DNA of 64,000 nt from Nocardioides sp. JQ2195 (GTDB lineage: Bacteria > Actinomycetota > Actinomycetes > Propionibacteriales > Nocardioidaceae). The DNA is taken from the NCBI RefSeq assembly GCF_012272695.1, contig NZ_CP050902.1, positions 1,302,001 through 1,366,000 on the forward strand, read 5' to 3'. Position 1 is the first letter of the stretch; every line of letters begins with the position of its first letter. A program made the position numbers and the translations under genes. Below are positions 1-64,000 of the stretch, one piece after another. The notes beneath the pieces were generated by a model, which did no database searches, was not told the origin of the DNA, and worked only from the letters and a program-made list of their open reading frames with translations.

Positions 1-600
1 GAGAGCAAGACCTTGACCACCCACACCGTGGTCAGTGACCGGCCCACCTCGACCACCGACGAGACCTTGGAGGCCGTGGGCTTCCTTGGCTTCGTTCCGA
101 CCGCGGAGCCGACCACGGGCGGGCTGCTCTACACCGTCGACACGATGGGCACGATGACCGTCCAGACCGTCGAGGCGCTGGTCCACCTGCCGAGCAAGGT
201 GTGGGGCGTGGGCAAGGCCATCGTCGGCCTCGAGAAGCGTGACCCCGAGGGCCCGATGAGCTTGGTCGGCGGAGGCCGGATCGCCGGTGAGACCGCGGCG
301 CACGAGGCGTTCCCGGTCAAGGAGAAGCTGGTCATGCTGCTGATGCTGATCGCGGGCTTCAACTTCTTCATCGGCATGTTCAACTTCGTGCCCCTGCTGC
401 CGCTCGACGGCGGCCACATCGCCGGAGCGACCTACGAAGGCCTGCGTCGCGGGTGGGCCAGGCTCCGACGCCGTCCCGATCCCGGATACGTCGACGTGGC
501 CAAGCTGCTGCCGATCGCCTATGTCGTGGCCAGTGCCTTCCTGGTGATGAGCCTGGTCCTGATCGTCGGCGACCTCGTGGTCCCGATCCACCTGACCTGA
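1..600 (+). CDS. rip1: Site-2 (M50) intramembrane metalloprotease, C-terminal part
   Basis: The reading frame is open to the left edge, so only the last 199 residues are present and the first HExxH zinc motif lies outside. The second half of the M50 active site is visible as FNFVPLLPLDGGHI, where LDGGH supplies the third metal ligand. The residues before it look like the end of a PDZ-type region, and a hydrophobic segment at the C-terminus is a last membrane helix. Family members cleave anti-sigma factors and other membrane proteins within the membrane. Position directly before ispG matches the dxr-rip1-ispG order of actinobacteria, which supports the Rip1 assignment. Function is inferred from family and context. 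Confidence 0.9.
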   Translation, partial: ESKTLTTHTVVSDRPTSTTDETLEAVGFLGFVPTAEPTTGGLLYTVDTMGTMTVQTVEALVHLPSKVWGVGKAIVGLEKRDPEGPMSLVGGGRIAGETAAHEAFPVKEKLVMLLMLIAGFNFFIGMFNFVPLLPLDGGHIAGATYEGLRRGWARLRRRPDPGYVDVAKLLPIAYVVASAFLVMSLVLIVGDLVVPIHLT

Positions 601-622
601 GCTGATGTCGCCCGCGTTCGAC

Positions 623-662
623 GGTGGTTGAGGAGGCGAGGCACGAGCCGTCTCGAAACCAT
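623..662 (+). repeat. REP-like palindromic repeat, copy 1
   Basis: Begins GGTGGTTGAGGAGGCGAG and ends CGTCTCGAAACCAT. It is the same element as the copies at 1031, 1082, 15523 and 61146: GGTGGTT at one end, AACCacc at the other, and a CGAG-rich centre. It lies between rip1 and the GIY-YIG remnant. Confidence 0.8.
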
Positions 663-723
663 CTTGTCCACAGGCCAACGTCAGGCGCTTGCCCGCGACC
701 GATGCCCGGGAAACGATCGACAC

Positions 724-1022
724 ATGGCTTTCGTCTACATCCTGCGGTGCGCCGACGGCACGTACTACGTCGGGAGCACGACGAACCTTCCGATCCGGCT
801 GTGGCAGCACAACAACGGTCCTGACGGAGCGGCGTACACCCGAAGACGTCGCCCCGTGGAACTCGTCTGGTCGGCGGAGTTCGAGTCGACCGCCGAGGCG
901 TTCGCCTTCGAGAAGCGGGCTAGGGCTGGAGCCGCGCCAAGCGGGAGGCGTTGATCGCGGGTGATTGGGGCGTCGTACGTCGGCTCGCGAGTCGTGCCGT
1001 TCCGCGAAGGCCTCCGGCTTGA
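724..1022 (+). pseudogene. GIY-YIG nuclease-domain protein, frameshifted
   Basis: From ATG 724 the frame encodes MAFVYILRCADGTYYVGST, the GIY-YIG motif of small YhbQ/UvrC-N-type proteins, and continues through AEAFAFEKR to about 918, then runs into a premature stop at 954. The expected continuation of the family (GWSRAKREALI-GD) is found in another frame from 924: GWSRAKREALIAGDWGVVRR, ending at TGA 1020-1022. One missing base near 919-923 explains both, so the gene is a pseudogene or carries a sequencing error; the truncated 76-residue product (724-954) could still be made. It is bracketed by REP-like repeats, copy 1 upstream in plus orientation and copies 2 and 3 downstream inverted. Confidence 0.75.
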
Positions 1023-1030
1023 GGTCGGGT

Positions 1031-1068
1031 GTGGTTTCGAGACGCTCGTTCCTCGCTCCTCAACCACC
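1031..1068 (-). repeat. REP-like palindromic repeat, copy 2
   Basis: Inverted copy: GTGGTTTCGAGACGCTCG followed by TTCCTCGCTCCTCAACCACC. Its reverse complement is almost identical to the copy at 61146. It lies between the GIY-YIG remnant and ispG. Confidence 0.85.
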
Positions 1069-1081
1069 GTCGGGGTGGGGT

Positions 1082-1120
1082 GTGGTTTTGAGACGCTCGT
1101 TCCTCGCCTCCCCAACCACC
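1082..1120 (-). repeat. REP-like palindromic repeat, copy 3
   Basis: Second inverted copy, GTGGTTTTGAGACGCTCG to CCCAACCACC, 13 bases after copy 2 and in the same orientation. The two form a tandem pair just upstream of the ispG promoter. Confidence 0.85.
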
Positions 1121-1149
1121 GTGGAGTGTGGTCATCCTCGCGTCGTACG

Positions 1150-1155
1150 TAGACT
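1150..1155 (+). promoter_or_regulatory. Putative -10 (TAGACT) for leaderless ispG
   Basis: TAGACT ends 6 bases before ATG 1162 and no purine-rich ribosome binding site precedes the ATG. The spacing predicts transcription starting at the start codon. Confidence 0.5.
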
Positions 1156-1161
1156 GGCGCC

Positions 1162-2313
1162 ATGACGTCGATCAGTTTGGGCATGCCCGAAGCGCCGCCT
1201 CCGGTGCTCAGTCCTCGCCGCAAGACCCGCAAGATCAAGGTCGGCAAGGTCGAGGTCGGGGGAGACGCGCCGATCTCGGTGCAGTCGATGACCACCACGC
1301 TCACCTCCGACGTCAACAGCACCCTCCAGCAGATTGCCGAGCTGACCGCGGCCGGCTGCGACATCGTGCGCATCGCCTGCCCCAGCCAGGACGACGCCGA
1401 CGCGCTCCCCGCGATCGCCCAGCACTCGCAGATCCCGGTGATCGCCGACATCCACTTCCAGCCGAAATACGTCTACGCGGCGATCGAGGCCGGTTGTGCC
1501 GGGGTGCGGGTCAACCCCGGCAACATCCGCCAGTTCGACGACCAGGTGAAGGAGATCGCGGCCGCCGCCAAGGACCACGGCACCTCGATCCGCATCGGCG
1601 TCAACGCGGGGTCGCTCGACAAGCGACTGCTCGAGAAGTATGGCAGGGCCACTCCCGAGGCCCTGGTCGAGAGCGCGGTCTGGGAGGCCAGCCTCTTCGA
1701 GGAGCACGGCTTCCACGACTTCAAGATCTCGGTCAAGCACAACGACCCGGTCGTGATGGTGCGCGCCTACGAGCTCCTCGCCGAGAAGGGCGACTGGCCG
1801 CTGCACCTCGGCGTCACCGAGGCCGGCCCCGCCTTCCAGGGCACGATCAAGTCGGCCACCGCGTTCGGTGCGCTGCTCAGCCGGGGCATCGGCGACACCA
1901 TCCGGGTGAGCCTCTCCGCGCCGCCGGTCGAAGAGGTCAAGGTCGGCATCCAGATCCTGCAGTCGCTGAACCTGCGTCCCCGCAAGCTCGAGATCGTCTC
2001 GTGCCCGAGCTGTGGCCGCGCCCAGGTCGACGTCTACAAGCTCGCGGAGGAGGTCACCGCCGGGCTCGAGGGCATGGAGGTGCCGCTGCGGGTGGCCGTC
2101 ATGGGCTGCGTCGTGAACGGTCCCGGTGAGGCCCGTGAGGCCGACCTCGGTGTGGCCTCAGGCAACGGCAAGGGCCAGATCTTCGTCAAGGGAGAAGTCA
2201 TCAAGACCGTTCCCGAGTCGCAGATCGTGGAGACCCTCATCGAAGAGGCCATGCGCATCGCCGAGGGCATGGAGCCCGTCGAGGGTTCCGCCGCTGCGGT
2301 CACCGTCAGCTGA
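1162..2313 (+). CDS. ispG: 4-hydroxy-3-methylbut-2-enyl diphosphate synthase
   Basis: 383 residues, normal for bacterial IspG (GcpE). The enzyme reductively converts methylerythritol cyclodiphosphate to HMBPP in the MEP isoprenoid pathway in the cytoplasm, using a [4Fe-4S] cluster. The cluster ligands are visible as C281 and C284 in SCPSCGR and C316 in [11 protein letters not shown]. The N-terminal TIM-barrel part contains SVQSMTTT and the conserved VRVNPGN. The start is fixed by the leaderless -10 at 1150. It follows rip1 as in other actinobacteria, with the broken GIY-YIG gene and three repeats between them. Confidence 0.98.
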
Positions 2314-2329
2314 CCCAGCACATCTTCAG

Positions 2330-2335
2330 TAGGCT
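2330..2335 (+). promoter_or_regulatory. Putative -10 (TAGGCT) for leaderless GNAT gene
   Basis: TAGGCT lies 7 bases before GTG 2343 with no Shine-Dalgarno sequence between. Confidence 0.45.
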
Positions 2336-2342
2336 CCGGAAC

Positions 2343-3188
2343 GTGCCTCCTGCCAACTCCCGCGTGCGTGCCCTGGGACCGGACGACGTTCCGGATTTCC
2401 TCGGGCTGGTCGCGCAGGATCCGGTGGTCAACGTGTTCGCCGACTACCGAGCCCGTACGACGAAGCTCGACCGTCGCTGGCTCGGTGGGGAAGTGGTGGG
2501 CCGGTTCGTCGACAACCAGCTGGTCGCAGCGATCCACATCGGCGCGAACCTGGTGCCGGTGCAGGTCGGCCCCGACGACATCGACGACCTCGCCGATCCG
2601 GCCTTGCGCGGTCGCCGTACTGTCTCGACCATCGTGGGGCCGGAGCAGGCGGTCGACGGACTCTGGGCTGCCATCGGGTCGAGGTGGGGAAGGATGCGCG
2701 AGCACCGTCCACGTCAGCCGCACCTGGAGTACGCCGGCACGCCACTGGTCGAGCCCGACCCGCTGGTGCGTCGTACGCAAGCCCACGAGATCGACCTCGT
2801 CTATCCGGCCTGCGTGGCGATGTACACCGAGGAGGTCGGCCTGTCCCCGGAGTGGGGCGGCGGTGGCGACCTCTACCGGACGCGGGTGCGCCAGCTGATC
2901 GCGAAGGGCTGGCAGTTCTCCCGCATCGAGGACGGTCGCGTCGTGTTCAAGGCCGAGGTCGCGTGCTGCTCGCCGTACGCCGCCCAGATCCAGGGCGTCT
3001 ACGTCGTCCCGGACCGCAGGGGTGAGGGCCTGGCCACCAGAGGTATGGCGGCGGTGGCCGAGCTGGTGCGCGCAGAGATCGCGCCGGCGGTCTCGCTCTA
3101 TGTCAACGAGCACAACGTCGGAGCCCGGATCGCCTATGAGCGCACGGGATTCGTGGAGACTGCACGGTTCACCACCATCATGTTCTGA
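2343..3188 (+). CDS. DUF4081-type GNAT acetyltransferase
   Basis: 281 residues. The first 120 or so resemble the DUF4081 extension found before many actinobacterial GNAT domains (VRALGPDDVPDFLGLVAQDP). The C-terminal half is a GNAT acyl-CoA-binding domain with IQGVYVVPDRRGEGLATRGM as the acetyl-CoA loop (motif A) and YVNEHNVGARIAYERTGF as motif B. It probably acetylates a small molecule or protein, substrate unknown. It starts 29 bases after ispG but has its own -10-like hexamer, so it need not depend on the ispG transcript. Confidence 0.85.
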   Translation: MPPANSRVRALGPDDVPDFLGLVAQDPVVNVFADYRARTTKLDRRWLGGEVVGRFVDNQLVAAIHIGANLVPVQVGPDDIDDLADPALRGRRTVSTIVGPEQAVDGLWAAIGSRWGRMREHRPRQPHLEYAGTPLVEPDPLVRRTQAHEIDLVYPACVAMYTEEVGLSPEWGGGGDLYRTRVRQLIAKGWQFSRIEDGRVVFKAEVACCSPYAAQIQGVYVVPDRRGEGLATRGMAAVAELVRAEIAPAVSLYVNEHNVGARIAYERTGFVETARFTTIMF

Positions 3189-3200
3189 CCGGACTGGCCC

Positions 3201-3206
3201 TACGCT
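3201..3206 (+). promoter_or_regulatory. Putative -10 (TACGCT) for leaderless DoxX-like gene
   Basis: TACGCT lies 7 bases before GTG 3214 and no ribosome binding site is visible. Confidence 0.45.
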
Positions 3207-3213
3207 TGCCAGC

Positions 3214-3576
3214 GTGAACATTCCCAAGGACGTCCTCGGCCTGGCCGGCATCTTCGCCGTCTCCGGCACCATCCACCTCGTCAAGCCCGAGGTCTATGAA
3301 CCGATCATGCCGAAGGTCATTCCGGCGCGCCGCGAGGTCGTGCTCGGATCGGGCGTCGCCGAGCTGGTCTGCGCGGCCGGGCTGCTCCACCCGCGGACCC
3401 GCAGTCTGGCCGGCTGGGCCAGCGCCGGACTGCTGGTCGCGGTCTATCCGGCGAACTTCAAGATGGCTGCCGATGCCCAGAAGCGGAAGAACACCGGCCT
3501 CAAGGTCGGCACCCTCGCCCGGCTGCCGTTGCAGATCCCGATGATCCGGACCGCGTTGAGGGCCGCCCGCGGCTGA
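3214..3576 (+). CDS. DoxX-like small membrane protein
   Basis: 120 residues with about three hydrophobic segments: IFAVSGTIHLVKPEVY near the N-terminus, then segments near residues 45-60 and 65-80. The pattern SGTIHLVKP...MPKVIPARR...GSGVAELVCAAGLL matches the short DoxX-like membrane proteins. Function is unknown; related proteins are loosely tied to redox or quinone metabolism. The GTG start is chosen because it follows the TACGCT hexamer at leaderless spacing and removes an unrelated upstream frame that overlaps the GNAT gene. Confidence 0.75.
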   Translation: MNIPKDVLGLAGIFAVSGTIHLVKPEVYEPIMPKVIPARREVVLGSGVAELVCAAGLLHPRTRSLAGWASAGLLVAVYPANFKMAADAQKRKNTGLKVGTLARLPLQIPMIRTALRAARG

Positions 3577-3588
3577 ACGGCGTGACGT

Positions 3589-4071
3589 TCAGGGCTTCCA
3601 GAGGATCTTGAACCGCTCCATCACGATCTCCGTGTCGTCGGTGACCTCACCACCGGTCTCGGTGAAGAACTCGCGGTGCACGTCGCGCCAGTACTCGAGT
3701 GACAGGTCGCCCTCACCCTCGAGCCGGGCGTGCTCGACGTCGACGTCGCCGAACGGCACGATGCGTACGTCGGTGGTGGTGATCAGGGCCCTCGGCGTGC
3801 CGGCGCCGTCAGTGATGATCGACAGGGTGCCGACCGTCGGGACGGGTTCCTGGCCGGAGTCGTAGTCGCGCAGCGCGCTCGAGGTGGCGGTCTTGGTGCC
3901 GTCCAGTACGAGCGCGAGCAGCCGGTCGGCCTGGTCGGCGTTGGCACCGAAGGCCCATGCCGGAGGACGCAGCGACTCCTGCGCGTTGGATCCGGTGTAG
4001 GCACGCAACCGGTTGAGGTTGGCACGCACCTTGGCGTTGGCCCAGAAGTTCTCGATCGCTTCGTCGCTCAT
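3589..4071 (-). CDS. ASCH domain protein
   Basis: 160 residues. The core LLALVLDGTKTATSSAL, followed by PTVGTLSIITDGAGTPRALITTTDVRIVPF, is the ASCH fold pattern (a PUA-like beta-barrel implicated in RNA or modified-nucleoside binding; some members are N4-acetylcytidine amidohydrolases). The end DTEIVMERFKILW is also typical of the family. It converges with the DoxX-like gene (13 bases between stops) and has its own leaderless-type promoter. Substrate unknown. Confidence 0.85.
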   Translation of the reverse strand: MSDEAIENFWANAKVRANLNRLRAYTGSNAQESLRPPAWAFGANADQADRLLALVLDGTKTATSSALRDYDSGQEPVPTVGTLSIITDGAGTPRALITTTDVRIVPFGDVDVEHARLEGEGDLSLEYWRDVHREFFTETGGEVTDDTEIVMERFKILWKP

Positions 4072-4078
4072 GTCGCGA

Positions 4079-4084
4079 AGCGTA
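4079..4084 (-). promoter_or_regulatory. Putative -10 (TACGCT) for leaderless ASCH gene
   Basis: On the minus strand TACGCT is followed by 7 bases and the ATG at 4071. Confidence 0.45.
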
Positions 4085-4139
4085 CGGCGTCACGGGTGAC
4101 GGCCCCGGGTGACGGTCCGGAGTCGCTCTGCCCTGACGC

Positions 4140-5132
4140 TCAGCCCTGTCGTCCAGCCTGACGGGCCAGCCAGTCGGCATACGGCTCGGGCTCGGAGTCG
4201 TCCTCGAGCTGGCCGATCATGCTCTCGGTGAACCAAGCCCGCAGGTCGTTCATCTCAGGGGTGGACGGCAGGGTGAGCAGGTGCTGCTCGGCGCACATGC
4301 GGTCCGCCAGCGCCACCGTCTCGTCGAGCTCCCGGACCATGCCGCCGAGGTCCCTGGGGGCGGGCATCAGGATGTCGACGAACTCAAGACCGGCTGCCGC
4401 TGCGTCCTGGGCCGTCCGACGCCCCATGTGTCGGGCGAAGGCGGGGCGCGACACCAGACGCTGGATCAGCTCACCCAGCTCGCGGGTGTGGCCGGCGTCG
4501 TCGCTGCCGGCATCGATCAGCTGGAGCTCACGGATCAGGTCGTCGAGGTGCTGGTCGACCTGGAGTCCGAGGTCGACCGGGCACTCGGGCATCCGCAGCA
4601 ACTTCCACCCTGCCGGGAGCGCGCCCATGTCCAGCTCGGCAACCGGGGTGGAGCCCAGGCTCGGGGGCCGGATCGGGTGCTCGGTGTCGGTCGCGTCGAT
4701 CTCGGCCCAGATCCGTCGACCGAGGTCGGTCTCGTCGATACCCCAGTCGCGCGAGAGCATGGACACGATCGACAACCCGCGTCCCGTGATCGGCAGCTCC
4801 TCGACGGGTCGGTCATGTTCGGTCCGAGGGTGCCCGCCTGTCTGCGGCACGACTGCCTGCACGGGCACGAGTCGGCCGGCGTCCTCCACCGAGACCCTCA
4901 CCGCCTGCTCGAGGTTGCGTAGGACGACGTTCATGAACGCGCTGCCGCTGTGGAGGGCCGTGTTGGCCGCCATCTCGGTGACGCACAGGGCGGCGTCGTC
5001 GATCAGGTCGGTGTGACGCCAGGTGGTCAGTCCGTCGCGCACGAACCGACGTGCCCCGGGCACGCTCGCGGTGTCGGCGGCGAGTCGCACCCGGAACTCC
5101 GGCCGGTCATCCGACTCCACGGTGGTGGACAT
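4140..5132 (-). CDS. Anti-sigma-type ATP-binding (HATPase) regulator
   Basis: About 330 residues. The first 130 are a GHKL ATPase domain of the RsbW/SpoIIAB anti-sigma kinase type: [17 protein letters not shown] is the N-box, [11 protein letters not shown] the G1 box and [15 protein letters not shown] the G2 box. The remaining 190 residues are helical, without a family I recognise ([29 protein letters not shown]). It probably acts in stress or developmental signalling by binding a sigma factor or its antagonist, but no partner gene is next to it. The second ATG (5132) is preferred over 5141 because GAGAGG sits 9 bases before it. Confidence 0.75.
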
Positions 5133-5217
5133 GCCGGCCATCCTCTCACCCGGGCGCCTGTCTGCGGAACGGTCTCGGGGCGACGAAACCGGTGTGCGGT
5201 GCCTGCCGGGCCGCGGA

Positions 5218-5223
5218 TAACCT
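5218..5223 (+). promoter_or_regulatory. Putative -10 (TAACCT) for leaderless proS
   Basis: TAACCT is 7 bases before ATG 5231 with no ribosome binding site. Confidence 0.5.
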
Positions 5224-5230
5224 TGCCCGC

Positions 5231-7003
5231 ATGATCCTTCGGATGTCCAAGCTCTTCGTTCGCACCCTCCGTGACGACCCCGCCGATGCGGAGGTCCCCA
5301 GCCACCGGCTGCTGGTGCGGGCCGGCTACGTGCGGCGCGCCGCCCCGGGCATCTACACCTGGTTGCCGCTGGGCCTTCGGGTGCTGCGCAACGTGGAGGC
5401 GATCATCCGCGAGGAGATGGACGCGATCGGTGCCCAGGAGCTCCAGTTCCCCGCACTGCTGCCCCGTGAGCCCTACGAGGCCACCAACCGCTGGACCGAC
5501 TACGGCGACGGCATCTTCCGGCTGAAGGACCGCAAGGGCGGTGACTACCTGCTCGGCCCCACCCACGAGGAGATGTTCACCCTCGCCGTCAAGGACATGT
5601 ACTCCTCCTACAAGGACCTCCCGGTCTGGCTCTACCAGATCCAGAACAAGTACCGCGACGAGGCGCGTCCCCGCGCGGGGATCCTGCGCGGGCGTGAGTT
5701 CGTGATGAAGGACTCCTACTCCTTCGACACCACCGACGAGGGCCTCGACGCCTCGTACGCCGCCCACCGTGCGGCCTACATCAAGACCTTCGACCGCCTG
5801 GGCTTCGACTACGTCATCGTCAAGGCCACCTCGGGTGCCATGGGCGGGTCCAGGTCCGAGGAGTTCCTGGCCAGTGCCGAGGTCGGCGAGGACACCTACG
5901 TCAGGTGCAGCGCCTGCGACTACGCCGCCAACGTGGAGGCGGTGGCAGTGCGGCCTCCCGCCGCCCAGTCGTATGACGACGTGCCCGCTGCCCACGCTGA
6001 GCAGACCCCTGACACGCCCACGATCCAGACCCTGGTCGACGTGCTCAACGACAAGTTCCCCCGTGACGACCGAGCCTGGCGGGCCGGGGACACCCTCAAG
6101 AACGTCATGGTCATGCTGAAGCACCCCGACGGCTCCCGGGAGCCCCTGGCCATCGGCCTCCCCGGTGACCGTGAGGTCGACCAGAAGCGCCTGGAGGGAC
6201 AGCTCGAGCCGATCGAGGTCGAGCCCATGGACGAGGCCGAGATGGCCAAGCACCCCGCCCTGGTCAAGGGCTACATCGGTGCCGGAGTGCTGGGTGAGGA
6301 GTCCAGGTCGGGCATCCGTTACCTGGTCGACCCGCGCGTCGTCGAGGGCACCCGCTGGGTGACCGGTGCCGACGTGTCGGGCCAGCACGTCATCGACCTG
6401 GTCGCCGGGCGCGACTTCACGCCCGACGGCACCGTCGAGGCGGCGGAGGTCCGTGACGGCGACCCCTGCCCCAACTGCGAGGACGGCAGCCTCCAGACGG
6501 CGCGCGGCATCGAGATGGGTCACATCTTCCAGCTCGGTCGGCTCTACGCCGAGGCACTCGACCTCAAGGTGCTCGACGAGAACGGCAAGCTGGTCACGGT
6601 GACCATGGGGTCCTACGGCATCGGCGTCTCCCGTGCGGTCGCCGCCATCGCGGAGGGCAACCACGACGAGCTCGGCCTGGTCTGGCCGCGTGAGATCGCG
6701 CCGGCCGACGTGCACCTCGTCGCCACCGGCAAGGACCCCGACGTCTACGCAGCCGCCGAGCGCATTGCGGCCGATCTCTCCAAGGCCGGCGTCGACGTGA
6801 TCTTCGACGACCGCCCGACCAAGGTGAGCCCCGGCGTGAAGTTCAAGGACGCCGAGCTGATCGGCGTACCCACCATCGCCGTGGTCGGCCGGGGGCTCGC
6901 GGACGACGGGACCATCGAGGTCAAGGACCGTCGCTCCGGCGAGCGCGAGAACGTGGCGCTCGCCGACGTCGTCCGACACCTGACCAGCCTGGTCAAGGGC
7001 TGA
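5231..7003 (+). CDS. proS: Prolyl-tRNA synthetase
   Basis: 590 residues, the bacterial-type class II ProRS that charges tRNA-Pro. The start [20 protein letters not shown] is the usual N-terminus of actinobacterial ProS. Class II motifs are seen in [12 protein letters not shown] and in [19 protein letters not shown] (motif 2). The YbaK-like editing insertion, which clears Ala-tRNA-Pro, spans roughly residues 225-400 and includes [14 protein letters not shown]. Motif 3 is [17 protein letters not shown], and the anticodon-binding domain follows. Three bases separate it from the downstream HAD gene, so the two are probably cotranscribed. Confidence 0.98.
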
Positions 7004-7006
7004 GCG

Positions 7007-7738
7007 GTGAGCCCAGCCGGTCGGTTGGACGCCGTCATCTTCGACTGGGGCGGCACCCTGACGCAGTGGCACGACATCGACTTCCACGCGGAGTGCCTGG
7101 CGCTGGCCCAGGCAGTGATCGCCACACCCAGCAAGGACGACGACCACCACGCACACGCTGCCCGGCTGCACGCGGCCGGTGATGTCATCTGGGGGCGCTC
7201 GCGCGACCACCAAGAGAGCTCGACCGTGGCTGACCTCTTCACCGAGGCAGGGTTGGAGCACGACCCGGAGCTGTTGGCCGCCTACCGGGAGTTCTGGGAG
7301 CCGCACACCGGCACCGATCAGCAGGTGGCGCCGTTGTTCGACGGCCTGCACGGCCTGGGGCTCAAGGTCGGTGTGCTGTCGAACACGATCTGGCCACGCG
7401 CGTGGCACGAGGAGTTCTTCCGCCGGGACGGCGTGGACCACCTGATCGACGGTGACGTCTACACCAGCGAGATCCCGTGGACCAAGCCATCGCCCGACGC
7501 GTTCGGTGCGGCCATGGCGGCCGTCGGGGTCGACGACCCCGCTCGCTGCGTCTACGTGGGGGACCGGCTCTTCGACGACATCTGGGGTGCCCGCAACGCC
7601 GGGATGCGTGCCATCCACGTCCCGCACAGCGCGATTCCGCGCAACCAGGTCGGACACTCAGAAGGAGTGCCCGACGCGGTGGTCCAGGAGCTCGCCGAGG
7701 TGCTGCCAGTCGTCGCCGACTGGCATGTGCGGGCCTGA
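7007..7738 (+). CDS. HAD-family hydrolase
   Basis: 243 residues. All HAD motifs are present: motif I VIFDWGGTLT (nucleophile Asp, although the usual second DxD aspartate is replaced by Gly), motif II LSNTIWP, motif III lysine in KPSPDAF, and motif IV YVGDRLFDDIWGARNAGM. The all-helical cap between motifs I and II places it in subfamily IA, typically phosphatases of small sugar or nucleotide phosphates. The DWGGT variant occurs in several HAD-IA groups. It starts with GTG three bases after proS. Substrate unknown. Confidence 0.88.
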   Translation: MSPAGRLDAVIFDWGGTLTQWHDIDFHAECLALAQAVIATPSKDDDHHAHAARLHAAGDVIWGRSRDHQESSTVADLFTEAGLEHDPELLAAYREFWEPHTGTDQQVAPLFDGLHGLGLKVGVLSNTIWPRAWHEEFFRRDGVDHLIDGDVYTSEIPWTKPSPDAFGAAMAAVGVDDPARCVYVGDRLFDDIWGARNAGMRAIHVPHSAIPRNQVGHSEGVPDAVVQELAEVLPVVADWHVRA

Positions 7739-7745
7739 TCCCGCG

Positions 7746-7783
7746 ACTGCAGAACTTGGCGATCAACTGTTGCAAGTTCCTGC
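7746..7783 (+). repeat. Hairpin CTGCAGAACTTG / CAAGTTCCTGCAG
   Basis: Near-perfect inverted repeat with one bulged base and a 13-base loop, just after the HAD stop. Further TGCAAG and CTGCAG words follow to about 7800. Similar TGCAGTTG-rich sequence occurs at 31019-31160. Confidence 0.5.
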
Positions 7784-7873
7784 AGTGCAAGAACCTGCAG
7801 GTGCTGGTTGCTGGGCACAGCGCAAGAACTGAGGAAGTATTCCTACCAGCGGAGTTCACATCCCAGTGGACAA

Positions 7874-7914
7874 CCCGGCGTCGGGAAGGGTCTCGGGGCT
7901 TCCCCGACGCCGGG
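7874..7914. terminator. Bidirectional terminator between convergent genes
   Basis: CCCGGCGTCGGGAAG pairs with CTTCCCCGACGCCGGG (one bulge) around a 10-base loop, between the stops of the HAD and ferritin-like genes. Confidence 0.7.
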
Positions 7915-7929
7915 TCCGCTCTCGGTCAG

Positions 7930-8352
7930 TCAGGTGTCGATGCCCGGCAGGTCCTGCGGGGCTCCACCCAGGTCGAGCTCGCGCAGGCTGGCATCGAGCA
8001 GGGCCTTGATCGCCCACTCGCGCTCGGCGGCGACCGTGCGCCCGACCATGTCGGCATACGTCACGGTGCACCGTTGCTCGATCTGAAGGCCGGCAGCCTC
8101 CACCTCGTCGGGGGTGCGCAGCTGGTTCGGCAGCTCGTAGGCGACCTCCGCGGCCACCGGCTGCTCGCCGGCGTCACGGATCCAGCGCACGAGCTGGTCC
8201 CGGCGGGTGCGGTGCCGGGTGTACCCGCTGCTGACGGTGTCGAAGAGCTTCGGCTGGGCAGACTCCGAGGTCTGGCCGCCGAGCGTGGTGTAGAGCCACA
8301 CGGCGGCATGCTCCGCGGCCAGCGTGGTCTGCAACGGCGACGTGTCGCTCAT
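7930..8352 (-). CDS. Ferritin-like (DUF4439) protein
   Basis: 140 residues. The helix pattern [20 protein letters not shown], then [17 protein letters not shown], and later [17 protein letters not shown] matches DUF4439, a ferritin-like four-helix bundle common in actinobacteria. Glu and His residues at helix positions (AEHA, RHRTRRD) could bind metal, but a full diiron set is not obvious. It overlaps the upstream lipoprotein gene by 4 bases (ATGA), so the two are translationally coupled. The same pair lies beside proS and rimP in Mycobacterium. Function unknown. Confidence 0.8.
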
Positions 8353-8855
8353 GCGTCACTGGCCTTCCTGGACGCGGGGAGCACCTGGCGGTGCTGCGCG
8401 ACGCCGGCAGCCATCGCAGCCAGGGTGCGGGCGAGGGTTCCGCTCGAGACGTCCGCGGCGAGTCCGGACAGGGTGGCCTGCAACGTCGTCTCCCGGCGGC
8501 GTACGGCGTCCAAGGCGACCCCGCTCGCCTTCGGCACGTCGGGGGCGGTGGTCGGGGAGGCGGTGCGGTGCGGCTCGAGCAGGCCGAGGTGCGCGGTGTG
8601 CAGGGCGGTCAGCTCTGCCAACGGTCCGGACAGGCCGATGTGCTTGTCCGCCACGGCCGAGACGAACTGCTGCGCCTCGGTGATGGCGGCCACGGCGGCA
8701 TCGACCTGCTCCGCGTCGGGAACACCCTCGGCGACGTCCTGCTCCGGCGGTGTGGCGGCCTCCTCGGCCGGCCCCCAGCGGCATCCGGCCGCGAGCAGCA
8801 GCGGCGCGGCGGCCAGTGTCGTACGTCGCGACACGGGGTGGGAGGGGATCGGCAC
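8349..8855 (-). CDS. Predicted Tat-type lipoprotein, helical
   Basis: 168 residues. The N-terminus [17 protein letters not shown] combines a twin-arginine-like start with a lipobox (LAAGC), so the product is probably exported and lipidated at the cysteine near residue 25. The mature part is helical with E/H-rich stretches ([22 protein letters not shown]) and may itself be a diverged ferritin-like bundle, which would fit its coupling to the DUF4439 gene. It starts with GTG behind a leaderless-type promoter divergent from rimP. No function can be assigned. Confidence 0.75.
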
Positions 8856-8861
8856 GCGCCG

Positions 8862-8867
8862 ACTCTA
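8862..8867 (-). promoter_or_regulatory. Putative -10 (TAGAGT) for leaderless lipoprotein gene
   Basis: On the minus strand TAGAGT is followed by 6 bases and GTG 8855. Confidence 0.45.
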
Positions 8868-8897
8868 AGGCATGTCATGGTCGCTGGGGATTGCCGC

Positions 8898-8903
8898 TAT
8901 GGT
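8898..8903 (+). promoter_or_regulatory. Putative -10 (TATGGT) for rimP-nusA
   Basis: TATGGT lies 30 bases before ATG 8934. Seventeen bases upstream of it, at 8875, is TCATGG, a poor -35. This promoter gives a leader carrying the strong AAGGAGG site at 8921. Confidence 0.4.
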
Positions 8904-8933
8904 TGGGCCCACAACAGCACAAGGAGGTCGCCC

Positions 8934-9416
8934 ATGAGCAGCGCCAAGTCTGACGCAACCAGGGATCGCATCGAAGCGGAACTCATTGACCCCCTGTCGA
9001 CCTTCGGGCTCGACGTCGAAGCGGTCGAGATCACTCCGGCCGGCAAGCGCCGCGTGCTGCGTGTCGCCGTCGACAAGGACGGCGGCGTCACTCTCGACGA
9101 CGTCGCGGAGGCGACGCGCGAGATCGAGCGGGTGCTCGACACCTCCGACGTGATGGGGGAGCACCCCTACACGCTCGAGGTGACCTCGCGTGGTGTCGAT
9201 CGGCCGCTCACCCTGCCGCGCCACTGGCGTCGCAACGAGGACCGGTTGGTGAAGGTGTCGATGATCGAGGGCGACGAGGTCGAGGGCCGCATCGGCTCGT
9301 CCACCGACTCCGCGGTCAGCCTCGACGTCAACGGATCCACCCAAGAAATCGCCTACGCCGACATCTCCAAGGCCAAGGTCCAGATCGAGTTCAACCGAAA
9401 GAGCAGGGACGTCTGA
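8934..9416 (+). CDS. rimP: Ribosome maturation factor RimP
   Basis: 160 residues, the normal length. RimP assists maturation of the 30S subunit. Typical features are [21 protein letters not shown] at the N-terminus, the DLxxxR-like segment around [26 protein letters not shown], and a C-terminal SH3-like barrel. AAGGAGG at 8921-8927 gives an unusually strong ribosome binding site and decides the start. The stop TGA overlaps the nusA ATG by one base (TGATG), the classical rimP-nusA coupling. Confidence 0.95.
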
Positions 9417-10408
9417 TGGACATCGACCTGAGCATCCTCCGCATGCTCGAGCAGGAGAAGGAGATCAAGTTCTCCGTCCTGGTGGAGGCGATCGAGCAGG
9501 CCCTGCTCACTGCCTACCAGAAGACCGGGGGCGCGCAGCCGCGCGCGCGGGTGGTCCTCGACCAGAAGTCCGGTCACGTGTCGGTGCTGGCCGCCGAGCT
9601 CGACGACGAGGGCAACGTCATCGGCGAGTACGAGGACACCCCCGACGGGTTCGGCCGGATCGCGGCCACCACGGCGAAGCAGATCATGCTGCAGCGCCTG
9701 CGCGACGCCGAGGACGAGGTCAAGTTCGGCGAGTTCTCCGGCAAGGAGGGCGACATCATCTCCGGCATCATCCAGCAGGGTCGCAACCCGGACGACGTCA
9801 TGGTCGACCTCGGAAAGCTGGAGGCACTGCTCCCGCTGGGCGAGCGGGTCCCCGGCGAGAAGTACGAGCACGGTGAGCGCATCAAGTGCATGGTGGTCTC
9901 GGTGCGCAAGGGCATGCGCGGTCCGCAGGTCACCCTCTCGCGTACCCACCCGAACCTGGTCCGCAAGCTCTTCGCACTCGAGGTGCCGGAGATTGCCGAC
10001 GGCACCGTCGAGATCGCCGCCATCGCCCGGGAAGCCGGGCATCGCACCAAGATCGCGGTGCACTCGAAGGTGCCCGGCGTGAACGCCAAGGGTGCCTGCA
10101 TCGGGCCGATGGGCCAGCGGGTGCGCAACATCATGTCCGAGCTGCACGGCGAGAAGATCGACATCGTCGACTGGTCGGAGGACCCCGCAGAGCTGGTCGC
10201 CCACGCGTTGTCACCGGCTCGGGTCCGCTCGGTGGAGATCATCTCTCTGCAGGAGCGGTCGGCACGGGTCGTCGTCCCCGACTTCCAGCTGTCGTTGGCG
10301 ATCGGCAAGGAGGGCCAGAACGCCCGCCTGGCTGCGCGGCTCACGGGGTGGCGCATCGACATCCGCTCCGACGACGAGTCGTCGCACGAGCGCGTCGAAA
10401 CCCGGTGA
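9416..10408 (+). CDS. nusA: Transcription termination/antitermination protein NusA
   Basis: 330 residues, the short actinobacterial form without the C-terminal acidic repeats. The order is an N-terminal RNA-polymerase-binding domain ([17 protein letters not shown]), an S1 domain (about 130-200; [21 protein letters not shown]), then two KH domains with [21 protein letters not shown] and [19 protein letters not shown]. It modulates pausing and termination. It is coupled to rimP. The expected next gene, ylxR, is separated from it by an opposite-strand gene. Confidence 0.97.
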
Positions 10409-10436
10409 GAGACGCACCGACTGCGACCGGGGTCTG

Positions 10437-11024
10437 TCAGCCCCAGCTCCGGCAGACCCAGCCGTCACCGTCGATGTCGATCTCGATCGTGTCGCAGTTG
10501 TCCAGGCGGGTCATCTCGATCCCGGACATCCGTGCCAGCGCCGGGACCCCGAGCCGGAGCAGGCCACCGTGGCTGATCACGAGCACGCTCTCCCCGCGGT
10601 ACTGGTCGGCGATGTCCGACAGCGTCGCCCGGAGTCGCTCGATGCCCTCGGTGCCGGTCTCGGCGCCGGGGGCCCGGGTGTCCAGCTCGCCCTCGAGCCA
10701 GCGCAGGTAGGTCTCGGCGAACGGGTCGTCGGCGCGCGGGAGCCCGGCGTACTCGCCGCAGGAGAACTCGTCCAGCGCCGAGCGGGTGCTCACGGCCACG
10801 CCGAGGGTCGCGGCCACGATCTCCCCGGTCTGCACGGCGCGGGCCAGCGTGCTGGTCCAGACGTGCGCCACCTTGCGACCGGCCAGTTTCTCGGCGAGCT
10901 CGACCGCCTGGCGACGCCCGAGGTGGGTCAGTGACCCGCCCTCGTCGGTGAGCAGGTCCGACTCGTACTCCGCCTCACCGTGCCTGGCCAGGACGATCCG
11001 ACTGGCGCACTGCAGGTCGCTCAT
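10437..11024 (-). CDS. Histidine phosphatase (phosphoglycerate-mutase-like)
   Basis: 195 residues. RIVLARHGEAEYESD contains the catalytic RHG motif with its nucleophilic histidine; the second catalytic His is in VLVISHGGLLRLGVP; STLARAVQTGEIVA and LDEFSCGEYAG supply the arginine and acidic positions. It is a branch-1 acid-phosphatase-type enzyme; substrate unknown. ATG 11024 is preferred over longer frames because GGGAGGAG stands 8 bases upstream. It lies antisense between nusA and ylxR, a place where most bacteria have no gene. Confidence 0.88.
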   Translation of the reverse strand: MSDLQCASRIVLARHGEAEYESDLLTDEGGSLTHLGRRQAVELAEKLAGRKVAHVWTSTLARAVQTGEIVAATLGVAVSTRSALDEFSCGEYAGLPRADDPFAETYLRWLEGELDTRAPGAETGTEGIERLRATLSDIADQYRGESVLVISHGGLLRLGVPALARMSGIEMTRLDNCDTIEIDIDGDGWVCRSWG

Positions 11025-11136
11025 GTGATGCTCCTCCCGCCCGCTGGCCGGCGTGGGACGCCAGCCGCTTGCTCTCCATCTTGGCCGATCCAGGGTGAGG
11101 CGGGGATACCGGTTCGATGTTGGGGCCGGCAACGGC

Positions 11137-11142
11137 TAGACT
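11137..11142 (+). promoter_or_regulatory. Putative -10 (TAGACT) for ylxR-infB
   Basis: TAGACT lies 8 bases before GTG 11151. A separate promoter is needed here because an opposite-strand gene cuts ylxR off from nusA. Confidence 0.5.
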
Positions 11143-11150
11143 CTCCGCTG

Positions 11151-11456
11151 GTGGTTATGACTGGCAACACTCCTGCGCGCCCACGCCCGGTGCGTATGTG
11201 CGTGGGATGTCGCGAGCGGGCCACCACGCTTGAGTTGATCCGGGTTGTCGCCGGGTCGGACGACCATGGCCCCGCCGTGGTGCCCGATCTCGACGGCACG
11301 GCTCCTGGTCGGGGCGCACACCTGCACCCCACACCAGCGTGCCTTGCCCTGGCAGTGCGCAGACGGGCGTTCCCGAGAGCCTTGCGGTTCGCGGGGGGCC
11401 TCGACGTCACCGCCCTGAGCAGCCTGATCGACACGAGCACTGACACCACACCGTGA
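11151..11456 (+). CDS. ylxR: YlxR family RNA-binding protein
   Basis: About 100 residues. VRMCVGCRERATTLELIRVV, GRGAHLHPTPACLALAVRRRAF and the C-terminal segment ALRF are the diagnostic YlxR (DUF448) motifs. Family members bind nucleic acid and have been linked to RNase P and transcription regulation. GTG 11151 is preferred over ATG 11157 because of its leaderless spacing from the TAGACT hexamer; no ribosome binding site is visible for either. The stop overlaps a GTG that opens the infB leader ORF described separately. Confidence 0.92.
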   Translation: MVMTGNTPARPRPVRMCVGCRERATTLELIRVVAGSDDHGPAVVPDLDGTAPGRGAHLHPTPACLALAVRRRAFPRALRFAGGLDVTALSSLIDTSTDTTP

Positions 11457-11531
11457 TTGACCTACAGGAACTGGAGCAGCAGCTCATGAGCACTCGATGA
11501 GTACTTCCCGATGAGTTTGCACAACCACTAA
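11453..11531 (+). promoter_or_regulatory. infB leader with chained micro-ORFs
   Basis: A 15-residue frame starts at GTG 11453, overlapping the ylxR stop as GTGA, and reads MIDLQELEQQLMSTR to TGA 11498-11500. Its stop overlaps ATG 11497, which opens MSTSR ending at TGA 11512-11514. That stop overlaps ATG 11511, which opens MSLHNH ending at TAA 11529-11531. Within the first frame, ATG 11486 alone would give MSTR. All junctions are ATGA/GTGA. The frames end 60 bases before infB. Whether they are translated is not known; the layout suggests termination-reinitiation coupling in front of an initiation-factor gene. Confidence 0.55.
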
Positions 11532-11591
11532 CGGTCCGAATCACCTCCTCCTGCAATCGGCAGCGTCGGGGCTCGGGCCAGAAGGAGAAGC

Positions 11592-14450
11592 GTGGCCAAG
11601 CCCCGAGTACACGAACTCGCCAAGGAATTCGGCGTCGAGAGCAAGTTTGTTCTCGAGAAGCTGAAGGAGATGGGGGAGTTCGTCAAGTCTGCGTCCTCGA
11701 CCGTGGAACCCCCGGTCGCGAACCGATTCAAGAAGGAGTACGGCGAGCAGCTCAAGGCTGCTGCCGCCACTTCCGCCCCTGAGGCGCCCCAGGAGGCCCC
11801 GGCCAAGAAGGCCGCGGCCAAGCCCGGCCCCAAGCCGCCGGCCAAGAAGGCCGCCGCGGAGCCGGCTCCTGCTCCTGCCGACGAGGCCCCGGCAACCGAG
11901 GGGCAGCCCACCCAGGCGCCCTCCACCCCGGAGGCTCCGGCTGCCGTCTCAGCGACCAAGCCCGGCCCGAAGCCCGGGCCCAAGCCCGGCCCCAAGCCGG
12001 CTGCGGCTCCGGAGGCACCCGAGGCACCGGCCGCCAAGGCCCCCTCGCCGAAGGCCCCCGCGCCCAAGGCTCCGCCGCCGCGTCCGGTCGGCAAGCCCGG
12101 CGGCACCCCGCGTCCGGGCAACAACCCGTTCTCCTCCAGCCAGGGCATGGGACGACGCCCGGCTCCGGCCGACCGTGGTCCGGCTCCGGCTGGCGGCACC
12201 GGCGGTGCCGCGGGCGGCGACCAGCAGCGCCCGCCGCGTCCCCCGGCCTCCCGTGACGGCGGCGCAGGTCGCTCCAGCGGCATGCCGCGCCCCAACCCGG
12301 CGATGATGCCCAAGTCCCCGGCTGCCTTCGGTGGCGGTCCCGGCGGCCGTGGGCCCGGTGGTCCCGGCGGTCGTGGAGGCCCCGGTGGCGGTCGTGGCGG
12401 AGCGCCCGGCCGCGGTGCCCCCGGTGGCGCCCCCGGCCAGCGTCCCGGCGGCTTCGGCCCGTCCGGCGGCGGTCGTCCCGGTGGCGGTCGTCCCGGTGGG
12501 AACCGGCCCGGTCAGCGTGGTCAGACCCAGGGTGCCTTCGGTCGCCCCGGCGGTCCGTCGCGTCGTGGTCGCAAGTCGAAGCGGGCACGTCGTCAGGAAT
12601 TCGAGGCCATGCAGGCCCCGACGATCGGTGGCGTGCGCGTCCGCAAGGGTGACGGCGAGACCGTGCGCCTGGCACGGGGCGCGTCCCTGACCGACTTCGC
12701 CGAGAAGATCAACGTCGACGCCGCGGCCCTGGTGCAGATGCTCTTCTCGCTCGGCGAGATGGTCACCGCCACCGAGTCGGTCGACGAGGCGACGTTCGAG
12801 CTGCTCGGCGAAGAGCTGAACTACGTCGTCCAGATCGTCTCCCCGGAGGACGAGGACCGTGCCCTCCTCGAGGGCTTCGACCTCGAGTTCGGTGCCGACG
12901 AGGGTGACGAGGACGACCTGTCCTTCCGTCCGCCGGTCGTCACCGTCATGGGTCACGTCGACCACGGAAAGACCAAGCTCCTCGACGCCCTTCGCAGCGC
13001 GAACGTGGTCGACAAGGAAGCCGGTGGCATCACCCAGCACATCGGCGCCTACCAGGTCGCGACGGAGGTGGACGGCGAGGACCGTCGGATCACCTTCATC
13101 GACACCCCGGGTCACGAGGCGTTCACCGCCATGCGTGCCCGTGGTGCCCAGGCCACCGACATCGCGATCCTCGTGGTCGCGGCCGACGACGGTGTCATGC
13201 CGCAGACGGTCGAGGCGTTGAACCACGCCAAGGCTGCGGACGTGCCGATCGTGGTCGCGGTGAACAAGATCGACAAGCCGGAGGCCGACCCGACCAAGGT
13301 CCGTGGCCAGCTCACCGAGTACGGCCTGGTGCCCGAGGAATACGGCGGCGACGTCATGTTCGTCGACGTCTCGGCCAAGTCGGAGCTCCACCTCGACAAG
13401 CTGCTCGAGGCCGTCGTCCTCACCGCCGATGCATCCCTCGACCTGCGGGCCAACCCCAACCAGGACGCCCAGGGCATGGTCATCGAGGCGCACCTCGACC
13501 GTGGCCGCGGCCCGGTTGCCACGGTGCTGGTCCAGCGCGGGACGCTGCGTGTCGGTGACTCGATCGTCGCCGGCGCCGGCCACGGTCGCGTCCGGGCGAT
13601 GCTCGACGAGCACGGCAACAACATCGAGGAGGCCGACCCGGCCCGTCCCGCGATGGTGCTCGGCCTGAACGCCGCCCCCGGCGCCGGTCAGACCTTCATC
13701 GTCGTCGACGACGACCGGATGGCCCGCCAGATCGCCGAGAAGCGCGAGGCACGCGAGCGTGCGGCCATGCAGGCCAAGCGTCGCGTGCGTCGTACCCTCG
13801 AGGACTTCATGGCCTCCATGGAGAAGGGCGAGAGCCAGGAGCTCAACCTCATCCTCAAGGGCGACGTGTCCGGTTCGGTCGAGGCCCTCGAGGACTCGCT
13901 GGCCCAGATCGACGTCGGCGAGGAAGTCTCGCTGCGCGTCATCGACCGCGGTGTCGGTGCGATCACCGAGACCAACGTCGACCTCGCAGCCGCCTCGGAC
14001 GCCATCATCATCGGCTTCAACGTCCGGCCCCAGGGCAAGGCGGGCCAGATGGCCGACAAGGAAGGTGTCGAGATTCGCTACTACTCGGTCATCTACCAGG
14101 CGATCGAGGAGATCGAGGCCGCGCTCAAGGGCATGCTCAAGCCGGAGTACGAGGAAGCCTCCCTGGGCAAGGCGGAGATCCGCGAGATCTTCCGCTCGTC
14201 CAAGGCCGGCAACATCGCAGGCTGCATGGTCATCGACGGCACGGTTCGCCGCAACGCGAAGGCGCGCGTCCTGCGCGACGGAGCGGTCATCGCGGACAAC
14301 CTCGACCTGGCCTCGCTCAAGCGGGAGAAGGACGACGCCTCCGAGGTCCGCGAGGGCTTCGAGTGTGGTCTGGTGCTCAAGAACTTCCAGGACATCAAGA
14401 TCGGCGATGTCGTGGAGTCGTTCGAGATGCGCGAGATCCCGCGCAGCTGA
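11592..14450 (+). CDS. infB: Translation initiation factor IF-2
   Basis: 952 residues. The N-terminal IF2_N motif ([21 protein letters not shown] type) is followed by a long low-complexity linker of about residues 55-325, first Ala/Pro/Lys, then Gly/Pro/Arg repeats such as [12 protein letters not shown]. The G domain begins at residue 454 with GHVDHGKT (P-loop), then DTPGHEAF (G3) and NKID (G4); domains II-IV follow to the fMet-tRNA-binding C-terminus ending [12 protein letters not shown]-2 places initiator tRNA on the 30S subunit. The start is GTG with AGAAGGAGA upstream. The chained micro-ORFs in the leader may influence its translation. Confidence 0.98.
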
Positions 14451-14456
14451 TCCGCC

Positions 14457-14495
14457 GGGCCGGCTCGGCGACCGCACTGGTCGCCGAGCCGGCCC
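14457..14495 (+). terminator. GC-rich hairpin after infB
   Basis: Perfect 16-base stem GGGCCGGCTCGGCGAC with a 7-base loop, starting 6 bases after the infB stop. It has no T-run, so it may be a terminator or a processing or stability hairpin between infB and rbfA. Confidence 0.55.
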
Positions 14496-14513
14496 GTCAT
14501 CCACACCTGTCGT

Positions 14514-14574
14514 CGCCGAGTCGGCACGAGTTGACGCCCACGAGTGTCGACACGTGCCGACTCGGCGCAGTTTT
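14514..14574 (+). terminator. Second hairpin before rbfA, with T-run
   Basis: CGCCGAGTCGGCACG pairs perfectly with CGTGCCGACTCGGCG over a 24-base loop and is followed by CAGTTTT. It resembles a rho-independent terminator but stands 14 bases before rbfA, so partial readthrough is likely. The right arm includes ACACGTGCCGACTCGG, related to the repeat unit at 43820. Confidence 0.55.
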
Positions 14575-14588
14575 GAGAGAGTAGGAAC

Positions 14589-15050
14589 ATGGCCAGCCCA
14601 CGGGTTCGCAAGATCGCGGACCGGATCAAGATCATCGTCGCCGAGATGTTGGAGCGTCGCGTCAAGGACCCGCGCCTGGGTTTCGTGACCGTCACCGACG
14701 TGCGCGTCTCCGGCGACAGCCAACACGCGACCGTGTTCTACACGGTGCTCGGCGAGGAGGACTCGCTGGCCGGCACCGCGGCTGCCCTCGAGTCGGCCAA
14801 GGGCCTGATCCGCTCGGAGGTCGGCAAGCAGCTGGGCATCCGTCACGTCCCGACCCTGGAGTTCATCCACGACGCCCTCCCGGAGACGGCGCGCCAGCTC
14901 GACGACGTGCTCGCCCGGGCGCGGGAGATCGACGAGCAGGTGGCCGCCACCCGCATGGGCGCGACCTACGCCGGGGGCGACGACCCCTACAAGAAGCCGC
15001 ACGAGGACGCCGCCGACCCGGACCCGGACACCGACGCGGACGACGAGTGA
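14589..15050 (+). CDS. rbfA: Ribosome-binding factor A
   Basis: 153 residues. RbfA binds the 30S subunit and is needed for late 16S rRNA maturation. Family features are [41 protein letters not shown] and the AGA-like kink region [21 protein letters not shown]. The C-terminal 30 residues are an acidic tail ([12 protein letters not shown]) common in actinobacteria. The stop overlaps the truB GTG by 4 bases. Confidence 0.96.
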
Positions 15051-15970
15051 CCCCAGCACCTCCTCCCGCCGGCCTGGTCGTCGTCGACAAGGCCGGCGGG
15101 ATGACGTCCCACGACGTGGTCGCGCGGGTACGCCGACTGGCCGGCACCCGCAAGGTCGGCCACGCCGGCACGCTCGACCCGATGGCGACCGGCGTGCTCG
15201 TGCTCGGGGTCAACCGGGCCACCCGGCTGCTCGGCCACCTGATGCTGACCGAGAAGGGCTACGACGCCACGATCCGTCTCGGTGTCTCGACCACCACGGA
15301 CGATGCCGAGGGTGAGACCACCTCGACCACGCCTGCCGGTCATGTCACCGAGCCGGAGATCCGGTCGGCCCTCGAGCGTTTCGTGGGAGACATCGAGCAG
15401 GTGCCCACCGCCGTCTCCGCGATCAAGGTCGACGGGAAGCGGGCCTACCAACGGGTGCGTGACGGGGAGACCGTCGAGCTGAAGGCGCGCCCGGTGACCG
15501 TGCACGAGATCGTGGTGCACTCGGTGGTTGAGGAGGCCGAGCAACGAGGCCGTCTCGAGACCACCCCGACATCTGTCGACGTGCGCATCTCGGTGCGTTG
15601 CTCCAGCGGCACCTACATCCGCGCCATCGCCCGCGACCTCGGCGAGGCACTCGGGGTGGGCGGTCACCTGACCGCCTTGCGGCGCACGGCCGTCGGTGGC
15701 TTCGACCTGTCCGTGGCGACGACGCTCGAGCAGCTCGGCGACGAGTTCACGATGGTGCCGATCGCCGACGCAGCCCGAGCCACCTTCCCGACGTACGAAC
15801 TGGATGACGAGCAGGCCGGCGACGTCCGCGTGGGCCGCAAGCTCAGCATCGACCTGGAGCAGCTCACCGCGGTCTTCGCACCCGACGGGGAGTTCCTGGC
15901 GCTCTACGAGCCTGCCGCGGACGCCCCCGGTCGAGCTCGCGCCGTCGCCGTCTTCACGGGTGGTCCCTGA
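15047..15970 (+). CDS. truB: tRNA pseudouridine-55 synthase, with translated repeat insert
   Basis: 307 residues. TruB makes pseudouridine 55 in the T-loop of tRNAs. The catalytic aspartate is in [39 protein letters not shown] and [15 protein letters not shown] are further family motifs, and a PUA-like C-terminus follows. Residues 160-173 ([14 protein letters not shown]) are encoded by a copy of the REP-like repeat at 15523-15565. They lie between [10 protein letters not shown] and [12 protein letters not shown], where homologues I remember have a shorter loop. The frame is intact, so the insert is probably tolerated. The stop codon lies inside the left arm of an 18-bp inverted repeat. Confidence 0.96.
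15523..15565 (+). repeat. REP-like palindromic repeat inside truB
   Basis: GGTGGTTGAGGAGGCCGAGC to CGTCTCGAGACCACC, 43 bp. It has the same start and end as the intergenic copies at 623 and 61146. It is read in frame as [14 protein letters not shown] in TruB. Confidence 0.8.
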
Positions 15971-16009
15971 GGTTTCGGTCCCACTCACATCGGACCGAAA
16001 CCTCAGGGA
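15964..16009 (+). terminator. 18-bp perfect inverted repeat at truB end
   Basis: TCCCTGAGGTTTCGGTCC and its exact complement are separated by a 10-base loop; the truB TGA (15968-15970) is part of the left arm. A third partial copy, CGGAAACCTCAGGGA, is at 16032-16046. There is no T-run. It may terminate truB transcription or be a palindromic repeat element. Confidence 0.6.
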
Positions 16010-16068
16010 CGACCGGGAGTGGAGGGCGGAAACCTCAGGGAGTTTCCGGATATGGGAGAGTTCTGCCC

Positions 16069-17007
16069 GTGCAGATCTGGCGTTCACTGACCGAAGTGCC
16101 CGACGGGATCGGGCGTACTGTGGTGACGATCGGCAACTTCGACGGCTGTCACCTCGGCCACCAGCACGTCGTACGCCGAGCGTGCGAGGTCGGTGCCGAG
16201 CGCGGTGGGCTCCCCGTCGTGGCGGTCACCTTCGACCCGCACCCGATGGCCGTGCTGCGACCCGAGCACGCGCCCACCAGCCTCACCTCGATCGAGGAGC
16301 GAGCCGCGTTGCTCCGGGCGGCCGGTGCCGACGGTGTGCTGGTCGTCCCGTTCGACCGTGACATCGCGGCGTGGACGCCCGAACAGTTCATCGACCGGAT
16401 CCTGGTGGAGGCGCTGCACGCCTCGGCGGTGGTGGTCGGCGCCAACTTCCGCTTCGGGCACCGTGCCGCGGGCGACGTGGCCACCCTGCGCGAAGCAGGG
16501 GAGTCCCGCGGCTTCACGGCCGAGGGCATCGAGCTGGACGGGGGACCGCAGGTCTGGTCCTCGACCTATGTCCGCACCTGCCTGGCCGCTGGCGACGTCT
16601 CCGGCGCGGCCGAGGCGTTGGGGCGCCCGTTCACCGTCCGTGGTGCGGTGGTCAAGGGCGACCAGCGCGGTCGTGACCTCGGCTTCCCGACCGCCAACGT
16701 GCCCACCACCGATGCGGTCGCCGCTCCCGCGGACGGCGTGTACGCCGGTTGGCTGCGCCGCCTCGACACCGACGAGCGGTTCCCCGCGGCGATCAGCGTC
16801 GGCACCAACCCGACGTTCGACGGCGTGCGCGAGCGCCGCGTCGAGTCCTACGTGCTCGACCGCACCGACCTCGAGCTGTACGGCGTCGAGGTCGAGGTGG
16901 CGTTCGTCGGCCGGATCCGCGGCATGGTGAAGTTCGAGGGCATCGAGAAGCTGGTCGAGACGATGGAGGACGACGTCGTCCGCACCCGCGAGATCCTCGG
17001 GCTCTGA
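16069..17007 (+). CDS. ribF: Bifunctional riboflavin kinase/FAD synthetase
   Basis: 312 residues. It makes FMN and then FAD from riboflavin. The N-terminal nucleotidyltransferase (about 1-180) has TIGNFDGCHLGHQ, FDPHPMAVLRP and GANFRFGHRAAGD. The C-terminal flavokinase (about 185-312) has the GRDLGFPTANVPT phosphate-binding motif, NPTFDG, and FVGRIRGMVKFEGIEKLV. It follows truB as in most actinobacteria, starting with GTG 60 bases after the inverted repeat. Two bases separate it from the next membrane-protein gene. Confidence 0.97.
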   Translation: MQIWRSLTEVPDGIGRTVVTIGNFDGCHLGHQHVVRRACEVGAERGGLPVVAVTFDPHPMAVLRPEHAPTSLTSIEERAALLRAAGADGVLVVPFDRDIAAWTPEQFIDRILVEALHASAVVVGANFRFGHRAAGDVATLREAGESRGFTAEGIELDGGPQVWSSTYVRTCLAAGDVSGAAEALGRPFTVRGAVVKGDQRGRDLGFPTANVPTTDAVAAPADGVYAGWLRRLDTDERFPAAISVGTNPTFDGVRERRVESYVLDRTDLELYGVEVEVAFVGRIRGMVKFEGIEKLVETMEDDVVRTREILGL

Positions 17008-17009
17008 CC

Positions 17010-17981
17010 GTGGCCCAGCCAGCCGACGTCCGGGCGGTCGAGAACTGGTTCGTGGCCAACGGGTTGCCCTACTTCGTCGACCACATTCGTGACGACGTGA
17101 CTCGGCGCCTGCGACCCCGGAGGTTGCTCGCCGTCCTCCTCGTGGGTGTCGTCCTGGCCATCCCGGTCGGCGCCGGGGTCGGCCTGTGGGCAGACCAGTG
17201 GTCCTACGGCGTCTCGAGCGCACTGACCACGGTGGCGGTGGTGTTCGGTCTCTACGCGTTGCTCACGCTGAAGGCCTGGCTGTGGATCCGCTGGGCCGCC
17301 GGCCAGACCCTCGGTTCGCTGAGCCTGATGGTGCCGCTGGTGACGCGGGCGCTCCCGTTGCTGCTGCTGTTCATCACGTTCCTCTTCATCAATGCCGAGG
17401 TCTGGCAGGTGGGCGCCACCCTCGACGGCGGCATCATGTGGGCCGCGGTGATGTTGTTCGCTGCCTTCGCCGTCGGATTCCTGCTGTCGCGCCTGCCCGA
17501 GGAGCTCGACGCCTTCGACCGCAACCTCGGGGTCGACGGCTTGGTCGGTGCCTGTCGTGGAACGCCGCTCGAGAGTGAGGCGAACCGCCTCCGTGAGACC
17601 AGCGCCGGCCTCCCTGTGGCCGCGGAGGTGACCGGCCTGCAGAAGGCCAACCTGGTGCTGGTCCTGCTGGTCGCCCAGGTCGTGCAGGTGCTGCTGCTCT
17701 CCATCTCCGTCTTCGGGTTCTTCATCCTGTTCGGGATGGTGGCGATGGACGACTCGGTCATCGAGACCTGGGTCGGACACCCACCGGAGACGTTCATCGG
17801 CCCGGTCAGCCGCGAGCTGGTGCAGGTCTCGGTGTTCCTCGCCGCGTTCAGCGGCCTCTACTTCGCGGTCTACGCCGTCACCGACGAGCTCTACCGCAAG
17901 CAGTTCTTCACCACGATCACCCGCGAGCTCGAGCGCGCGGTCAGCGCCCGGGTGGTCTACCGGTCGATGCGCCGGCGCTGA
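17010..17981 (+). CDS. Conserved multi-pass membrane protein
   Basis: 323 residues, with about five or six membrane segments. The first two follow LRPRRLLAVLLVGVVL near residues 33-80, another pair is near residues 105-160, one near 205-240 and one near 270-285. The soluble N-terminus (VENWFVANGLPYFVDHI) and loops contain no motif I recognise. It starts with GTG two bases after ribF and is probably cotranscribed with it. Function unknown. Confidence 0.8.
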   Translation: MAQPADVRAVENWFVANGLPYFVDHIRDDVTRRLRPRRLLAVLLVGVVLAIPVGAGVGLWADQWSYGVSSALTTVAVVFGLYALLTLKAWLWIRWAAGQTLGSLSLMVPLVTRALPLLLLFITFLFINAEVWQVGATLDGGIMWAAVMLFAAFAVGFLLSRLPEELDAFDRNLGVDGLVGACRGTPLESEANRLRETSAGLPVAAEVTGLQKANLVLVLLVAQVVQVLLLSISVFGFFILFGMVAMDDSVIETWVGHPPETFIGPVSRELVQVSVFLAAFSGLYFAVYAVTDELYRKQFFTTITRELERAVSARVVYRSMRRR

Positions 17982-17983
17982 CG

Positions 17984-17998
17984 CGTGCCGACTCGGCG
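17984..17998 (+). repeat. Solitary CGTGCCGACTCGGCG element
   Basis: Identical to the right arm of the hairpin before rbfA (14553-14567), three bases after the stop of the membrane-protein gene. No matching left arm is adjacent. Confidence 0.5.
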
Positions 17999-18010
17999 GC
18001 CCGCAGCAGG

Positions 18011-18649
18011 TCAGATCCGGAGCCAGGCGAGCACCGCACGCACGCGTCGGTTGTCGTCCTCCGCGATCGGGAGGTCCAGCTTCGCGAAGATGCTGTTGGT
18101 GTGCTTGGCCACCGCCTTCTCCGTGACGAAGAGGGTGCTGGCGATGGCTTGGTTCGAGCGCCCCTCGGCCATCAGGGCCAGCATCTCCTGCTCGCGGGGA
18201 GTGAGTCGGTCGACCGGCTCCTCGCGTCGGGCCATGATCGTGGCGATCACCTCGGGGTCGATGACGGTGCCTCCGGCCACCACCCGGCGTACGCCGTCGA
18301 CGAACTCGCCGACGTTGGCCACCCGGTCCTTGAGCAGGTAGCCGATCGCCCCCTGCCCGCTGGCCAGCAGCTCACGGGCGTAGAGCTGCTCGACGTACTG
18401 GGAGAGGACCAGCACCGGGAAGCCCGGCTTCTCGGCACGGATGGCCACCGCGGCCCTGAGGCCTTCATCGGTGAACGTCGGCGGCATGCGGACGTCGAGC
18501 ACGGCACCGTCGGCCTCGTGCGAGTGCAGGGCGGCGGCGAGCGACTCCGCGTTGTCGACCGCGGCGACGACGGTGAAGCTGTGGGCCTCGAGGAGGCGGA
18601 TCAGGCCGTCCCGGAGGAGGGCGTTGTCCTCGGCGACGACAAGGCGCAC
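18011..18649 (-). CDS. NarL/LuxR-type response regulator
   Basis: 212 residues. The receiver domain (1-120) has acidic residues AEDN, the phospho-acceptor Asp in AVLDVRMPP, Ser in VLVLSQYV and the conserved Lys in GYLLKDR. The LuxR helix-turn-helix follows: LTPREQEMLALMAEGRSNQAIASTLFVTEKAVAKHTNSIFAKL. It is a DNA-binding transcription regulator paired with the histidine kinase whose 3' end it overlaps by 49 bases. Its targets are unknown, but the divergent MMPL transporter genes are the natural first candidates. Confidence 0.93.
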   Translation of the reverse strand: MRLVVAEDNALLRDGLIRLLEAHSFTVVAAVDNAESLAAALHSHEADGAVLDVRMPPTFTDEGLRAAVAIRAEKPGFPVLVLSQYVEQLYARELLASGQGAIGYLLKDRVANVGEFVDGVRRVVAGGTVIDPEVIATIMARREEPVDRLTPREQEMLALMAEGRSNQAIASTLFVTEKAVAKHTNSIFAKLDLPIAEDDNRRVRAVLAWLRI

Positions 18650-19749
18650 GGAACCTCCAAGGTGATCAGGGTCGGCCCCGCGGCAGGACTCGACACCCTC
18701 ATCGTGCCGTCAAAGGCGGCCAGGCGACGCATGACCCCCCGCATGCCGGTGCCCTCGTCGGGATTCGCGCCCCCGTGGCCGTCGTCACCGACGACGACAG
18801 TGAGCCGACCGTCGGCCCAGGACAACCGGACCCAGCCGTGGGTGGCGGCGGAGTGCTTGCCGAGGTTGGCGAGGCACTCGGCGATGGCGAAGTAGGCCGC
18901 GGACTCGACCGGTGCCGGCGGACGGCCGACCAGCGCGTGGTCGACGGTCACCGGGACGGCCATGTCGAGCGCCAGCGCCTCGACGGCACCGGAGAGCCCA
19001 CGATCGGCGAGCACGGGCGGGTGGATGCCGCGCACCACGGAACGCAGGTCGCCGAGAGCGGCACCGGTCGTGTCGCGGGCCTCGGCGACGAGCGTGCGGG
19101 CAGCGTGGGGGTCACGGTCGAACAGGTCCTCGGCCATCCCGAGCGTCATGCCCAGCGCGACCAGCCGCGCCTGGGTGCCGTCGTGGAGGTCGCGCTCGAT
19201 GCGGCGCAGCTCGGCAGCGGAGTGGTCGACCGTCGCGGCCCGGGACACGGTCAGTGTCTCGACCCGCTGCTCGAGCTCCTCGGTGTGGCCGGGGCTCAGG
19301 AAGATGCGGTCCAGCGTGCTCCGTGCGCGCATGATGTGCGGGGCGCCGAACCACCAGAACGCGCCGGTCACCACGAGCAGCAGGAGCAGGACGGTCAGGA
19401 GCGAGAGCACGAAGCCGATCGGGACGACGACCAGGGCCCAGGCGATCTCGCGCCAGGTCATCGGGTCGCGGGCCCAAGTCTGGAGGCGCTTGATGAGCGC
19501 GAGGCCCTGCGTGGGCAGTCGGTTGGCAGGTACGGCGTACCCGAGGGCTTCGGCAGCCATCGAACGGTGCCGGTCGGTGATCCATTGCAGGGCTGGCAGT
19601 GCGACGAGGAGGACCGGGATGCCGACCGTGACCAGGGTCAGGGTGCCACCCACTGCGACGAACACGACCGCGATCACGACGAGGGGGAACATCAGCAGCT
19701 GGAGTGCGGCGAATCCGGTGAGGCGCAACGGGCCTGCCTGCTGGTTCAT
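18601..19749 (-). CDS. Sensor histidine kinase (HisKA_3 type)
   Basis: 382 residues. There are two pairs of membrane segments (about residues 10-55 and 105-140), each with little external loop, suggesting sensing of membrane state or an intramembrane signal. The dimerisation/phospho-acceptor helix is RRIERDLHDGTQARLVALG with the histidine in LHDG. The ATPase domain has AIAECLANLGKHSAA (N box) and GDDGHGGANPDEGTGMRGV (G boxes). ATG 19749 is chosen over frames reaching 19869. The C-terminus overlaps the response regulator start in a different frame. Confidence 0.9.
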   Translation of the reverse strand: MNQQAGPLRLTGFAALQLLMFPLVVIAVVFVAVGGTLTLVTVGIPVLLVALPALQWITDRHRSMAAEALGYAVPANRLPTQGLALIKRLQTWARDPMTWREIAWALVVVPIGFVLSLLTVLLLLLVVTGAFWWFGAPHIMRARSTLDRIFLSPGHTEELEQRVETLTVSRAATVDHSAAELRRIERDLHDGTQARLVALGMTLGMAEDLFDRDPHAARTLVAEARDTTGAALGDLRSVVRGIHPPVLADRGLSGAVEALALDMAVPVTVDHALVGRPPAPVESAAYFAIAECLANLGKHSAATHGWVRLSWADGRLTVVVGDDGHGGANPDEGTGMRGVMRRLAAFDGTMRVSSPAAGPTLITLEVPCALSSPRTTPSSGTA

Positions 19750-19889
19750 GGCTCCATCCTCCCCGATCGGGCCGGCGCGGACAGTGGTGCCAGGACCACC
19801 ATCTCCGTGGAGCTGGAGCCACTGACGTCGCGAACCCGGGCGGCGAGGCTGATGGACATCACCCGTCACATCACCCGAGGAGCACGGTC

Positions 19890-22067
19890 ATGGCCGTCCA
19901 CAGCCCCCTTGCCGCAGTCCCGTTGCGCGCCGCACGATGGAGCGCCACCCATCCCTGGCAGGCGATCCTCGCCTGGGTCGGCCTCGTCACCGTCTCGGTC
20001 GGCCTGGCCATGGCCGTGCCGACCGTCGAGGCCGACGGCTCCGACTACTACATGGGGGAGTCGGGTCGGGCCGCCCAGATGATCGACGACGCCGGTCTGG
20101 ACCGGCCCGACAGCGAGATCGTGCTGATCACTGCTGACGGTGACCTCGACGCGGCCGAGGCCGAGTCCGCGGCGGATCGCATCGGCGAACGGATGCGCGA
20201 GGTCGCCGGCGTCGACCGGGTCGCGCAGCCGCAGTGGAGCGAGGACCGGTCGGCCCTGCTGGTCTCCGTGCAGCTGGCGCGCGACCACGGGGACGACGTG
20301 AGCGACCTGCTGCAGGTCACCCGCGACGTGGCCGAGGCCCACCCCGACCTCACCATCGGCCAGGCCGGCGACAGCTCGATCGACACCGCGATCAACGACC
20401 AGGTCGCCGACGACCTGGCCGGGGCCGAGGCGACCAGCGTGCCGATCACGCTGATCCTGATGCTGGTCGCCTTCGGGGCTCTCATCGCCGCAGGCATCCC
20501 GGTGCTGCTGGCAGCGACCAGTGTCGCCGCGACGATGGGCCTGACCGCGCCGCTCTCGCACGTGATCCACGCCGAGACCACCGTGAGCAGCATGATCGTG
20601 CTGATCGGGATGGCGGTCGGTGTCGACTACTCACTCTTCTACCTCAAGCGCGAGCGCGAGGAACGTGCTCGCGGGCGCAGCACCCTCGACGCCGTCGAGA
20701 TCGCCGCAGAGACCTCGGGGCACTCCATCATCGTCTCCGGCTTCGCCGTGATCGCCTCGATGACGGGCCTGTTCGTCGTGGGTGGCGCGACCTTCAACTC
20801 GCTGGCGGCCAGCTCGATCCTGGTCGTCGGCATCGCCGTCCTCGGCTCGATCACCGTGCTGCCCGCCCTGCTGGTGACGTTCGGCCGCTGGGTCGACCGC
20901 CCCCGAGTGCCGCTGCTGTGGCGGATGAACCGGCGCATCGGTGCTGGTGGCATCAGCAACCGCGTGCTGGCTCCCGTCGTACGACGCCCCGTCGCCGCGC
21001 TGGTCGTCTCCGTGCTGGCAGTCGGTGCACTCGCCGTCCCCGCCCTGGGCATGAAGCTGCGCTCAAGCAGCCTGGAGACCTTGCCCACCCAGATCGACGA
21101 GGTGCTGACCTTCACCGCGGTCTCGGAGAAGTTCCCGGGCGAGGGGCCCGTCGCCGAGGTCGTCGTCAGGGGCGGAGGAGAGTCCGCCCGGGCAGCGCTC
21201 GACGTGGTCCGCGCCCAAGCCCTGGCCACCGGCCGGTTCGTGCCGTCCAGCGGCGAGGCGGTCCGCACCTCCGCCGACGGTGCGACGTCCGTGCTCTCGT
21301 TGGCGATGCCCTACGACGAGGCCGACGACAAGGTGGACCGGGCGCTGGAGACGCTGCGCGACGACGTGCTCCCGGGCGCGCTGGACGACACCGGCGCGAC
21401 CTACGCCGTCGGCGGTGACGCGGCGACGTCGTACGACATGGTCCACCACCTCAACACGTTCCTGCCGCTGGTGATCGGCTTCATCCTGCTGCTCACCATG
21501 CTGATGATGGGCTTCGCCTTCCGCAGCGTGCCGATCGCGCTGGTCTCGACGACCCTGAACCTTGTGTCGGTGGGAGTGGCATTCGGCCTGATCACGCTGG
21601 TCTTCCAGCACGGGTGGGGCTCGGGCCCGCTCGACTTCACCACCCCCGGCTACGTCATCGACTGGATCCCGATGTTCGTGCTGGTGGTGCTGGTCGGGCT
21701 CTCGATGGACTATCACGTGTTCGTGCTGAGCCGGGTCCGCGAGCACGTCCGTGCCGGACTCCCCGCACGCCTGGCGGTGCAGAAGGGCATCGGCGACACC
21801 GCCGGTGTGGTCACCAGCGCGGCCGCGGTGATGGTCTCGGTGTTCGCGATCTTCGCGACCCTGAGCATGATGGAGATGAAGATGATGGGCGTCGGCCTGT
21901 CGGCCGCGATCTTCATCGACGCCACCGTGATCCGACTCGTGATGCTGCCCGCGATCCTCGTGCTGCTGGGGGAGCGGGCCTGGTGGCCGCAGCGTCCTGA
22001 GGCGCCCACCGGTGAATTCGTGCGGGAGGACGAGTCAACCCTTGCGTACGCCGGCCCCCGCTCGTGA
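19890..22067 (+). CDS. MMPL/RND-family membrane transporter 1
   Basis: 725 residues. The layout is typical of MMPL: an N-terminal membrane helix, a periplasmic domain (about 45-185), a block of helices (about 190-350), a second helix and periplasmic domain (375-530), and a final helix block (540-700). Conserved charged positions are GMAVGVDYSLFYLKREREE in the first block and GLSMDYHVFVLSRVREH in the second, the Asp-Tyr proton-relay motif of RND/MMPL pumps. It probably exports lipids or amphipathic compounds using the proton gradient. It is divergent from the two-component system and followed by a second MMPL gene 94 bases downstream. Confidence 0.92.
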   Translation: MAVHSPLAAVPLRAARWSATHPWQAILAWVGLVTVSVGLAMAVPTVEADGSDYYMGESGRAAQMIDDAGLDRPDSEIVLITADGDLDAAEAESAADRIGERMREVAGVDRVAQPQWSEDRSALLVSVQLARDHGDDVSDLLQVTRDVAEAHPDLTIGQAGDSSIDTAINDQVADDLAGAEATSVPITLILMLVAFGALIAAGIPVLLAATSVAATMGLTAPLSHVIHAETTVSSMIVLIGMAVGVDYSLFYLKREREERARGRSTLDAVEIAAETSGHSIIVSGFAVIASMTGLFVVGGATFNSLAASSILVVGIAVLGSITVLPALLVTFGRWVDRPRVPLLWRMNRRIGAGGISNRVLAPVVRRPVAALVVSVLAVGALAVPALGMKLRSSSLETLPTQIDEVLTFTAVSEKFPGEGPVAEVVVRGGGESARAALDVVRAQALATGRFVPSSGEAVRTSADGATSVLSLAMPYDEADDKVDRALETLRDDVLPGALDDTGATYAVGGDAATSYDMVHHLNTFLPLVIGFILLLTMLMMGFAFRSVPIALVSTTLNLVSVGVAFGLITLVFQHGWGSGPLDFTTPGYVIDWIPMFVLVVLVGLSMDYHVFVLSRVREHVRAGLPARLAVQKGIGDTAGVVTSAAAVMVSVFAIFATLSMMEMKMMGVGLSAAIFIDATVIRLVMLPAILVLLGERAWWPQRPEAPTGEFVREDESTLAYAGPRS

Positions 22068-22161
22068 TTGGGCACAGCCCGGGGCCCGCGCACGAACCCT
22101 GGGGGACGACCAGGGGAAAAACCTGATGCGCGATCGCAGGAACCGGAGAAGGGTGGGTGCC

Positions 22162-24276
22162 ATGCACCGTCAGATTGCCGGCAAGCTGACCGGCCCCGTG
22201 ACCAAGTGGCTCGTCGTGTTCGTCTGGTTGGGCCTGGCCGTGGTGGCCTCCGGCTTCGCCCAGAAGCTCACCGACGTGCAGAACAACGAGGCAGTGTCGT
22301 GGTTGCCCGGGGACGCCGAGTCGACCCGCGCCCTGGACAAGCTCGCCACGTTCCAGGACCCGGACGAGATCCCGACGACCGTGGTCTACCAACGCGACGG
22401 CGGGCTGACCGGGACGGACCACGAGGACATCGCGGCCCAGGCCGAGGAGATCGGCAGGCTCGACGGGGTGACGGGCAAGGTGGCGGACCCGTTCTCGACA
22501 CCGACCGGTGTGTCGGAGGACGGCGAGGTGGCGCAGACCCTGGTCACCTTCGGCTTCGGCAAGGACGGCTGGAACGAGATGCCCGGCGTCGTGGACAGGA
22601 TCCGGGAGATCGCACCGGGTGGCGACGGGCTCCAGGTCCACGTGGCCGGCGGCGGTGGACAGGCGGCCGACGCCGCCGAGTCCTTCGAGGGCCTCGACTC
22701 GACCTTGCTGTTCTCCGCGGCCGGGGTGGTGATCGTCATCCTGCTGCTGACCTACCGCAGCCCCGTGCTCTGGCTGCTTCCGGTGATCTCGGCCGGAGTG
22801 GCGTTGTTCGTCGCGCAGGCGGTGATCTACTTCGCGGCCGACTACGGCAACCTGACCGTGAACGGGCAGAGCCAGGGGATCCTGACCGTGCTCGTCTTCG
22901 GCGCCGGCACCGACTACGCCCTGCTCCTGGTCGCGCGCTACCGGGAGGAGCTCCGTCGTCACGAGGACCGGCACGAGGCGATGGCCTTCGCCCTGCACCG
23001 GGCAGCGCCGGCGATCGTGGCCAGTGCCGCGACGGTGGTCCTGGGCATGCTGTGCCTGCTCTTCGCCGACATGAACTCCACCGCCGGGCTGGGCCCGGTG
23101 GCCGCGATCGGCATCGGTGTCGGCCTGCTGGTGATGATCACGCTGCTGCCCGCCCTGCTGGTGGTCACCGGACGCTGGATCTTCTGGCCCCGACGTCCGG
23201 GGTTCGGCACGACCGAGCCCACCGCAACCGGCTTCTGGGCCCGTCTCGGCAGGCGGATCTCGGTCTCGCCGCGCAAGGTGTGGATCGGCACCTCCGTGGT
23301 GCTCGCGATCGCCTGCCTGGGCCTCTTCAAGCTGGACGCGGACGGGCTCACCACCGAGGAGCAGTACACCAAGGAGTTCGACTCGATCGTCGGCCAGCAG
23401 GTGCTCACCGAGCACGACATGGCCGACACGTCCTCGCCACTGATGGTCGCCACGAACACACCGCAGGCCAAGCAGGTGGCCGACGCCCTGGCCGGCGTCG
23501 ACGGCCTCGGCCCGTCGTACACCTCGCCCGACAGCGGCGGGACGACGCTGGTCAGCGCTCCGCTGGCCACGGACGCGACGTCGCGGGACTCGTTCGCCAC
23601 GGTGGAGCGCGCGCGTGACGCCGTGCGTGGCATCGACGGCGCCGACGCCCTGGTCGGCGGCAGCAGCGCGATCCTGCTCGACATGGACCACGCCAACAAC
23701 CACGACAACCAGGTGATCATCCCGCTGGTCCTGCTCGTCGTGCTGGTCGTCCTGATGGTGCTGTTGCGCGCAGTCGTCGCACCCCTGCTGCTGATGCTGA
23801 CGGTGGTGCTCTCCTTCGCAGCGGCTCTCGGCCTGAGTGCCCTGCTGTTCCACTACGTCTTCGGCTTCGCCGGTGCCGACGCCTCCCTGCCGCTCTTCGT
23901 CTTCGTGTTCCTGGTGGCCCTGGGCATCGACTACAACATCTTCCTGATGACTCGGGTCCGTGAGGAGACCGCGACCCTCGGCACCCGGCGCGGGTCGTTG
24001 GTGGCGCTGTCGGCGACCGGGGGTGTGATCACCTCGGCCGGGTTGGTGCTGGCCGCGACGTTCCTGGTGATGAGCACGATGCCGCTGGTCATGTTCGTCG
24101 AGATCGGTGTGGCGGTCGCGTTGGGCGTCATGCTCGACACGTTGGTGGTGCGCTCGGTGCTGGTCACCGCGCTGAACCTCGACCTCGGCCCGAAGATCTG
24201 GTGGCCGAGCAGCCTCGACCGCGGACCTGCCGACCGGAAGGCCGAGCCGGAGCCGGACCTGGCAACGGTTCGCTGA
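22162..24276 (+). CDS. MMPL/RND-family membrane transporter 2
   Basis: About 704 residues. It has the same two-block topology as its neighbour, with the relay motifs GAGTDYALLLVARYREEL and LGIDYNIFLMTRVREE. Sequence identity with transporter 1 is low by eye, so this is an old pair, not a recent duplicate. GGAGAAGG lies 10 bases before ATG 22162; an in-frame ATG at 22126 would add 12 basic residues and cannot be excluded. Homologues with the start ...AGKLTGPVTKWLVVF occur widely in actinobacteria, some described as multidrug exporters. Substrate unknown. Confidence 0.9.
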   Translation: MHRQIAGKLTGPVTKWLVVFVWLGLAVVASGFAQKLTDVQNNEAVSWLPGDAESTRALDKLATFQDPDEIPTTVVYQRDGGLTGTDHEDIAAQAEEIGRLDGVTGKVADPFSTPTGVSEDGEVAQTLVTFGFGKDGWNEMPGVVDRIREIAPGGDGLQVHVAGGGGQAADAAESFEGLDSTLLFSAAGVVIVILLLTYRSPVLWLLPVISAGVALFVAQAVIYFAADYGNLTVNGQSQGILTVLVFGAGTDYALLLVARYREELRRHEDRHEAMAFALHRAAPAIVASAATVVLGMLCLLFADMNSTAGLGPVAAIGIGVGLLVMITLLPALLVVTGRWIFWPRRPGFGTTEPTATGFWARLGRRISVSPRKVWIGTSVVLAIACLGLFKLDADGLTTEEQYTKEFDSIVGQQVLTEHDMADTSSPLMVATNTPQAKQVADALAGVDGLGPSYTSPDSGGTTLVSAPLATDATSRDSFATVERARDAVRGIDGADALVGGSSAILLDMDHANNHDNQVIIPLVLLVVLVVLMVLLRAVVAPLLLMLTVVLSFAAALGLSALLFHYVFGFAGADASLPLFVFVFLVALGIDYNIFLMTRVREETATLGTRRGSLVALSATGGVITSAGLVLAATFLVMSTMPLVMFVEIGVAVALGVMLDTLVVRSVLVTALNLDLGPKIWWPSSLDRGPADRKAEPEPDLATVR

Positions 24277-24354
24277 CGCTGGTTCGTCGACGCCAGCGTC
24301 CCGGTCGCGCTCGCCTGTCGAGGCCGGGACCCGATCGGTGGCAGGGTGTGCGCC

Positions 24355-25059
24355 ATGAAGAATCCTGCAGAGCTGCCCCGGCCCGGCATCGGTCGAGCCT
24401 TCGTCCCTGCCCTGGTGACCACGGTGCTCGGCGTGGTGGCCGTCATCGGCGGAACGCTCTTCGCCGAGGCCAGCCTCAAGGAAGACTTCCGCGGCGACTT
24501 CAACGGTGCGTGGAACCTCCTGTTCGTCGACGCGATGGACCCGTTCGGCTTCACCGGACTCGTCCTCGACACGGACCGCGGCTTCGACCCGTCCTTCAGC
24601 AACTCGCTCGGCCACTTCGCCATCGGCCTGCTGGTGATGGCCGTGGTGGTCTTCCTGTTCACGCTCCTGGTCCTGGGCTCGGTCGTCCCGGGTCGCTCGG
24701 TGTTGGCGACCTGGACCGGTGCCTGGTTCGCCCTGGTGGTGGGGGCGGCCCTCGGCGGCCTGGCCGTCGAGGTGGCCCGCGTTCTCAGTGACGATGCCCA
24801 GGGCTCGGGCTACGGCCTGTGGATGGGCGCTCGACAGTGGTTCAGCAACGGTGCCTACTGGGGCCTGGTGTTCGGGTGGTTGATCGGCGCGATCGTGATG
24901 ATCTTCTGGGTGGCCCGGGGGAGCGGCCGTGCCAAGGTCACACCCACCGGTCCGGGGACGGGCGCGCCGGCCGGGAGTCCGACCCCGGGGCCTGACAGCG
25001 ACGGACCGGGCCCGGACGCGGCCCAGTCGGGCGATTCGTCCTATCCGCCGCCCCGCTGA
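24355..25059 (+). CDS. Hypothetical membrane protein
   Basis: 234 residues with about four membrane segments (near residues 17-40, 88-110, 120-145, 165-190) and a Pro/Gly/Asp-rich hydrophilic C-terminal tail (TPTGPGTGAPAGSPTPGP). No domain is recognised. It is flanked by the MMPL gene and rpsO. The stop TGA overlaps a GATAAT sequence that may be part of the rpsO promoter. Confidence 0.7.
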   Translation: MKNPAELPRPGIGRAFVPALVTTVLGVVAVIGGTLFAEASLKEDFRGDFNGAWNLLFVDAMDPFGFTGLVLDTDRGFDPSFSNSLGHFAIGLLVMAVVVFLFTLLVLGSVVPGRSVLATWTGAWFALVVGAALGGLAVEVARVLSDDAQGSGYGLWMGARQWFSNGAYWGLVFGWLIGAIVMIFWVARGSGRAKVTPTGPGTGAPAGSPTPGPDSDGPGPDAAQSGDSSYPPPR

Positions 25060-25063
25060 TAAT
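25058..25063 (+). promoter_or_regulatory. Putative rpsO -10 (GATAAT)
   Basis: GATAATCT overlaps the stop codon of the preceding gene, 127 bases before the rpsO start. The resulting leader carries a GTTGCCCggagtGGGCAAC hairpin at 25072-25090. No convincing -35 was found. Confidence 0.35.
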
Positions 25064-25189
25064 CTTGTCCGGTTGCCCGGAGTGGGCAACACCTGCCGTC
25101 ATATCGGCCGCGGAACCAGAGTGCCCGGGTGAACAGGCCCCGGCGCGCCGCGCAACGAACAGCCCCCACGGGCCGGAAGGAGTCCTCGT

Positions 25190-25465
25190 ATGTCGATTGG
25201 TACCGACGCGGAGACCAAGAAGAAGATCGCCGCCGAGTATGGCAAGTCCGAGGCCGACACCGGCTCTCCCGAGGTCCAGATCGCGCTGCTCAGCCACCGC
25301 ATCTCGCACCTCACCGAGCACCTCAAGCAGCACAAGCACGACCACCACAGCCGTCGTGGTCTGCTCCTGCTCGTCGGCCGTCGCCGTCGCCTGCTGAACT
25401 ACCTGCAGAAGACCGAGATCGACCGCTACCGGTCGATCGTCGAGCGCCTCGGCCTCCGCCGCTGA
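25190..25465 (+). CDS. rpsO: 30S ribosomal protein S15
   Basis: 91 residues. S15 binds the 16S rRNA central domain early in 30S assembly. Diagnostic motifs are [23 protein letters not shown] and [32 protein letters not shown] stands 8 bases before the ATG. The pnp gene follows after a hairpin and a structured leader, the usual rpsO-pnp arrangement. Confidence 0.98.
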
Positions 25466-25470
25466 CCATC

Positions 25471-25501
25471 GGAGCGGTCACCCCACGCGGGTGGCCGCTC
25501 C
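25471..25501 (+). terminator. Hairpin after rpsO
   Basis: GGAGCGGTCACCC pairs with GGGTGGCCGCTCC (one wobble pair) over a 5-base loop, 5 bases after the rpsO stop. In other bacteria the rpsO-pnp hairpin is an RNase III processing site as well as a partial terminator. Confidence 0.7.
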
Positions 25502-25594
25502 TGCAGCATTTGCCCGCGATGGCCGCTAGGGTCATGCTGGTTGCACCACAACTGAATACGTTGAAACACATCACCAGGAGCGACCCGCACCACG

Positions 25595-25711
25595 TCCGGC
25601 CCGGTCCTCGGTAGTGGCCTTCAGGATCTCGCACACGGCGAGATCTGCGGGCCTCGATCGAAGACCGGCCCGTCTCACGCGAGACAGGCGGGAAGCACTT
25701 CGAGGCCCCGC
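25595..25711 (+). ncRNA. Structured pnp leader (Actino-pnp-like RNA)
   Basis: Within the 317-base gap between rpsO and pnp, several stems can form: GGCCcGGTC (25598-25606) with GACCGGCC (25663-25670); GATCTCGC-acacg-GCGAGATC (25625-25645); GCCTCGA (25651-25657) with TCGAGGC (25700-25706); and GTCTC-acgc-GAGAC (25672-25685). Some are mutually exclusive, which would suit a switch. The position and the word TCCTCGGTAGTGGCC fit the published Actino-pnp motif upstream of actinobacterial PNPase genes; this is recalled from memory and was not searched. The likely role is autoregulation of pnp. Confidence 0.6.
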
Positions 25712-25782
25712 CCACGCGTGAGTCATGGCTCAGCAGAGGCGGACGCGCGGAACGCTCCGCGAACAGAAAAGGGATTGAACCC

Positions 25783-28050
25783 TTGTCAGAAATCAACACT
25801 GACGGACCTGTCATCTCCGCCGTCGAGACCGTTCTCGACAACGGCAAGTTCGGCACCCGCACCGTCAAGTTCGAGACCGGGCTGCTGGCCCGGCAGGCCG
25901 CCGGTTCGGTGACCGCCTACCTCGACGACGACACGATGCTGCTCTCGGCCACCACGGCCGGAAAGCACCCCAAGGACCACTTCGACTTCTTCCCCCTGAC
26001 GATCGACGTCGAGGAGCGGATGTACGCCGCCGGCCAGATCCCCGGCTCGTTCTTCCGCAGCGAGGGTCGCCCGGGCGAGGACGCGATCCTCACCTGCCGC
26101 CTCATCGACCGGCCGCTGCGCCCGACCTTCAAGAAGGGCCTGCGCAACGAGGTCCAGGTCGTCATCACCGTGATGGCGCTCAACCCGGACGCGCCGTACG
26201 ACGTGCTGGCGATCAACGCCGCCTCGCTGTCCACCCAGCTCTCCGGCCTGCCGTTCTCCGGCCCGGTCGGTGGCGTTCGCGTCGCCCTCATCGAGGGCCA
26301 GTGGGTTGCCTTCCCGTCCCACAGCCAGCTCGAGAACGCGGTCTTCGACATGGTGGTCGCCGGTCGCGTCACCGACTCCGGTGACGTCGCGATCATGATG
26401 GTCGAGGCCGAGGCCACCGAGACCGCGTGGACCCTCATCCAGGACGGCGTCCAGGCGCCGACCGAGGAGGTCGTGGCCCAGGGCCTCGACGCCGCGAAGC
26501 CGTTCATCAAGCAGCTCTGCCAGGCCCAGGCCGAGCTCGCCAAGGAGGCCGCCAAGCCGGTCCAGGAGTTCCCGATCTTCCTCGACTACGAGGACGACGC
26601 CTACGACGCCGTCGAGAAGGCAGTCTCTGCCGAGACCGCCCAGGCGCTGACCATCGCGGGCAAGCAGGAGCGCGAGGAGAAGCTCGACGAGATCAAGGCG
26701 TCGCTGCTCGAGAAGCTCGGTGCCGACTTCGAGGGTCGCGAGAAGGAGATCGGCGCGGCGTTCCGCTCGCTGAACAAGCAGCTCGTCCGCGAGCGGGTGC
26801 TGCGTGACAAGGTGCGCATCGACGGCCGCGGCCTCGCCGACATCCGTCCGCTGCACTCCGAGGTCGGCGTGATCCCGCGCGTCCACGGCTCGGCGCTGTT
26901 CGAGCGCGGCGAGACCCAGATCCTGGGTGTCACCACGCTGAACATGCTGACCCTCGAGCAGAAGCTCGACACGCTCTCCCCGGAGAAGTCGCGTCGCTAC
27001 ATGCACAAGTACGTCTTCCCGCCGTTCTCCACCGGCGAGACCGGTCGCGTCGGTTCGCCGAAGCGCCGTGAGGTCGGCCACGGTGCCCTGGCACGTCGTG
27101 CGCTGCTGCCGGTGCTCCCCACGCGCGAGGAGTTCCCCTACGCGATCCGCCAGCTCTCCGAGGCGATGGGCTCCAACGGCTCCACCTCGATGGGCTCGGT
27201 CTGCGCCTCGACCCTGTCGCTGCTGCAGGCCGGTGTGCCGCTGCGCGCAGCCGTGGCCGGCATCGCGATGGGCCTCATCTCCGACGAGGTCGACGGTGAG
27301 ACCCGCTACGTCGCGCTGACCGACATCCTCGGTGCCGAGGACGCCTTCGGTGACATGGACTTCAAGGTCGCCGGAACCCGCGAGTTCGTGACCGCGCTCC
27401 AGCTCGACACCAAGCTCGACGGCATCCCCGCCGAGGTGCTCGCCGGTGCGCTGACCCAGGCCCGCGAGGCCCGCCACGCGATCCTCGACGTGATGGCCGA
27501 GGCCATCGACGCCCCCGACGAGATGTCGGTGCACGCACCGCGCATCATCAGCGTGCGGGTGCCCGTCGACAAGATCGGTGAGGTCATCGGGCCGAAGGGC
27601 AAGGTCATCAACCAGATCCAGGACGACACGGGCGCGAACCTGTCGATCGAGGACGACGGCACGGTCTACATCGGTGCGACCAACGGTGAGGCTGCTGAAG
27701 CCGCCCGCGCCATGGTCAACGCGATCGCCAACCCGACCATGCCCGAGGTCGGCGAGCGCTACCTCGGCACCGTCGTCAAGACGACGAACTTCGGTGCGTT
27801 CGTCTCGCTGCTCCCGGGCAAGGACGGCCTGCTGCACATCAGCAAGCTCCGTTCGCTGGCCGGCGGCAAGCGCGTCGACGCCGTCGAGGACGTCGTCTCG
27901 GTGGGCCAGAAGGTCCAGGTCCAGATCGCCGAGATCGACGACCGCGGCAAGCTCTCGCTGATCCCCGTCGTCGAGGAGGGCGCCTCTGACGAGGAGGCCA
28001 CCTCGTCCGACGAGGCCGCCGCGTCTGCCGAGGACGGCAGCGAAGGCTGA
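25783..28050 (+). CDS. pnp: Polyribonucleotide nucleotidyltransferase (PNPase)
   Basis: 755 residues. PNPase degrades RNA 3' to 5' phosphorolytically and can add tails. The order is RNase PH domain 1 (about 15-150; [25 protein letters not shown]), an all-helical linker (about 250-330), RNase PH domain 2 (340-560; [32 protein letters not shown]), a KH domain ([21 protein letters not shown]) and an S1 domain ([28 protein letters not shown]), with an acidic tail. The start is TTG after AAAAGGG. The M16 peptidase gene begins two bases after its stop. Confidence 0.97.
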
Positions 28051-28052
28051 GC

Positions 28053-29414
28053 GTGACCACGAGCAACAACCGGGCGGCCGGCCAGCAGACTTCTGCTGGC
28101 CGGTCGTCCGTTCCCCAGAAGGTCGGGTCGACGCGCACGCTGCAGACCGTCAAGGACGACGAGGGTCATGTGCTCTCCCGGGTCCGCCGGACGATCCTGC
28201 CCGGTGGACTGCGCGTCATCACCGAACAGATGGCCGGCGTCCGCTCCGCCTGCATCGGAGTGTGGGTCGGGGTCGGCTCGCGGGACGAGACCCCCGCCCT
28301 GCACGGCGCCTCGCACTTCCTCGAGCACCTGCTCTTCAAGGGCACCCGTGAACGGTCCGCGATGGACATCTCCGTGGAGCTCGACGCGGTCGGTGGGGAG
28401 TTCAACGCCTTCACCGCGAAGGAGTACACCTGCTTCCACGCCCGGGTCCTCGACCACGACCTGCCCCTGGCGGTCGACGTGATCGGCGACATGATCACGA
28501 ACTCGTTGATCACCGGTGACGACGTCGAGGCCGAGCGTGACGTGATCCTCGACGAGATCGCGATGCACGACGACGACCCCGACGACGTGGTGCACAACCT
28601 CTTTGCTGCCCAGGCGTACGGCGACACCCCGCTCGGGCGTCCGATCGCCGGCACCGACGCCTCCATCGCATCGCTCACGCGTGCGCAGATCACCCGGTTC
28701 TACAAGCACCACTACCGGGCGCCGAACATGGTGGTCGCCGTCGCGGGCAACGTCGACCATGCGTCGGTCGTGCGCGAGGCGCGCACGGCGTTCGGTCGCA
28801 ACGGCTTCCTGTCGGGCGACGAGCGCCCACGCAGCCCGAAGACCAGCGCGAAGGCGCGCAAGTTCAAGCCCGGCACGATCAGGGCACAACGCGCCCTCGA
28901 GCAGGTCAACCTGGTGCTCGGGGTCAACGGCCTGACCCGCAGCGACGAGCGTCGCTTCGCCCTCGGTGTGCTCAACACGGCCCTGGGTGGCGGCACGTCG
29001 TCGCGCCTGTTCCAGGAAGTCCGTGAGCACCGTGGGCTGGCGTACTCGGTCTACTCCTTCGCCGGTCACCACGCCGATGCGGGGATGGTCGGGGTCTCGG
29101 TGGGATGCCTGCCCGACAAGCTCGACCAGGTGCTCGAGGTGGTCCGTGACGAGGTCCGCAAGGTCGCCGAGGACGGCATCACCCAGGAGGAGCTCGACCG
29201 GGGCAAGGGCCAGCTGCGTGGCGGGCTGGTGCTCGGTCTCGAGGACTCCGGGTCACGGATGTCGCGCATCGGCAAGGCCGAGCTGGTGCACGACGAGCTG
29301 CTGAGCATCGACGAGGTGCTGGCGCGCATCGATGCGGTGACGCTCGACGACGTACGCGTCCTGGCCGCCGAGCTGTTCGCCCAGCCCGAGGTGCTGGCGA
29401 TCGTCGGGCCCTGA
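28053..29414 (+). CDS. M16-family zinc peptidase
   Basis: 453 residues. The inverted zinc motif HxxEH is present as ASHFLEHLLFKG, with the downstream glutamate in EAERDVILDEIAMHDD, so this is the catalytic type of M16 peptidase (processing-peptidase/PqqL-like). The second, inactive M16 domain (about 225-420) contains GGGTSSRLFQEVREHRGLAYSVYSF. A 45-residue N-terminal extension precedes LPGGLRVITEQM. It lies directly after pnp, as in many actinobacteria and firmicutes, and is probably cotranscribed. The start is GTG. Confidence 0.94.
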   Translation: MTTSNNRAAGQQTSAGRSSVPQKVGSTRTLQTVKDDEGHVLSRVRRTILPGGLRVITEQMAGVRSACIGVWVGVGSRDETPALHGASHFLEHLLFKGTRERSAMDISVELDAVGGEFNAFTAKEYTCFHARVLDHDLPLAVDVIGDMITNSLITGDDVEAERDVILDEIAMHDDDPDDVVHNLFAAQAYGDTPLGRPIAGTDASIASLTRAQITRFYKHHYRAPNMVVAVAGNVDHASVVREARTAFGRNGFLSGDERPRSPKTSAKARKFKPGTIRAQRALEQVNLVLGVNGLTRSDERRFALGVLNTALGGGTSSRLFQEVREHRGLAYSVYSFAGHHADAGMVGVSVGCLPDKLDQVLEVVRDEVRKVAEDGITQEELDRGKGQLRGGLVLGLEDSGSRMSRIGKAELVHDELLSIDEVLARIDAVTLDDVRVLAAELFAQPEVLAIVGP

Positions 29415-29634
29415 CCGACCTTCGAAGTCGCACCCGCGGGTTCGCGCCTCGCGAACCGGCGGTCCGTCGAAGCGCAGCACGGCGCCCGCGCCGTCCGTCG
29501 TGATCGCCACGGGGACGAGGCCCGCCATGGTGCGGCTGGAGCGTTGGTCGAGGGCGAGGACGTGGGAGGGGTTCGTCTTGGCCTCTCGAGGGCGGTGACC
29601 CTCTCGGAGGTCGGTTCAGGAAGGAACGCCCTGC

Positions 29635-30989
<1,355 letters not shown>

Positions 30990-31018
30990 CGTCCGGGCCC
31001 TTCGTTGCGGGCCGGCTC

Positions 31019-31107
31019 GGTCCGACCGACATGCAGTTGTGCCCGGTTCCGGCGCTGTTCCCGCTCAGGGCGAGCGACGAGGGCCGCAACTGCATGTCGA
31101 ACCGACC
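31019..31107. repeat. Long imperfect inverted repeat with TGCAGTTG ends
   Basis: Left arm CGACATGCAGTTG (ending 31039) and right arm CAACTGCATGTCG (starting 31088) match perfectly over 13 bases, and pairing extends imperfectly outward through GGTCCGAC / GAACCGACC. Further GCAACTGCA and AGTTGCAGT words follow to about 31160. It lies between dapB and the protease gene and may be a terminator-like or dispersed palindromic element. Confidence 0.55.
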
Positions 31108-31212
31108 GCGGGTGCAACTGCACAATCTCGCGCTGCAAGAAGTTGCAGTGGTCCAGACCTTTCGGGTTACCCCCGAGTAGTGAAAGGGTGGCCGGCGGGG
31201 AGGGAGACCCCG

Positions 31213-32841
31213 ATGCAGTACGGAAGGCTCAACTTCATGCGAATCACTCCGGCATGGGCTGCTCTCGGCGCGGCCACCCTCGTCACCGGCTTGGCGATGA
31301 CCGCTCCGGCGCAGGCGCAGACCCCGCAGGCAGCTGCCAAGCACACCTCAGATGACGCCGTAGCGGCGTTGCAGTCCCACCCAGCCGCTGCTCGCGCGAC
31401 GGAGGGGCAGAAGTTCAAGGTCACCCAGACCGTGGTCGATGCTGACGGCTCCCGTCACGTCCGGATGGATCGCACCTACCGCGGACTCGAGGTCGTCGGT
31501 GGCGACCTGGTGGCCCACCAGGACGCCTCCGGAGACCTCGAGGGCGTGAGTCAGACGCTGCCCAGGGCGTTGTCGCTCAACACCCACGCGACCGTCGGCG
31601 CGGCGCACGCGGAGAAGCGCGCACTGGCCTCCGAGGCAGCCCGGTCGATCCGCGACGCCGAGACCAAGGGCGCCCCCGCGCTGGTGGTCGACGCCACCAC
31701 GAGGACGCCCCACCTGGCGTGGCGCGTGATGAGCGCCGGGCGCCAGGCCGACGGCACGCCCAGCCGCCTCGCGACGTACGTCGACGCCCGCAGCGGCAAG
31801 GTGCTGCGCAGCGAGCAGCAGATCATCAACGTCGAGGGCGAGGGGCGGACCCTCTACAGCGGTAGCGTCTCGATTCCGGTGACCCAGTCGGGCTCCACCT
31901 ACACGCTCACCGACCCGGTGCACGGCAACGGTGTCACGACCGACATGGGCAACAGGTCCGACTCGTTCCTGTGCACGCTGCTCGGCATGGGATGCACGAA
32001 CGGCACCACGATCACCAGCACGGACAACGTCTTCGGCAACGGCAGCAACAACGACCGCCAGTCGGCTGCCGCCGACGCGGTCTACGGTGCCGCCGAGACG
32101 TGGGACTACTTCGAGAGCGTGCACGGACGCGACGGCATCTTCGGTGACGGCTCGAGCGCGCCGAGCCGGGTCCACTACGGCAACGACTACGTCAACGCCT
32201 TCTGGGACGGCGAGAAGATGACCTACGGCGACGGCGACGGTGTCGACTTCGGCCCGCTGGTCTCCCTCGACGTCTCGGGCCACGAGATGTCCCACGGCGT
32301 CACCGAGCACACCGCCGGACTGACCTACTCCGGGGAGTCGGGTGGGCTGAACGAGGCCACCTCCGACATCTTCGGCACGATGGTCGAGTTCCATGCGGCC
32401 AACTCCAACGACCCCGGTGACTACTTCATCGGTGAGGAGTTCGACCTGGCGAACCACGCAGGCTTCCGCCGGATGGATGACCCCGCCAAGGACGGTGCCT
32501 CGCAGTCCTGCTGGTCCACCAGCACCAAGAACGTCGACGTGCACTACTCCTCGGGAGTCGGCAACCACTTCTTCTACCTGTTGGCCGAGGGATCGGGCGC
32601 CAAGACGATCGGTGGCAAGGCGCACAGCTCGCCGACGTGCAACGGTTCCACGATCACCGGCATCGGCCGTGACGCCGCCGCGAAGATCTGGTTCCGCGCG
32701 CTCGACGTCTACATGACCTCGAGCACCAACTACGCCCAGGCCCGGACCGCCACGCTGAACGCCGCCAAGGACCTGTACGGCGCGGGTAGCACGCAGTACG
32801 CCACCGTGGCCGCAGCGTGGAGTGCCGTCTCCGTCAACTGA
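31213..32841 (+). CDS. Secreted thermolysin-type (M4) metalloprotease
   Basis: 542 residues. Residues 1-35 are a signal peptide ending near TAPAQAQ. An FTP/PepSY-like propeptide (about 40-215; YRGLEVVGGDLVAHQDASG) precedes the M4 catalytic domain. The zinc site is SGHEMSHGVTEH (HExxH) with the third ligand in GGLNEATSDIFG, and the catalytic histidine is probably in VHYSSGVGNHFFYLL. The length and domain order are normal for secreted neutral proteases. GGAGGGAG stands before ATG 31213; an internal ATG at 31237 is an alternative. A strong hairpin follows the gene, so it is probably monocistronic. Confidence 0.95.
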   Translation: MQYGRLNFMRITPAWAALGAATLVTGLAMTAPAQAQTPQAAAKHTSDDAVAALQSHPAAARATEGQKFKVTQTVVDADGSRHVRMDRTYRGLEVVGGDLVAHQDASGDLEGVSQTLPRALSLNTHATVGAAHAEKRALASEAARSIRDAETKGAPALVVDATTRTPHLAWRVMSAGRQADGTPSRLATYVDARSGKVLRSEQQIINVEGEGRTLYSGSVSIPVTQSGSTYTLTDPVHGNGVTTDMGNRSDSFLCTLLGMGCTNGTTITSTDNVFGNGSNNDRQSAAADAVYGAAETWDYFESVHGRDGIFGDGSSAPSRVHYGNDYVNAFWDGEKMTYGDGDGVDFGPLVSLDVSGHEMSHGVTEHTAGLTYSGESGGLNEATSDIFGTMVEFHAANSNDPGDYFIGEEFDLANHAGFRRMDDPAKDGASQSCWSTSTKNVDVHYSSGVGNHFFYLLAEGSGAKTIGGKAHSSPTCNGSTITGIGRDAAAKIWFRALDVYMTSSTNYAQARTATLNAAKDLYGAGSTQYATVAAAWSAVSVN

Positions 32842-32877
32842 TCCGCCCAGGTCGGGGAGAACGTCCAGGCCGATGCA

Positions 32878-32913
32878 GGAGCTTCCCGGTCGAGATCTCG
32901 GCCGGGAAGCTCC
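32878..32913 (+). terminator. Terminator after M4 protease gene
   Basis: Perfect 12-base stem GGAGCTTCCCGG with a 12-base loop, followed by CATTTC, 37 bases after the stop. Confidence 0.75.
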
Positions 32914-32922
32914 CATTTCGCC

Positions 32923-32950
32923 GGGTGCCCGGGTGCCCGGGTGCCCGGTA
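32923..32950 (+). repeat. Short tandem repeat GGGTGCCC
   Basis: About three and a half copies of the 8-base unit GGGTGCCC lie between the terminator and the convergent GNAT gene. The length makes slippage variation possible. Confidence 0.6.
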
Positions 32951-33004
32951 TCCCGCCTGCCTGGTTGTCCGGGGACACGAGGAGACTGGAGTGGCGGGGT
33001 GAGC

Positions 33005-33550
33005 TCAGAGGGCGGTGTGCAGCCGGACCTGCTTGACGGTCACGGTGCCGTCGCCCCGCAGGTCGAGCTCGCGGTGTGCGCCGTCGGGAGCCCAGCCGGC
33101 GCTCTCGAGGAACGTTCGCCACGCATCGGCGTCGGAGTTCACCCAGATCGTCGCGCGGGTGAACCTGTCGGCGCGCAGGGTGTCGGCGCAGGCCTGGAGC
33201 AGTCGCGAGCCATGGCCCTTGCCGAGCTCGTCGGGGTCGATCGAGAACTCCGCGATGTCACCGTCGGCAACCCGGTCACCGTCAGGATCCTGGCTGGGCG
33301 TGGTGGTCGCGAAGCCGGTGATGCGATTGCGCTCGAGGGCGACCAGCACCCGGTTGCGGGCGTCCTCGGGGCGGGCCAGCGACTCGTGCCACACGCGGGC
33401 CACCTCGTCGTACGTGAGGGCGGCCAGCACCTCGGCCGGCAGCAGGTCGGCGTACGACGATCGCCAGGCGCGCACCTGCACGCCGGCGATGCCAGGCGCG
33501 TCGTCGGACCAGGCGACCCGGACGGAGACATCGGCGGTGGGGGAGTCCAT
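33005..33550 (-). CDS. GNAT acetyltransferase
   Basis: 181 residues. [21 protein letters not shown] is the N-terminal strand-helix of GNAT folds, [23 protein letters not shown] carries the acetyl-CoA pyrophosphate loop (GKGHG), and [21 protein letters not shown] is motif B. Substrate unknown. It is divergent from the paa operon, with 115 bases between starts, but there is no evidence of a functional link. Confidence 0.88.
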
Positions 33551-33638
33551 GGCCCCATCGTCGCAGGCGGCCTCGCACGAGGTCTGTCGAGGTCCGGACC
33601 GAACTTGTTACAGCCCGCCGTCAGAAATGCGTGAGTTC

Positions 33639-33655
33639 GTAACATCCGCTGTTAC
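33639..33655. promoter_or_regulatory. Candidate operator GTAAC-N7-GTTAC upstream of paaA
   Basis: GTAACatccgctGTTAC is a 17-base interrupted palindrome covering the predicted paaA -10 region (TACCGT, 33653-33658). Another GTTAC half-site is at 33607-33611. Its position suits repression by a TetR- or GntR-type regulator of phenylacetate genes, but no regulator gene is adjacent. Confidence 0.4.
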
Positions 33656-33658
33656 CGT
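33653..33658 (+). promoter_or_regulatory. Putative -10 (TACCGT) for leaderless paaA
   Basis: TACCGT is 7 bases before GTG 33666, the same spacing as at other leaderless genes here. Confidence 0.4.
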
Positions 33659-33665
33659 GGTCACT

Positions 33666-34691
33666 GTGTACGGCAACGACTTCACCACCCCCGAGCAGCA
33701 GCCGAGCGAGCCGCAGCGGATCGGGCAGCAGCCGACCGGGCCCGCGCCGGGCGGCGACGAGCCCGCCGCCTTCCGCGCCCTCCTCGCCGGCGACGACCGC
33801 GTCGAGCCGCGCGACGAGATGCCGGAGGGCTATCGAAGGACGCTGGTCCGCCAGATCGCCCAGCACGCCCACTCCGAGATCATGGGCATGCAGCCCGAGG
33901 GCAACTGGATCAGCCGCGCCCCCAGTCTGCGCCGCAAGGCGATCCTGATGGCCAAGGTGCAGGACGAGGCGGGTCACGGGCTCTACCTTTATGCCGCCGC
34001 GGAGACGCTGGGCGTCGATCGTGCCGACCTCCTCGACCAGCTGCACAGCGGTCGCCAGAAGTACTCCTCGATCTTCAACTACCCCACGCTCACCTGGGCC
34101 GACGTCGGCGCGATCGGCTGGCTCGTCGACGGCGCCGCGATCGTCAACCAGGTGCCGCTGTGCCGCTGCTCCTACGGTCCCTACGCCCGCGCGATGGTGC
34201 GCGTGTGCAAGGAGGAGTCGTTCCACCAGCGGCAAGGCTTCGAGATCCTGCACACGCTGTCCCACGGCAGCGACGCACAGAAGTCGATGGCGCAGGACGC
34301 GGTGAACCGCTACTGGTGGCCGAGCCTGATGATGTTCGGCCCGCCGGACGACGATTCCCCGAACTCGGCGCAGTCGATGGCGTGGGGCATCAAGCGCTTC
34401 TCCAACGACGACCTGCGCCAGCGGTTCATCGACATGACCGTGCCCCAGGCCGAGGCGCTGGGCCTCAGCCTCCCCGACGACGCGATCGCCTGGAACGAGG
34501 AGCGCGGCCACTACGACTTCACCCCGGTCGACTTCACCGAGCTCTTCGAGGTGATCCGCGGCAACGGCCCCTGCAACGAGCAACGGCTCTCGCACCGGGT
34601 GCGGGCCCACGAGGACGGCGCCTGGGTGCGTGAGGCCGCAGCGGCGTACGCCGCCAAGCATGCCGCGCCTGCGAAGGAGTCGGTGGCATGA
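33666..34691 (+). CDS. paaA: Phenylacetyl-CoA epoxidase catalytic subunit PaaA
   Basis: 341 residues from GTG 33666. This is the diiron catalytic subunit of the ring-1,2-epoxidase that opens aerobic phenylacetate degradation. Diiron ligands lie in [27 protein letters not shown] and [14 protein letters not shown]. Conserved [20 protein letters not shown] and [20 protein letters not shown] leave little doubt. A 45-residue Gln/Pro/Gly-rich N-terminal tail precedes the usual start [13 protein letters not shown]. The next gene overlaps by 4 bases. In-frame starts at 33627 and 33657 are alternatives. Confidence 0.97.
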
Positions 34692-34969
34692 GTCCCGAGC
34701 CCCTCTGGGAGGTCTTCATCCGCTCCCGACGTGGTCTGTCCCACGTGCACGTCGGATCCCTGCATGCCGCCGATGCGGAGATGGCGTTGCGCAATGCCCG
34801 CGACCTCTACACCCGGCGTCGGGAAGGGGTCTCGATCTGGGTGGTCCCGGCCGCCGCCATCGAGGCCAGCAGCCCCGACGAGAAGGACTCGTTCTTCGAC
34901 CCTGCCGTCGACAAGGTCTATCGGCACCCCACGTTCTACGACGTGCCCGAGGGGGTCGAGCACCTGTGA
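34688..34969 (+). CDS. paaB: Phenylacetyl-CoA epoxidase subunit PaaB
   Basis: 93 residues. [20 protein letters not shown], followed by [20 protein letters not shown] and SIWVVPA, is the compact PaaB signature. PaaB bridges PaaAC heterodimers in the epoxidase complex. It overlaps paaA (ATGA) and paaC (GTGA) by 4 bases on each side. Confidence 0.96.
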
Positions 34970-35727
34970 GCGTCTCGGTGGAGAAGTACGCGTTGGCCCT
35001 GGCCGACGATGCGCTGATCTCCTCCCAACGCCTGGGCTGGTGGATCAGCCGCGCTCCACAGCTCGAGGAGGACGTGGCGATGGCCAACATCGGCCTCGAC
35101 CAGCTCGGTCAGGCGCGAGCGCTGCTGAGCCTCGTCGGTGAGTCGACCGGCCGCAGCGAGGACGACCTGGCCTACCTGCGCGACGAGCGCGAGTTCCGCA
35201 ACGTCTGCCTCGTGGAGCGCGAGCAGGGTGACTTCGCGGTGGCGATGGCGCGCCTGCTGATCTTCTCGGCGTGGCAGCACGAGCTCTACGCCGCGCTCTC
35301 GGCCAGCACGCACCCCACACTGGCGGCGATCTCGGACAAGGCGGTCAAGGAGACGGCCTACCACCTCGACCACGCCACCCACTGGGTGCTGCGACTGGGT
35401 GACGGGACCGACGAGTCCCATCGCCGGATGCAGGCCGCCCTCGACGCCGAGTGGCCGTGGCGCGAGGAGCTCTTCGACAACACGTTCCTGGATCAACCAC
35501 TGAATGATGCAGCACTCACGGTCGACGGCATGGTCGTCGATCCCGCACCACTGCGAGAACCGGTCGAACAGCGACTCGGCGCTGTCCTCGACCGGGCCAC
35601 GCTGACCGTGCCCGAGCCCCGGGCCGTGTTCAGCAAGGGACGAGATGGGAGACACACCGAAGTGATGGGTTACCTGCTGGCCGAGATGCAACACCTGCAC
35701 CGCTCACACCCGGGGGTCACGTGGTGA
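34966..35727 (+). CDS. paaC: Phenylacetyl-CoA epoxidase subunit PaaC
   Basis: 253 residues. This is the structural, ferritin-like partner of PaaA. SVEKYALALADDALISSQRLGWW and EEDVAMANIGLDQLGQARALL are characteristic, as are KETAYHLDHATHWVLRLGDGTDESHRRMQ and the end LLAEMQHLHRSHPGVTW. PaaC keeps a ferritin-like fold but lacks a complete diiron site in studied homologues. It is coupled to paaB and paaD by 4-base overlaps. Confidence 0.96.
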   Translation: MSVSVEKYALALADDALISSQRLGWWISRAPQLEEDVAMANIGLDQLGQARALLSLVGESTGRSEDDLAYLRDEREFRNVCLVEREQGDFAVAMARLLIFSAWQHELYAALSASTHPTLAAISDKAVKETAYHLDHATHWVLRLGDGTDESHRRMQAALDAEWPWREELFDNTFLDQPLNDAALTVDGMVVDPAPLREPVEQRLGAVLDRATLTVPEPRAVFSKGRDGRHTEVMGYLLAEMQHLHRSHPGVTW

Positions 35728-36206
35728 GCGCCACCATGGCCCGCACCCGGGCCTGGAGCATCGCCGCGACCGTTCCCGACCCCGAGCTGCCCGTGGTCAC
35801 GATTGCCGACCTCGGCATCCTGCGTGACGTCACCGAGCACGACCAGGGCTCGGTGCACGTGCGGATCACGCCCACCTACTCAGGGTGCCCGGCGATGGAG
35901 ACCATCCGCGAAGACATCGTCACAGCGCTCTCCGAGGCCGGCTACCGCCACGTGTGCGTGGAGTTCGTGCTGGCCCCTGCCTGGACCACCGACTGGATGA
36001 CCGACGAGGGCCGCCGCAAGCTCGCGGCGTACGGCATCGCGCCGCCCGGTCCGCGCCAGTCGGTCGAGCTGACCCTGTCCGTCAAGTGCCCGCAGTGCGG
36101 CAGTCCGCGCACCCGAGAGCTCAGCCGATTCGGATCCACGTCGTGCAAGGCCCTCTGGGTGTGCACCGATTGTCGTGAACCCTTCGACCACTTCAAGGCC
36201 ATCTGA
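35724..36206 (+). CDS. paaD: Phenylacetate pathway protein PaaD (Fe-S assembly-like)
   Basis: 160 residues. The N-terminal MIP18/DUF59 domain (VPDPELPVVTIADLGILRDV ... ITPTYSGCPAMETIREDI) is followed by a zinc-ribbon-like C-terminus with CPQCGS and CKALWVCTDC. PaaD is required for the epoxidase in vivo, probably to mature its iron centres. GTG 35724 forms a GTGA overlap with the paaC stop; GTG 35721 is also in frame. paaE follows immediately. Confidence 0.95.
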   Translation: MSATMARTRAWSIAATVPDPELPVVTIADLGILRDVTEHDQGSVHVRITPTYSGCPAMETIREDIVTALSEAGYRHVCVEFVLAPAWTTDWMTDEGRRKLAAYGIAPPGPRQSVELTLSVKCPQCGSPRTRELSRFGSTSCKALWVCTDCREPFDHFKAI

Positions 36207-37274
36207 ATGACACGGCACGCCGCATTCCATCCCCTCAAGGTCTCCACGATCGAACCTCTGACCGACGATGCGGTGGCGCTGACCTTCGAGGTGCCTGACG
36301 ACCTGCGCGAGGCCTACACCTGGCGCCCGGGGCAACACCTGACCATCAACTGCGACGACGGTGTGCGCCGCAGCTACTCGATCGCGACCTCGCCGACCAG
36401 TGGCGTGATGAAGGTCGGGGTCAAGCGCATCCCGGGTGGCGCGTTCTCCGGAGCCGTGCTCGAGCGGCTGCGTCCCGGAGACAGCCTCGACGTGATGACG
36501 CCGGCGGGCCGCTTCAGCCCGGACGGGGGCCCCGACCACCCACGCACCTACGCCGCCATCGCCGCCGGGTCGGGGATCACCCCGGTGCTCTCGATCGTGA
36601 CCTCGCTGCTCGAGTCCGAGCCGGAGGCGCAGGTGACGCTGGTCTACGCCAACCGCAACAGCGGCTCGGTGATGTTCCTCGACGAGGTGCACGACCTGAA
36701 GGACCGATTCCTCACCCGGTTCCGGGTCGTGCACGTGCTCTCCCGTGAGGAGCAGGAGGTCGAGATGTTCTCCGGGCGCCTCGACGTCGACCGGATGCAG
36801 CGCATCATCGACGCCTCCCTGCCGGTCGCAGGGGTCGACGAGTGGTTCCTGTGCGGCCCGCTGGAGATGGTCACCTCGTTGCGGGACGAGCTCGTCGGTG
36901 CGGGCGCAAGGTCCGTCCACACGGAGCTGTTCCATGCCGACACCAGGCCCAGGCCACGCAGCACCCACGACGCCAGCGACGCCTCTGCTGCCGGCTCGGC
37001 GAGGGTGACGGTACGCCTCGACGGGCGCAGCTCCACGTTCACCTTGGCCCGCGGCGGCGTCCCGGTGCTGGAGGCCGCCCTCGCGGTTCGCTCCGACGCG
37101 CCGTTCGCCTGCCGTGGCGGAGTCTGCGGCACCTGTCGCGCCAAGGTGGTCTCGGGGAGCGTCGAGATGGACACCAACTGGGCGCTGGAGGACGACGAGG
37201 TGGCCCGGGGCTACGTCCTGACCTGCCAGTCGCACCCGACCTCCGACGACGTGGTCATCGACTACGACGCGTGA
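36207..37274 (+). CDS. paaE: Phenylacetyl-CoA epoxidase reductase PaaE
   Basis: 355 residues. An FNR-type flavin domain (about 1-105; RSYSIATSPTSGVMKVGVKRI) is followed by an NADP(H) domain (110-235; AAGSGITPVLSIVTSLLES, FLCGPLEMVTSLRDEL) and a C-terminal plant-type [2Fe-2S] ferredoxin domain with CRGGVCGTCRAKVVSG and a distal cysteine in LTCQSHP. It passes electrons from NADPH to PaaA. The ATG follows the paaD stop with no gap. It is the last gene of the paaABCDE operon; the CoA ligase and ring-opening genes are not in the window. Confidence 0.96.
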   Translation: MTRHAAFHPLKVSTIEPLTDDAVALTFEVPDDLREAYTWRPGQHLTINCDDGVRRSYSIATSPTSGVMKVGVKRIPGGAFSGAVLERLRPGDSLDVMTPAGRFSPDGGPDHPRTYAAIAAGSGITPVLSIVTSLLESEPEAQVTLVYANRNSGSVMFLDEVHDLKDRFLTRFRVVHVLSREEQEVEMFSGRLDVDRMQRIIDASLPVAGVDEWFLCGPLEMVTSLRDELVGAGARSVHTELFHADTRPRPRSTHDASDASAAGSARVTVRLDGRSSTFTLARGGVPVLEAALAVRSDAPFACRGGVCGTCRAKVVSGSVEMDTNWALEDDEVARGYVLTCQSHPTSDDVVIDYDA

Positions 37275-37306
37275 GGTCGTCGCTGGTCGCGTGAGTGGGG
37301 ATCTTC

Positions 37307-37348
37307 GGTGGTCGAGTGGCCGCTCGGGACGAGCGGATCCATCGAGAC
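37307..37348 (+). repeat. Variant REP-like repeat after paaE
   Basis: GGTGGTCGAGTGG then a CCGCTC-gggac-GAGCGG hairpin and ATCGAGACC. It shares the GGTGGTyGAG start and TCGArACC end with the family at 623/61146 but has a different core. Confidence 0.6.
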
Positions 37349-37392
37349 CGTTCCCGGTGCAGGGCAGTCGCCCTGCTCGCCCGGCAACGACT

Positions 37393-37448
37393 GCCCGTTC
37401 GCGCATCAAGAACCGCCCGCTCGCGCATCAAGAACCGCCCGTTCGCGC
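37393..37448. repeat. 22-bp direct repeat at DMT gene end
   Basis: The unit GCCCGTTCGCGCATCAAGAACC occurs twice (second copy with one change), followed by a partial third copy (GCCCGTTCGCGCAgggc). The third, partial copy and part of the second lie in the 3' end of the DMT gene, which encodes RERAVLDARAGGS there. Confidence 0.7.
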
Positions 37449-38260
37449 AGGGCGGCAGTGACCCGGGAGGCCCCGGCCAGCAGCACGGCACCGGCCACCG
37501 AGAGCACCATGCCGGCGATGACTGCGGGCCACCAGCCGGGCCGGATGCCGTCGTGCAGCAGGCCCACGCCCACGGCGGCGGGCAGGAACGTCTCGGCGAT
37601 GATCAGTGCCGCCGTCGACGTGGTCACCTCCACGCCGTCGAGTGAGACCGAGTAGAGCCAGAAGGAGACCACTCCCAGCGCAGGCACGGCCAGGGCGGTG
37701 ACGACCACCTCGGGCGACCACGTCGCCGTGACCCCGCGTACGGCGACCGCGGACCCGGCATACCCACAGCCCGCGAGGAAGCCGAGCGTCACCATTCGGT
37801 GGCCGCGCACGAGGGCCAGGCCGACGCCCAGGCAGACGGCGACCACGGCCCAGGAGAGGACCGGCACGGTCCAGCCGGACGGGTCCCGCCCGGGTGCACC
37901 GGCGCCTGCCGCGACCAGGGCGATGCCGACGGTCACCGCGAGCACGGCGATCCAGCCGCGGCCCCCGAGCGGTTCGTGCAGGCGATGGGCCGACCACAGG
38001 GCGGTGACCGGCATCGACAGGGAGATCGTGGCTTGGGCCAGGTAGAGCGGCAGGTTCCAGATCGCCACGGCGTGCAGCAGGAAACCGGCGAGGTAGACCG
38101 CGACCACGGCCAGCAGGAGGGGACTGGTCAGCGCCATGCGGGCGAAACCCGTGGGCGAGCTGGTCTCGTCCTCGTGGTTGCGGACGGCGAGCGCTTGCCA
38201 TACCGCAGCGAGGCCGAAGAGGAGCGCCGAGGCGAGCGCCGCCAGCAGTCCGGTCAGCAT
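37406..38260 (-). CDS. DMT/EamA-like membrane transporter
   Basis: 284 residues with about nine or ten membrane segments in two halves, the layout of drug/metabolite transporters. The motif LPLYLAQATISLSMPVTALWSAHRLHEP corresponds to the conserved helix end and loop of EamA-like domains; the second half contains AALIIAETFLPAAVGVGLLHDG. Substrate unknown. The C-terminal RERAVLDARAGGS is encoded within the 22-bp direct repeat, so the original end of the protein may have been altered. Confidence 0.8.
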   Translation of the reverse strand: MLTGLLAALASALLFGLAAVWQALAVRNHEDETSSPTGFARMALTSPLLLAVVAVYLAGFLLHAVAIWNLPLYLAQATISLSMPVTALWSAHRLHEPLGGRGWIAVLAVTVGIALVAAGAGAPGRDPSGWTVPVLSWAVVAVCLGVGLALVRGHRMVTLGFLAGCGYAGSAVAVRGVTATWSPEVVVTALAVPALGVVSFWLYSVSLDGVEVTTSTAALIIAETFLPAAVGVGLLHDGIRPGWWPAVIAGMVLSVAGAVLLAGASRVTAALRERAVLDARAGGS

Positions 38261-38296
38261 GGGACCGGACTCACCGGCCGTGCCGACCGTTGCTCA

Positions 38297-38887
38297 TCAG
38301 CGGTAGTGCTCCGGGAGGGCCTGGCCGATCTTCACCTGGGGCTTGGGCAGGCGCAGGAAGCGCATGTTGACCGCGCGCATCACGGCGTACATCGTGACGC
38401 CCTTGAGCGACTCGTCGGGGAAGCGCTTGCGGACCTGGCTGCGCACCCGGAACCGGAGGAACAGGATGTCGCCGATGACCAGGACCAACGTGATGAACCA
38501 CAACGAGTTGGCCATGCGGACGGCGCCGGAACCGAAGAGGCCGTAGCCCATCAGCACGATGATCAGCAGCAGTGGTGCGAGCAGCTCGGTGAAGCCGAGG
38601 CGGGAGTCGACGTAGTCGCGGATGAAGCGGCGCACGGGCCCCTTGTCGCGTGGCGGCAGGTGGGCCTCGTCGCCCGTCTTCATGGCCTGGCGGACCTTCT
38701 GGCTCGACTCCATGCGCAGCTCGCGCTGCCGCCTGGCCTGGGCCTTGCGGTCGTTGGGCATCTTCGCGCGGGCTCGTGCGGCCGCCTCCGCGTCCTTGCG
38801 GGACGGCGTGGGGCGGCCCTTGGAACCCGGCCGGTCCTCATGGACGACGGGATCGGGAGTGGAATTCTTCGTGGTGCGACGGAACAA
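38297..38887 (-). CDS. DUF3043 membrane protein
   Basis: About 196 residues. A basic N-terminus (GRPTPSRKDAEAAARARAKMP, KAQARRQRELRM) is followed by DKGPVRRFIRDYVDSRLGF, two membrane segments (about 125-170) and VRKRFPDESLKGVTMYAVMRA, the DUF3043 pattern restricted to actinobacteria. TTG 38887 is chosen because GAAGG is 8 bases upstream and the protein then starts FRRTTK as homologues do; GTG 38938 would add 17 residues. It diverges from pspA. Function unknown. Confidence 0.82.
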   Translation of the reverse strand: MFRRTTKNSTPDPVVHEDRPGSKGRPTPSRKDAEAAARARAKMPNDRKAQARRQRELRMESSQKVRQAMKTGDEAHLPPRDKGPVRRFIRDYVDSRLGFTELLAPLLLIIVLMGYGLFGSGAVRMANSLWFITLVLVIGDILFLRFRVRSQVRKRFPDESLKGVTMYAVMRAVNMRFLRLPKPQVKIGQALPEHYR

Positions 38888-39048
38888 CGCGGCGACCTTC
38901 GGGCGAGGGTGGACTGTGTGCCCCCAGACTACCGGCACCCGTCTCTCGCCCGTGCTTGCGTTTGGGCCTAGGGTTGGCGGGAGAGAAACACTCCACCACT
39001 GTCATGTCGCCACGGCGACCAGCCGACCCAAGAGGGGGGCCGCATCCG

Positions 39049-39837
39049 ATGAGCCTTTGGAAGCGCTTCACGATGATCTTCCGATCCAAGGCCAACAGCG
39101 CGCTCGACCGCGCCGAAGACCCGCGCGAGGTGCTCGACTACAGCTACCAGCGCCAGCTCGAGCTCCTCTCCAAGGTACGCCGTGGCGTGGCCGACGTGGC
39201 CACCAGCCGCAAGCGCGTCGAGCTCCAGGTCAACCAGCTCGAGCAGCAGCAGGCCAAGCTGCAGACCCAGGCGCAGAAGGCACTCGACATGGGGCGCGAG
39301 GACCTCGCGCGTGAGGCGCTGACCCGCAAGTCGGCGCTGACCAGCCAGATCAACGACCTCAAGACCCAGCACGCCAACCTGCAGGGCGAGGAGGAGAAGC
39401 TCACCCTCGCCCAGCAGAGGTTGAACGCCAAGATCGAGTCCTTCCGCACCCGCAAGGAGACGATCAAGGCCAACTACACCGCGGCGCAGGCGCAGACCAA
39501 GATCAACGAGGCGCTCTCCGGGATCGGCGAGGAGATGGGTGACGTCGGCATGGCGATCCAGCGCGCCGAGGACAAGACCGCCAACATGCAGGCCCGTGCC
39601 GGTGCGATCGACGAGCTGATCGCCAGCGGTGCGCTCGAAGACGTGTCGAACCCCGGTGGTCAGGACGACATCGCCCGGGAGCTGGAGTCGATGAGCTCAC
39701 AGGCCGACGTCGAGGCCGAGCTCGCCGCGCTCAAGGGTGGCGGCAGCAAGCCGGCCATCGACGCTCCCGCGCAGGACGGCGCGATCCTCGACGCCGAGGG
39801 CAGCAAGGTCGAGGGCACCAACGGGAGCCAGTCATGA
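39049..39837 (+). CDS. pspA: Phage-shock-protein A / IM30 family protein
   Basis: 262 residues. The protein is almost entirely a coiled coil from about residue 25 to 190 (LDYSYQRQLELLSKVRRGVADVA, LEQQQAKLQTQAQKAL), beginning SLWKRFTMIFRSKANSAL. PspA proteins oligomerise on damaged membranes and maintain envelope integrity. AGAGGGGGG lies before the ATG. Its stop overlaps the pspAA start, and htpX and pspAB follow. This gene set is the actinobacterial and archaeal variant of the Psp response, different from the pspABC operon of enterics. Confidence 0.93.
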   Translation: MSLWKRFTMIFRSKANSALDRAEDPREVLDYSYQRQLELLSKVRRGVADVATSRKRVELQVNQLEQQQAKLQTQAQKALDMGREDLAREALTRKSALTSQINDLKTQHANLQGEEEKLTLAQQRLNAKIESFRTRKETIKANYTAAQAQTKINEALSGIGEEMGDVGMAIQRAEDKTANMQARAGAIDELIASGALEDVSNPGGQDDIARELESMSSQADVEAELAALKGGGSKPAIDAPAQDGAILDAEGSKVEGTNGSQS

Positions 39838-40112
39838 TCGTCCGCATCCTCGGCGAGGGCCAGTTCGACGTGGCCGACTCCGCTGTCGACCGGCTCAACG
39901 CCCTCGACGCCCAGGTCGAGTCGGCCGTGGACGCCGACGACACCGAAGCCTTCTCGGGCGCCCTGGCCGAGCTGCTCGACGTCGTGCGCTCCGTGGGTGT
40001 GCCGCACGACGCGGAGGCCATCGACGTCTCCGACGTGGTGCTGCCCCCTGCCGACGCGACGGTGGCCGAGGTGCGCGAGATGCTCTCCGACGACGGTCTG
40101 ATCCCCGGCTGA
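39834..40112 (+). CDS. PspA-associated protein PspAA
   Basis: 92 residues. MIVRILGEGQFDV followed by LNALDAQVESAV and the C-terminal VAEVREMLSDDGLIPG matches the PspAA domain described as a partner of PspA in actinobacteria and archaea (recalled from comparative work, not searched). It overlaps pspA by 4 bases (ATGA). It probably binds PspA directly and adjusts its membrane activity. Confidence 0.85.
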   Translation: MIVRILGEGQFDVADSAVDRLNALDAQVESAVDADDTEAFSGALAELLDVVRSVGVPHDAEAIDVSDVVLPPADATVAEVREMLSDDGLIPG

Positions 40113-40122
40113 ATCGACGATC

Positions 40123-41067
40123 GTGGCCAACTCTCGATTCATCAAGGACCGTGGTCTCACCGCGCGCATGACGTTGACCATGTTCCTGCTCGGGGCGCTG
40201 TTCGTCGTGTTCATGGTCGTGCTCATGGGTGCGGCGCTGCAGAGCGGCAACGGCGGACTCGTCCCGATCATCGGCGTGGTCGGCATCGGCATCGCGTTCT
40301 ACCAGTGGTGGAGCTCTGACAAGGTCGCGATGCGGGCGATGCGGGCCCGTGAGGTCTCTCCCGAGGATGCCCCCGAGCTGCACGGCATGATCGACCGGCT
40401 GTGCGCGATGGCCGACATGCCCAAGCCGCGGGTCGGGGTGGCCGACATGGACATCCCGAACGCGTTCGCCACCGGCCGCTCACCCGACCGGGCCGTGGTC
40501 TGCGTGACCACCGGCATCCTGCGCCGGCTCAACGCTGAGGAGCTGGAGGGCGTGCTGGCCCACGAGCTGTCCCACGTGGCGCACCGCGACGTGCTGGTGA
40601 TGACGGTGGCCTCGTCCGCCGGCATCGTGGCCGGCATGGTCACCCAGTCCGTGCAGTACGGCGGCCTGTCACTGCTCGGCGGTGGGCGCGGCCGGAGCAA
40701 CAACAACAACGGGGGAGCGCTGCCGTTCTACCTGGTGGCGATCGTGGTCAGCCTGGTCGTCTATGCGGTCAGCTTCATCCTGACCCGGATGCTCTCGCGC
40801 TATCGCGAGCTGTGCGCGGACCGGGCCGGGGCCTACCTGACCATGAAGCCCGGGGCGTTGGCCTCGGCACTGCAGAAGATCACCGGTGAGATGGCGGCGA
40901 TCCCGCAGAAGGACCTGCGTGCCTCCAGCGCGATGAACGCCTTCTTCATCGCCCCCGCGATCAGCGGCGTCTCGATGAAGACCCTGACCTCCACGCACCC
41001 GTCCCTCGAACAGCGCCTGCAACAGCTGGCCAGGATCCAGGCCGAGCTCGGCCGCCCGACGGGCTGA
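40123..41067 (+). CDS. htpX: Membrane metalloprotease HtpX (M48)
   Basis: 314 residues. HtpX degrades misfolded membrane proteins. Two N-terminal helices (about 18-60) precede the catalytic domain with LEGVLAHELSHVAHRDVLVM (HExxH), and the third zinc ligand lies in SRYRELCADRAGAYL; two further hydrophobic segments lie between them. The C-terminus contains STHPSLEQRLQQL, conserved in HtpX. It is encoded between pspAA and pspAB in the same operon, 10 bases after pspAA. Confidence 0.95.
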   Translation: MANSRFIKDRGLTARMTLTMFLLGALFVVFMVVLMGAALQSGNGGLVPIIGVVGIGIAFYQWWSSDKVAMRAMRAREVSPEDAPELHGMIDRLCAMADMPKPRVGVADMDIPNAFATGRSPDRAVVCVTTGILRRLNAEELEGVLAHELSHVAHRDVLVMTVASSAGIVAGMVTQSVQYGGLSLLGGGRGRSNNNNGGALPFYLVAIVVSLVVYAVSFILTRMLSRYRELCADRAGAYLTMKPGALASALQKITGEMAAIPQKDLRASSAMNAFFIAPAISGVSMKTLTSTHPSLEQRLQQLARIQAELGRPTG

Positions 41068-41068
41068 C

Positions 41069-41674
41069 ATGGGTTTCTTCGACGCACTCCTCGGTCGCAG
41101 CAAGGTGACCCGGGCCAACCTCGACGCGCTCTTCATGGTGCCGAGCGCCGCGATCACCTTGCAGACCGCCGCCGGGCTCACCCCGACCGGCAGTGGTTCG
41201 GTCTGCTTCCGTGCCGCCACCGGCGCCGCCTTCGCACAGACCCAGACCGACATCGTCGAGTTGCTCAACGACAATCCCGACGCCCCCGACGTCGAGGTCA
41301 CCCAGGACAGCTTCGGCTTCACCTGGCTGGTCGTGCACCGTGATCCGACGGACACCTCTGGCCTGTGCACCGACCTGCACGCGGTCAACACGACCCTCGA
41401 GAGCCAGGGCTTCGCGAGCGGGCTGTTGTGCTCGCTGGTCGCCTTCGCCGACGCCGCGGGGCGCCGCGCCGGGCTGGTCTACCTCTACAAGCAGGGCACG
41501 TTCTACCCGTTCGCGCCGGCTGCCGGGAGCAGTGCGGGTGGGGTCGACGGTGCCGGACAGCAACGCCGCGACAACCTGCTGGAGATCCAGATCCGTGGCC
41601 AGCTCTCGGCCGAGCTGCCGATGGAGCAGGACCTCTCGCGCTGGCTCGCAGTCTGGGGCGCTCCCGGCCTGTGA
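41069..41674 (+). CDS. PspA-associated protein PspAB
   Basis: 201 residues. GFFDALLGRSKVTRANLDALF, followed by VPSAAITLQTA and the central QDSFGFTWLVV, matches the PspAB domain that accompanies PspA, PspAA and HtpX in actinobacteria. No membrane segment or catalytic motif is visible. The ATG is one base after the htpX stop. It is probably an adaptor between the PspA scaffold and the protease; that role is inferred from gene order only. Confidence 0.85.
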   Translation: MGFFDALLGRSKVTRANLDALFMVPSAAITLQTAAGLTPTGSGSVCFRAATGAAFAQTQTDIVELLNDNPDAPDVEVTQDSFGFTWLVVHRDPTDTSGLCTDLHAVNTTLESQGFASGLLCSLVAFADAAGRRAGLVYLYKQGTFYPFAPAAGSSAGGVDGAGQQRRDNLLEIQIRGQLSAELPMEQDLSRWLAVWGAPGL

Positions 41675-41695
41675 CGAGCCGAGCCCTCAGTCGCC

Positions 41696-42868
41696 TCAGT
41701 CGCGCGAGCTCTTGCCGGGAAGCTGGAGCATCCGCTGGAGGGCGATGTCGGCAAGCCGTTCGGTCTCGTCGTCGACGTCGATGACGTTGACCTCGTAGCC
41801 CTCCACCAGTGACTCCAACGCCCACACCAGGTGGGGCAGGTCGATCCGGTTCATCGTCGAGCAGAAGCACACCGTCCGGTCCAGGAAGGCGATCTTCTTG
41901 TCGGGGTGGGCGTCGGCCAAGCGCTTGACGAGGTTCAGCTCGGTGCCGATCGCCCAGCTGGACCCGGCGGGTGCGGCCTCGATGGTCTTGATGATGAACT
42001 CGGTGGAGCCCACCAGGTCGGCCTTGATCACCACCTCGTGCTTGCACTCCGGGTGGACCAGGATCTTGATGTCTGGGTCCTTCGCCCGCAGCTCGTCGAC
42101 CACGTCGGGGCTGAACTTGCCGTGCACCGAGCAGTGGCCCTTCCAGAGGATCATCTTCGCGTCACGCAGCTGCTCGTCGGTCAGGCCGCCCTTGGGCTTG
42201 AACGGGTTCCACACGACACAGTCGTCGAGCGAGTAGCCCATCTTCAGCACGGCGGTGTTGCGGCCGAGGTGCTGGTCGGGGAAGAACAGGACCTTGGCGT
42301 CCGGCTTCTGGGCGAAGGCCCACTCCAGCGCGACGTCGGCGTTGCTCGACGTGCACACCGCACCGCCGTTCCTGCCGCAGAACGCCTTGATGTCGGCGGT
42401 CGAGTTCATGTAGGTGATCGGCACGACCTGGTCCTGGACACCGGCGTCGGCCAGTGTGTCCCAGGCGTCCTCGACCTGCGAGAGGCGGGCCATGTCGGCC
42501 ATCGAGCAACCCGCGGCCAGGTCGGGCAGGATCACCTTCTGCTTGTCGGAGGTGAGGATGTCGGCCGACTCGGCCATGAAGTGCACGCCGCAGAAGACGA
42601 TGTACTCGGCCCCCGGGCGGGCCGCGGCGTCGCGGGCCAGCTTGAAGGAGTCGCCGGTGACGTCGGCGAACTGGATGACCTCGTCGCGCTGGTAGTGGTG
42701 GCCGAGCACGAACACCTTGTCGCCCAGGGCGGCCTTGGCGGCCTTGGCGCGAGCGACCAGGTCGGGGTCGGAGGCTGCGGGCAGGTCACCGGGGCACTCG
42801 ACGCCACGCTCGGTGGAGAGGTCCTTGCCCTTGCCCAACGGGAGGAGCGGCAGCTCAACAGTCGTCAT
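41696..42868 (-). CDS. nadA: Quinolinate synthase A
   Basis: 390 residues. NadA condenses [14 protein letters not shown] with dihydroxyacetone phosphate to quinolinate for NAD synthesis, using an oxygen-sensitive [4Fe-4S] cluster. Motifs include VLGHHYQRDEVIQFAD, the cluster cysteines in CGVHFMAESADIL, HPECKHEV and FCSTMNRIDLPHLVWALE, and MNSTADIKAFCG. The size and the CSTM variant are typical of actinobacteria. It is alone here; nadB and nadC are not adjacent. A leaderless-type -10 precedes the ATG. Confidence 0.97.
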   Translation of the reverse strand: MTTVELPLLPLGKGKDLSTERGVECPGDLPAASDPDLVARAKAAKAALGDKVFVLGHHYQRDEVIQFADVTGDSFKLARDAAARPGAEYIVFCGVHFMAESADILTSDKQKVILPDLAAGCSMADMARLSQVEDAWDTLADAGVQDQVVPITYMNSTADIKAFCGRNGGAVCTSSNADVALEWAFAQKPDAKVLFFPDQHLGRNTAVLKMGYSLDDCVVWNPFKPKGGLTDEQLRDAKMILWKGHCSVHGKFSPDVVDELRAKDPDIKILVHPECKHEVVIKADLVGSTEFIIKTIEAAPAGSSWAIGTELNLVKRLADAHPDKKIAFLDRTVCFCSTMNRIDLPHLVWALESLVEGYEVNVIDVDDETERLADIALQRMLQLPGKSSRD

Positions 42869-42874
42869 GGCCCC

Positions 42875-42880
42875 ATCCTA
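42875..42880 (-). promoter_or_regulatory. Putative -10 (TAGGAT) for leaderless nadA
   Basis: On the minus strand TAGGAT is followed by 6 bases and ATG 42868. Confidence 0.45.
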
Positions 42881-42897
42881 GGCGGTGACCCGGTGGC

Positions 42898-43785
42898 TCA
42901 GAGCAGCGAGCCGTGGTGCAGGTAGGGCGACGGGGGCAACATGTCGCGCACCATCAGGTAGCCTCGGTGGTGGATCGACAGCCTCGCAGCGAGCCCTACG
43001 TCGAGGGCCCAGTGGTTGGCCGAGGTGACGTGGCCCACGTCGAGGAGGGCGTCGGCGGGGGAGGAGGCCAACGCCTCCCACATCAGGTCGACCGCCGTAC
43101 GACGCGTGGTGGCGGCGAGCAGGAGTGGGGAGCCGTGGTCGTCGACGTAGGCGTAGCCCGAGCCGGAGCTCCGCTCGGTGACGATCAGCCGCAGGTCCGA
43201 GAGCAGGAACTCGTGGTCGGGCCCGTGGGCGGCACCGCGCGTCTGCCGGTCGATCGAGTCCATCAGGTCGCGGTCACCGATGGAGCCCTCCCGAACCTTC
43301 TCGACGACGGGGATCACCGACCGGTCCAGCTGCCCGTGCAGCACCATCTGGGAGTGCAGCTCGAAACCGGCTGCGCGATAGCGGCGCAGCGCCTTCGGAT
43401 CGTCCGAGGCGGCAAACATCCCACGCAGGCAGCCTCGTCCGTGGTGCAACGCGGCGGCGAGCAGCTGGACACCGATGCCCTGGCCCTGCAGCCCCGGCCG
43501 GACGACGTACGACGACAGGATCCACATCTTCTCCCGGTTGAAGGAGGTGGCGAACCCGACGATCTCCTCCCCCCGGGTGGCCGCCCAGCAACCGCCGGGG
43601 TCGGTGTCGATGAGGTGACGGGTGCGCCGGATCCAGCTCGCCGCACGGTCTGCCGGACGCAGCTGCGGATCAGGCCACGACCGCTGGTGGGTGCGCAGGT
43701 CGAGCTCGAAGAACCCCTCGGCGGAGAGACGCTCGACCACGGGAACGTCGTCGTGGTGCAGCGGCCGGATCAACACGTCGTTCAC
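42898..43785 (-). CDS. Two-part GNAT-like acetyltransferase
   Basis: About 295 residues. The first 150 are a GNAT domain: VLIRPLHHDDVPVVERLSAEGF, then ILSSYVVRPGLQGQGIGVQLL with the acetyl-CoA loop (QGQGIG), and ALRRYRAAGFEL. The second half (about 180-295) has no motif I can name, although actinobacterial proteins of this size with a degenerate second GNAT fold exist. GTG 43785 is preferred because CATAGT lies 7 bases upstream; GTGs at 43794 and 43803 are also in frame. Substrate unknown. Confidence 0.8.
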   Translation of the reverse strand: MNDVLIRPLHHDDVPVVERLSAEGFFELDLRTHQRSWPDPQLRPADRAASWIRRTRHLIDTDPGGCWAATRGEEIVGFATSFNREKMWILSSYVVRPGLQGQGIGVQLLAAALHHGRGCLRGMFAASDDPKALRRYRAAGFELHSQMVLHGQLDRSVIPVVEKVREGSIGDRDLMDSIDRQTRGAAHGPDHEFLLSDLRLIVTERSSGSGYAYVDDHGSPLLLAATTRRTAVDLMWEALASSPADALLDVGHVTSANHWALDVGLAARLSIHHRGYLMVRDMLPPSPYLHHGSLL

Positions 43786-43819
43786 GGGTGTCACTATGCC
43801 CACTCGGTGTCACCGGGAC

Positions 43820-43901
43820 GTCAACACGTGCCGGGTCGGGGCTCCCTGCGGTCAACACGTGCCGGGTCGGGGCTCCCTGCGGTCAACACGTGCCGGGTCG
43901 G
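43820..43901 (+). repeat. 31-bp tandem repeat with CACGTG cores
   Basis: The unit GTCAACACGTGCCGGGTCGG plus GGCTCCCTGCG is present twice exactly, followed by the first 20 bases of a third copy. The third copy ends 12 bases before the glycerate kinase ATG. Each copy holds the palindrome CACGTG. The related string TCGACACGTGCCGACTCGG is found in the hairpin before rbfA. Confidence 0.85.
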
Positions 43902-43913
43902 CATGATGGAGCC

Positions 43914-44999
43914 ATGCGCGTGCTCATCGCTCCCGACAAGTTCGCCGGCACCCTGACCGCGGTCGAGGCCGCCGAGGCGATGGCCGAGGGCTGGCGCCGA
44001 CAGGCGCCCGAGGACCAGCTCGACCTGTGTCCGATGGCCGACGGTGGCCCCGGCTTCGTCGACGTCCTGCACAACAGCCTGGGCGGCTCGGTGCTCGCGG
44101 CAACGGTCCGGGGACCGTTCGGGGAGCCCACCCCGGCGACGATCCTCCTGTGCGACCACACGGCGTACGTCGAGAGCGCGCACGCCTGTGGGCGACACCT
44201 GCTCGGCGACGGCGACCCGGAGGCGGCCAGCACCCACGGGGTGGGGGAGCTGATCGGTCACGCGGTCGACGCCGGTGCCACCGAGATCGTGGTCGGCCTC
44301 GGGGGGAGCGGCACCAACGACGGGGGAGCGGGCCTGCTCGCCGCCCTGGGCGCCAACGCGGACGAGCCCCTCGACCAGGGCGTGGCCGGCCTGGTCGGCC
44401 TCACCCGGCTCGACCTCTCCGGTGCAGTGGACCGGGTCGCCGGTGTGCGGTTGGTGGCGGCGTCAGACGTGGACAGCCCGCTGACCGGCCTGTTCGGTGC
44501 CACTAAGACCTTCGGCCCCCAGAAGGGCATCGCCGAGGAGCGGCTTGCCGTGGTCGACGGCGTGCTGCAGGACTTCGCCGAGGTGGCCGACCGCCGCCTC
44601 GCGCTGGCGAAGGGCGCCGGTGCCGCCGGGGGCCTGGGCTATGCCCTGCTCCTGCTCGGGGCCACGCGCACCCCGGGGATCGACCTGGTCGCGCAGGCCG
44701 TGGGCCTCCGTTCCCGGGCGGAGCAGGTCGACCTGGTCCTCACCGGTGAAGGCGCCTTCGACTTCTCGAGTCGGTCCGGGAAGGTGCCCTACGGAGTGGC
44801 CCAGGTCGCTGCCGAGGCGCTGCGCCCCTGTGTCGCCCTAGCCGGGAAGGTGATGATCGGGTCACGGGAGATGCGCGTGCTGGGCGTCGAGTCGGCGTAC
44901 GCGATGGCCGAGCTGGTCGGTGAGGAGCGGTCGTACGCCGACCCTGCCGGTGCGCTGTCCGAGCTGGCCGAGCGGGTGGCGCGCAGCTGGTCACACTGA
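43914..44999 (+). CDS. Glycerate kinase
   Basis: 361 residues. VLIAPDKFAGTLTAVEAAEAMAEG, CPMADGGPGFVDVL and VVGLGGSGTNDGGAGLLAALGA are the family hallmarks of GckA/GarK-type kinases; VLTGEGAFDFSSRSGKVPYGVA is the other end of the active-site cleft. It phosphorylates D-glycerate for entry into glycolysis or serine metabolism. It precedes erpA and adoK as in Mycobacterium. The tandem repeat immediately upstream could affect its transcription or translation. Confidence 0.94.
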   Translation: MRVLIAPDKFAGTLTAVEAAEAMAEGWRRQAPEDQLDLCPMADGGPGFVDVLHNSLGGSVLAATVRGPFGEPTPATILLCDHTAYVESAHACGRHLLGDGDPEAASTHGVGELIGHAVDAGATEIVVGLGGSGTNDGGAGLLAALGANADEPLDQGVAGLVGLTRLDLSGAVDRVAGVRLVAASDVDSPLTGLFGATKTFGPQKGIAEERLAVVDGVLQDFAEVADRRLALAKGAGAAGGLGYALLLLGATRTPGIDLVAQAVGLRSRAEQVDLVLTGEGAFDFSSRSGKVPYGVAQVAAEALRPCVALAGKVMIGSREMRVLGVESAYAMAELVGEERSYADPAGALSELAERVARSWSH

Positions 45000-45177
45000 G
45001 GAACGCACGCTCGGACCGGGCCGAGTGCGGCGCCGCGCGCTCGAGTGGTCCGCGGGACCACTCGACCGTGGCGAGGGGATGGTGACCGGACCGCGGATCT
45101 GTGACCGTGTGGGGGAATAACCGACGGTGTGCGACCATTGCACGTAGTAACACGCCACGAACTTTTGGGAGCCTGAG

Positions 45178-45540
45178 ATGACCGAGCAGGTCGAGACGAA
45201 CACCGAGCACCGCACCGACCAGATCAACCTGAGCCCGGTTGCCGCGTCCAAGGTGCACAGCCTCCTCGAGCAGGAGGGTCGCGACGACCTGTCGCTGCGG
45301 ATCTCCGTGCAGCCCGGCGGCTGCTCGGGTCTGCGCTACCAGCTCTTCTTCGACGAGCGGACCCTCGACGGTGACGTCGTGACCGACTTCGACGGCGTCT
45401 CCGTCGTGGTCGACCGGATGAGCGTGCCCTACCTCAACGGCGCTGTCATCGACTTCGTCGACACGATCGAGAAGCAGGGCTTCACGATCGACAACCCCAA
45501 CGCGACCGGGTCCTGCGCCTGCGGCGACTCGTTCCACTGA
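45178..45540 (+). CDS. erpA: Iron-sulfur cluster insertion protein (A-type)
   Basis: 120 residues. The A-type carrier cysteines are in VQPGGCSGLRYQLFF and SCACGDSF. It hands [Fe-S] clusters to apoproteins in the cytoplasm. The order glycerate kinase, erpA, adoK, ctaC matches Mycobacterium, and its neighbours include many Fe-S or haem enzymes (QcrA, NadA, IspG, PaaE) that such a carrier could serve. The 178 bases before it hold no other gene. Confidence 0.95.
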   Translation: MTEQVETNTEHRTDQINLSPVAASKVHSLLEQEGRDDLSLRISVQPGGCSGLRYQLFFDERTLDGDVVTDFDGVSVVVDRMSVPYLNGAVIDFVDTIEKQGFTIDNPNATGSCACGDSFH

Positions 45541-45573
45541 TCCACCCGGCGCACGGCGCCACCCAGACGCAGA

Positions 45574-45607
45574 CGAAGCCCCTGCCGGAATTCCGGCAGG
45601 GGCTTCG
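45574..45607. terminator. 34-bp perfect palindrome, terminator of erpA
   Basis: CGAAGCCCCTGCCGGAA is followed at once by its exact complement TTCCGGCAGGGGCTTCG, 34 bases after the erpA stop. In RNA it would form a long stem with a minimal loop. Confidence 0.75.
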
Positions 45608-45625
45608 CTGTGCCCTAGGGGCTCC

Positions 45626-45689
45626 GGACACCTCAGAGGGAGGGGTGGTGTCCGGCTTCCGGGCACCACAGGAGGGAGGGGTGGTGCCC
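45626..45689 (-). terminator. Two tandem related hairpins
   Basis: GGACACC...GGTGTCC (45626-45653) and GGGCACCAC...GTGGTGCCC (45661-45689) share the loop sequence (A)GGGAGGGG. They stand between the erpA palindrome and the convergent small gene and are probably its terminator or a duplicated hairpin element. Confidence 0.55.
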
Positions 45690-45700
45690 TGGTCCACGGT

Positions 45701-45913
45701 TCAGTCGAGGTGCAGGTGCAGACCGCTCGCGAGAGCGGCCGCCCGGTCCGAGACGAACCACGTGGTCTGGGGGTGAGCCGGACGCAGGCCCTCGAAGGGG
45801 TCGGCGGGCGTCGGGAACTGCAGATGGGTGCTGACCGCACGGCAGTCGTCGATCATCTGGTGCGGGGTCTCGGCGTCGGCGTAGGGCGTTCGAAAACTCG
45901 CAATCTGGCTCAT
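45701..45913 (-). CDS. Small conserved-type protein, function unknown
   Basis: 70 residues, MSQIASFRTPYADAETPHQM to ASGLHLHLD. It has no signal peptide or membrane segment. The start is supported by TACGGT 7 bases upstream of the ATG at 45913; a longer in-frame reading up to 46231 would run through the adoK coding region and is rejected. It is divergent from adoK and shares its 64-base promoter region. Codon use looks like real coding sequence, but I do not recognise a family. Confidence 0.6.
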   Translation of the reverse strand: MSQIASFRTPYADAETPHQMIDDCRAVSTHLQFPTPADPFEGLRPAHPQTTWFVSDRAAALASGLHLHLD

Positions 45914-45920
45914 GTGATCG

Positions 45921-45926
45921 ACCGTA
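45921..45926 (-). promoter_or_regulatory. Putative -10 (TACGGT) for the small gene
   Basis: On the minus strand TACGGT is followed by 7 bases and ATG 45913. It overlaps the palindrome GTAATCGTTAC (45924-45934). Confidence 0.45.
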
Positions 45927-45934
45927 ATCGTTAC
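45924..45934. promoter_or_regulatory. Palindrome GTAATCGTTAC between divergent genes
   Basis: GTAA-tcg-TTAC, a perfect 4-3-4 palindrome, covers the -10 of the small gene and lies about 30 bases upstream of the adoK -10. It is a possible operator shared by both genes. Confidence 0.35.
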
Positions 45935-45963
45935 TCCGGGGTACACCCAGACGTACCGACAGG

Positions 45964-45969
45964 TAGTGT
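45964..45969 (+). promoter_or_regulatory. Putative -10 (TAGTGT) for leaderless adoK
   Basis: TAGTGT is 8 bases before ATG 45978 with no ribosome binding site. Confidence 0.45.
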
Positions 45970-45977
45970 TCGGCAGC

Positions 45978-46964
45978 ATGTCACTGCTGATCGCCGGTTC
46001 CATCGCGACCGACCACCTGATGTCCTTTCCGGGCAAGTTCTCCGACTCGCTGGTCGTGGACCAGCTCGACAAGTTGAGCGTCTCGTTCCTCGTCGAGGAC
46101 CTCGAGGTACGGCGCGGGGGGTGCGCGGCGAACATCTGCTTCGGTCTCGGCAACCTGGGCCTCCAGCCGGTGCTGGTCGGTGCCGTCGGCGAGGACTTCG
46201 CCGAGTACCGCAGCTGGCTCGAGCGCCACAACGTCGACTGTGACTCGGTCCACGTCTCCGAGACCCGTCACACCGCGCGGTTCGTGTGCACCAACGACGC
46301 CTCGCACGCGCAGATCGCGTCGTTCTACGCCGGAGCGATGAGTGAGTCGCGCGAGATCGAGCTCAAGCCGATCGTCGACCGCACCGGCGACCCCGAGTAC
46401 GTGCTGGTCGGACCCGACGACCCCGACGGCATGCTGCGCCACACCGACGAGTGCCGCAGCCGTGGCTACCGCTTCGTCGCCGACCCGTCCCAGCAGCTGG
46501 CCTTCGGTGAGGGACCACTGATCCGCCAGCTGATCGACGGCGCCCACATCCTGTTCTCCAACGAGTACGAAGCCACCCTGATCACCCAGAAGACCGGCTG
46601 GTCGCGGGACGAGGTGCTCGACCGGGTCGGCACCTGGGTGGTCACCCTGGGCGCCGAGGGCGTGCGGATCGACCAGAAGGGCGCCGAGTCGGTCTTCGTC
46701 GAGGCCGTCCCCGAGATCGAGAAGGTCGAGCCGACCGGTGTCGGTGACGCCTTCCGTGCCGGTTTCCTGGCCGCGCTGACCTGGGGCCTGACCTACGAAC
46801 GCGCCGCCCAGCTGGGCTGCCTGCTGGCGGTCCACGTGGTCGAGCAGGTCGGTACCCAGGAGTACACGCTCTCGCGGGAGGCCTTCCTCAAGCGCCTCGG
46901 CGACACCTACGGCGAGGCAGCCGTGGCCGACATCGAGCCGCACGTGAAGACCATCCGCCCCTGA
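45978..46964 (+). CDS. adoK: PfkB-family adenosine kinase
   Basis: 328 residues. LLIAGSIATDHLMSFPGKFS at the N-terminus, FVADPSQQLAFGEGPLIRQL in the middle and the anion-hole/catalytic motif EPTGVGDAFRAGFL with its base Asp closely follow the mycobacterial adenosine kinase (Rv2202c) as I remember it. It phosphorylates adenosine to AMP in purine salvage; that specificity is inferred from this similarity and from gene order (erpA, adoK, ctaC). Other PfkB sugar kinases are the alternative. Confidence 0.9.
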   Translation: MSLLIAGSIATDHLMSFPGKFSDSLVVDQLDKLSVSFLVEDLEVRRGGCAANICFGLGNLGLQPVLVGAVGEDFAEYRSWLERHNVDCDSVHVSETRHTARFVCTNDASHAQIASFYAGAMSESREIELKPIVDRTGDPEYVLVGPDDPDGMLRHTDECRSRGYRFVADPSQQLAFGEGPLIRQLIDGAHILFSNEYEATLITQKTGWSRDEVLDRVGTWVVTLGAEGVRIDQKGAESVFVEAVPEIEKVEPTGVGDAFRAGFLAALTWGLTYERAAQLGCLLAVHVVEQVGTQEYTLSREAFLKRLGDTYGEAAVADIEPHVKTIRP

Positions 46965-47009
46965 TCGGCGCGGCGCCAGTGGACTCGATGATGGTGGTCG
47001 AGCAAGTGG

Positions 47010-47032
47010 CGTGACTGAGGCACGGAGTCACG
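47010..47032. terminator. Hairpin between adoK and tusA
   Basis: CGTGACT-gaggcacgg-AGTCACG, 7-base stem, between two convergent genes. A degenerate REP-like start (GGTGGTCGAGCAAG, 46992-47007) precedes it. Confidence 0.45.
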
Positions 47033-47094
47033 ACCCGCGTGTCAGACCCGGTGAGGGAAGTTGCCAGCGTGACCGTGGCTGCGGCCCGCTGACC

Positions 47095-47349
47095 TCAGGA
47101 AACCCGGCGTACGACGTAGGCCGGCGTGCCGTCGTCGGCGGCGGACTCGCCGGCGTACTCCTGGCCGCGCATCCGACACCAGGCAGGTACGTCGACGCGC
47201 GCAGCGACGTCGGTGGCCACCACGGCCACCAGGCCGCCCACGGACACCTCGGAGAAGTGCCGGGCCAGCTCGATGATGGGCGCCGGGCAGCGCATGCCCC
47301 GACAGTCGAGCTCGAGGTCCCAGCCGGTGGGGGCGCCCGTCGGCGTCAC
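47095..47349 (-). CDS. TusA-type sulfur carrier
   Basis: 84 residues. LELDCRGMRCPAPIIELARHF carries the TusA/SirA CPxP motif whose cysteine accepts a persulfide. The GTG overlaps the stop of the cysteine desulfurase gene by 4 bases, so the two products are made together: desulfurase provides persulfide and TusA carries it. The acceptor is unknown (tRNA thiolation, molybdopterin or another sulfur pathway). Confidence 0.9.
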   Translation of the reverse strand: MTPTGAPTGWDLELDCRGMRCPAPIIELARHFSEVSVGGLVAVVATDVAARVDVPAWCRMRGQEYAGESAADDGTPAYVVRRVS

Positions 47350-48464
47350 AGGTCGACCTGCGCACGGATCTCGCGGACGACGTCGGGCAGCTGGTCGAGG
47401 AACGCGTCCACCTGCTCGGCCGTGGTGTCGAGGGTCAGCGATACCCGGACGTTGCCGTGGGTGAGCACACCCATCGCAGCCAGCACGTGGCTGGGTCGCA
47501 GGGTGGAGGCGGTGCACGCGGATCCCGATGCGACACCGAAGCCGCGTCGGTCCAGCTCGGTCACCAGGGCCTCGCCGTCCACGTAGAGGCAGGAGAACGT
47601 CACGAGGTGGGGGAGCCGGTCGTCCGGAGCGCCGACCACCTCCACGTCGGGGACGGTGGCGGCCACCCGAGCACGGATCTCGTCGACCAGTGCGTGCTGC
47701 TGGGCCACGAGGTCGCTCCGGGACGCGGTGACTGCCTGCAGGGCCGCAGCCGCGGCCAGCGCCGCGGGGACGTCCTCGAAACCCGATGAGCGCTCGTCGA
47801 TGCGGTCGTCGCCGGGGAAGGGATTGCGCCAGCGGGCGCCCTTGCGCACCAGAAGGGCCCCGACACCGGCCGGGCCGCCCCACTTGTGGGCGGAGACTGC
47901 CGCCGCGGCCCATCCGTCGGGCAGGTCGACGCGTCCGGCGGCGGCACAGGCGTCCATGAACAGGGGGGCGTCGACGGCCTCGGCGACCGCGGAGACCGGC
48001 TGGATGGTCCCGACCTCGTGGTTCGCCGCCTGGAGCGCCACCGCGGCCAGCGGCCCGTCCGGGATCGCAGAGCGCGACACGCGCCCCTCGCGATCCACCG
48101 GGATCTCGACCACGCTGCCGCCCCGGGAGACGTGCCAGTCGCCGGCGTGCACGACCGAGGAGTGCTCGACGGCGCTGCGGGCCAGCACGGACGAGACCCG
48201 GGAGCGGCCGCCCAGCAGGCCGAGCACCCCCAGGTGCACCGCGTGGGTGCCGCTCGGGGTGAAGGTGACCTCGTCCGGGCGCGCGCCCAGGCAGGAGCCC
48301 ACCACCTCGCGGGCGTTGTCCAGCATGAGACGGGCGTTGCGGGCGGCTCCGTGCAGGCGTCGCGGGTCGGCGTACCCGTGGTCGAGGGCGGCGAGGAGCG
48401 TCTCGCGAGCCGCCGGGTGGAGGGGCTCGGAGGACGCGGCGTCGAGGTAGACAGGGGGGTTCAC
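47346..48464 (-). CDS. Cysteine desulfurase-like PLP enzyme
   Basis: 372 residues. This is a class V aminotransferase fold of the NifS/IscS type: YLDAASSEPLHPAARETLL at the N-terminus, LQAANHEVGTIQPV, PLFMDACAAAGRVDLP with the PLP-binding Asp, the Schiff-base lysine in VSAHKWGGPAGVGALL, and the active cysteine in GVASGSACTAS. It removes sulfur from cysteine. It is coupled to tusA, not to an isc/suf operon, so it probably serves a sulfur-transfer pathway rather than general Fe-S assembly. The start is GTG 48464. Confidence 0.92.
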   Translation of the reverse strand: MNPPVYLDAASSEPLHPAARETLLAALDHGYADPRRLHGAARNARLMLDNAREVVGSCLGARPDEVTFTPSGTHAVHLGVLGLLGGRSRVSSVLARSAVEHSSVVHAGDWHVSRGGSVVEIPVDREGRVSRSAIPDGPLAAVALQAANHEVGTIQPVSAVAEAVDAPLFMDACAAAGRVDLPDGWAAAAVSAHKWGGPAGVGALLVRKGARWRNPFPGDDRIDERSSGFEDVPAALAAAAALQAVTASRSDLVAQQHALVDEIRARVAATVPDVEVVGAPDDRLPHLVTFSCLYVDGEALVTELDRRGFGVASGSACTASTLRPSHVLAAMGVLTHGNVRVSLTLDTTAEQVDAFLDQLPDVVREIRAQVDL

Positions 48465-48588
48465 GAGGCTCCGGTCTCCGAGGCAAATGTCACAGGTGGA
48501 ATCTACCTGCCGACCTGTCGCCCAATCCCGGTCCGGGTTCCGATAGTGTGCGACTTAACCGTTTCAGTTCTTAGAGAGAGGCTCGTTC

Positions 48589-49488
48589 GTGGGTCTGCAA
48601 CTCCCCAAGCGCGCCCGCCAGTTGGCGCTGGGCATCATGTTGGGCTTCGGCCTCCTGATGCTGGGTGCGTGTTCAGCTGAGAGCAAGGCCCAGGCACAGC
48701 GCTGGGCCATGCCGGCGAACTCACCCGGCACGGAGCAGGGCGAATACATCGCCGAGCTCTGGAAGTGGGCGTGGGTCGCGCTCCTGATCACCGGTGCCAT
48801 CGTGTGGGGCCTGATGTTCTACGTCTCGTGGCGCTACCGGCGCCGTAGCGAGGACGAGATCCCGGTGCAGACGCGCTACAACCTGCCGCTCGAGATCTTC
48901 TACACGATCTTCCCGATCATGATGGTGATCGTGTTCTTCTTCCACACCGTCGACGTGCAGAACAAGGTGCTCGACGAGAAGGACGACCCTGACTACGTCG
49001 TCCAGGTGGTCGGCCAGCAGTGGTCGTGGACCTTCAACTACACCGAGGACGCCAACGATGTCGACGGTGCGGTGGCCTACACGGTCGGCACCGCCTCGCA
49101 GATCCCCACGCTGGTGCTCCCGGTCGACAGGACGATCGAGTTCAAGCTCTCCTCGCCCGATGTCATCCACTCCTTCTGGATCCCCGGGTTCCTGATGAAG
49201 ATGGACGTCATCCCGGGCCAGTCCGGCGAGGACCGCAACTCCTTCCAGGTCCACACGACCGAGGAAGGCGACTACATGGGCAAGTGCGCCGAGCTCTGCG
49301 GTGTCTACCACTCCCGGATGCTCTTCAACGTCGAGGTCGTCAGCCAGGCTGAGTACGACGACTACATCGCCGGGTTGAAGGCTGACGGCTACGAGTCGGA
49401 CACCCCGCTCCTCGGTGGCGCCGATGCCCGCACCCAGGCTGGTCTCGCTGAGGCCACCGCAGAACATGACAACGGAGGCGACGAGTGA
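48589..49488 (+). CDS. ctaC: Cytochrome c oxidase subunit II
   Basis: 299 residues. A lipoprotein-type signal ([11 protein letters not shown]) is followed by two membrane helices (about residues 60-80 and 100-120) and a periplasmic cupredoxin domain. The binuclear CuA site is visible as [14 protein letters not shown] plus the earlier histidine in [18 protein letters not shown]. It takes electrons from the cytochrome c domain of the bc1 complex. Its GTG-A stop junction overlaps ctaD by 4 bases. The start is GTG. Confidence 0.97.
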
Positions 49489-51245
49489 CCGCCACGGCTT
49501 CACGTCCCACGACCACGCCTGAGCTGGAGGCGCGCAAGCCCCTCGGCCAGCAGGTGGTCAAGATGCTGACGACCACCGATCACAAGCTGATCGGCAAGAT
49601 GTACCTCATCACGTCGTTCTGCTGGTTCATGGTCGGCGGCCTGATGGCCATGCTGATCCGTTCCGAGCTGGCCTACCCGGGCACCCAGATCGTCGCTGAC
49701 GAGACCTACAACCAGCTGTTCACGATGCACGGCACGATCATGCTGCTGCTCTTCGCGACCCCGCTGTTCTTCGGCTTCGCCAACGTGATCATGCCCCTGC
49801 AGATCGGGGCGCCCGACGTGGCGTTCCCGCGCCTCAACATGTTCAGCTACTGGCTGTTCCTGTGGGGCGGCCTGATCGCGGCGTCGGGCTTCCTGACGCC
49901 CTCCGGTGCTGCTGACTTCGGCTGGTTCGCCTACGCGCCGTTGTCCGACGCAGTGCGCTCGCCCGGCGTCGGTGGCGACCTGTGGATCATGGGCCTGTGG
50001 ATGGCCGGTATCGGAACCATCCTCGGTGCGGTCAACTTCATCACCACGATCATCTGCATGCGCGCACCCGGCATGACGATGTTCCGGATGCCGATCTTCG
50101 TCTGGAACACCCTGATCACCAGCCTGCTGGTCCTGATGGCGTTCCCGATCCTCGGTGGTGCGCTCCTCTCGCTCGAGGCCGACCGCCTCCTCGGTGCCCA
50201 CGTCTTCGACGCCGAGCACGGGGGAGCGCTGCTGTGGCAGCACCTCTTCTGGTTCTTCGGCCACCCCGAGGTCTACATCATCGCCCTGCCGTTCTTCGGC
50301 ATCGTGACCGAGATCCTGCCGGTGTTCAGCCGCAAGCCCGTCTTCGGGTACGTCGGCCTGGTCGGCGCCACCCTCGCCATCGCGATCCTCTCGCTCGCGG
50401 TGTGGGCCCACCACATGTTCGTGACGGGTGAGGTCAACCTGCCGTTCTTCTCGGGCATGACGTTCCTCATCGCGGTGCCGACCGGAGTGAAGTTCTTCAA
50501 CTGGATAGGCACGATGTGGGGCGGGTCCATATCCTTCGACACCCCGATGCTGTGGTCGATGGGCTTCTTGACCACCTTCCTCTTCGGTGGCCTGACCGGC
50601 GTCATCCTCGCCAGCCCGCCCCTCGACTTCCACGTCTCCGACTCCTACTTCGTGGTGGCCCACTTCCACTACGTGGTCTTCGGAACCGTGGTGTTCGCGA
50701 TGTTCGCCGGGTTCTACTACTGGTGGCCGAAGATGACCGGGCGGATGCTCAACGAGACCCTCGGGAAGTTCCACTTCTGGCTGCTGTTCGTCGGGTTCCA
50801 CCTGACCTTCCTGATCCAGCACTGGCTCGGTGTGGAAGGCATGCCCCGCCGCTACGCGGACTACCAGCCCGGTGACGGGTTCACCACCCTCAACCAGCTC
50901 TCCACCATCGGTGCCTTCCTGCTCGGTGCCTCGACGTTGCCGTTCCTCTACAACGTCTGGGTCTCCCGCAGGTCGCCGCTCGTCGTGGTGGACGACCCGT
51001 GGGGCTGGGGCCGTTCCCTGGAGTGGGCCACCAGCTGCCCGCCCCCGCGCCACAACTTCACCTCGTTGCCGCGGATCCGCTCCGAGTCGCCGGCGTTCGA
51101 CCTGCACCACCCGGAGATCGCTGCCCTCGAGCTCGAGGAGAACGAGGCGGAGCGTGAAGGTCGATTTGCCGACGCCCCTGAAGTCAGTGGGCGTGAAGAG
51201 ATGCTCGACGAGCACCTGGATGGAAAGCCGGAGGACAACGCCTGA
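49485..51245 (+). CDS. ctaD: Cytochrome c oxidase subunit I
   Basis: 586 residues. This haem-copper oxidase catalytic subunit has twelve helices; the low-spin haem ligand is in [13 protein letters not shown], the CuB histidine and cross-linked tyrosine in [22 protein letters not shown], the second CuB pair in [12 protein letters not shown], and the haem a3 ligand in [11 protein letters not shown]. It is an A-type aa3 oxidase with a hydrophilic 55-residue C-terminal extension ([15 protein letters not shown]). The stop overlaps the ctaF ATG by one base. Confidence 0.98.
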
Positions 51246-51643
51246 TGAAGGCTGAAACCTGGATCTTCGTCATCACGACGATCTTCTTTGCGCTCGTCGC
51301 CCCCGCCTACTGGTTCATGGCCGGTGACTGGACGGGCACCACCGCCCTGGTGATGGCTGCCCTGCTGGTCGGGATGATCTCCGTCTACCTCGGATTCCAC
51401 GCCGCTCGCATGGAGCCTCGTCCCGAGGACCTCAAGAGTGGTGAGATCGCCGACGGTGCCGGTGAGCTGGGCTTCTTCCCGCCCTACTCCTGGTGGCCGC
51501 TGTGGTGCAGCCTCACCATGGCCACGATGACGTTCGCGATCGCCTTCGGCGCGTGGTGGATGGTCATCATCGGCGGAGCCTTCGGCCTGCTGGCCCTGTG
51601 CGGCTGGATCTTCGAGTACTACCGCGGAGAGCACGCACACTGA
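51245..51643 (+). CDS. ctaF: Cytochrome c oxidase subunit IV (actinobacterial)
   Basis: 132 residues with four membrane helices in two pairs (about 5-25 and 33-52, then 88-105 and 107-123), the pattern of the actinobacterial oxidase subunit IV, beginning [20 protein letters not shown]. It completes the ctaC-ctaD-ctaF operon; subunit III (ctaE) is encoded about 8 kb away on the other strand. Confidence 0.95.
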   Translation: MKAETWIFVITTIFFALVAPAYWFMAGDWTGTTALVMAALLVGMISVYLGFHAARMEPRPEDLKSGEIADGAGELGFFPPYSWWPLWCSLTMATMTFAIAFGAWWMVIIGGAFGLLALCGWIFEYYRGEHAH

Positions 51644-51763
51644 TCGACACCCGTCCGAGGCCCCGTCCGTCGTGATCACCAACACGTCGTGGCGGGGTCT
51701 CGTGCTCGTGTGCACCAGTTATCCTGAAGGCGACCGAATCTGAGCCTCACGGGGGAACCTTCC

Positions 51764-52972
51764 ATGTCCGCATCACGCACCCAACTGCGCAGCTCTGCCG
51801 TGCTGGCATCGCTCGCGCTCCTGGCCGGTGGCCTGAGCGCCTGCAGCGGGACGTCCGGACATGGGTCTGACGACGTGCGGAAGGCCAACGGGGATGCCAG
51901 CAACGCCTCCGCCCAATCGGTGCGGTTGTCGGCCAACGTGGGGCCCAAGAAGGTCGTGCCGGTCGACCGACTGGTGACGGTCGACGCCGAGGGTGGCACG
52001 ATCGCCAAGGTGGTCCTGCGCTCCGATGCCGGCTCCAAGGTCCCCGGCCTGCTGAACGACGGCTCCACCCGGTGGACGGCGACCGATCGCCTCGAGCCCG
52101 GCACGTCGTACGTCGTCCGCACCACCACCAGGAACGAGGACGGCAAGGTCAAGCGCTCCACGAGCAGCTTCACCACGCAGGACCTCAGCCTCGCGCAGCA
52201 GACCTACGCCTCCGTCGCCCCGCTCGAGGGTGAGACCGTCGGCGTGGGCATGCCGGTGGTCGTCCACTTCGACCTCCCGGTGATCGAGAAGAAGGCCTTC
52301 GAGAAGCACATGGTGGTCACGTCCACGCCTGCCCAGAAGGGCACCTGGCACTGGATGAGCGACACCGAGGTCCACTACCGGCCGGCCACCTACTGGCAGG
52401 CCGGCACCGACGTGACCGTCGAGGTCGACGTCAACGCCCTCCCGGCAGGCAACGGCATCTACGGCCAGGAGTCCCGGACCGTGAACTTCCACATCGGTGA
52501 CTCGGTGGTCAGCAAGGTGAACGCGCAGACCCACCAGATGAAGACCTTCGTCAACGGCAAGCTGGTGAAGACCATGCCGATCACCCTGGGCAAGCCCGGG
52601 TTCACCACGCGCAGCGGGATCAAGGTGATCATGGAGAAGTACCGCACCAAGCGGATGAACTCCGAGACGGTCGGCATCCCCGCTGACAGCGCCGAGGCCT
52701 ACGACATCGACGACGTCGAGTACGCCATGCGGGTCACCTCCACGGGGGAGTTCCTGCACGCGGCACCGTGGTCGGTCGGGTCCCAGGGCTACGCCAACGT
52801 CTCGCACGGCTGCACCGGCCTGAGCACAGCCAACGCCGCCTGGATCTACAACATCTCCAAGCGCGGTGACGTGGTCGAGTACACCGGCACCGATCGGCCG
52901 ATGACGCTGACCAACGGGTACGGCGACTGGAACGAGTCGTTCGCGACCTACAAGCAGGGTTCTGCTCTCTGA
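51764..52972 (+). CDS. L,D-transpeptidase lipoprotein
   Basis: 402 residues. A lipobox LAGGLSACSG ends the signal sequence near residue 27. Two Ig-like domains (about 45-130 and 140-240) precede the YkuD catalytic domain, whose active site is visible as FLHAAPWSVGSQG and VSHGCTGLSTANAAW with the nucleophilic cysteine. This is the layout of mycobacterial Ldt enzymes that form 3-3 crosslinks in peptidoglycan at the outer face of the membrane. GGGGGAACC before the ATG is a probable ribosome binding site. Confidence 0.95.
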   Translation: MSASRTQLRSSAVLASLALLAGGLSACSGTSGHGSDDVRKANGDASNASAQSVRLSANVGPKKVVPVDRLVTVDAEGGTIAKVVLRSDAGSKVPGLLNDGSTRWTATDRLEPGTSYVVRTTTRNEDGKVKRSTSSFTTQDLSLAQQTYASVAPLEGETVGVGMPVVVHFDLPVIEKKAFEKHMVVTSTPAQKGTWHWMSDTEVHYRPATYWQAGTDVTVEVDVNALPAGNGIYGQESRTVNFHIGDSVVSKVNAQTHQMKTFVNGKLVKTMPITLGKPGFTTRSGIKVIMEKYRTKRMNSETVGIPADSAEAYDIDDVEYAMRVTSTGEFLHAAPWSVGSQGYANVSHGCTGLSTANAAWIYNISKRGDVVEYTGTDRPMTLTNGYGDWNESFATYKQGSAL

Positions 52973-53008
52973 GCGCCCGAGCGCCTGAGCGCGGCGTGAA
53001 GGCGCCGC

Positions 53009-53047
53009 GGTCGGCCGGCCACGATGGCTCGTGGGCCCCGGCCGACC
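53009..53047. terminator. Bidirectional terminator
   Basis: GGTCGGCCGG and CCGGCCGACC, perfect 10-base stem over a 19-base loop, between the convergent transpeptidase and esterase genes. Confidence 0.65.
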
Positions 53048-53059
53048 GGCCCGGTGCAC

Positions 53060-54409
53060 TCAGTCGCAGGTCGCGACCACCTCATATGCCGCGGGGCCCG
53101 TCCGCTGGAGGCTGGTGATGGTGGCGTCACCCTGGCCGAGGTAGTCCTGGGTCCCGATCGCGTAGAACGGGTTGTAGGGGTCGACGCCGTACGACGTGGC
53201 GCGCCCGGCGGCCTCGTGCTCGGCGTTGCTGGTGGTGAAGCAGCTCACCGGCTCCGTGGGGTCGTCGGTGGGTTCATCGGTCGGTTCTTCAGTGGGGTCG
53301 TCCGACGGCTCTTCAGTGGGGTCGTCGGTCGGCTCGTCGGTCGGTTCCGCGGCACGACGGTTGTTCTCGAAGAAGAAGTCGGTGACGTAGGCCGGATAGT
53401 CGATGCTGTTCGCCGAGATGTAGGTGCCACCCGGGCCGGCCCCGGCCGGCCAGGCGTGCGCGACGCCGGAGTTCGTGATCAGGGAGACCCGGGGGCCCTC
53501 GGCGTCCGACCACAACGTCCCCGTGCCCGCGGTGTTGGTGCCAGCGAGCTGGGAGAGGTCGAAGGACGAGCTGTTCCCGGCGCCGTAGATGTCGGCCATG
53601 ATCTCCGCGTTCAGCGTGTTGTACCCGGTGGCGACGGTGGTGTCGTCGGCGCCGTGGACCACGGAGGTGAGCTGGGTGTCGAAGCCGGCGGCGGACGAGC
53701 CGGCGAATCCCTCGCACGTCGCCTTGCCCTGCGCCTGGCTCACGGCCACCGATCCGATCTGTGCCGCGGTGGTGCCGACCGTGGGGCCGGCGTCGATGCC
53801 GATACCGGCGAACACGTCGGGGGCCAGGCAGCCCATCACCATCGTCTCGCCTCCTCCGGAGGACAGCCCGGTGAGGTAGACCTGATCCGCGTCGATGCCG
53901 AGGTCGGAGCGCGCAGTCAGCGCCTCGGCCAGGCCCAGCAGGTTGTCGTCGTGGCGTGCGGGCGAGGTCCGGGAGTGGTTGGCGTCGTAGTAGTCCCAGC
54001 AGCCGAAGAGGACCCCACCATCGGGCGCGGACGGGATCGCCACCACCATGCCGTACGCATCCGCGGTCGCGGTCCAGTTCCCCGCGTTCTTCAGGTCGGT
54101 GGCCGCCTGCGCGCAGCCGTGCAGGTTGACCATCAGTGCGCGACCGCCGGGCCGGGCCGGGGCCGTGGACGGGACGTAGAGCTGCACCTGCATGCCCGCC
54201 ACGGTCTCCGTGCTCCACGTGCCGCTGGCAGCCGCGTCGTCGGGCTGGTTCGGCGCGCCGGTGCACCCGGGCAGGTCCTCGAATCCCGGGGGACAGGTGA
54301 GGGCCTGGGCCGACGAGGTCAGCCCGACCAACCCGGCCAACGCCACCACGAGGGTGACGACGAGAGCGGTGATCAGTGCGGGTGCTGTGCGGAGAGCGCG
54401 TGACGCCAT
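53060..54409 (-). CDS. Secreted PHB-depolymerase-type esterase
   Basis: 449 residues. The signal peptide ends near residue 37 (SSAQA). The alpha/beta-hydrolase domain (about 60-340) has the oxyanion region MVNLHGCAQAATDL, the nucleophile elbow YLTGLSSGGGETMV and a catalytic His in NSGVAHAWPAGAG. A Pro/Thr/Glu/Asp repeat linker (EPTDDPTEEPSDDP type, about 355-385) connects to a 60-residue C-terminal domain (CFTTSNAEHEAAGRATSYG ... AYEVVATCD) found on other secreted PHB depolymerases and probably binding substrate or cell wall. GGAGGAG precedes ATG 54409. The natural substrate may be polyester, acylated polysaccharide or ferulate. Confidence 0.9.
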   Translation of the reverse strand: MASRALRTAPALITALVVTLVVALAGLVGLTSSAQALTCPPGFEDLPGCTGAPNQPDDAAASGTWSTETVAGMQVQLYVPSTAPARPGGRALMVNLHGCAQAATDLKNAGNWTATADAYGMVVAIPSAPDGGVLFGCWDYYDANHSRTSPARHDDNLLGLAEALTARSDLGIDADQVYLTGLSSGGGETMVMGCLAPDVFAGIGIDAGPTVGTTAAQIGSVAVSQAQGKATCEGFAGSSAAGFDTQLTSVVHGADDTTVATGYNTLNAEIMADIYGAGNSSSFDLSQLAGTNTAGTGTLWSDAEGPRVSLITNSGVAHAWPAGAGPGGTYISANSIDYPAYVTDFFFENNRRAAEPTDEPTDDPTEEPSDDPTEEPTDEPTDDPTEPVSCFTTSNAEHEAAGRATSYGVDPYNPFYAIGTQDYLGQGDATITSLQRTGPAAYEVVATCD

Positions 54410-54521
54410 GACTGGATCTCCTCCGAGGGCGACCCACCGTCGTCCGGACGCCAACGCCCGAGTCACCGGCTGTGAGTCACGTCACGGGAGATTACCTGAA
54501 AGATGATTCATGCGACAGGTC

Positions 54522-55556
54522 TCAGTTCTCCAGGAGCTCCCGCACGCGGGGGATCACCTCGATGCCATAGAGACGGATGCCGTCCATCAGCTGCTCGTGC
54601 GGCATGGTGCCGTTGCTGTACTTGAGGTCGAACCGGGTGGCGCCGAGAGTCCTCGCGGTCGTGGCGATCTTCTGGGCCACGGTCTCCGGGGACCCGGCGT
54701 AGACGGATCCGTGGGCCACCTCTGCCTCGAACTGCTCCCGGGTCGCCGGCCCCCAGCCGCGCTCGGCACCGATGCGGTCCCGGTTGGCCTTGAAGTGCGG
54801 GAAGAGCAGGTCGCGAGCCTCGGCGTCGGTTGGTGCCACGAAGCCGGGCGAGTGCACGCCGACGGGCAGTTCCGGGCGGCCGAACTCTCCGAGCGCGCGG
54901 CGGTACAGCTCGGCGTACGGTGCGAAGCGTGCCGCGTCGCCGCCGATGATGGCCAGCATCATCGGGATGCCGTGGCGAGCGGCGCGCACGACCGACTCCG
55001 GGGAGCCGCCGACGCCGATCCAGGTGGACAGTGAACCCTTCTCGGTCTTGGGGTAGACGTGCGTCGGCTGCAGCGGTGGGCGAATGCTGCCCTGCCAGGA
55101 CACGGCGTCCTCCCTGCGGAGGGCACTGAAGAGCTCGAGCTTCTCCTCGAACAGCACGCCGTAGTCGGCCAGGTCCAGGCCGTAGAGGGGGAACGACTCG
55201 GTGAATGAGCCGCGACCCAAGGTGACCTCGGCGCGGCCCTCCGAGAGGGCGTCCAGGGTGGCGAAGCGCTCGTAGACCCGGATCGGGTCGTCGGAGGAGA
55301 GCACCGTGACGGCGGTGCCGAGGATGATGCGTTCGGTGCGCGACGCTGCGGCGGCGAGCACGATGTCTGGGGCCGAGACCGCAAAGTCGTCGCGGTGGTG
55401 CTCGCCGACCCCGAACGCGTCGACGCCGATCTCGTCGGCCAGGACGATCTCCTCGACCACGTTGCGCAGGACCTCGGCGTGGGGGAGTCGCTCGCCCGTG
55501 GCGTCCACGGTGACGTCACCGAACGTGTCGAGGCCGAGCTGGATGGGGTGGGTCAC
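54522..55556 (-). CDS. LLM-class flavin-dependent oxidoreductase
   Basis: 344 residues. A bacterial-luciferase-like TIM barrel: LGLDTFGDVTV at strand 1, ADEIGVDAFGVGEHHRDDFAV, RFATLDALSEGRAEVTLGRGSF, and GVGGSPESVVRAARHGIPM in the flavin-binding part. It probably acts as a monooxygenase or reductase with FMN; substrate unknown. GTG 55556 follows GGAGATC. A TTGA-acgg-TCAA palindrome sits 18 bases upstream. Confidence 0.9.
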   Translation of the reverse strand: MTHPIQLGLDTFGDVTVDATGERLPHAEVLRNVVEEIVLADEIGVDAFGVGEHHRDDFAVSAPDIVLAAAASRTERIILGTAVTVLSSDDPIRVYERFATLDALSEGRAEVTLGRGSFTESFPLYGLDLADYGVLFEEKLELFSALRREDAVSWQGSIRPPLQPTHVYPKTEKGSLSTWIGVGGSPESVVRAARHGIPMMLAIIGGDAARFAPYAELYRRALGEFGRPELPVGVHSPGFVAPTDAEARDLLFPHFKANRDRIGAERGWGPATREQFEAEVAHGSVYAGSPETVAQKIATTARTLGATRFDLKYSNGTMPHEQLMDGIRLYGIEVIPRVRELLEN

Positions 55557-55573
55557 GGGATCTCCTTCGCACT

Positions 55574-55593
55574 GCAGTTGAACGGTCAACTGC
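55574..55593. promoter_or_regulatory. Operator-like palindrome GCAGTTGA-N4-TCAACTGC
   Basis: Perfect 8-base arms around ACGG, 18 bases upstream of the LLM oxidoreductase start. It resembles MarR- or TetR-type operators (TTGA...TCAA). No such regulator gene is adjacent. Confidence 0.45.
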
Positions 55594-55628
55594 CCTGCAG
55601 CGGGTTCCATTCCCGCCCGGAGACGCAG

Positions 55629-55656
55629 CGAGGGCCCGGAATGCTCCGGGCCCTCG
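55629..55656 (-). terminator. Terminator of the ctaE-qcrCAB operon
   Basis: CGAGGGCCCGGA-atgc-TCCGGGCCCTCG, perfect 12-base stem with a 4-base loop, 22 bases after the qcrB stop. Confidence 0.8.
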
Positions 55657-55678
55657 TCTGGTGGTGCTGGTACGTCGG

Positions 55679-57436
55679 TCAGTGACCGCCGCGGAGGGTC
55701 TCGCCCTCGACTTCGTGACGACCGTCGAACTGGTGTCCGTCAGCGGAGTGGTCGAGCCCTGCCTCGAGCGCGTGCTCCTCGTCGGCGTGGTGGTGACCCT
55801 CCTCGAGCTCCTCGGCGGTCGGCTTCTGGATGTTGTCGGCGAACAGCGTCGCCGACAGCTTGGCGCGGACTCCGGAGAGCTTGCCGCCAGGAGCGGCCAC
55901 ACCGTTCTCGTCCACGTCCGAGCCCTGCACGTAGATCTCGTCGCGATCACGCGCGGTGAGCGTGTAGGCGCTCTCCTCGCTGATCGGCAGGTGACGCTCG
56001 GAGTAGCCGCCCTCGGGGGACCGCATGATGATGCCGGTCTCGTAGCCGTGCAGCAGCTTCTCGTTGTCGTGACGCTGCAACGAGATGCACCAACGCTTGG
56101 TGAGGATGAAGACCAGCACCGGGATGATGAACACTGCACCACGCATGAAGTAGGTGATGTGGTTGAGGTTCAGGTGGAACAGCACGGCCAGGACGTCGTT
56201 GCCGCCAGCGGCCCAGAGCAGGCCGTAGAGCGAGATCATCGCGGCGAGGAACGCCGTACGACCCGGAGCGTTGCGGGGACGCTGCAGCAGGTGGTGCTCG
56301 CGCTTGTCGCCGGTCACCCAGGCCTCGAGGAACGGCCAGGACAGCACCATCACCAACAGACCGATCGGAATGAGCTGGCCGGGAACGAAGATGTTCCACG
56401 ACAGCGTGTGACCGAAGAGGTGGGTCTCCCAGCCGGGCATGATGCGCAGCGTTCCTTCGGCGAGACCCATGTACCAGTCGGGTTGGGACCCGGCGGTCAC
56501 CTTCGAGGGGTCGTAGGGGCCGTACTTCCACACCGGGTTGATCGTCATCAGGCCACCCATCAAGGCGGAGGTGCCGAACACGATGAAGAAGAAGCCGCCA
56601 GCCTTGGCCATGTAGACGGGGAGCATCGGGAACCCGACGACGTTCTCCTCGGTGCGACCGGGGCCGGGCCACTGCGTGTGCTTGTGGTAGACGAGCAGCA
56701 GCATGTGGGCTGCGATCAGGGCCAGGATCAGGCCCGGGATCAGCAGGATGTGGGCCATGTAGAGGCGCGGGATGATGAGCTCACCCGGGAACTCGCCGCC
56801 GAACATGAAGAACGACATGTAGGTGCCCACGACCGGCGTGGCCTTCACGAGACCGTCAGCGATCCGCATGCCCGTGCCGGAGAGCAGGTCGTCGGGGAGG
56901 GAGTATCCGGCGAAGCCCTCCAGGATGCCCAGGAGGATCAGCATGCCGCCGATCACCCAGTTGATCTCACGCGGCTTGCGGAACGCACCGGTGAGGAAGA
57001 CGCGCATCATGTGCACGAGCATCGAGGCGATGAACAGCATCGCTGCCCAGTGGTGCATCTGACGGACCATCAGGCCGCCGCGGACGTCGAACGAGATGTC
57101 CAGCGTCGACGCGAAGGCCTCCGACATGTGCATTCCGTTGAGCTCGGCGTAGGAGCCGAAGTACTGGACCTCGGCCATCGACGGCTTGAACCAGAAGGTC
57201 AGGAAGACGCCGGTGATCAGGAGCACGACGAAGGACCACAGTGCGATCTCGCCGAGCATGAAGGACCAGTGGTCGGGGAAGACCTTGCGGAGGTTCTTCT
57301 TGGCCGCCGTGGCCAGGCCGAGGCGCTCGTCTGCCCAACCGACGACCTTGGCACCACGCCCCTGCTTCTTGGCCGAGGCGGCGGTCTTGCCGTTGGTGGT
57401 GGCCACGGAGCTCGCGACGTTGCTGGATGAACTCAT
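55679..57436 (-). CDS. qcrB: Cytochrome bc1 complex cytochrome b subunit
   Basis: 585 residues, the long actinobacterial form. The N-terminal eight-helix cytochrome b core carries haem ligands in MRQMHHWAAMLFIASMLVHMM and LYMAHILLIPGLILALIAAHM. The PEWY-like quinol site appears as QPDWYMGL, the actinobacterial variant. A hydrophilic C-terminal extension of about 120 residues contains PISEESAYTLTARDRDEIY and a His-rich tail. It oxidises menaquinol and, with QcrA, QcrC and the aa3 oxidase, forms a III-IV supercomplex in relatives. It overlaps qcrA by 4 bases. Confidence 0.97.
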   Translation of the reverse strand: MSSSSNVASSVATTNGKTAASAKKQGRGAKVVGWADERLGLATAAKKNLRKVFPDHWSFMLGEIALWSFVVLLITGVFLTFWFKPSMAEVQYFGSYAELNGMHMSEAFASTLDISFDVRGGLMVRQMHHWAAMLFIASMLVHMMRVFLTGAFRKPREINWVIGGMLILLGILEGFAGYSLPDDLLSGTGMRIADGLVKATPVVGTYMSFFMFGGEFPGELIIPRLYMAHILLIPGLILALIAAHMLLLVYHKHTQWPGPGRTEENVVGFPMLPVYMAKAGGFFFIVFGTSALMGGLMTINPVWKYGPYDPSKVTAGSQPDWYMGLAEGTLRIMPGWETHLFGHTLSWNIFVPGQLIPIGLLVMVLSWPFLEAWVTGDKREHHLLQRPRNAPGRTAFLAAMISLYGLLWAAGGNDVLAVLFHLNLNHITYFMRGAVFIIPVLVFILTKRWCISLQRHDNEKLLHGYETGIIMRSPEGGYSERHLPISEESAYTLTARDRDEIYVQGSDVDENGVAAPGGKLSGVRAKLSATLFADNIQKPTAEELEEGHHHADEEHALEAGLDHSADGHQFDGRHEVEGETLRGGH

Positions 57437-58518
57437 TCGGAGTCACGCTCCCAATAGCTAGGACCGACTGGTTCCACGAAGTCGCTCCGGGCGACCAGGT
57501 AGCCGTCCTTCACGGTGAGCGGCAACTGGGGGAGTGCGCGGGCGGCGGGGCCGAAGACCACGCGGCCGCCGTCGGCCAGGTCGAAGGTGGACTGGTGGCA
57601 CGGGCAGAGCAGGTGGTGGGTCTGCTGCTCGTTGAGCGAGATCGGGCACCCGACGTGGGTGCAGATCTTGGAGAACGCGACGATGCCGTTGACCGACCAG
57701 TTCTCGGGGGAACGCTCCGAGAACGTCTGATCCTTGGGCTCCATGCGCAGCAGGATCACCGACGACTTCGACTTCTCGACCTGGAGGTCGACGCCCTCGA
57801 GGTACTTCACGCCGCGGCTGTGGCCCTCCTGCTCCACCTCCTCGGAGTGAGGAATGACCAGACCCTCGGGCTGGGCGTTCATCAGGTCGCCGACCTCGAG
57901 CTGCTCCGGACGCACCGGGGTGCCGGTCACGTCCCGGACGATGCGGGTGCCGGACTTCCAGATGGTGCGCTCGAGCTTCTTGCCGGGCAGCGGACCGAGG
58001 TCGCGCAGACCCACGATCAGCGGGAGGCCGACGAAGCCGAGGGCCCCGATCATCGTGTTGCGAATCAGCGGGCGACGGGCGATGCCCGACTCCTCGAGAC
58101 CCGCGGAGAGTGCGGCGAGAGTGGCCTCGCGGTCCTCCTCGGAGGAGGACGCCGGGTGCCGCAGCTCGGAGATCTCGACGTCACCCATGAGCTTGCGGGC
58201 CCAATGGATGATGCCGATGCCGATGAACATCAGCGCGAGGCCGAGGGTGGTGCCGAGGGCGATGTTGGAGGCGCCCAGGCCGATGAACGTGTCGGTCTCG
58301 TCCTTGATGTCGAGCGTGAAGTAGGCGACACAGAAGAGCACAGCCATGAGCATCGAGGCGACGAAGAAGCCCGCCACCTGGCGCTCGGCGCGGCGCTCGG
58401 CCTTCTCGTCGACGTCGGTGGGACGCGGCCGGTGGGCTGGCAGGCCCGGGTTGACGATGGGCTCCTCGATGGGGGCCGGCAGGTTGTTCGACGACCCTGC
58501 GTCGTGGTGGTCGCTCAC
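57433..58518 (-). CDS. qcrA: Cytochrome bc1 complex Rieske iron-sulfur subunit
   Basis: 361 residues. Three membrane helices (about 50-70, 82-105, 160-180), as in other actinobacterial QcrA proteins, precede the Rieske domain with the ligands CTHVGCP and CPCHQSTFD. A hydrophilic N-terminus of about 45 residues lies in the cytoplasm. The start is GTG 58518, overlapping the qcrC stop by 4 bases. Confidence 0.97.
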   Translation of the reverse strand: MSDHHDAGSSNNLPAPIEEPIVNPGLPAHRPRPTDVDEKAERRAERQVAGFFVASMLMAVLFCVAYFTLDIKDETDTFIGLGASNIALGTTLGLALMFIGIGIIHWARKLMGDVEISELRHPASSSEEDREATLAALSAGLEESGIARRPLIRNTMIGALGFVGLPLIVGLRDLGPLPGKKLERTIWKSGTRIVRDVTGTPVRPEQLEVGDLMNAQPEGLVIPHSEEVEQEGHSRGVKYLEGVDLQVEKSKSSVILLRMEPKDQTFSERSPENWSVNGIVAFSKICTHVGCPISLNEQQTHHLLCPCHQSTFDLADGGRVVFGPAARALPQLPLTVKDGYLVARSDFVEPVGPSYWERDSE

Positions 58519-59411
58519 GCGTTCGTCTCCTCACTGCTGGACTCGGTCTTCTCGGAGCGCGCGGAGTGGGCCGCGATCCAGTAGGCGAAGCCCACCAGGC
58601 CACCGATGCCCAGGATCCACGCGAACATGCCCTCACTCACCGGGCCGAGGCCGCCGAGGCCGAAGCCGCCGTAGCCCGGGTTGTCCTCGATGGCGTTGAG
58701 GTAGGCGATGATCGCTGCCTTGTCCTCGGGCGCGATGTTGCCGTTGGAGAAGACGTCCATCTGGGACGGACCGGTCAGCATGGCCTCGTAGATGTGCTTG
58801 TCGGAGGTCTCGCGCAGGCTCGGCGCCTCCTTGCCCCAGGGCATGGCTCCGCCAGAGCCCTCGAAGTTGTGGCAGGCCGAGCAGTTGGCGAGGAACAGCT
58901 GGCCACCGCGCACGATGGCCTCGCTCTTCTGCTCGCCGGTCAGGTGGTCGAGGCTGTACTCGTCCGACGTCGGGATCGACGGCCCGGGGCCGAGCGAGGC
59001 GACGTACGCAGCGAGCTGCTCGATCTCCTCGTCGCTGTAGAGCTTGTCCTTCACCGCGGCCTGCTGGCCCGGCTGGGACATCGGCATCCGGCCGGTGCCG
59101 ACCTGGAAGTCGACGGCGGCAGCGCCGACACCGATCAGCGAGGGGCCGTACTGGCCGTTCTGGCTGTTGATGCCCTCGCCGTTCTGGCCGTGGCAGAAGG
59201 CGCAGCCGACCAGGAAGAGCTCGCGGCCGGCCGCGATCTGCTCATCCTGGTTGTCCGAGCCCTTCTCAGCGTTGGCCGGAGCGAAGGCGGCGTACATGGT
59301 GCCGGTGAACAGCAGGCCAAGGAGCATGACCAGGAGCCCGGCAAGCGGCCGCCGGCGGTGCCGTGAGACACGGCCGGCCAAGCGGTTGAGAGGGCGATTC
59401 AGAAGACGCAC
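58515..59411 (-). CDS. qcrC: Cytochrome bc1 complex dihaem cytochrome c subunit
   Basis: 298 residues. A signal anchor near residues 22-45 is followed by two class I cytochrome c domains with haem sites CAFCHGQNGEG and CSACHNFEG, axial methionines probably in GRMPMSQPG and the later MDVFSNGNIAP region, and a C-terminal helix (ILGIGGLVGFAYWIA). The two haems replace a soluble cytochrome c and pass electrons directly to the oxidase CuA site. The start is GTG; 34 bases separate it from ctaE. Confidence 0.97.
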   Translation of the reverse strand: MRLLNRPLNRLAGRVSRHRRRPLAGLLVMLLGLLFTGTMYAAFAPANAEKGSDNQDEQIAAGRELFLVGCAFCHGQNGEGINSQNGQYGPSLIGVGAAAVDFQVGTGRMPMSQPGQQAAVKDKLYSDEEIEQLAAYVASLGPGPSIPTSDEYSLDHLTGEQKSEAIVRGGQLFLANCSACHNFEGSGGAMPWGKEAPSLRETSDKHIYEAMLTGPSQMDVFSNGNIAPEDKAAIIAYLNAIEDNPGYGGFGLGGLGPVSEGMFAWILGIGGLVGFAYWIAAHSARSEKTESSSEETNA

Positions 59412-59445
59412 GTTCAGTCCCTATGTCCTAGATCTTTGTCCGGTG

Positions 59446-60093
59446 CTACTTGATCAGATAGATGGTCGCGAAGAGACCGATCCACACAACGTCGACGAAG
59501 TGCCAGTAGTAGGACACGACGATCGCGCTCACAGCCTGCTCATGGGTGAAGCGGCGGGCCAGGTAGGTGCGTCCGAGGACGAACAGGAACGCAATCAGAC
59601 CACCGGTCACGTGGATGCCGTGGAAGCCAGTGGTGAGGTAGAAGACCGTCCCGTAGGAGTTCGCCGGGATGGTGAGCCCGTGGTGGATGAGCTCGGCGTA
59701 CTCGGTGGCCTGGCCGCCGATGAAGACGGCACCCATCACGAAGGTGAGGATGAACCACTCACGAAGGCCCCATCCGGGCACGTTGAAGATGGAGCCCTTT
59801 CGGCCCACCTGCCCGCGCTCGGCGGCGAAGACGCCCAGCTGGCAGGTCACCGACGACAACACCAGGATCGTGGTGTTGGTCGAGGCAAACGGAAGGTTCA
59901 ACAGCTCCGTCTGGCTCGCCCACAGGGACTCGCTCTGAGCCCTGATGGTGAAGTAGCACGCAAACAGCGCGGCAAAGAACATCAGCTCGCTCGAGAGCCA
60001 GATGATCGTGCCTACGCTGACCATGCTGGGACGGTCATGATGCCCGTGTAGACGGGACGCCGGAATCGCAGTTGCAGTCGCCACGGGCCTCAT
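59446..60093 (-). CDS. ctaE: Cytochrome c oxidase subunit III
   Basis: 215 residues, five-helix form. [20 protein letters not shown] at the N-terminus, [20 protein letters not shown] in the middle and [19 protein letters not shown] with [15 protein letters not shown] at the end are all family motifs. It is the first gene of the leftward operon ctaE-qcrC-qcrA-qcrB, so one oxidase subunit is co-expressed with the bc1 complex and the rest are not. ATG 60093 is chosen; a longer upstream frame overlaps the divergent promoter region. Confidence 0.96.
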
Positions 60094-60158
60094 TATGTCG
60101 GAGGTTCGTCCGGAGGGCACCCCGACCCCCTGAAGTTGGGCGTCATAAAGTTCACACC

Positions 60159-61106
60159 GTGGAGTTTCCCCGTGCATTTGTCCCGTTCGATGCGGGTTCC
60201 AACCTGTCTCGATTCACTTTCAGCAGCGTCTTCACCGACTGGGCGCTGGACCCGTTGCTGTTCATCGGCGCCGTCTGGGCGGTCGGGTTGTACGTCATCG
60301 GGGTGATCGTCCTCCACCGCCGGGGCGATCGCTGGCCCGTGGGCCGGTCGATCGCGTTCATCGGGGCCGGCATGGGTGGGTTCATCTTCGCCACCGCCTC
60401 GGGAGTGTCGACCTATGACACGACCCTGTTGAGCGTGCACATGGTCCAGCACATGATCCTGTCGATGTGGGTGCCGCTCTTCCTGGCCCTCGGTGCCCCG
60501 GTCACGCTCGCCCTGCGGGTCCTGCCGGGCACGTCGCGACGCGGCCCGCGCAGCTGGTTGTTGAAGCTCCTGCACTCCCGGGTGGCCACGGTGCTCTCCT
60601 TCCCCCCGTTGGCGTTCGCGTTCTACGTGCTCTCCCCTTGGGCGCTCTACTTCACGAGCTGGTACGACGCCTCGCTCGCGTCGACCTACGTCCACGAGGT
60701 GATGCACGTCCACCTGGTGGCGGTCGGGGCCCTGTTCTTCTGGCCTCTGCTGGGCATCGACCCGGTGCCCGGGCGCGTGGGATATCCGTTCCGGCTCCTG
60801 CTGATCGTCCTGACCCTGCCGTTCCACGCCTTCCTCGGGATCACGATCATGGACCAGGACTCCCTGATCGGTGAGAGCCACTACGCGCAGCTTCGTGAGG
60901 GGCCGATGGGGGACTGGCTCCCGTCGATGGCCGGCGACCAGCACCTGGCCGGGGGGATTCTCTGGGGGTCGGGTGACCTGATCGCGCTGGTCTTCTTCGG
61001 TGTGCTGTTCGTGCAGTGGGTGCGGTCCTCGATGGCCGAGGCCAAGCGCGTGGACCGCCAGCTCGACCGCGAGGAAGCCCGCGCCGCCCGTCCTGGCGGT
61101 GGTTGA
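60159..61106 (+). CDS. CtaG-type cytochrome oxidase assembly protein
   Basis: 315 residues, about seven membrane helices. [22 protein letters not shown], followed by [16 protein letters not shown] and later [23 protein letters not shown], is the caa3-type CtaG (PF09678-like) pattern; the conserved histidines may bind copper for delivery to the oxidase. It is divergent from ctaE, from a shared 65-base region. The last residues (RPGGG) and the stop are encoded by the first unit of a 24-bp tandem repeat. Confidence 0.9.
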
Positions 61107-61154
61107 GCCGCCCGTCCTGGCGGTGGTTGAGCCGCCCGTCCTGGCGGTGGTTGA
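61083..61154 (+). repeat. 24-bp tandem repeat, three copies
   Basis: The unit GCCGCCCGTCCTGGCGGTGGTTGA is repeated exactly three times. The first copy encodes the C-terminus and TGA stop of the CtaG-like gene; the last copy runs into the REP-like element at 61146. The duplication therefore includes the left end of that element. Confidence 0.9.
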
Positions 61155-61184
61155 GGAGCGAGGAACGAGCGTCTCGAAACCACC
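61146..61184 (+). repeat. REP-like palindromic repeat, type copy
   Basis: GGTGGTTGAGGAGCGAGGAA followed by CGAGCGTCTCGAAACCACC. It is the most complete copy, with GGTGGTT/AACCACC ends as inverted repeats, between the CtaG-like gene and the receiver-like gene. Confidence 0.88.
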
Positions 61185-61212
61185 TCACGAGACCCATGCC
61201 CACCACGACGGC

Positions 61213-61218
61213 TAGCAT
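61213..61218 (+). promoter_or_regulatory. Putative -10 (TAGCAT) for leaderless receiver-like gene
   Basis: TAGCAT is 7 bases before GTG 61226 with no ribosome binding site. Confidence 0.5.
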
Positions 61219-61225
61219 CGACTCC

Positions 61226-61633
61226 GTGACCGACACCACTGCCCCGCTCCAGATCCTGGTCTACAGCGACGACGTCAACACGCGCGAACAGGTGATCCTC
61301 GCGCTCGGTCGCCGTCCGCACCCGGACCTGCCCGAGTTCGAGTACGTCGAGGTGGCCACCGAGCCGGTCGTGATCCAGCACATGGATTCCGGCAGGATCG
61401 ACCTCGCGATCCTCGACGGTGAAGCCGTGCCCGCGGGAGGCATGGGCATCGCCAAGCAGCTGAAGGACGAGATCTTCGAGTGCCCGCCGCTGATGGTCCT
61501 GACCGGACGACCCCACGACGCGTGGCTGGCGACCTGGTCGCGAGCCGACGGAGCGGTGCCCCACCCGATCGACCCGATCGCGTTGTCCACCGCCGTGGTG
61601 AACCTGCTCCGTCCGCAGGTGCCGGCGACGTGA
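61226..61633 (+). CDS. Receiver-like (pseudo-receiver) protein
   Basis: 135 residues with a response-regulator receiver fold and no output domain. LQILVYSDDVNTREQVILAL gives the first strand and acidic pair, RIDLAILDGEAVPAGGMGIA the candidate phospho-acceptor Asp, and PPLMVLTGRPHDAWL the Thr. The invariant Lys of active receivers is replaced by His in GAVPHPIDPIAL, so phosphorylation may be lost or altered. GTG 61226 fits the leaderless spacing; an ATG at 61196 lies within the preceding repeat region. It overlaps trpD by 4 bases. Partner unknown. Confidence 0.75.
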   Translation: MTDTTAPLQILVYSDDVNTREQVILALGRRPHPDLPEFEYVEVATEPVVIQHMDSGRIDLAILDGEAVPAGGMGIAKQLKDEIFECPPLMVLTGRPHDAWLATWSRADGAVPHPIDPIALSTAVVNLLRPQVPAT

Positions 61634-62664
61634 CCGCGTTGACCTGGCCCGACGTCCTCACCTCGGTCGTCGGTCGCAACGACCTGTCCTCGGAGCAGAC
61701 CCGTTGGGCCATGGGCCAGATCCTCACCGGGCAGGCGACGCCGTCCCAGATCGCCGGCTTCGCGACCGCGCTCCAGTCGAAGGGAGTGACGGTCGAGGAG
61801 GTCAACGGACTGGTCGACGCGATGTTCGCCCAGGCGACGCCGCTGTCGGTCCCGGGGCGCAGTCTCGACATCGTCGGGACCGGGGGCGACCGATCGTTCT
61901 CGGTGAACATCTCCTCGATGGCCTCGATCGTGGCTGCCGGAGCCGGCGCCCAGGTCGTCAAGCACGGCAACCGCTCGGCCTCGTCGAAGTCGGGATCCGC
62001 AGACGTGCTCGAGGCGATGGGCGTGCGGCTCGACCTCGACCCTGCCGGTGTGGCCAAGGTGGCAGCCCAGGCGGGCATCACGTTCTGCTTCGCCCCGATC
62101 TTCCACTCCGCGCTGCGTCATGCCGGTGTGCCCCGACGTGAGTTGGGCATCGCGACGTTCTTCAACATCCTCGGTCCGCTGACCAATCCTGCCCGCCCGT
62201 CAGCGGCCGCCATCGGGTGCGCGTTCCCCGGCATGTCCGAGGTGATCGCCGGTGTGTTCGCCAAGCGCAGCGTGGACGCACTGGTGTTCCGGGGTGACGA
62301 CGGGCTCGACGAGCTCACCACGACCACCACCTCGCAGGTCTGGTCGGTGCACGACGGCGAGGTCAGCAGGTCGACGCTCGACCCGCGAGAGCTGGGGCTC
62401 CCGCTGGCCACCGCAGAAGACCTGCGTGGCGGCGACACCCAGCACAACGCGGACGTGATCCGTCGGATCCTGGCCGGCGAGACCGGTCCGGTGCGCGACG
62501 CGGTCGTGCTCAACGCCGGCGCGGCGCTGGCCGTCTTCGACGGCGACCTCGGTGACGTCAATGCCGCGGTGGCCGCGGGCATGTCGCGGGCGGCCGAGGC
62601 GATCGACTCGGGAGCTGCACGGGGAACCCTCGAGCGCTGGGTCACCGCCTGCGCGAGCGCCTGA
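61630..62664 (+). CDS. trpD: Anthranilate phosphoribosyltransferase
   Basis: 344 residues. This is the second step of tryptophan synthesis. The PRPP-binding loop is IVGTGGDRSFSVNISSMASI; VVKHGNRSASSKSGSADVLEAMG, IFHSALRHAGVPRRELGIATFFNILGPLTNP and GLDELTTTT are further family motifs. Other trp genes are absent nearby, as in Mycobacterium where trpD also stands alone beside ctaE. The start is GTG, coupled to the receiver-like gene. Confidence 0.97.
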   Translation: MTALTWPDVLTSVVGRNDLSSEQTRWAMGQILTGQATPSQIAGFATALQSKGVTVEEVNGLVDAMFAQATPLSVPGRSLDIVGTGGDRSFSVNISSMASIVAAGAGAQVVKHGNRSASSKSGSADVLEAMGVRLDLDPAGVAKVAAQAGITFCFAPIFHSALRHAGVPRRELGIATFFNILGPLTNPARPSAAAIGCAFPGMSEVIAGVFAKRSVDALVFRGDDGLDELTTTTTSQVWSVHDGEVSRSTLDPRELGLPLATAEDLRGGDTQHNADVIRRILAGETGPVRDAVVLNAGAALAVFDGDLGDVNAAVAAGMSRAAEAIDSGAARGTLERWVTACASA

Positions 62665-62673
62665 CCCGGTCGC

Positions 62674-63294
62674 TCACAGCTCCAGGACGAAGGCGCCGTC
62701 CTCCGGCCGGAACCCGAGCTTCGCGTAGTAGGGCGCAACCATCGCGGGAGAGGTGACCACGCGGCGTACGCCGGCCTCCCGGAGCGTGCCCAATCTCCTC
62801 CACACGAAGCGGCCGGGGGAGAAGTCCCGGAAGCGCGGGGTCACGTAATCGAGGCGGACGCGTGCAGTGCCGTCGGAGATGGCGAGCACGACCACGCCCA
62901 CGGTCTCCTGGCCCTTCTGCACCAGGTAGACGGTGTCGTCCGGCCCGGGCGCGTCGAAGTCCGGCTGGAACTTCGCGATGTCTGCGCTGCTCCCCACGAG
63001 CACGTGGAACAGGTAGGCGTCGTCGGGCCGCACCTCGAGCACCTCGAAGACCGTGTCGTCGTCCCGGGTGCCGACCAGCTTCACGATGAACCAGATGTTG
63101 ATCGCGCACAGCACGACGTTCATGGCCACCATCGGCCAGATCTCGAGCAGGCCGTTGAAGGCGGTCAGCACGAGGCAGGCGATCAGGTTCAGCACCCGGA
63201 ACCGCAGGACCCGGGCCTGCATCAGTGAGAAGACCAGGAGCGCGCTGCCGCCCCACCCGAGGATGTCGAGCCAGTGGTCGGTCAGCCAGTCCAT
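62674..63294 (-). CDS. Membrane protein with C-terminal GNAT-like domain
   Basis: 206 residues. The first 75 form about three membrane helices (WLDILGWGGSALLVFSLMQARVL type), like YgjV-family inner-membrane proteins. The second part (about 80-206) looks like an acetyltransferase-type fold: VFEVLEVRPDDAYLFHVLVG, DTVYLVQKGQETVGVVVLAI, RLGTLREAGVRRVVTSPAM, and a GNAT-like end YYAKLGFRPEDGAFVLEL. A catalytic role cannot be claimed because no clear acetyl-CoA loop is visible. It converges with trpD. Confidence 0.75.
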   Translation of the reverse strand: MDWLTDHWLDILGWGGSALLVFSLMQARVLRFRVLNLIACLVLTAFNGLLEIWPMVAMNVVLCAINIWFIVKLVGTRDDDTVFEVLEVRPDDAYLFHVLVGSSADIAKFQPDFDAPGPDDTVYLVQKGQETVGVVVLAISDGTARVRLDYVTPRFRDFSPGRFVWRRLGTLREAGVRRVVTSPAMVAPYYAKLGFRPEDGAFVLEL

Positions 63295-63322
63295 CGTCGA
63301 AGGCTAGCGTGTGTGGCCCGGC

Positions 63323-64000
63323 TCAACGGACCGTGAACTTCCACGTCGCCGCCACCAGTGCGTTCCCGTTCAGGTCCTTGATGCCCGTGGTCACCTTGAC
63401 CTTGTAGGTCTTCCCCCGCTCCAGTCGTCGCTTCGGGTTGAGGACTGCGACGGTGCCCGCGCTCTTCATCCTGATCGTTCCGCGCAGCTTCTTCGTGCTC
63501 CCGGCGCGGACCACGAAGAAGGTCTTCGTCGAGACACCCTTCACGGGTTCGCTGAAGGTCACCTTGACGTTGGACTTGCGCTCGGCCGAGTAGGTCGGCG
63601 ACGTCGCACTCACCACCGGCCTCGAACCGTCGACCCGGAACGTGCGCCACGCCGAGGTCCCCAAGGCATTGCGGCCGGAGTCGAGGGCAGAGACCCGCCA
63701 CTTGTACGACCCGTCGGGAACCTGGTCCGTCGTGGCCCAGGCGTTGCCGGCGGTCGTGATGGTCTTCCAGTTGTAGGACTGGGCGGTGTTGCGCACCTCG
63801 AGCTTGTAGGACGTGGCGCCCGGCACCTCGCCCCAGGCGAAGAGCGGACCGTTCGCAGCAACCCGGATCCCGGACGTCGGAGCCGTGAGGGCCGGGACCG
63901 CGCCCACGGAGGTGAACGCCCGTGCGGGCGACCACTGGCCGGGGTTGCGGCTGGAGTCGGTGCGCCGGACCCTCCACAGGTACGCGGAACCCGACGGCGG
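63323..64000 (-). CDS. Secreted repeat protein, C-terminal part (FN3/Ig-like)
   Basis: The frame is open to the right edge, so the start lies outside and at least 225 residues are present. Two fibronectin-III-like segments are visible: one ending YLWRVRRTDSSRNPGQWSPA, and a complete one with LFAWGEVPGATSYKLEVRN and GSYKWRVSALDSGRNALGTS. The last 95 residues (VSATSPTYSAERKSNVKVTF to VAATWKFTVR) form an SbsA-type Ig-like domain (big Ig with KVTFSEPV and LNGNAL). It is probably an extracellular or surface protein; ligand unknown. Confidence 0.8.
   Translation of the reverse strand, partial: PPSGSAYLWRVRRTDSSRNPGQWSPARAFTSVGAVPALTAPTSGIRVAANGPLFAWGEVPGATSYKLEVRNTAQSYNWKTITTAGNAWATTDQVPDGSYKWRVSALDSGRNALGTSAWRTFRVDGSRPVVSATSPTYSAERKSNVKVTFSEPVKGVSTKTFFVVRAGSTKKLRGTIRMKSAGTVAVLNPKRRLERGKTYKVKVTTGIKDLNGNALVAATWKFTVR

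What the first reader, a model, noticed from the sequence alone, without database searches (positions are those of the whole stretch)
11453..11531. Ladder of start-stop-coupled micro-ORFs in the infB leader
The ylxR stop overlaps a GTG (GTGA) that opens a 15-residue frame ending MSTR. Its TGA overlaps an ATG (ATGA) opening MSTSR, and that stop overlaps the ATG of MSLHNH, which ends in TAA 60 bases before infB. Three chained termination-reinitiation junctions before an initiation-factor gene look like a sensor of initiation or reinitiation efficiency that could autoregulate IF-2. I have a memory of similar ATGAGcACTCGATGAGTAC wording before infB in other actinobacteria, which would mean conservation, but I could not check it.
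Basis: partly seen in the sequence, partly recalled or inferred. Interest (0 to 1): 0.72.

Follow-up and report, generated by a model that had tools for sequence, protein, structure and literature searches.

The report
Micro-ORF ladder that gauges ribosome restarting
In nearly all genomes examined from one large class of actinobacteria, the gene for translation initiation factor IF2 is preceded by a chain of three tiny overlapping reading frames, usually followed by a hairpin whose second arm also matches the start of the gene, an arrangement that likely lets the cell sense how well ribosomes restart and would adjust its own supply of IF2.

Summary
Upstream of infB lie three start-stop-overlapping micro-ORFs of 4, 5 and 6 codons (MSTR, MSTSR, MSLHNH). 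In 182 infB leaders from the window's class (37 families, 79 genera), 163 carry at least two chained NTGA junctions, and 180 if UGAUG overlaps also count; shuffled leaders reach 3-4%. Codons vary, the chain and its codon lengths persist. Outside the class, 0 of 45 leaders have two junctions. Rung 1 has a Shine-Dalgarno (SD) sequence, rungs 2 and 3 none. In 134 of 141 leaders the last stop lies 0-4 nt before a predicted hairpin (arm1:arm2); arm2 alternatively pairs with infB codons 3-6 across SD and GUG. Both helices covary. I infer a translation attenuator: ribosomes that restart at every rung cover arm1, arm2 is freed, infB closes. Reinitiation is IF2-dependent in E. coli (PMC2268962), so this would be negative feedback on IF2, in outline like yeast GCN4. 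Ladder, SD pattern and helices rest on sequence comparison; translation of the rungs, switching, the IF2 signal and its sign are untested. Ten paper searches listed no earlier description.

The parts
11157..11456 (+). ylxR, upstream gene; its stop codon feeds into the ladder region
   Evidence: YlxR family PF04296 match in this genome at E 1.1e-19; frame
11453..11500 (+). GTG-started 15-codon frame opened by GTGA at the ylxR stop; ends at the stop of rung 1; a local bridge, not a conserved rung
   Evidence: distances of the ylxR stop in relatives; in-frame TAG just before ATG1 in L022
11473..11476 (+). GGAG, the probable SD of rung 1, 9 nt before ATG1
   Evidence: rung 1 SD duplex mean -6.2 kcal/mol over 136 leaders
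11486..11500 (+). rung 1, MSTR, 4 codons
   Evidence: rung 1 has 4 codons in 111 of 132 leaders
11497..11514 (+). rung 2, MSTSR, 5 codons; starts inside the stop of rung 1 (ATGA)
   Evidence: rung 2 has 4 or 5 codons in 130 of 132 leaders; no SD
11511..11531 (+). rung 3, MSLHNH, 6 codons; starts inside the stop of rung 2 (ATGA); TAA at 11529-11531
   Evidence: rung 3 has 6 codons in 111 of 141 leaders; no SD
11533..11539 (+). arm1 (GGTCCGA), 1 nt after the terminal stop; pairs with arm2
   Evidence: covariation of arm1:arm2 in 60 other genus representatives
11573..11579 (+). arm2 (TCGGGCC); pairs with arm1 or takes part in the helix that closes the infB start
11580..11587 (+). AGAAGGAG, SD of infB
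   Evidence: infB SD duplex mean -9.2 kcal/mol
11599..11606 (+). arm3 inside infB (codons 3-5 here); predicted to pair with 11566-11573, with an inner helix 11576-11580:11593-11597 that includes two bases of the GUG start
   Evidence: fold; covariation of arm2:arm3; synonymous-recoding test
11592..14450 (+). infB (IF2), GTG start
   Evidence: GTG start in 182 of 182 class leaders

Best explanation
The infB leader of this actinobacterium, and nearly all leaders examined from its class, carries a chain of start-stop-overlapping micro-ORFs (usually three) that in most of them runs up to two mutually exclusive, covarying helices, and it most likely works as a translation attenuator that would measure reinitiation efficiency and feed it back on IF2 synthesis. 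Shown from sequence comparison: the chain, its usual 4-5-6 codon lengths, an SD at rung 1 and none at rungs 2 and 3, the terminal stop 0-4 nt before the predicted hairpin, and an arm2 that complements both arm1 and infB codons 3-6. Inferred: ribosomes enter at rung 1 and must reinitiate at the start codon inside each stop. Ribosomes that manage this finish rung 3 and would cover arm1, so arm2 pairs with the infB coding start and closes SD and GUG. When reinitiation is poor (little IF2) ribosomes drop off, arm1:arm2 would form first during transcription, and infB stays open. The result would be negative autoregulation of IF2, sharpened because several successive reinitiations must succeed.
For: Ladder: at least two junctions in 163 of 182 (NTGA) or 180 of 182 (with UGAUG) class leaders against 3.0% and 4.1% of shuffles; 0 of 45 outside the class. 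Signs of translation: neighbouring ATGA spacing is 2 mod 3 in 107 of 117 cases with no frame imposed; codon lengths 4 / 4-5 / 6 in 111 of 132, 130 of 132 and 111 of 141; GTGA replaces ATGA in f4 and in L250/L273; in 16 of 18 f85 leaders an upstream GTG with an SD opens rung 1 in place of the ATG; f89, at 49% G+C against 73% in the main set, keeps the chain with different codons. SD only at rung 1. Switch: hairpin region z -2.85, ladder region -0.33; arm1:arm2 and arm2:arm3 both covary; native arm2:arm3 stronger than swaps between families and than synonymous recodings; masking arm1 raises the cost of exposing -14..+18 by 6.8 kcal/mol in native leaders and by -0.3 in shuffled ones, native larger in 55 of 60. 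IF2: overproduction raised reinitiation about 2.5-fold with a mutant initiator tRNA in E. coli, IF3 overexpression lowered it (PMC2268962, abstract and two sections).
Against: No ribosome occupancy or reporter data were seen. Opening only SD plus start shows no consistent effect of arm1 (mean -0.2 kcal/mol, p 0.08), and with the coding start included the closed fold already dominates at equilibrium in many leaders, so the model needs co-transcriptional folding, which I did not compute. In the window the arm1 effect is 6.7 kcal/mol if the footprint begins at -12 and none if it begins at -14, 4 of 60 representatives show an effect below -0.5. f4, f8 and f1-g2 do not show arm2:arm3 clearly; f79 has no hairpin. 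The 186-nt window leader is not unusually stable as a whole (z -0.31). Shuffles and swaps do not remove relatedness of the genera. The E. coli IF2 result used a mutant initiator tRNA and was not obtained in actinobacteria. The sign of the regulation is inferred.
Confidence: 0.5

Rival explanations
1. Positive relay: ribosomes from ylxR or rung 1 are handed from rung to rung and on to infB, so rung translation raises IF2 synthesis without sensing.
For: Chained overlaps are the classic anatomy of translational coupling; the ylxR frame overlaps rung 1 in 61 of 147 leaders; rungs 2 and 3 lack an SD.
Against: The last stop is a median of 43 nt before infB with a stable hairpin between; infB has its own strong SD; a relay does not explain arm2:arm3 covariation.
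Confidence: 0.2
2. Same attenuator, other signal or sign: the ladder reads initiator tRNA or formylation, IF3, ribosome recycling or drug stress, or rung traffic opens rather than closes infB.
For: Reinitiation also depends on initiator tRNA and on IF3 (PMC2268962 abstract); the anatomy does not name the signal.
Against: The controlled gene encodes the factor that the cited paper finds limiting for reinitiation; the terminal stop sits so that a terminating ribosome should block the hairpin that frees the infB start.
Confidence: 0.2
3. RNA-level motif: the AUGAG repeats are a binding site for a protein or part of a structure, not translated frames.
For: The wording is strongly repeated in Streptomyces; CGA precedes the overlapping ATG in 91 of 125 junctions against 72 of 1067 NNA codons in infB.
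Against: Spacing keeps frame; GTG, UGAUG and upstream-GTG substitutes keep the chain while changing the motif; f89 has other codons; the ladder region shows no excess structure (z -0.33).
Confidence: 0.08
4. Chance or mere common descent without function.
For: Single NTGA junctions are common: about 36% of shuffled leaders have one; leaders of related genera are not independent.
Against: 180 of 182 class leaders against 4.1% of shuffles for two or more, across 79 genera with differing codons; covariation.
Confidence: 0.02

Closest known systems
Yeast GCN4 / mammalian ATF4 uORF reinitiation control (recalled)
   Same: Several short upstream frames; reinitiation that depends on the initiator-tRNA-carrying factor (eIF2 there, IF2 here by inference).
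   Different: There the frames are spaced and ribosomes scan; here starts sit inside stops, the predicted output is a helix switch, and the controlled gene is the factor itself.
Translation attenuation of erm and cat resistance genes (recalled)
   Same: Leader frame, and a ribosome position that would choose between two helices, one closing SD and start.
   Different: There one leader frame and drug-induced stalling; here a chain of three frames, with reinitiation as the proposed signal, and closing instead of opening.
Autogenous control of IF3 (infC AUU start) and RF2 (prfB frameshift) in E. coli (recalled)
   Same: A translation factor would be set by the very reaction that it catalyses.
   Different: No AUU start and no frameshift here; infB begins with GTG in 182 of 182 leaders.
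Translational coupling of neighbouring genes (review PMC12548453, passages)
   Same: Start-stop overlaps; the review reports that IF2 promotes coupling and IF3 reduces it.
   Different: A serial chain of frames too short to encode proteins; the passages shown do not mention such an infB leader.
rimP-leader of the rimP-nusA-infB operon (PMC2965389, passages)
   Same: A leader element of the operon that includes infB.
   Different: It is a transcription terminator motif in front of rimP; this element lies between ylxR and infB and no terminator is proposed.

Membership tests
Translational coupling by start-stop overlap | Downstream start codon overlaps the upstream stop codon | tested here: met
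   Window. At least two such junctions in 180 of 182 class leaders.
Translational coupling by start-stop overlap | Downstream start depends on upstream translation | not testable with these tools
   Indirect only: rungs 2 and 3 have no SD.
Translation attenuation (erm/cat type) | Short leader frame with its own ribosome binding site | tested here: met
   Rung 1 SD duplex mean -6.2 against -3.3 kcal/mol at random places.
Translation attenuation (erm/cat type) | Two mutually exclusive helices, one closing SD and start of the main gene | tested here: met
   Both helices covary on 60 genus representatives and masking arm1 favours closure; the narrower SD-and-start test was negative, and f4, f8, f1-g2 and f79 are exceptions.
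Translation attenuation (erm/cat type) | An inducer stalls the ribosome on the leader frame | not tested
   No ribosome data; not claimed.
Autogenous control of a translation factor | Gene product level changes translation of its own mRNA | not testable with these tools
   Needs IF2 titration; IF2 dependence of reinitiation is known in E. coli (PMC2268962).
infC-type control | Non-canonical AUU start codon | tested here: not met
   infB starts with GTG in 182 of 182.
Any curated Rfam leader family | Match at the gathering score | tested here: not met
   0 matches in window 8000-16000 and in ten class loci.

The most novel reading that the evidence does not exclude
Actinobacteria evolved a bacterial counterpart of GCN4 control: a serial reinitiation counter of 4-5-6 codon rungs whose output, through a bistable RNA, sets IF2 levels. 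It is a dedicated sensor of translation (re)initiation capacity kept across a whole bacterial class.
Probability: 0.45. Interest if true: 0.93.

Novelty: new variant of a known kind. Interest (0 to 1): 0.85.

Why it matters
It offers a concrete, testable answer to how a large bacterial class sets the level of a central initiation factor. If right, it is a bacterial counterpart of eukaryotic uORF reinitiation control and shows that start-stop overlaps can be chained into a sensor. It may also bear on why infB starts with GTG in 182 of 182 class leaders. The very short, regularly sized frames would be easy to miss in annotation.

Tried and rejected
The GTG frame at 11453 as a conserved rung: rejected (an in-frame TAG lies just before ATG1 in L022). 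The exact wording as the conserved thing: rejected; with one mismatch allowed it is found in 27 of 296 phylum genomes, not all of those at infB, while the chain is nearly universal in the class sample. The whole leader as an unusually stable fold: not supported (z -0.31). The SD-and-start-only masking test: no effect, told as against. RNAalifold on the alignment gave only four pairs of arm1:arm2 and a consensus energy of -0.86 kcal/mol. Rfam: nothing.

Literature: ten searches. I saw their listings and opened five papers: PMC4833913, PMC2965389, PMC12548453 and PMC9094748 (passages only) and PMC2268962 (abstract and two sections). None of what I saw describes this ladder. Only open-licence PMC papers are held, so this is not proof of novelty.

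Rows dropped: of 206 class genomes, 191 had a YlxR match and 189 loci were fetched; 182 entered the final count. L183, L214, L369, L376, L381, L382 and L384 were left out because the script did not place the infB start. Read by eye, L183 shows the ladder and L214 one junction; L381 has two junctions, and L376, L382 and L384 one NTGA junction with a UGAUG readable beside it; L369 stayed unread. Genus representatives number 61 and 60, because leaders whose last frame runs into infB were left out. Searches use the first 147 leaders or their representatives only. Outside the class, infB was placed in 45 of 70 loci; one-base overlaps were not counted there.

Full report
WHAT IS THERE. The window carries ylxR (11157-11456) and infB (GTG at 11592). 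Between them lie three micro-ORFs whose starts sit inside the preceding stop: MSTR (11486-11500), MSTSR (11497-11514) and MSLHNH (11511-11531). The ylxR stop also overlaps a GTG (11453) whose frame runs into the stop of rung 1. In 9 of 13 same-genus loci, the window included, the ylxR stop instead overlaps ATG1 directly, so the GTG frame looks like a local bridge and not a conserved rung.

CONSERVATION. By script 101 precede infB and three more do by eye; they are mostly Streptomyces, with Nocardioides, Ornithinimicrobium, Phycicoccus, Kitasatospora and others. For a set not chosen by the motif I took genomes of the class with a YlxR match: 191 of 206. I fetched 189 loci; 182 had infB placed and were counted, covering 37 families and 79 genera. 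At least two chained NTGA junctions occur in 163 of 182, and in 180 of 182 when one-base UGAUG overlaps count. Dinucleotide shuffles give 3.0% and 4.1% of 3640. Outside the class but within the phylum, 0 of 45 placed leaders have two junctions and 14 have one, about what shuffles give (25 further loci had no infB placed).

WHY IT LOOKS TRANSLATED. The codons between junctions vary (MSTR, MSAR, MTAQ, MSTP, METK, MKLK), yet lengths stay at 4 codons for rung 1 (111 of 132), 5 or 4 for rung 2 (130 of 132) and 6 for rung 3 (111 of 141). With no frame imposed, neighbouring ATGAs are spaced 2 mod 3 in 107 of 117 cases among genus representatives. GTGA stands in for ATGA in f4 (mycobacteria-like by my guess) and in L250/L273. 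In 16 of 18 f85 leaders the place of the first ATG reads otherwise, and an upstream in-frame GTG with an SD opens rung 1. f89, with 49% G+C in its loci against 73% in the main set, keeps the chain with wholly different codons, and L043 has an extra rung. Rung 1 has an SD (mean duplex -6.2 kcal/mol); rungs 2 and 3 do not (-2.5 and -2.1, against -3.3 at random places); infB does (-9.2). So rungs 2 and 3 are presumably reached by reinitiation only. This is inference from sequence; no ribosome data were seen.

THE SWITCH. The terminal stop lies 0-4 nt before the first paired base of a predicted hairpin in 134 of 141 leaders. The hairpin region is more stable than shuffles (mean z -2.85; 53 of 60 genus representatives at or below 5%), while the ladder region is not (z -0.33). 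Arm2, just before the infB SD, also complements infB codons 3-6. On an alignment of 60 genus representatives, arm1:arm2 pairs in 88.4% of cells with 27 double changes (shuffles 9.1, sd 3.1), and arm2:arm3 in 86.4% with 25 (12.8, sd 3.0); none of 500 shuffles reached either number, and slid controls are far lower. RNAalifold by itself finds only four pairs of arm1:arm2 and a weak consensus energy. Native arm2:arm3 duplexes are stronger than between-family swaps (-26.1 against about -22.9 kcal/mol) and than synonymous recodings (mean z -1.18; 22 of 61 at p 0.05 or below). Blocking arm1 raises the cost of exposing -14..+18 from 11.5 to 18.3 kcal/mol, against 12.8 to 12.5 for shuffled leaders; the native effect is larger in 55 of 60.

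RESULTS AGAINST. Opening only the SD and start shows no consistent arm1 effect. In the window the arm1 effect is 6.7 kcal/mol with a footprint from -12 and zero with one from -14. f4, f8 and f1-g2 do not show arm2:arm3 clearly, and f79 lacks the hairpin. In f4 the printed fold of one member (L237) has arm2 facing the SD itself, which may be another solution, but I did not test it. Shuffles and swaps do not remove relatedness between genera.

MECHANISM. Ribosomes would load at rung 1 or arrive from ylxR (the frames overlap in 61 of 147 leaders), terminate, and reinitiate at the start inside each stop. An initiation complex on ATG3 should stop short of arm1 (ATG3 to hairpin mostly 21-27 nt), while a ribosome finishing rung 3 should cover it. 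Then arm2 would pair with infB codons 3-6 and close the start. In E. coli, IF2 overproduction raised reinitiation about 2.5-fold with a mutant initiator tRNA, the authors suggest that reinitiation may need IF2 more than de novo initiation, reinitiation without an SD is inefficient, and IF3 overexpression lowers it (PMC2268962: abstract and two sections read). So low IF2 would leave infB open and high IF2 would close it. Ladder and helices are well supported by comparison; the IF2 signal and the sign are inferred.

SPECIFICITY AND NOVELTY. The 11/14-spaced ATGA triple occurs once in the own genome, at infB. In the own genome and 24 relatives it gives 26 matches in 24 of 25 genomes (22 look like the ladder by their letters), against 1 for the reversed pattern. 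Rfam has no match. Ten paper searches listed no earlier description. The nearest known systems, largely from recall, are GCN4-type uORF control, erm/cat translation attenuation and the autoregulated factors IF3 and RF2. This one combines their features and fits none completely.

Noticed in passing
window 10437-11132 (minus strand): A phosphoglycerate-mutase/histidine-phosphatase-like frame on the opposite strand (named from its sequence, no family search) lies between nusA and ylxR, so ylxR-infB would need its own promoter here.
   Followed up: no
window 11540-11552: ATCACCTCCTCCT between arm1 and arm2 resembles the anti-SD end of 16S rRNA (recalled) and could pair with the infB SD; some other leaders (L199, L264) have similar stretches.
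   Followed up: no
ladder junctions, class-wide: The codon before the overlapping ATG is CGA in 91 of 125 junctions, against 72 of 1067 NNA codons in infB. The overlap forces only the final A, so CGA itself seems selected; reason unknown.
   Followed up: partly
182 class leaders: infB starts with GTG in every one of the 182, while starts outside the class are mixed.
   Followed up: partly
L043: A Dermatophilaceae metagenome-assembled genome has one rung more, apparently by duplication of an 11-nt unit.
   Followed up: no
L183: The f2 genome keeps the ladder, but the hairpin-like stretch and SD lie much further downstream than in other leaders.
   Followed up: no
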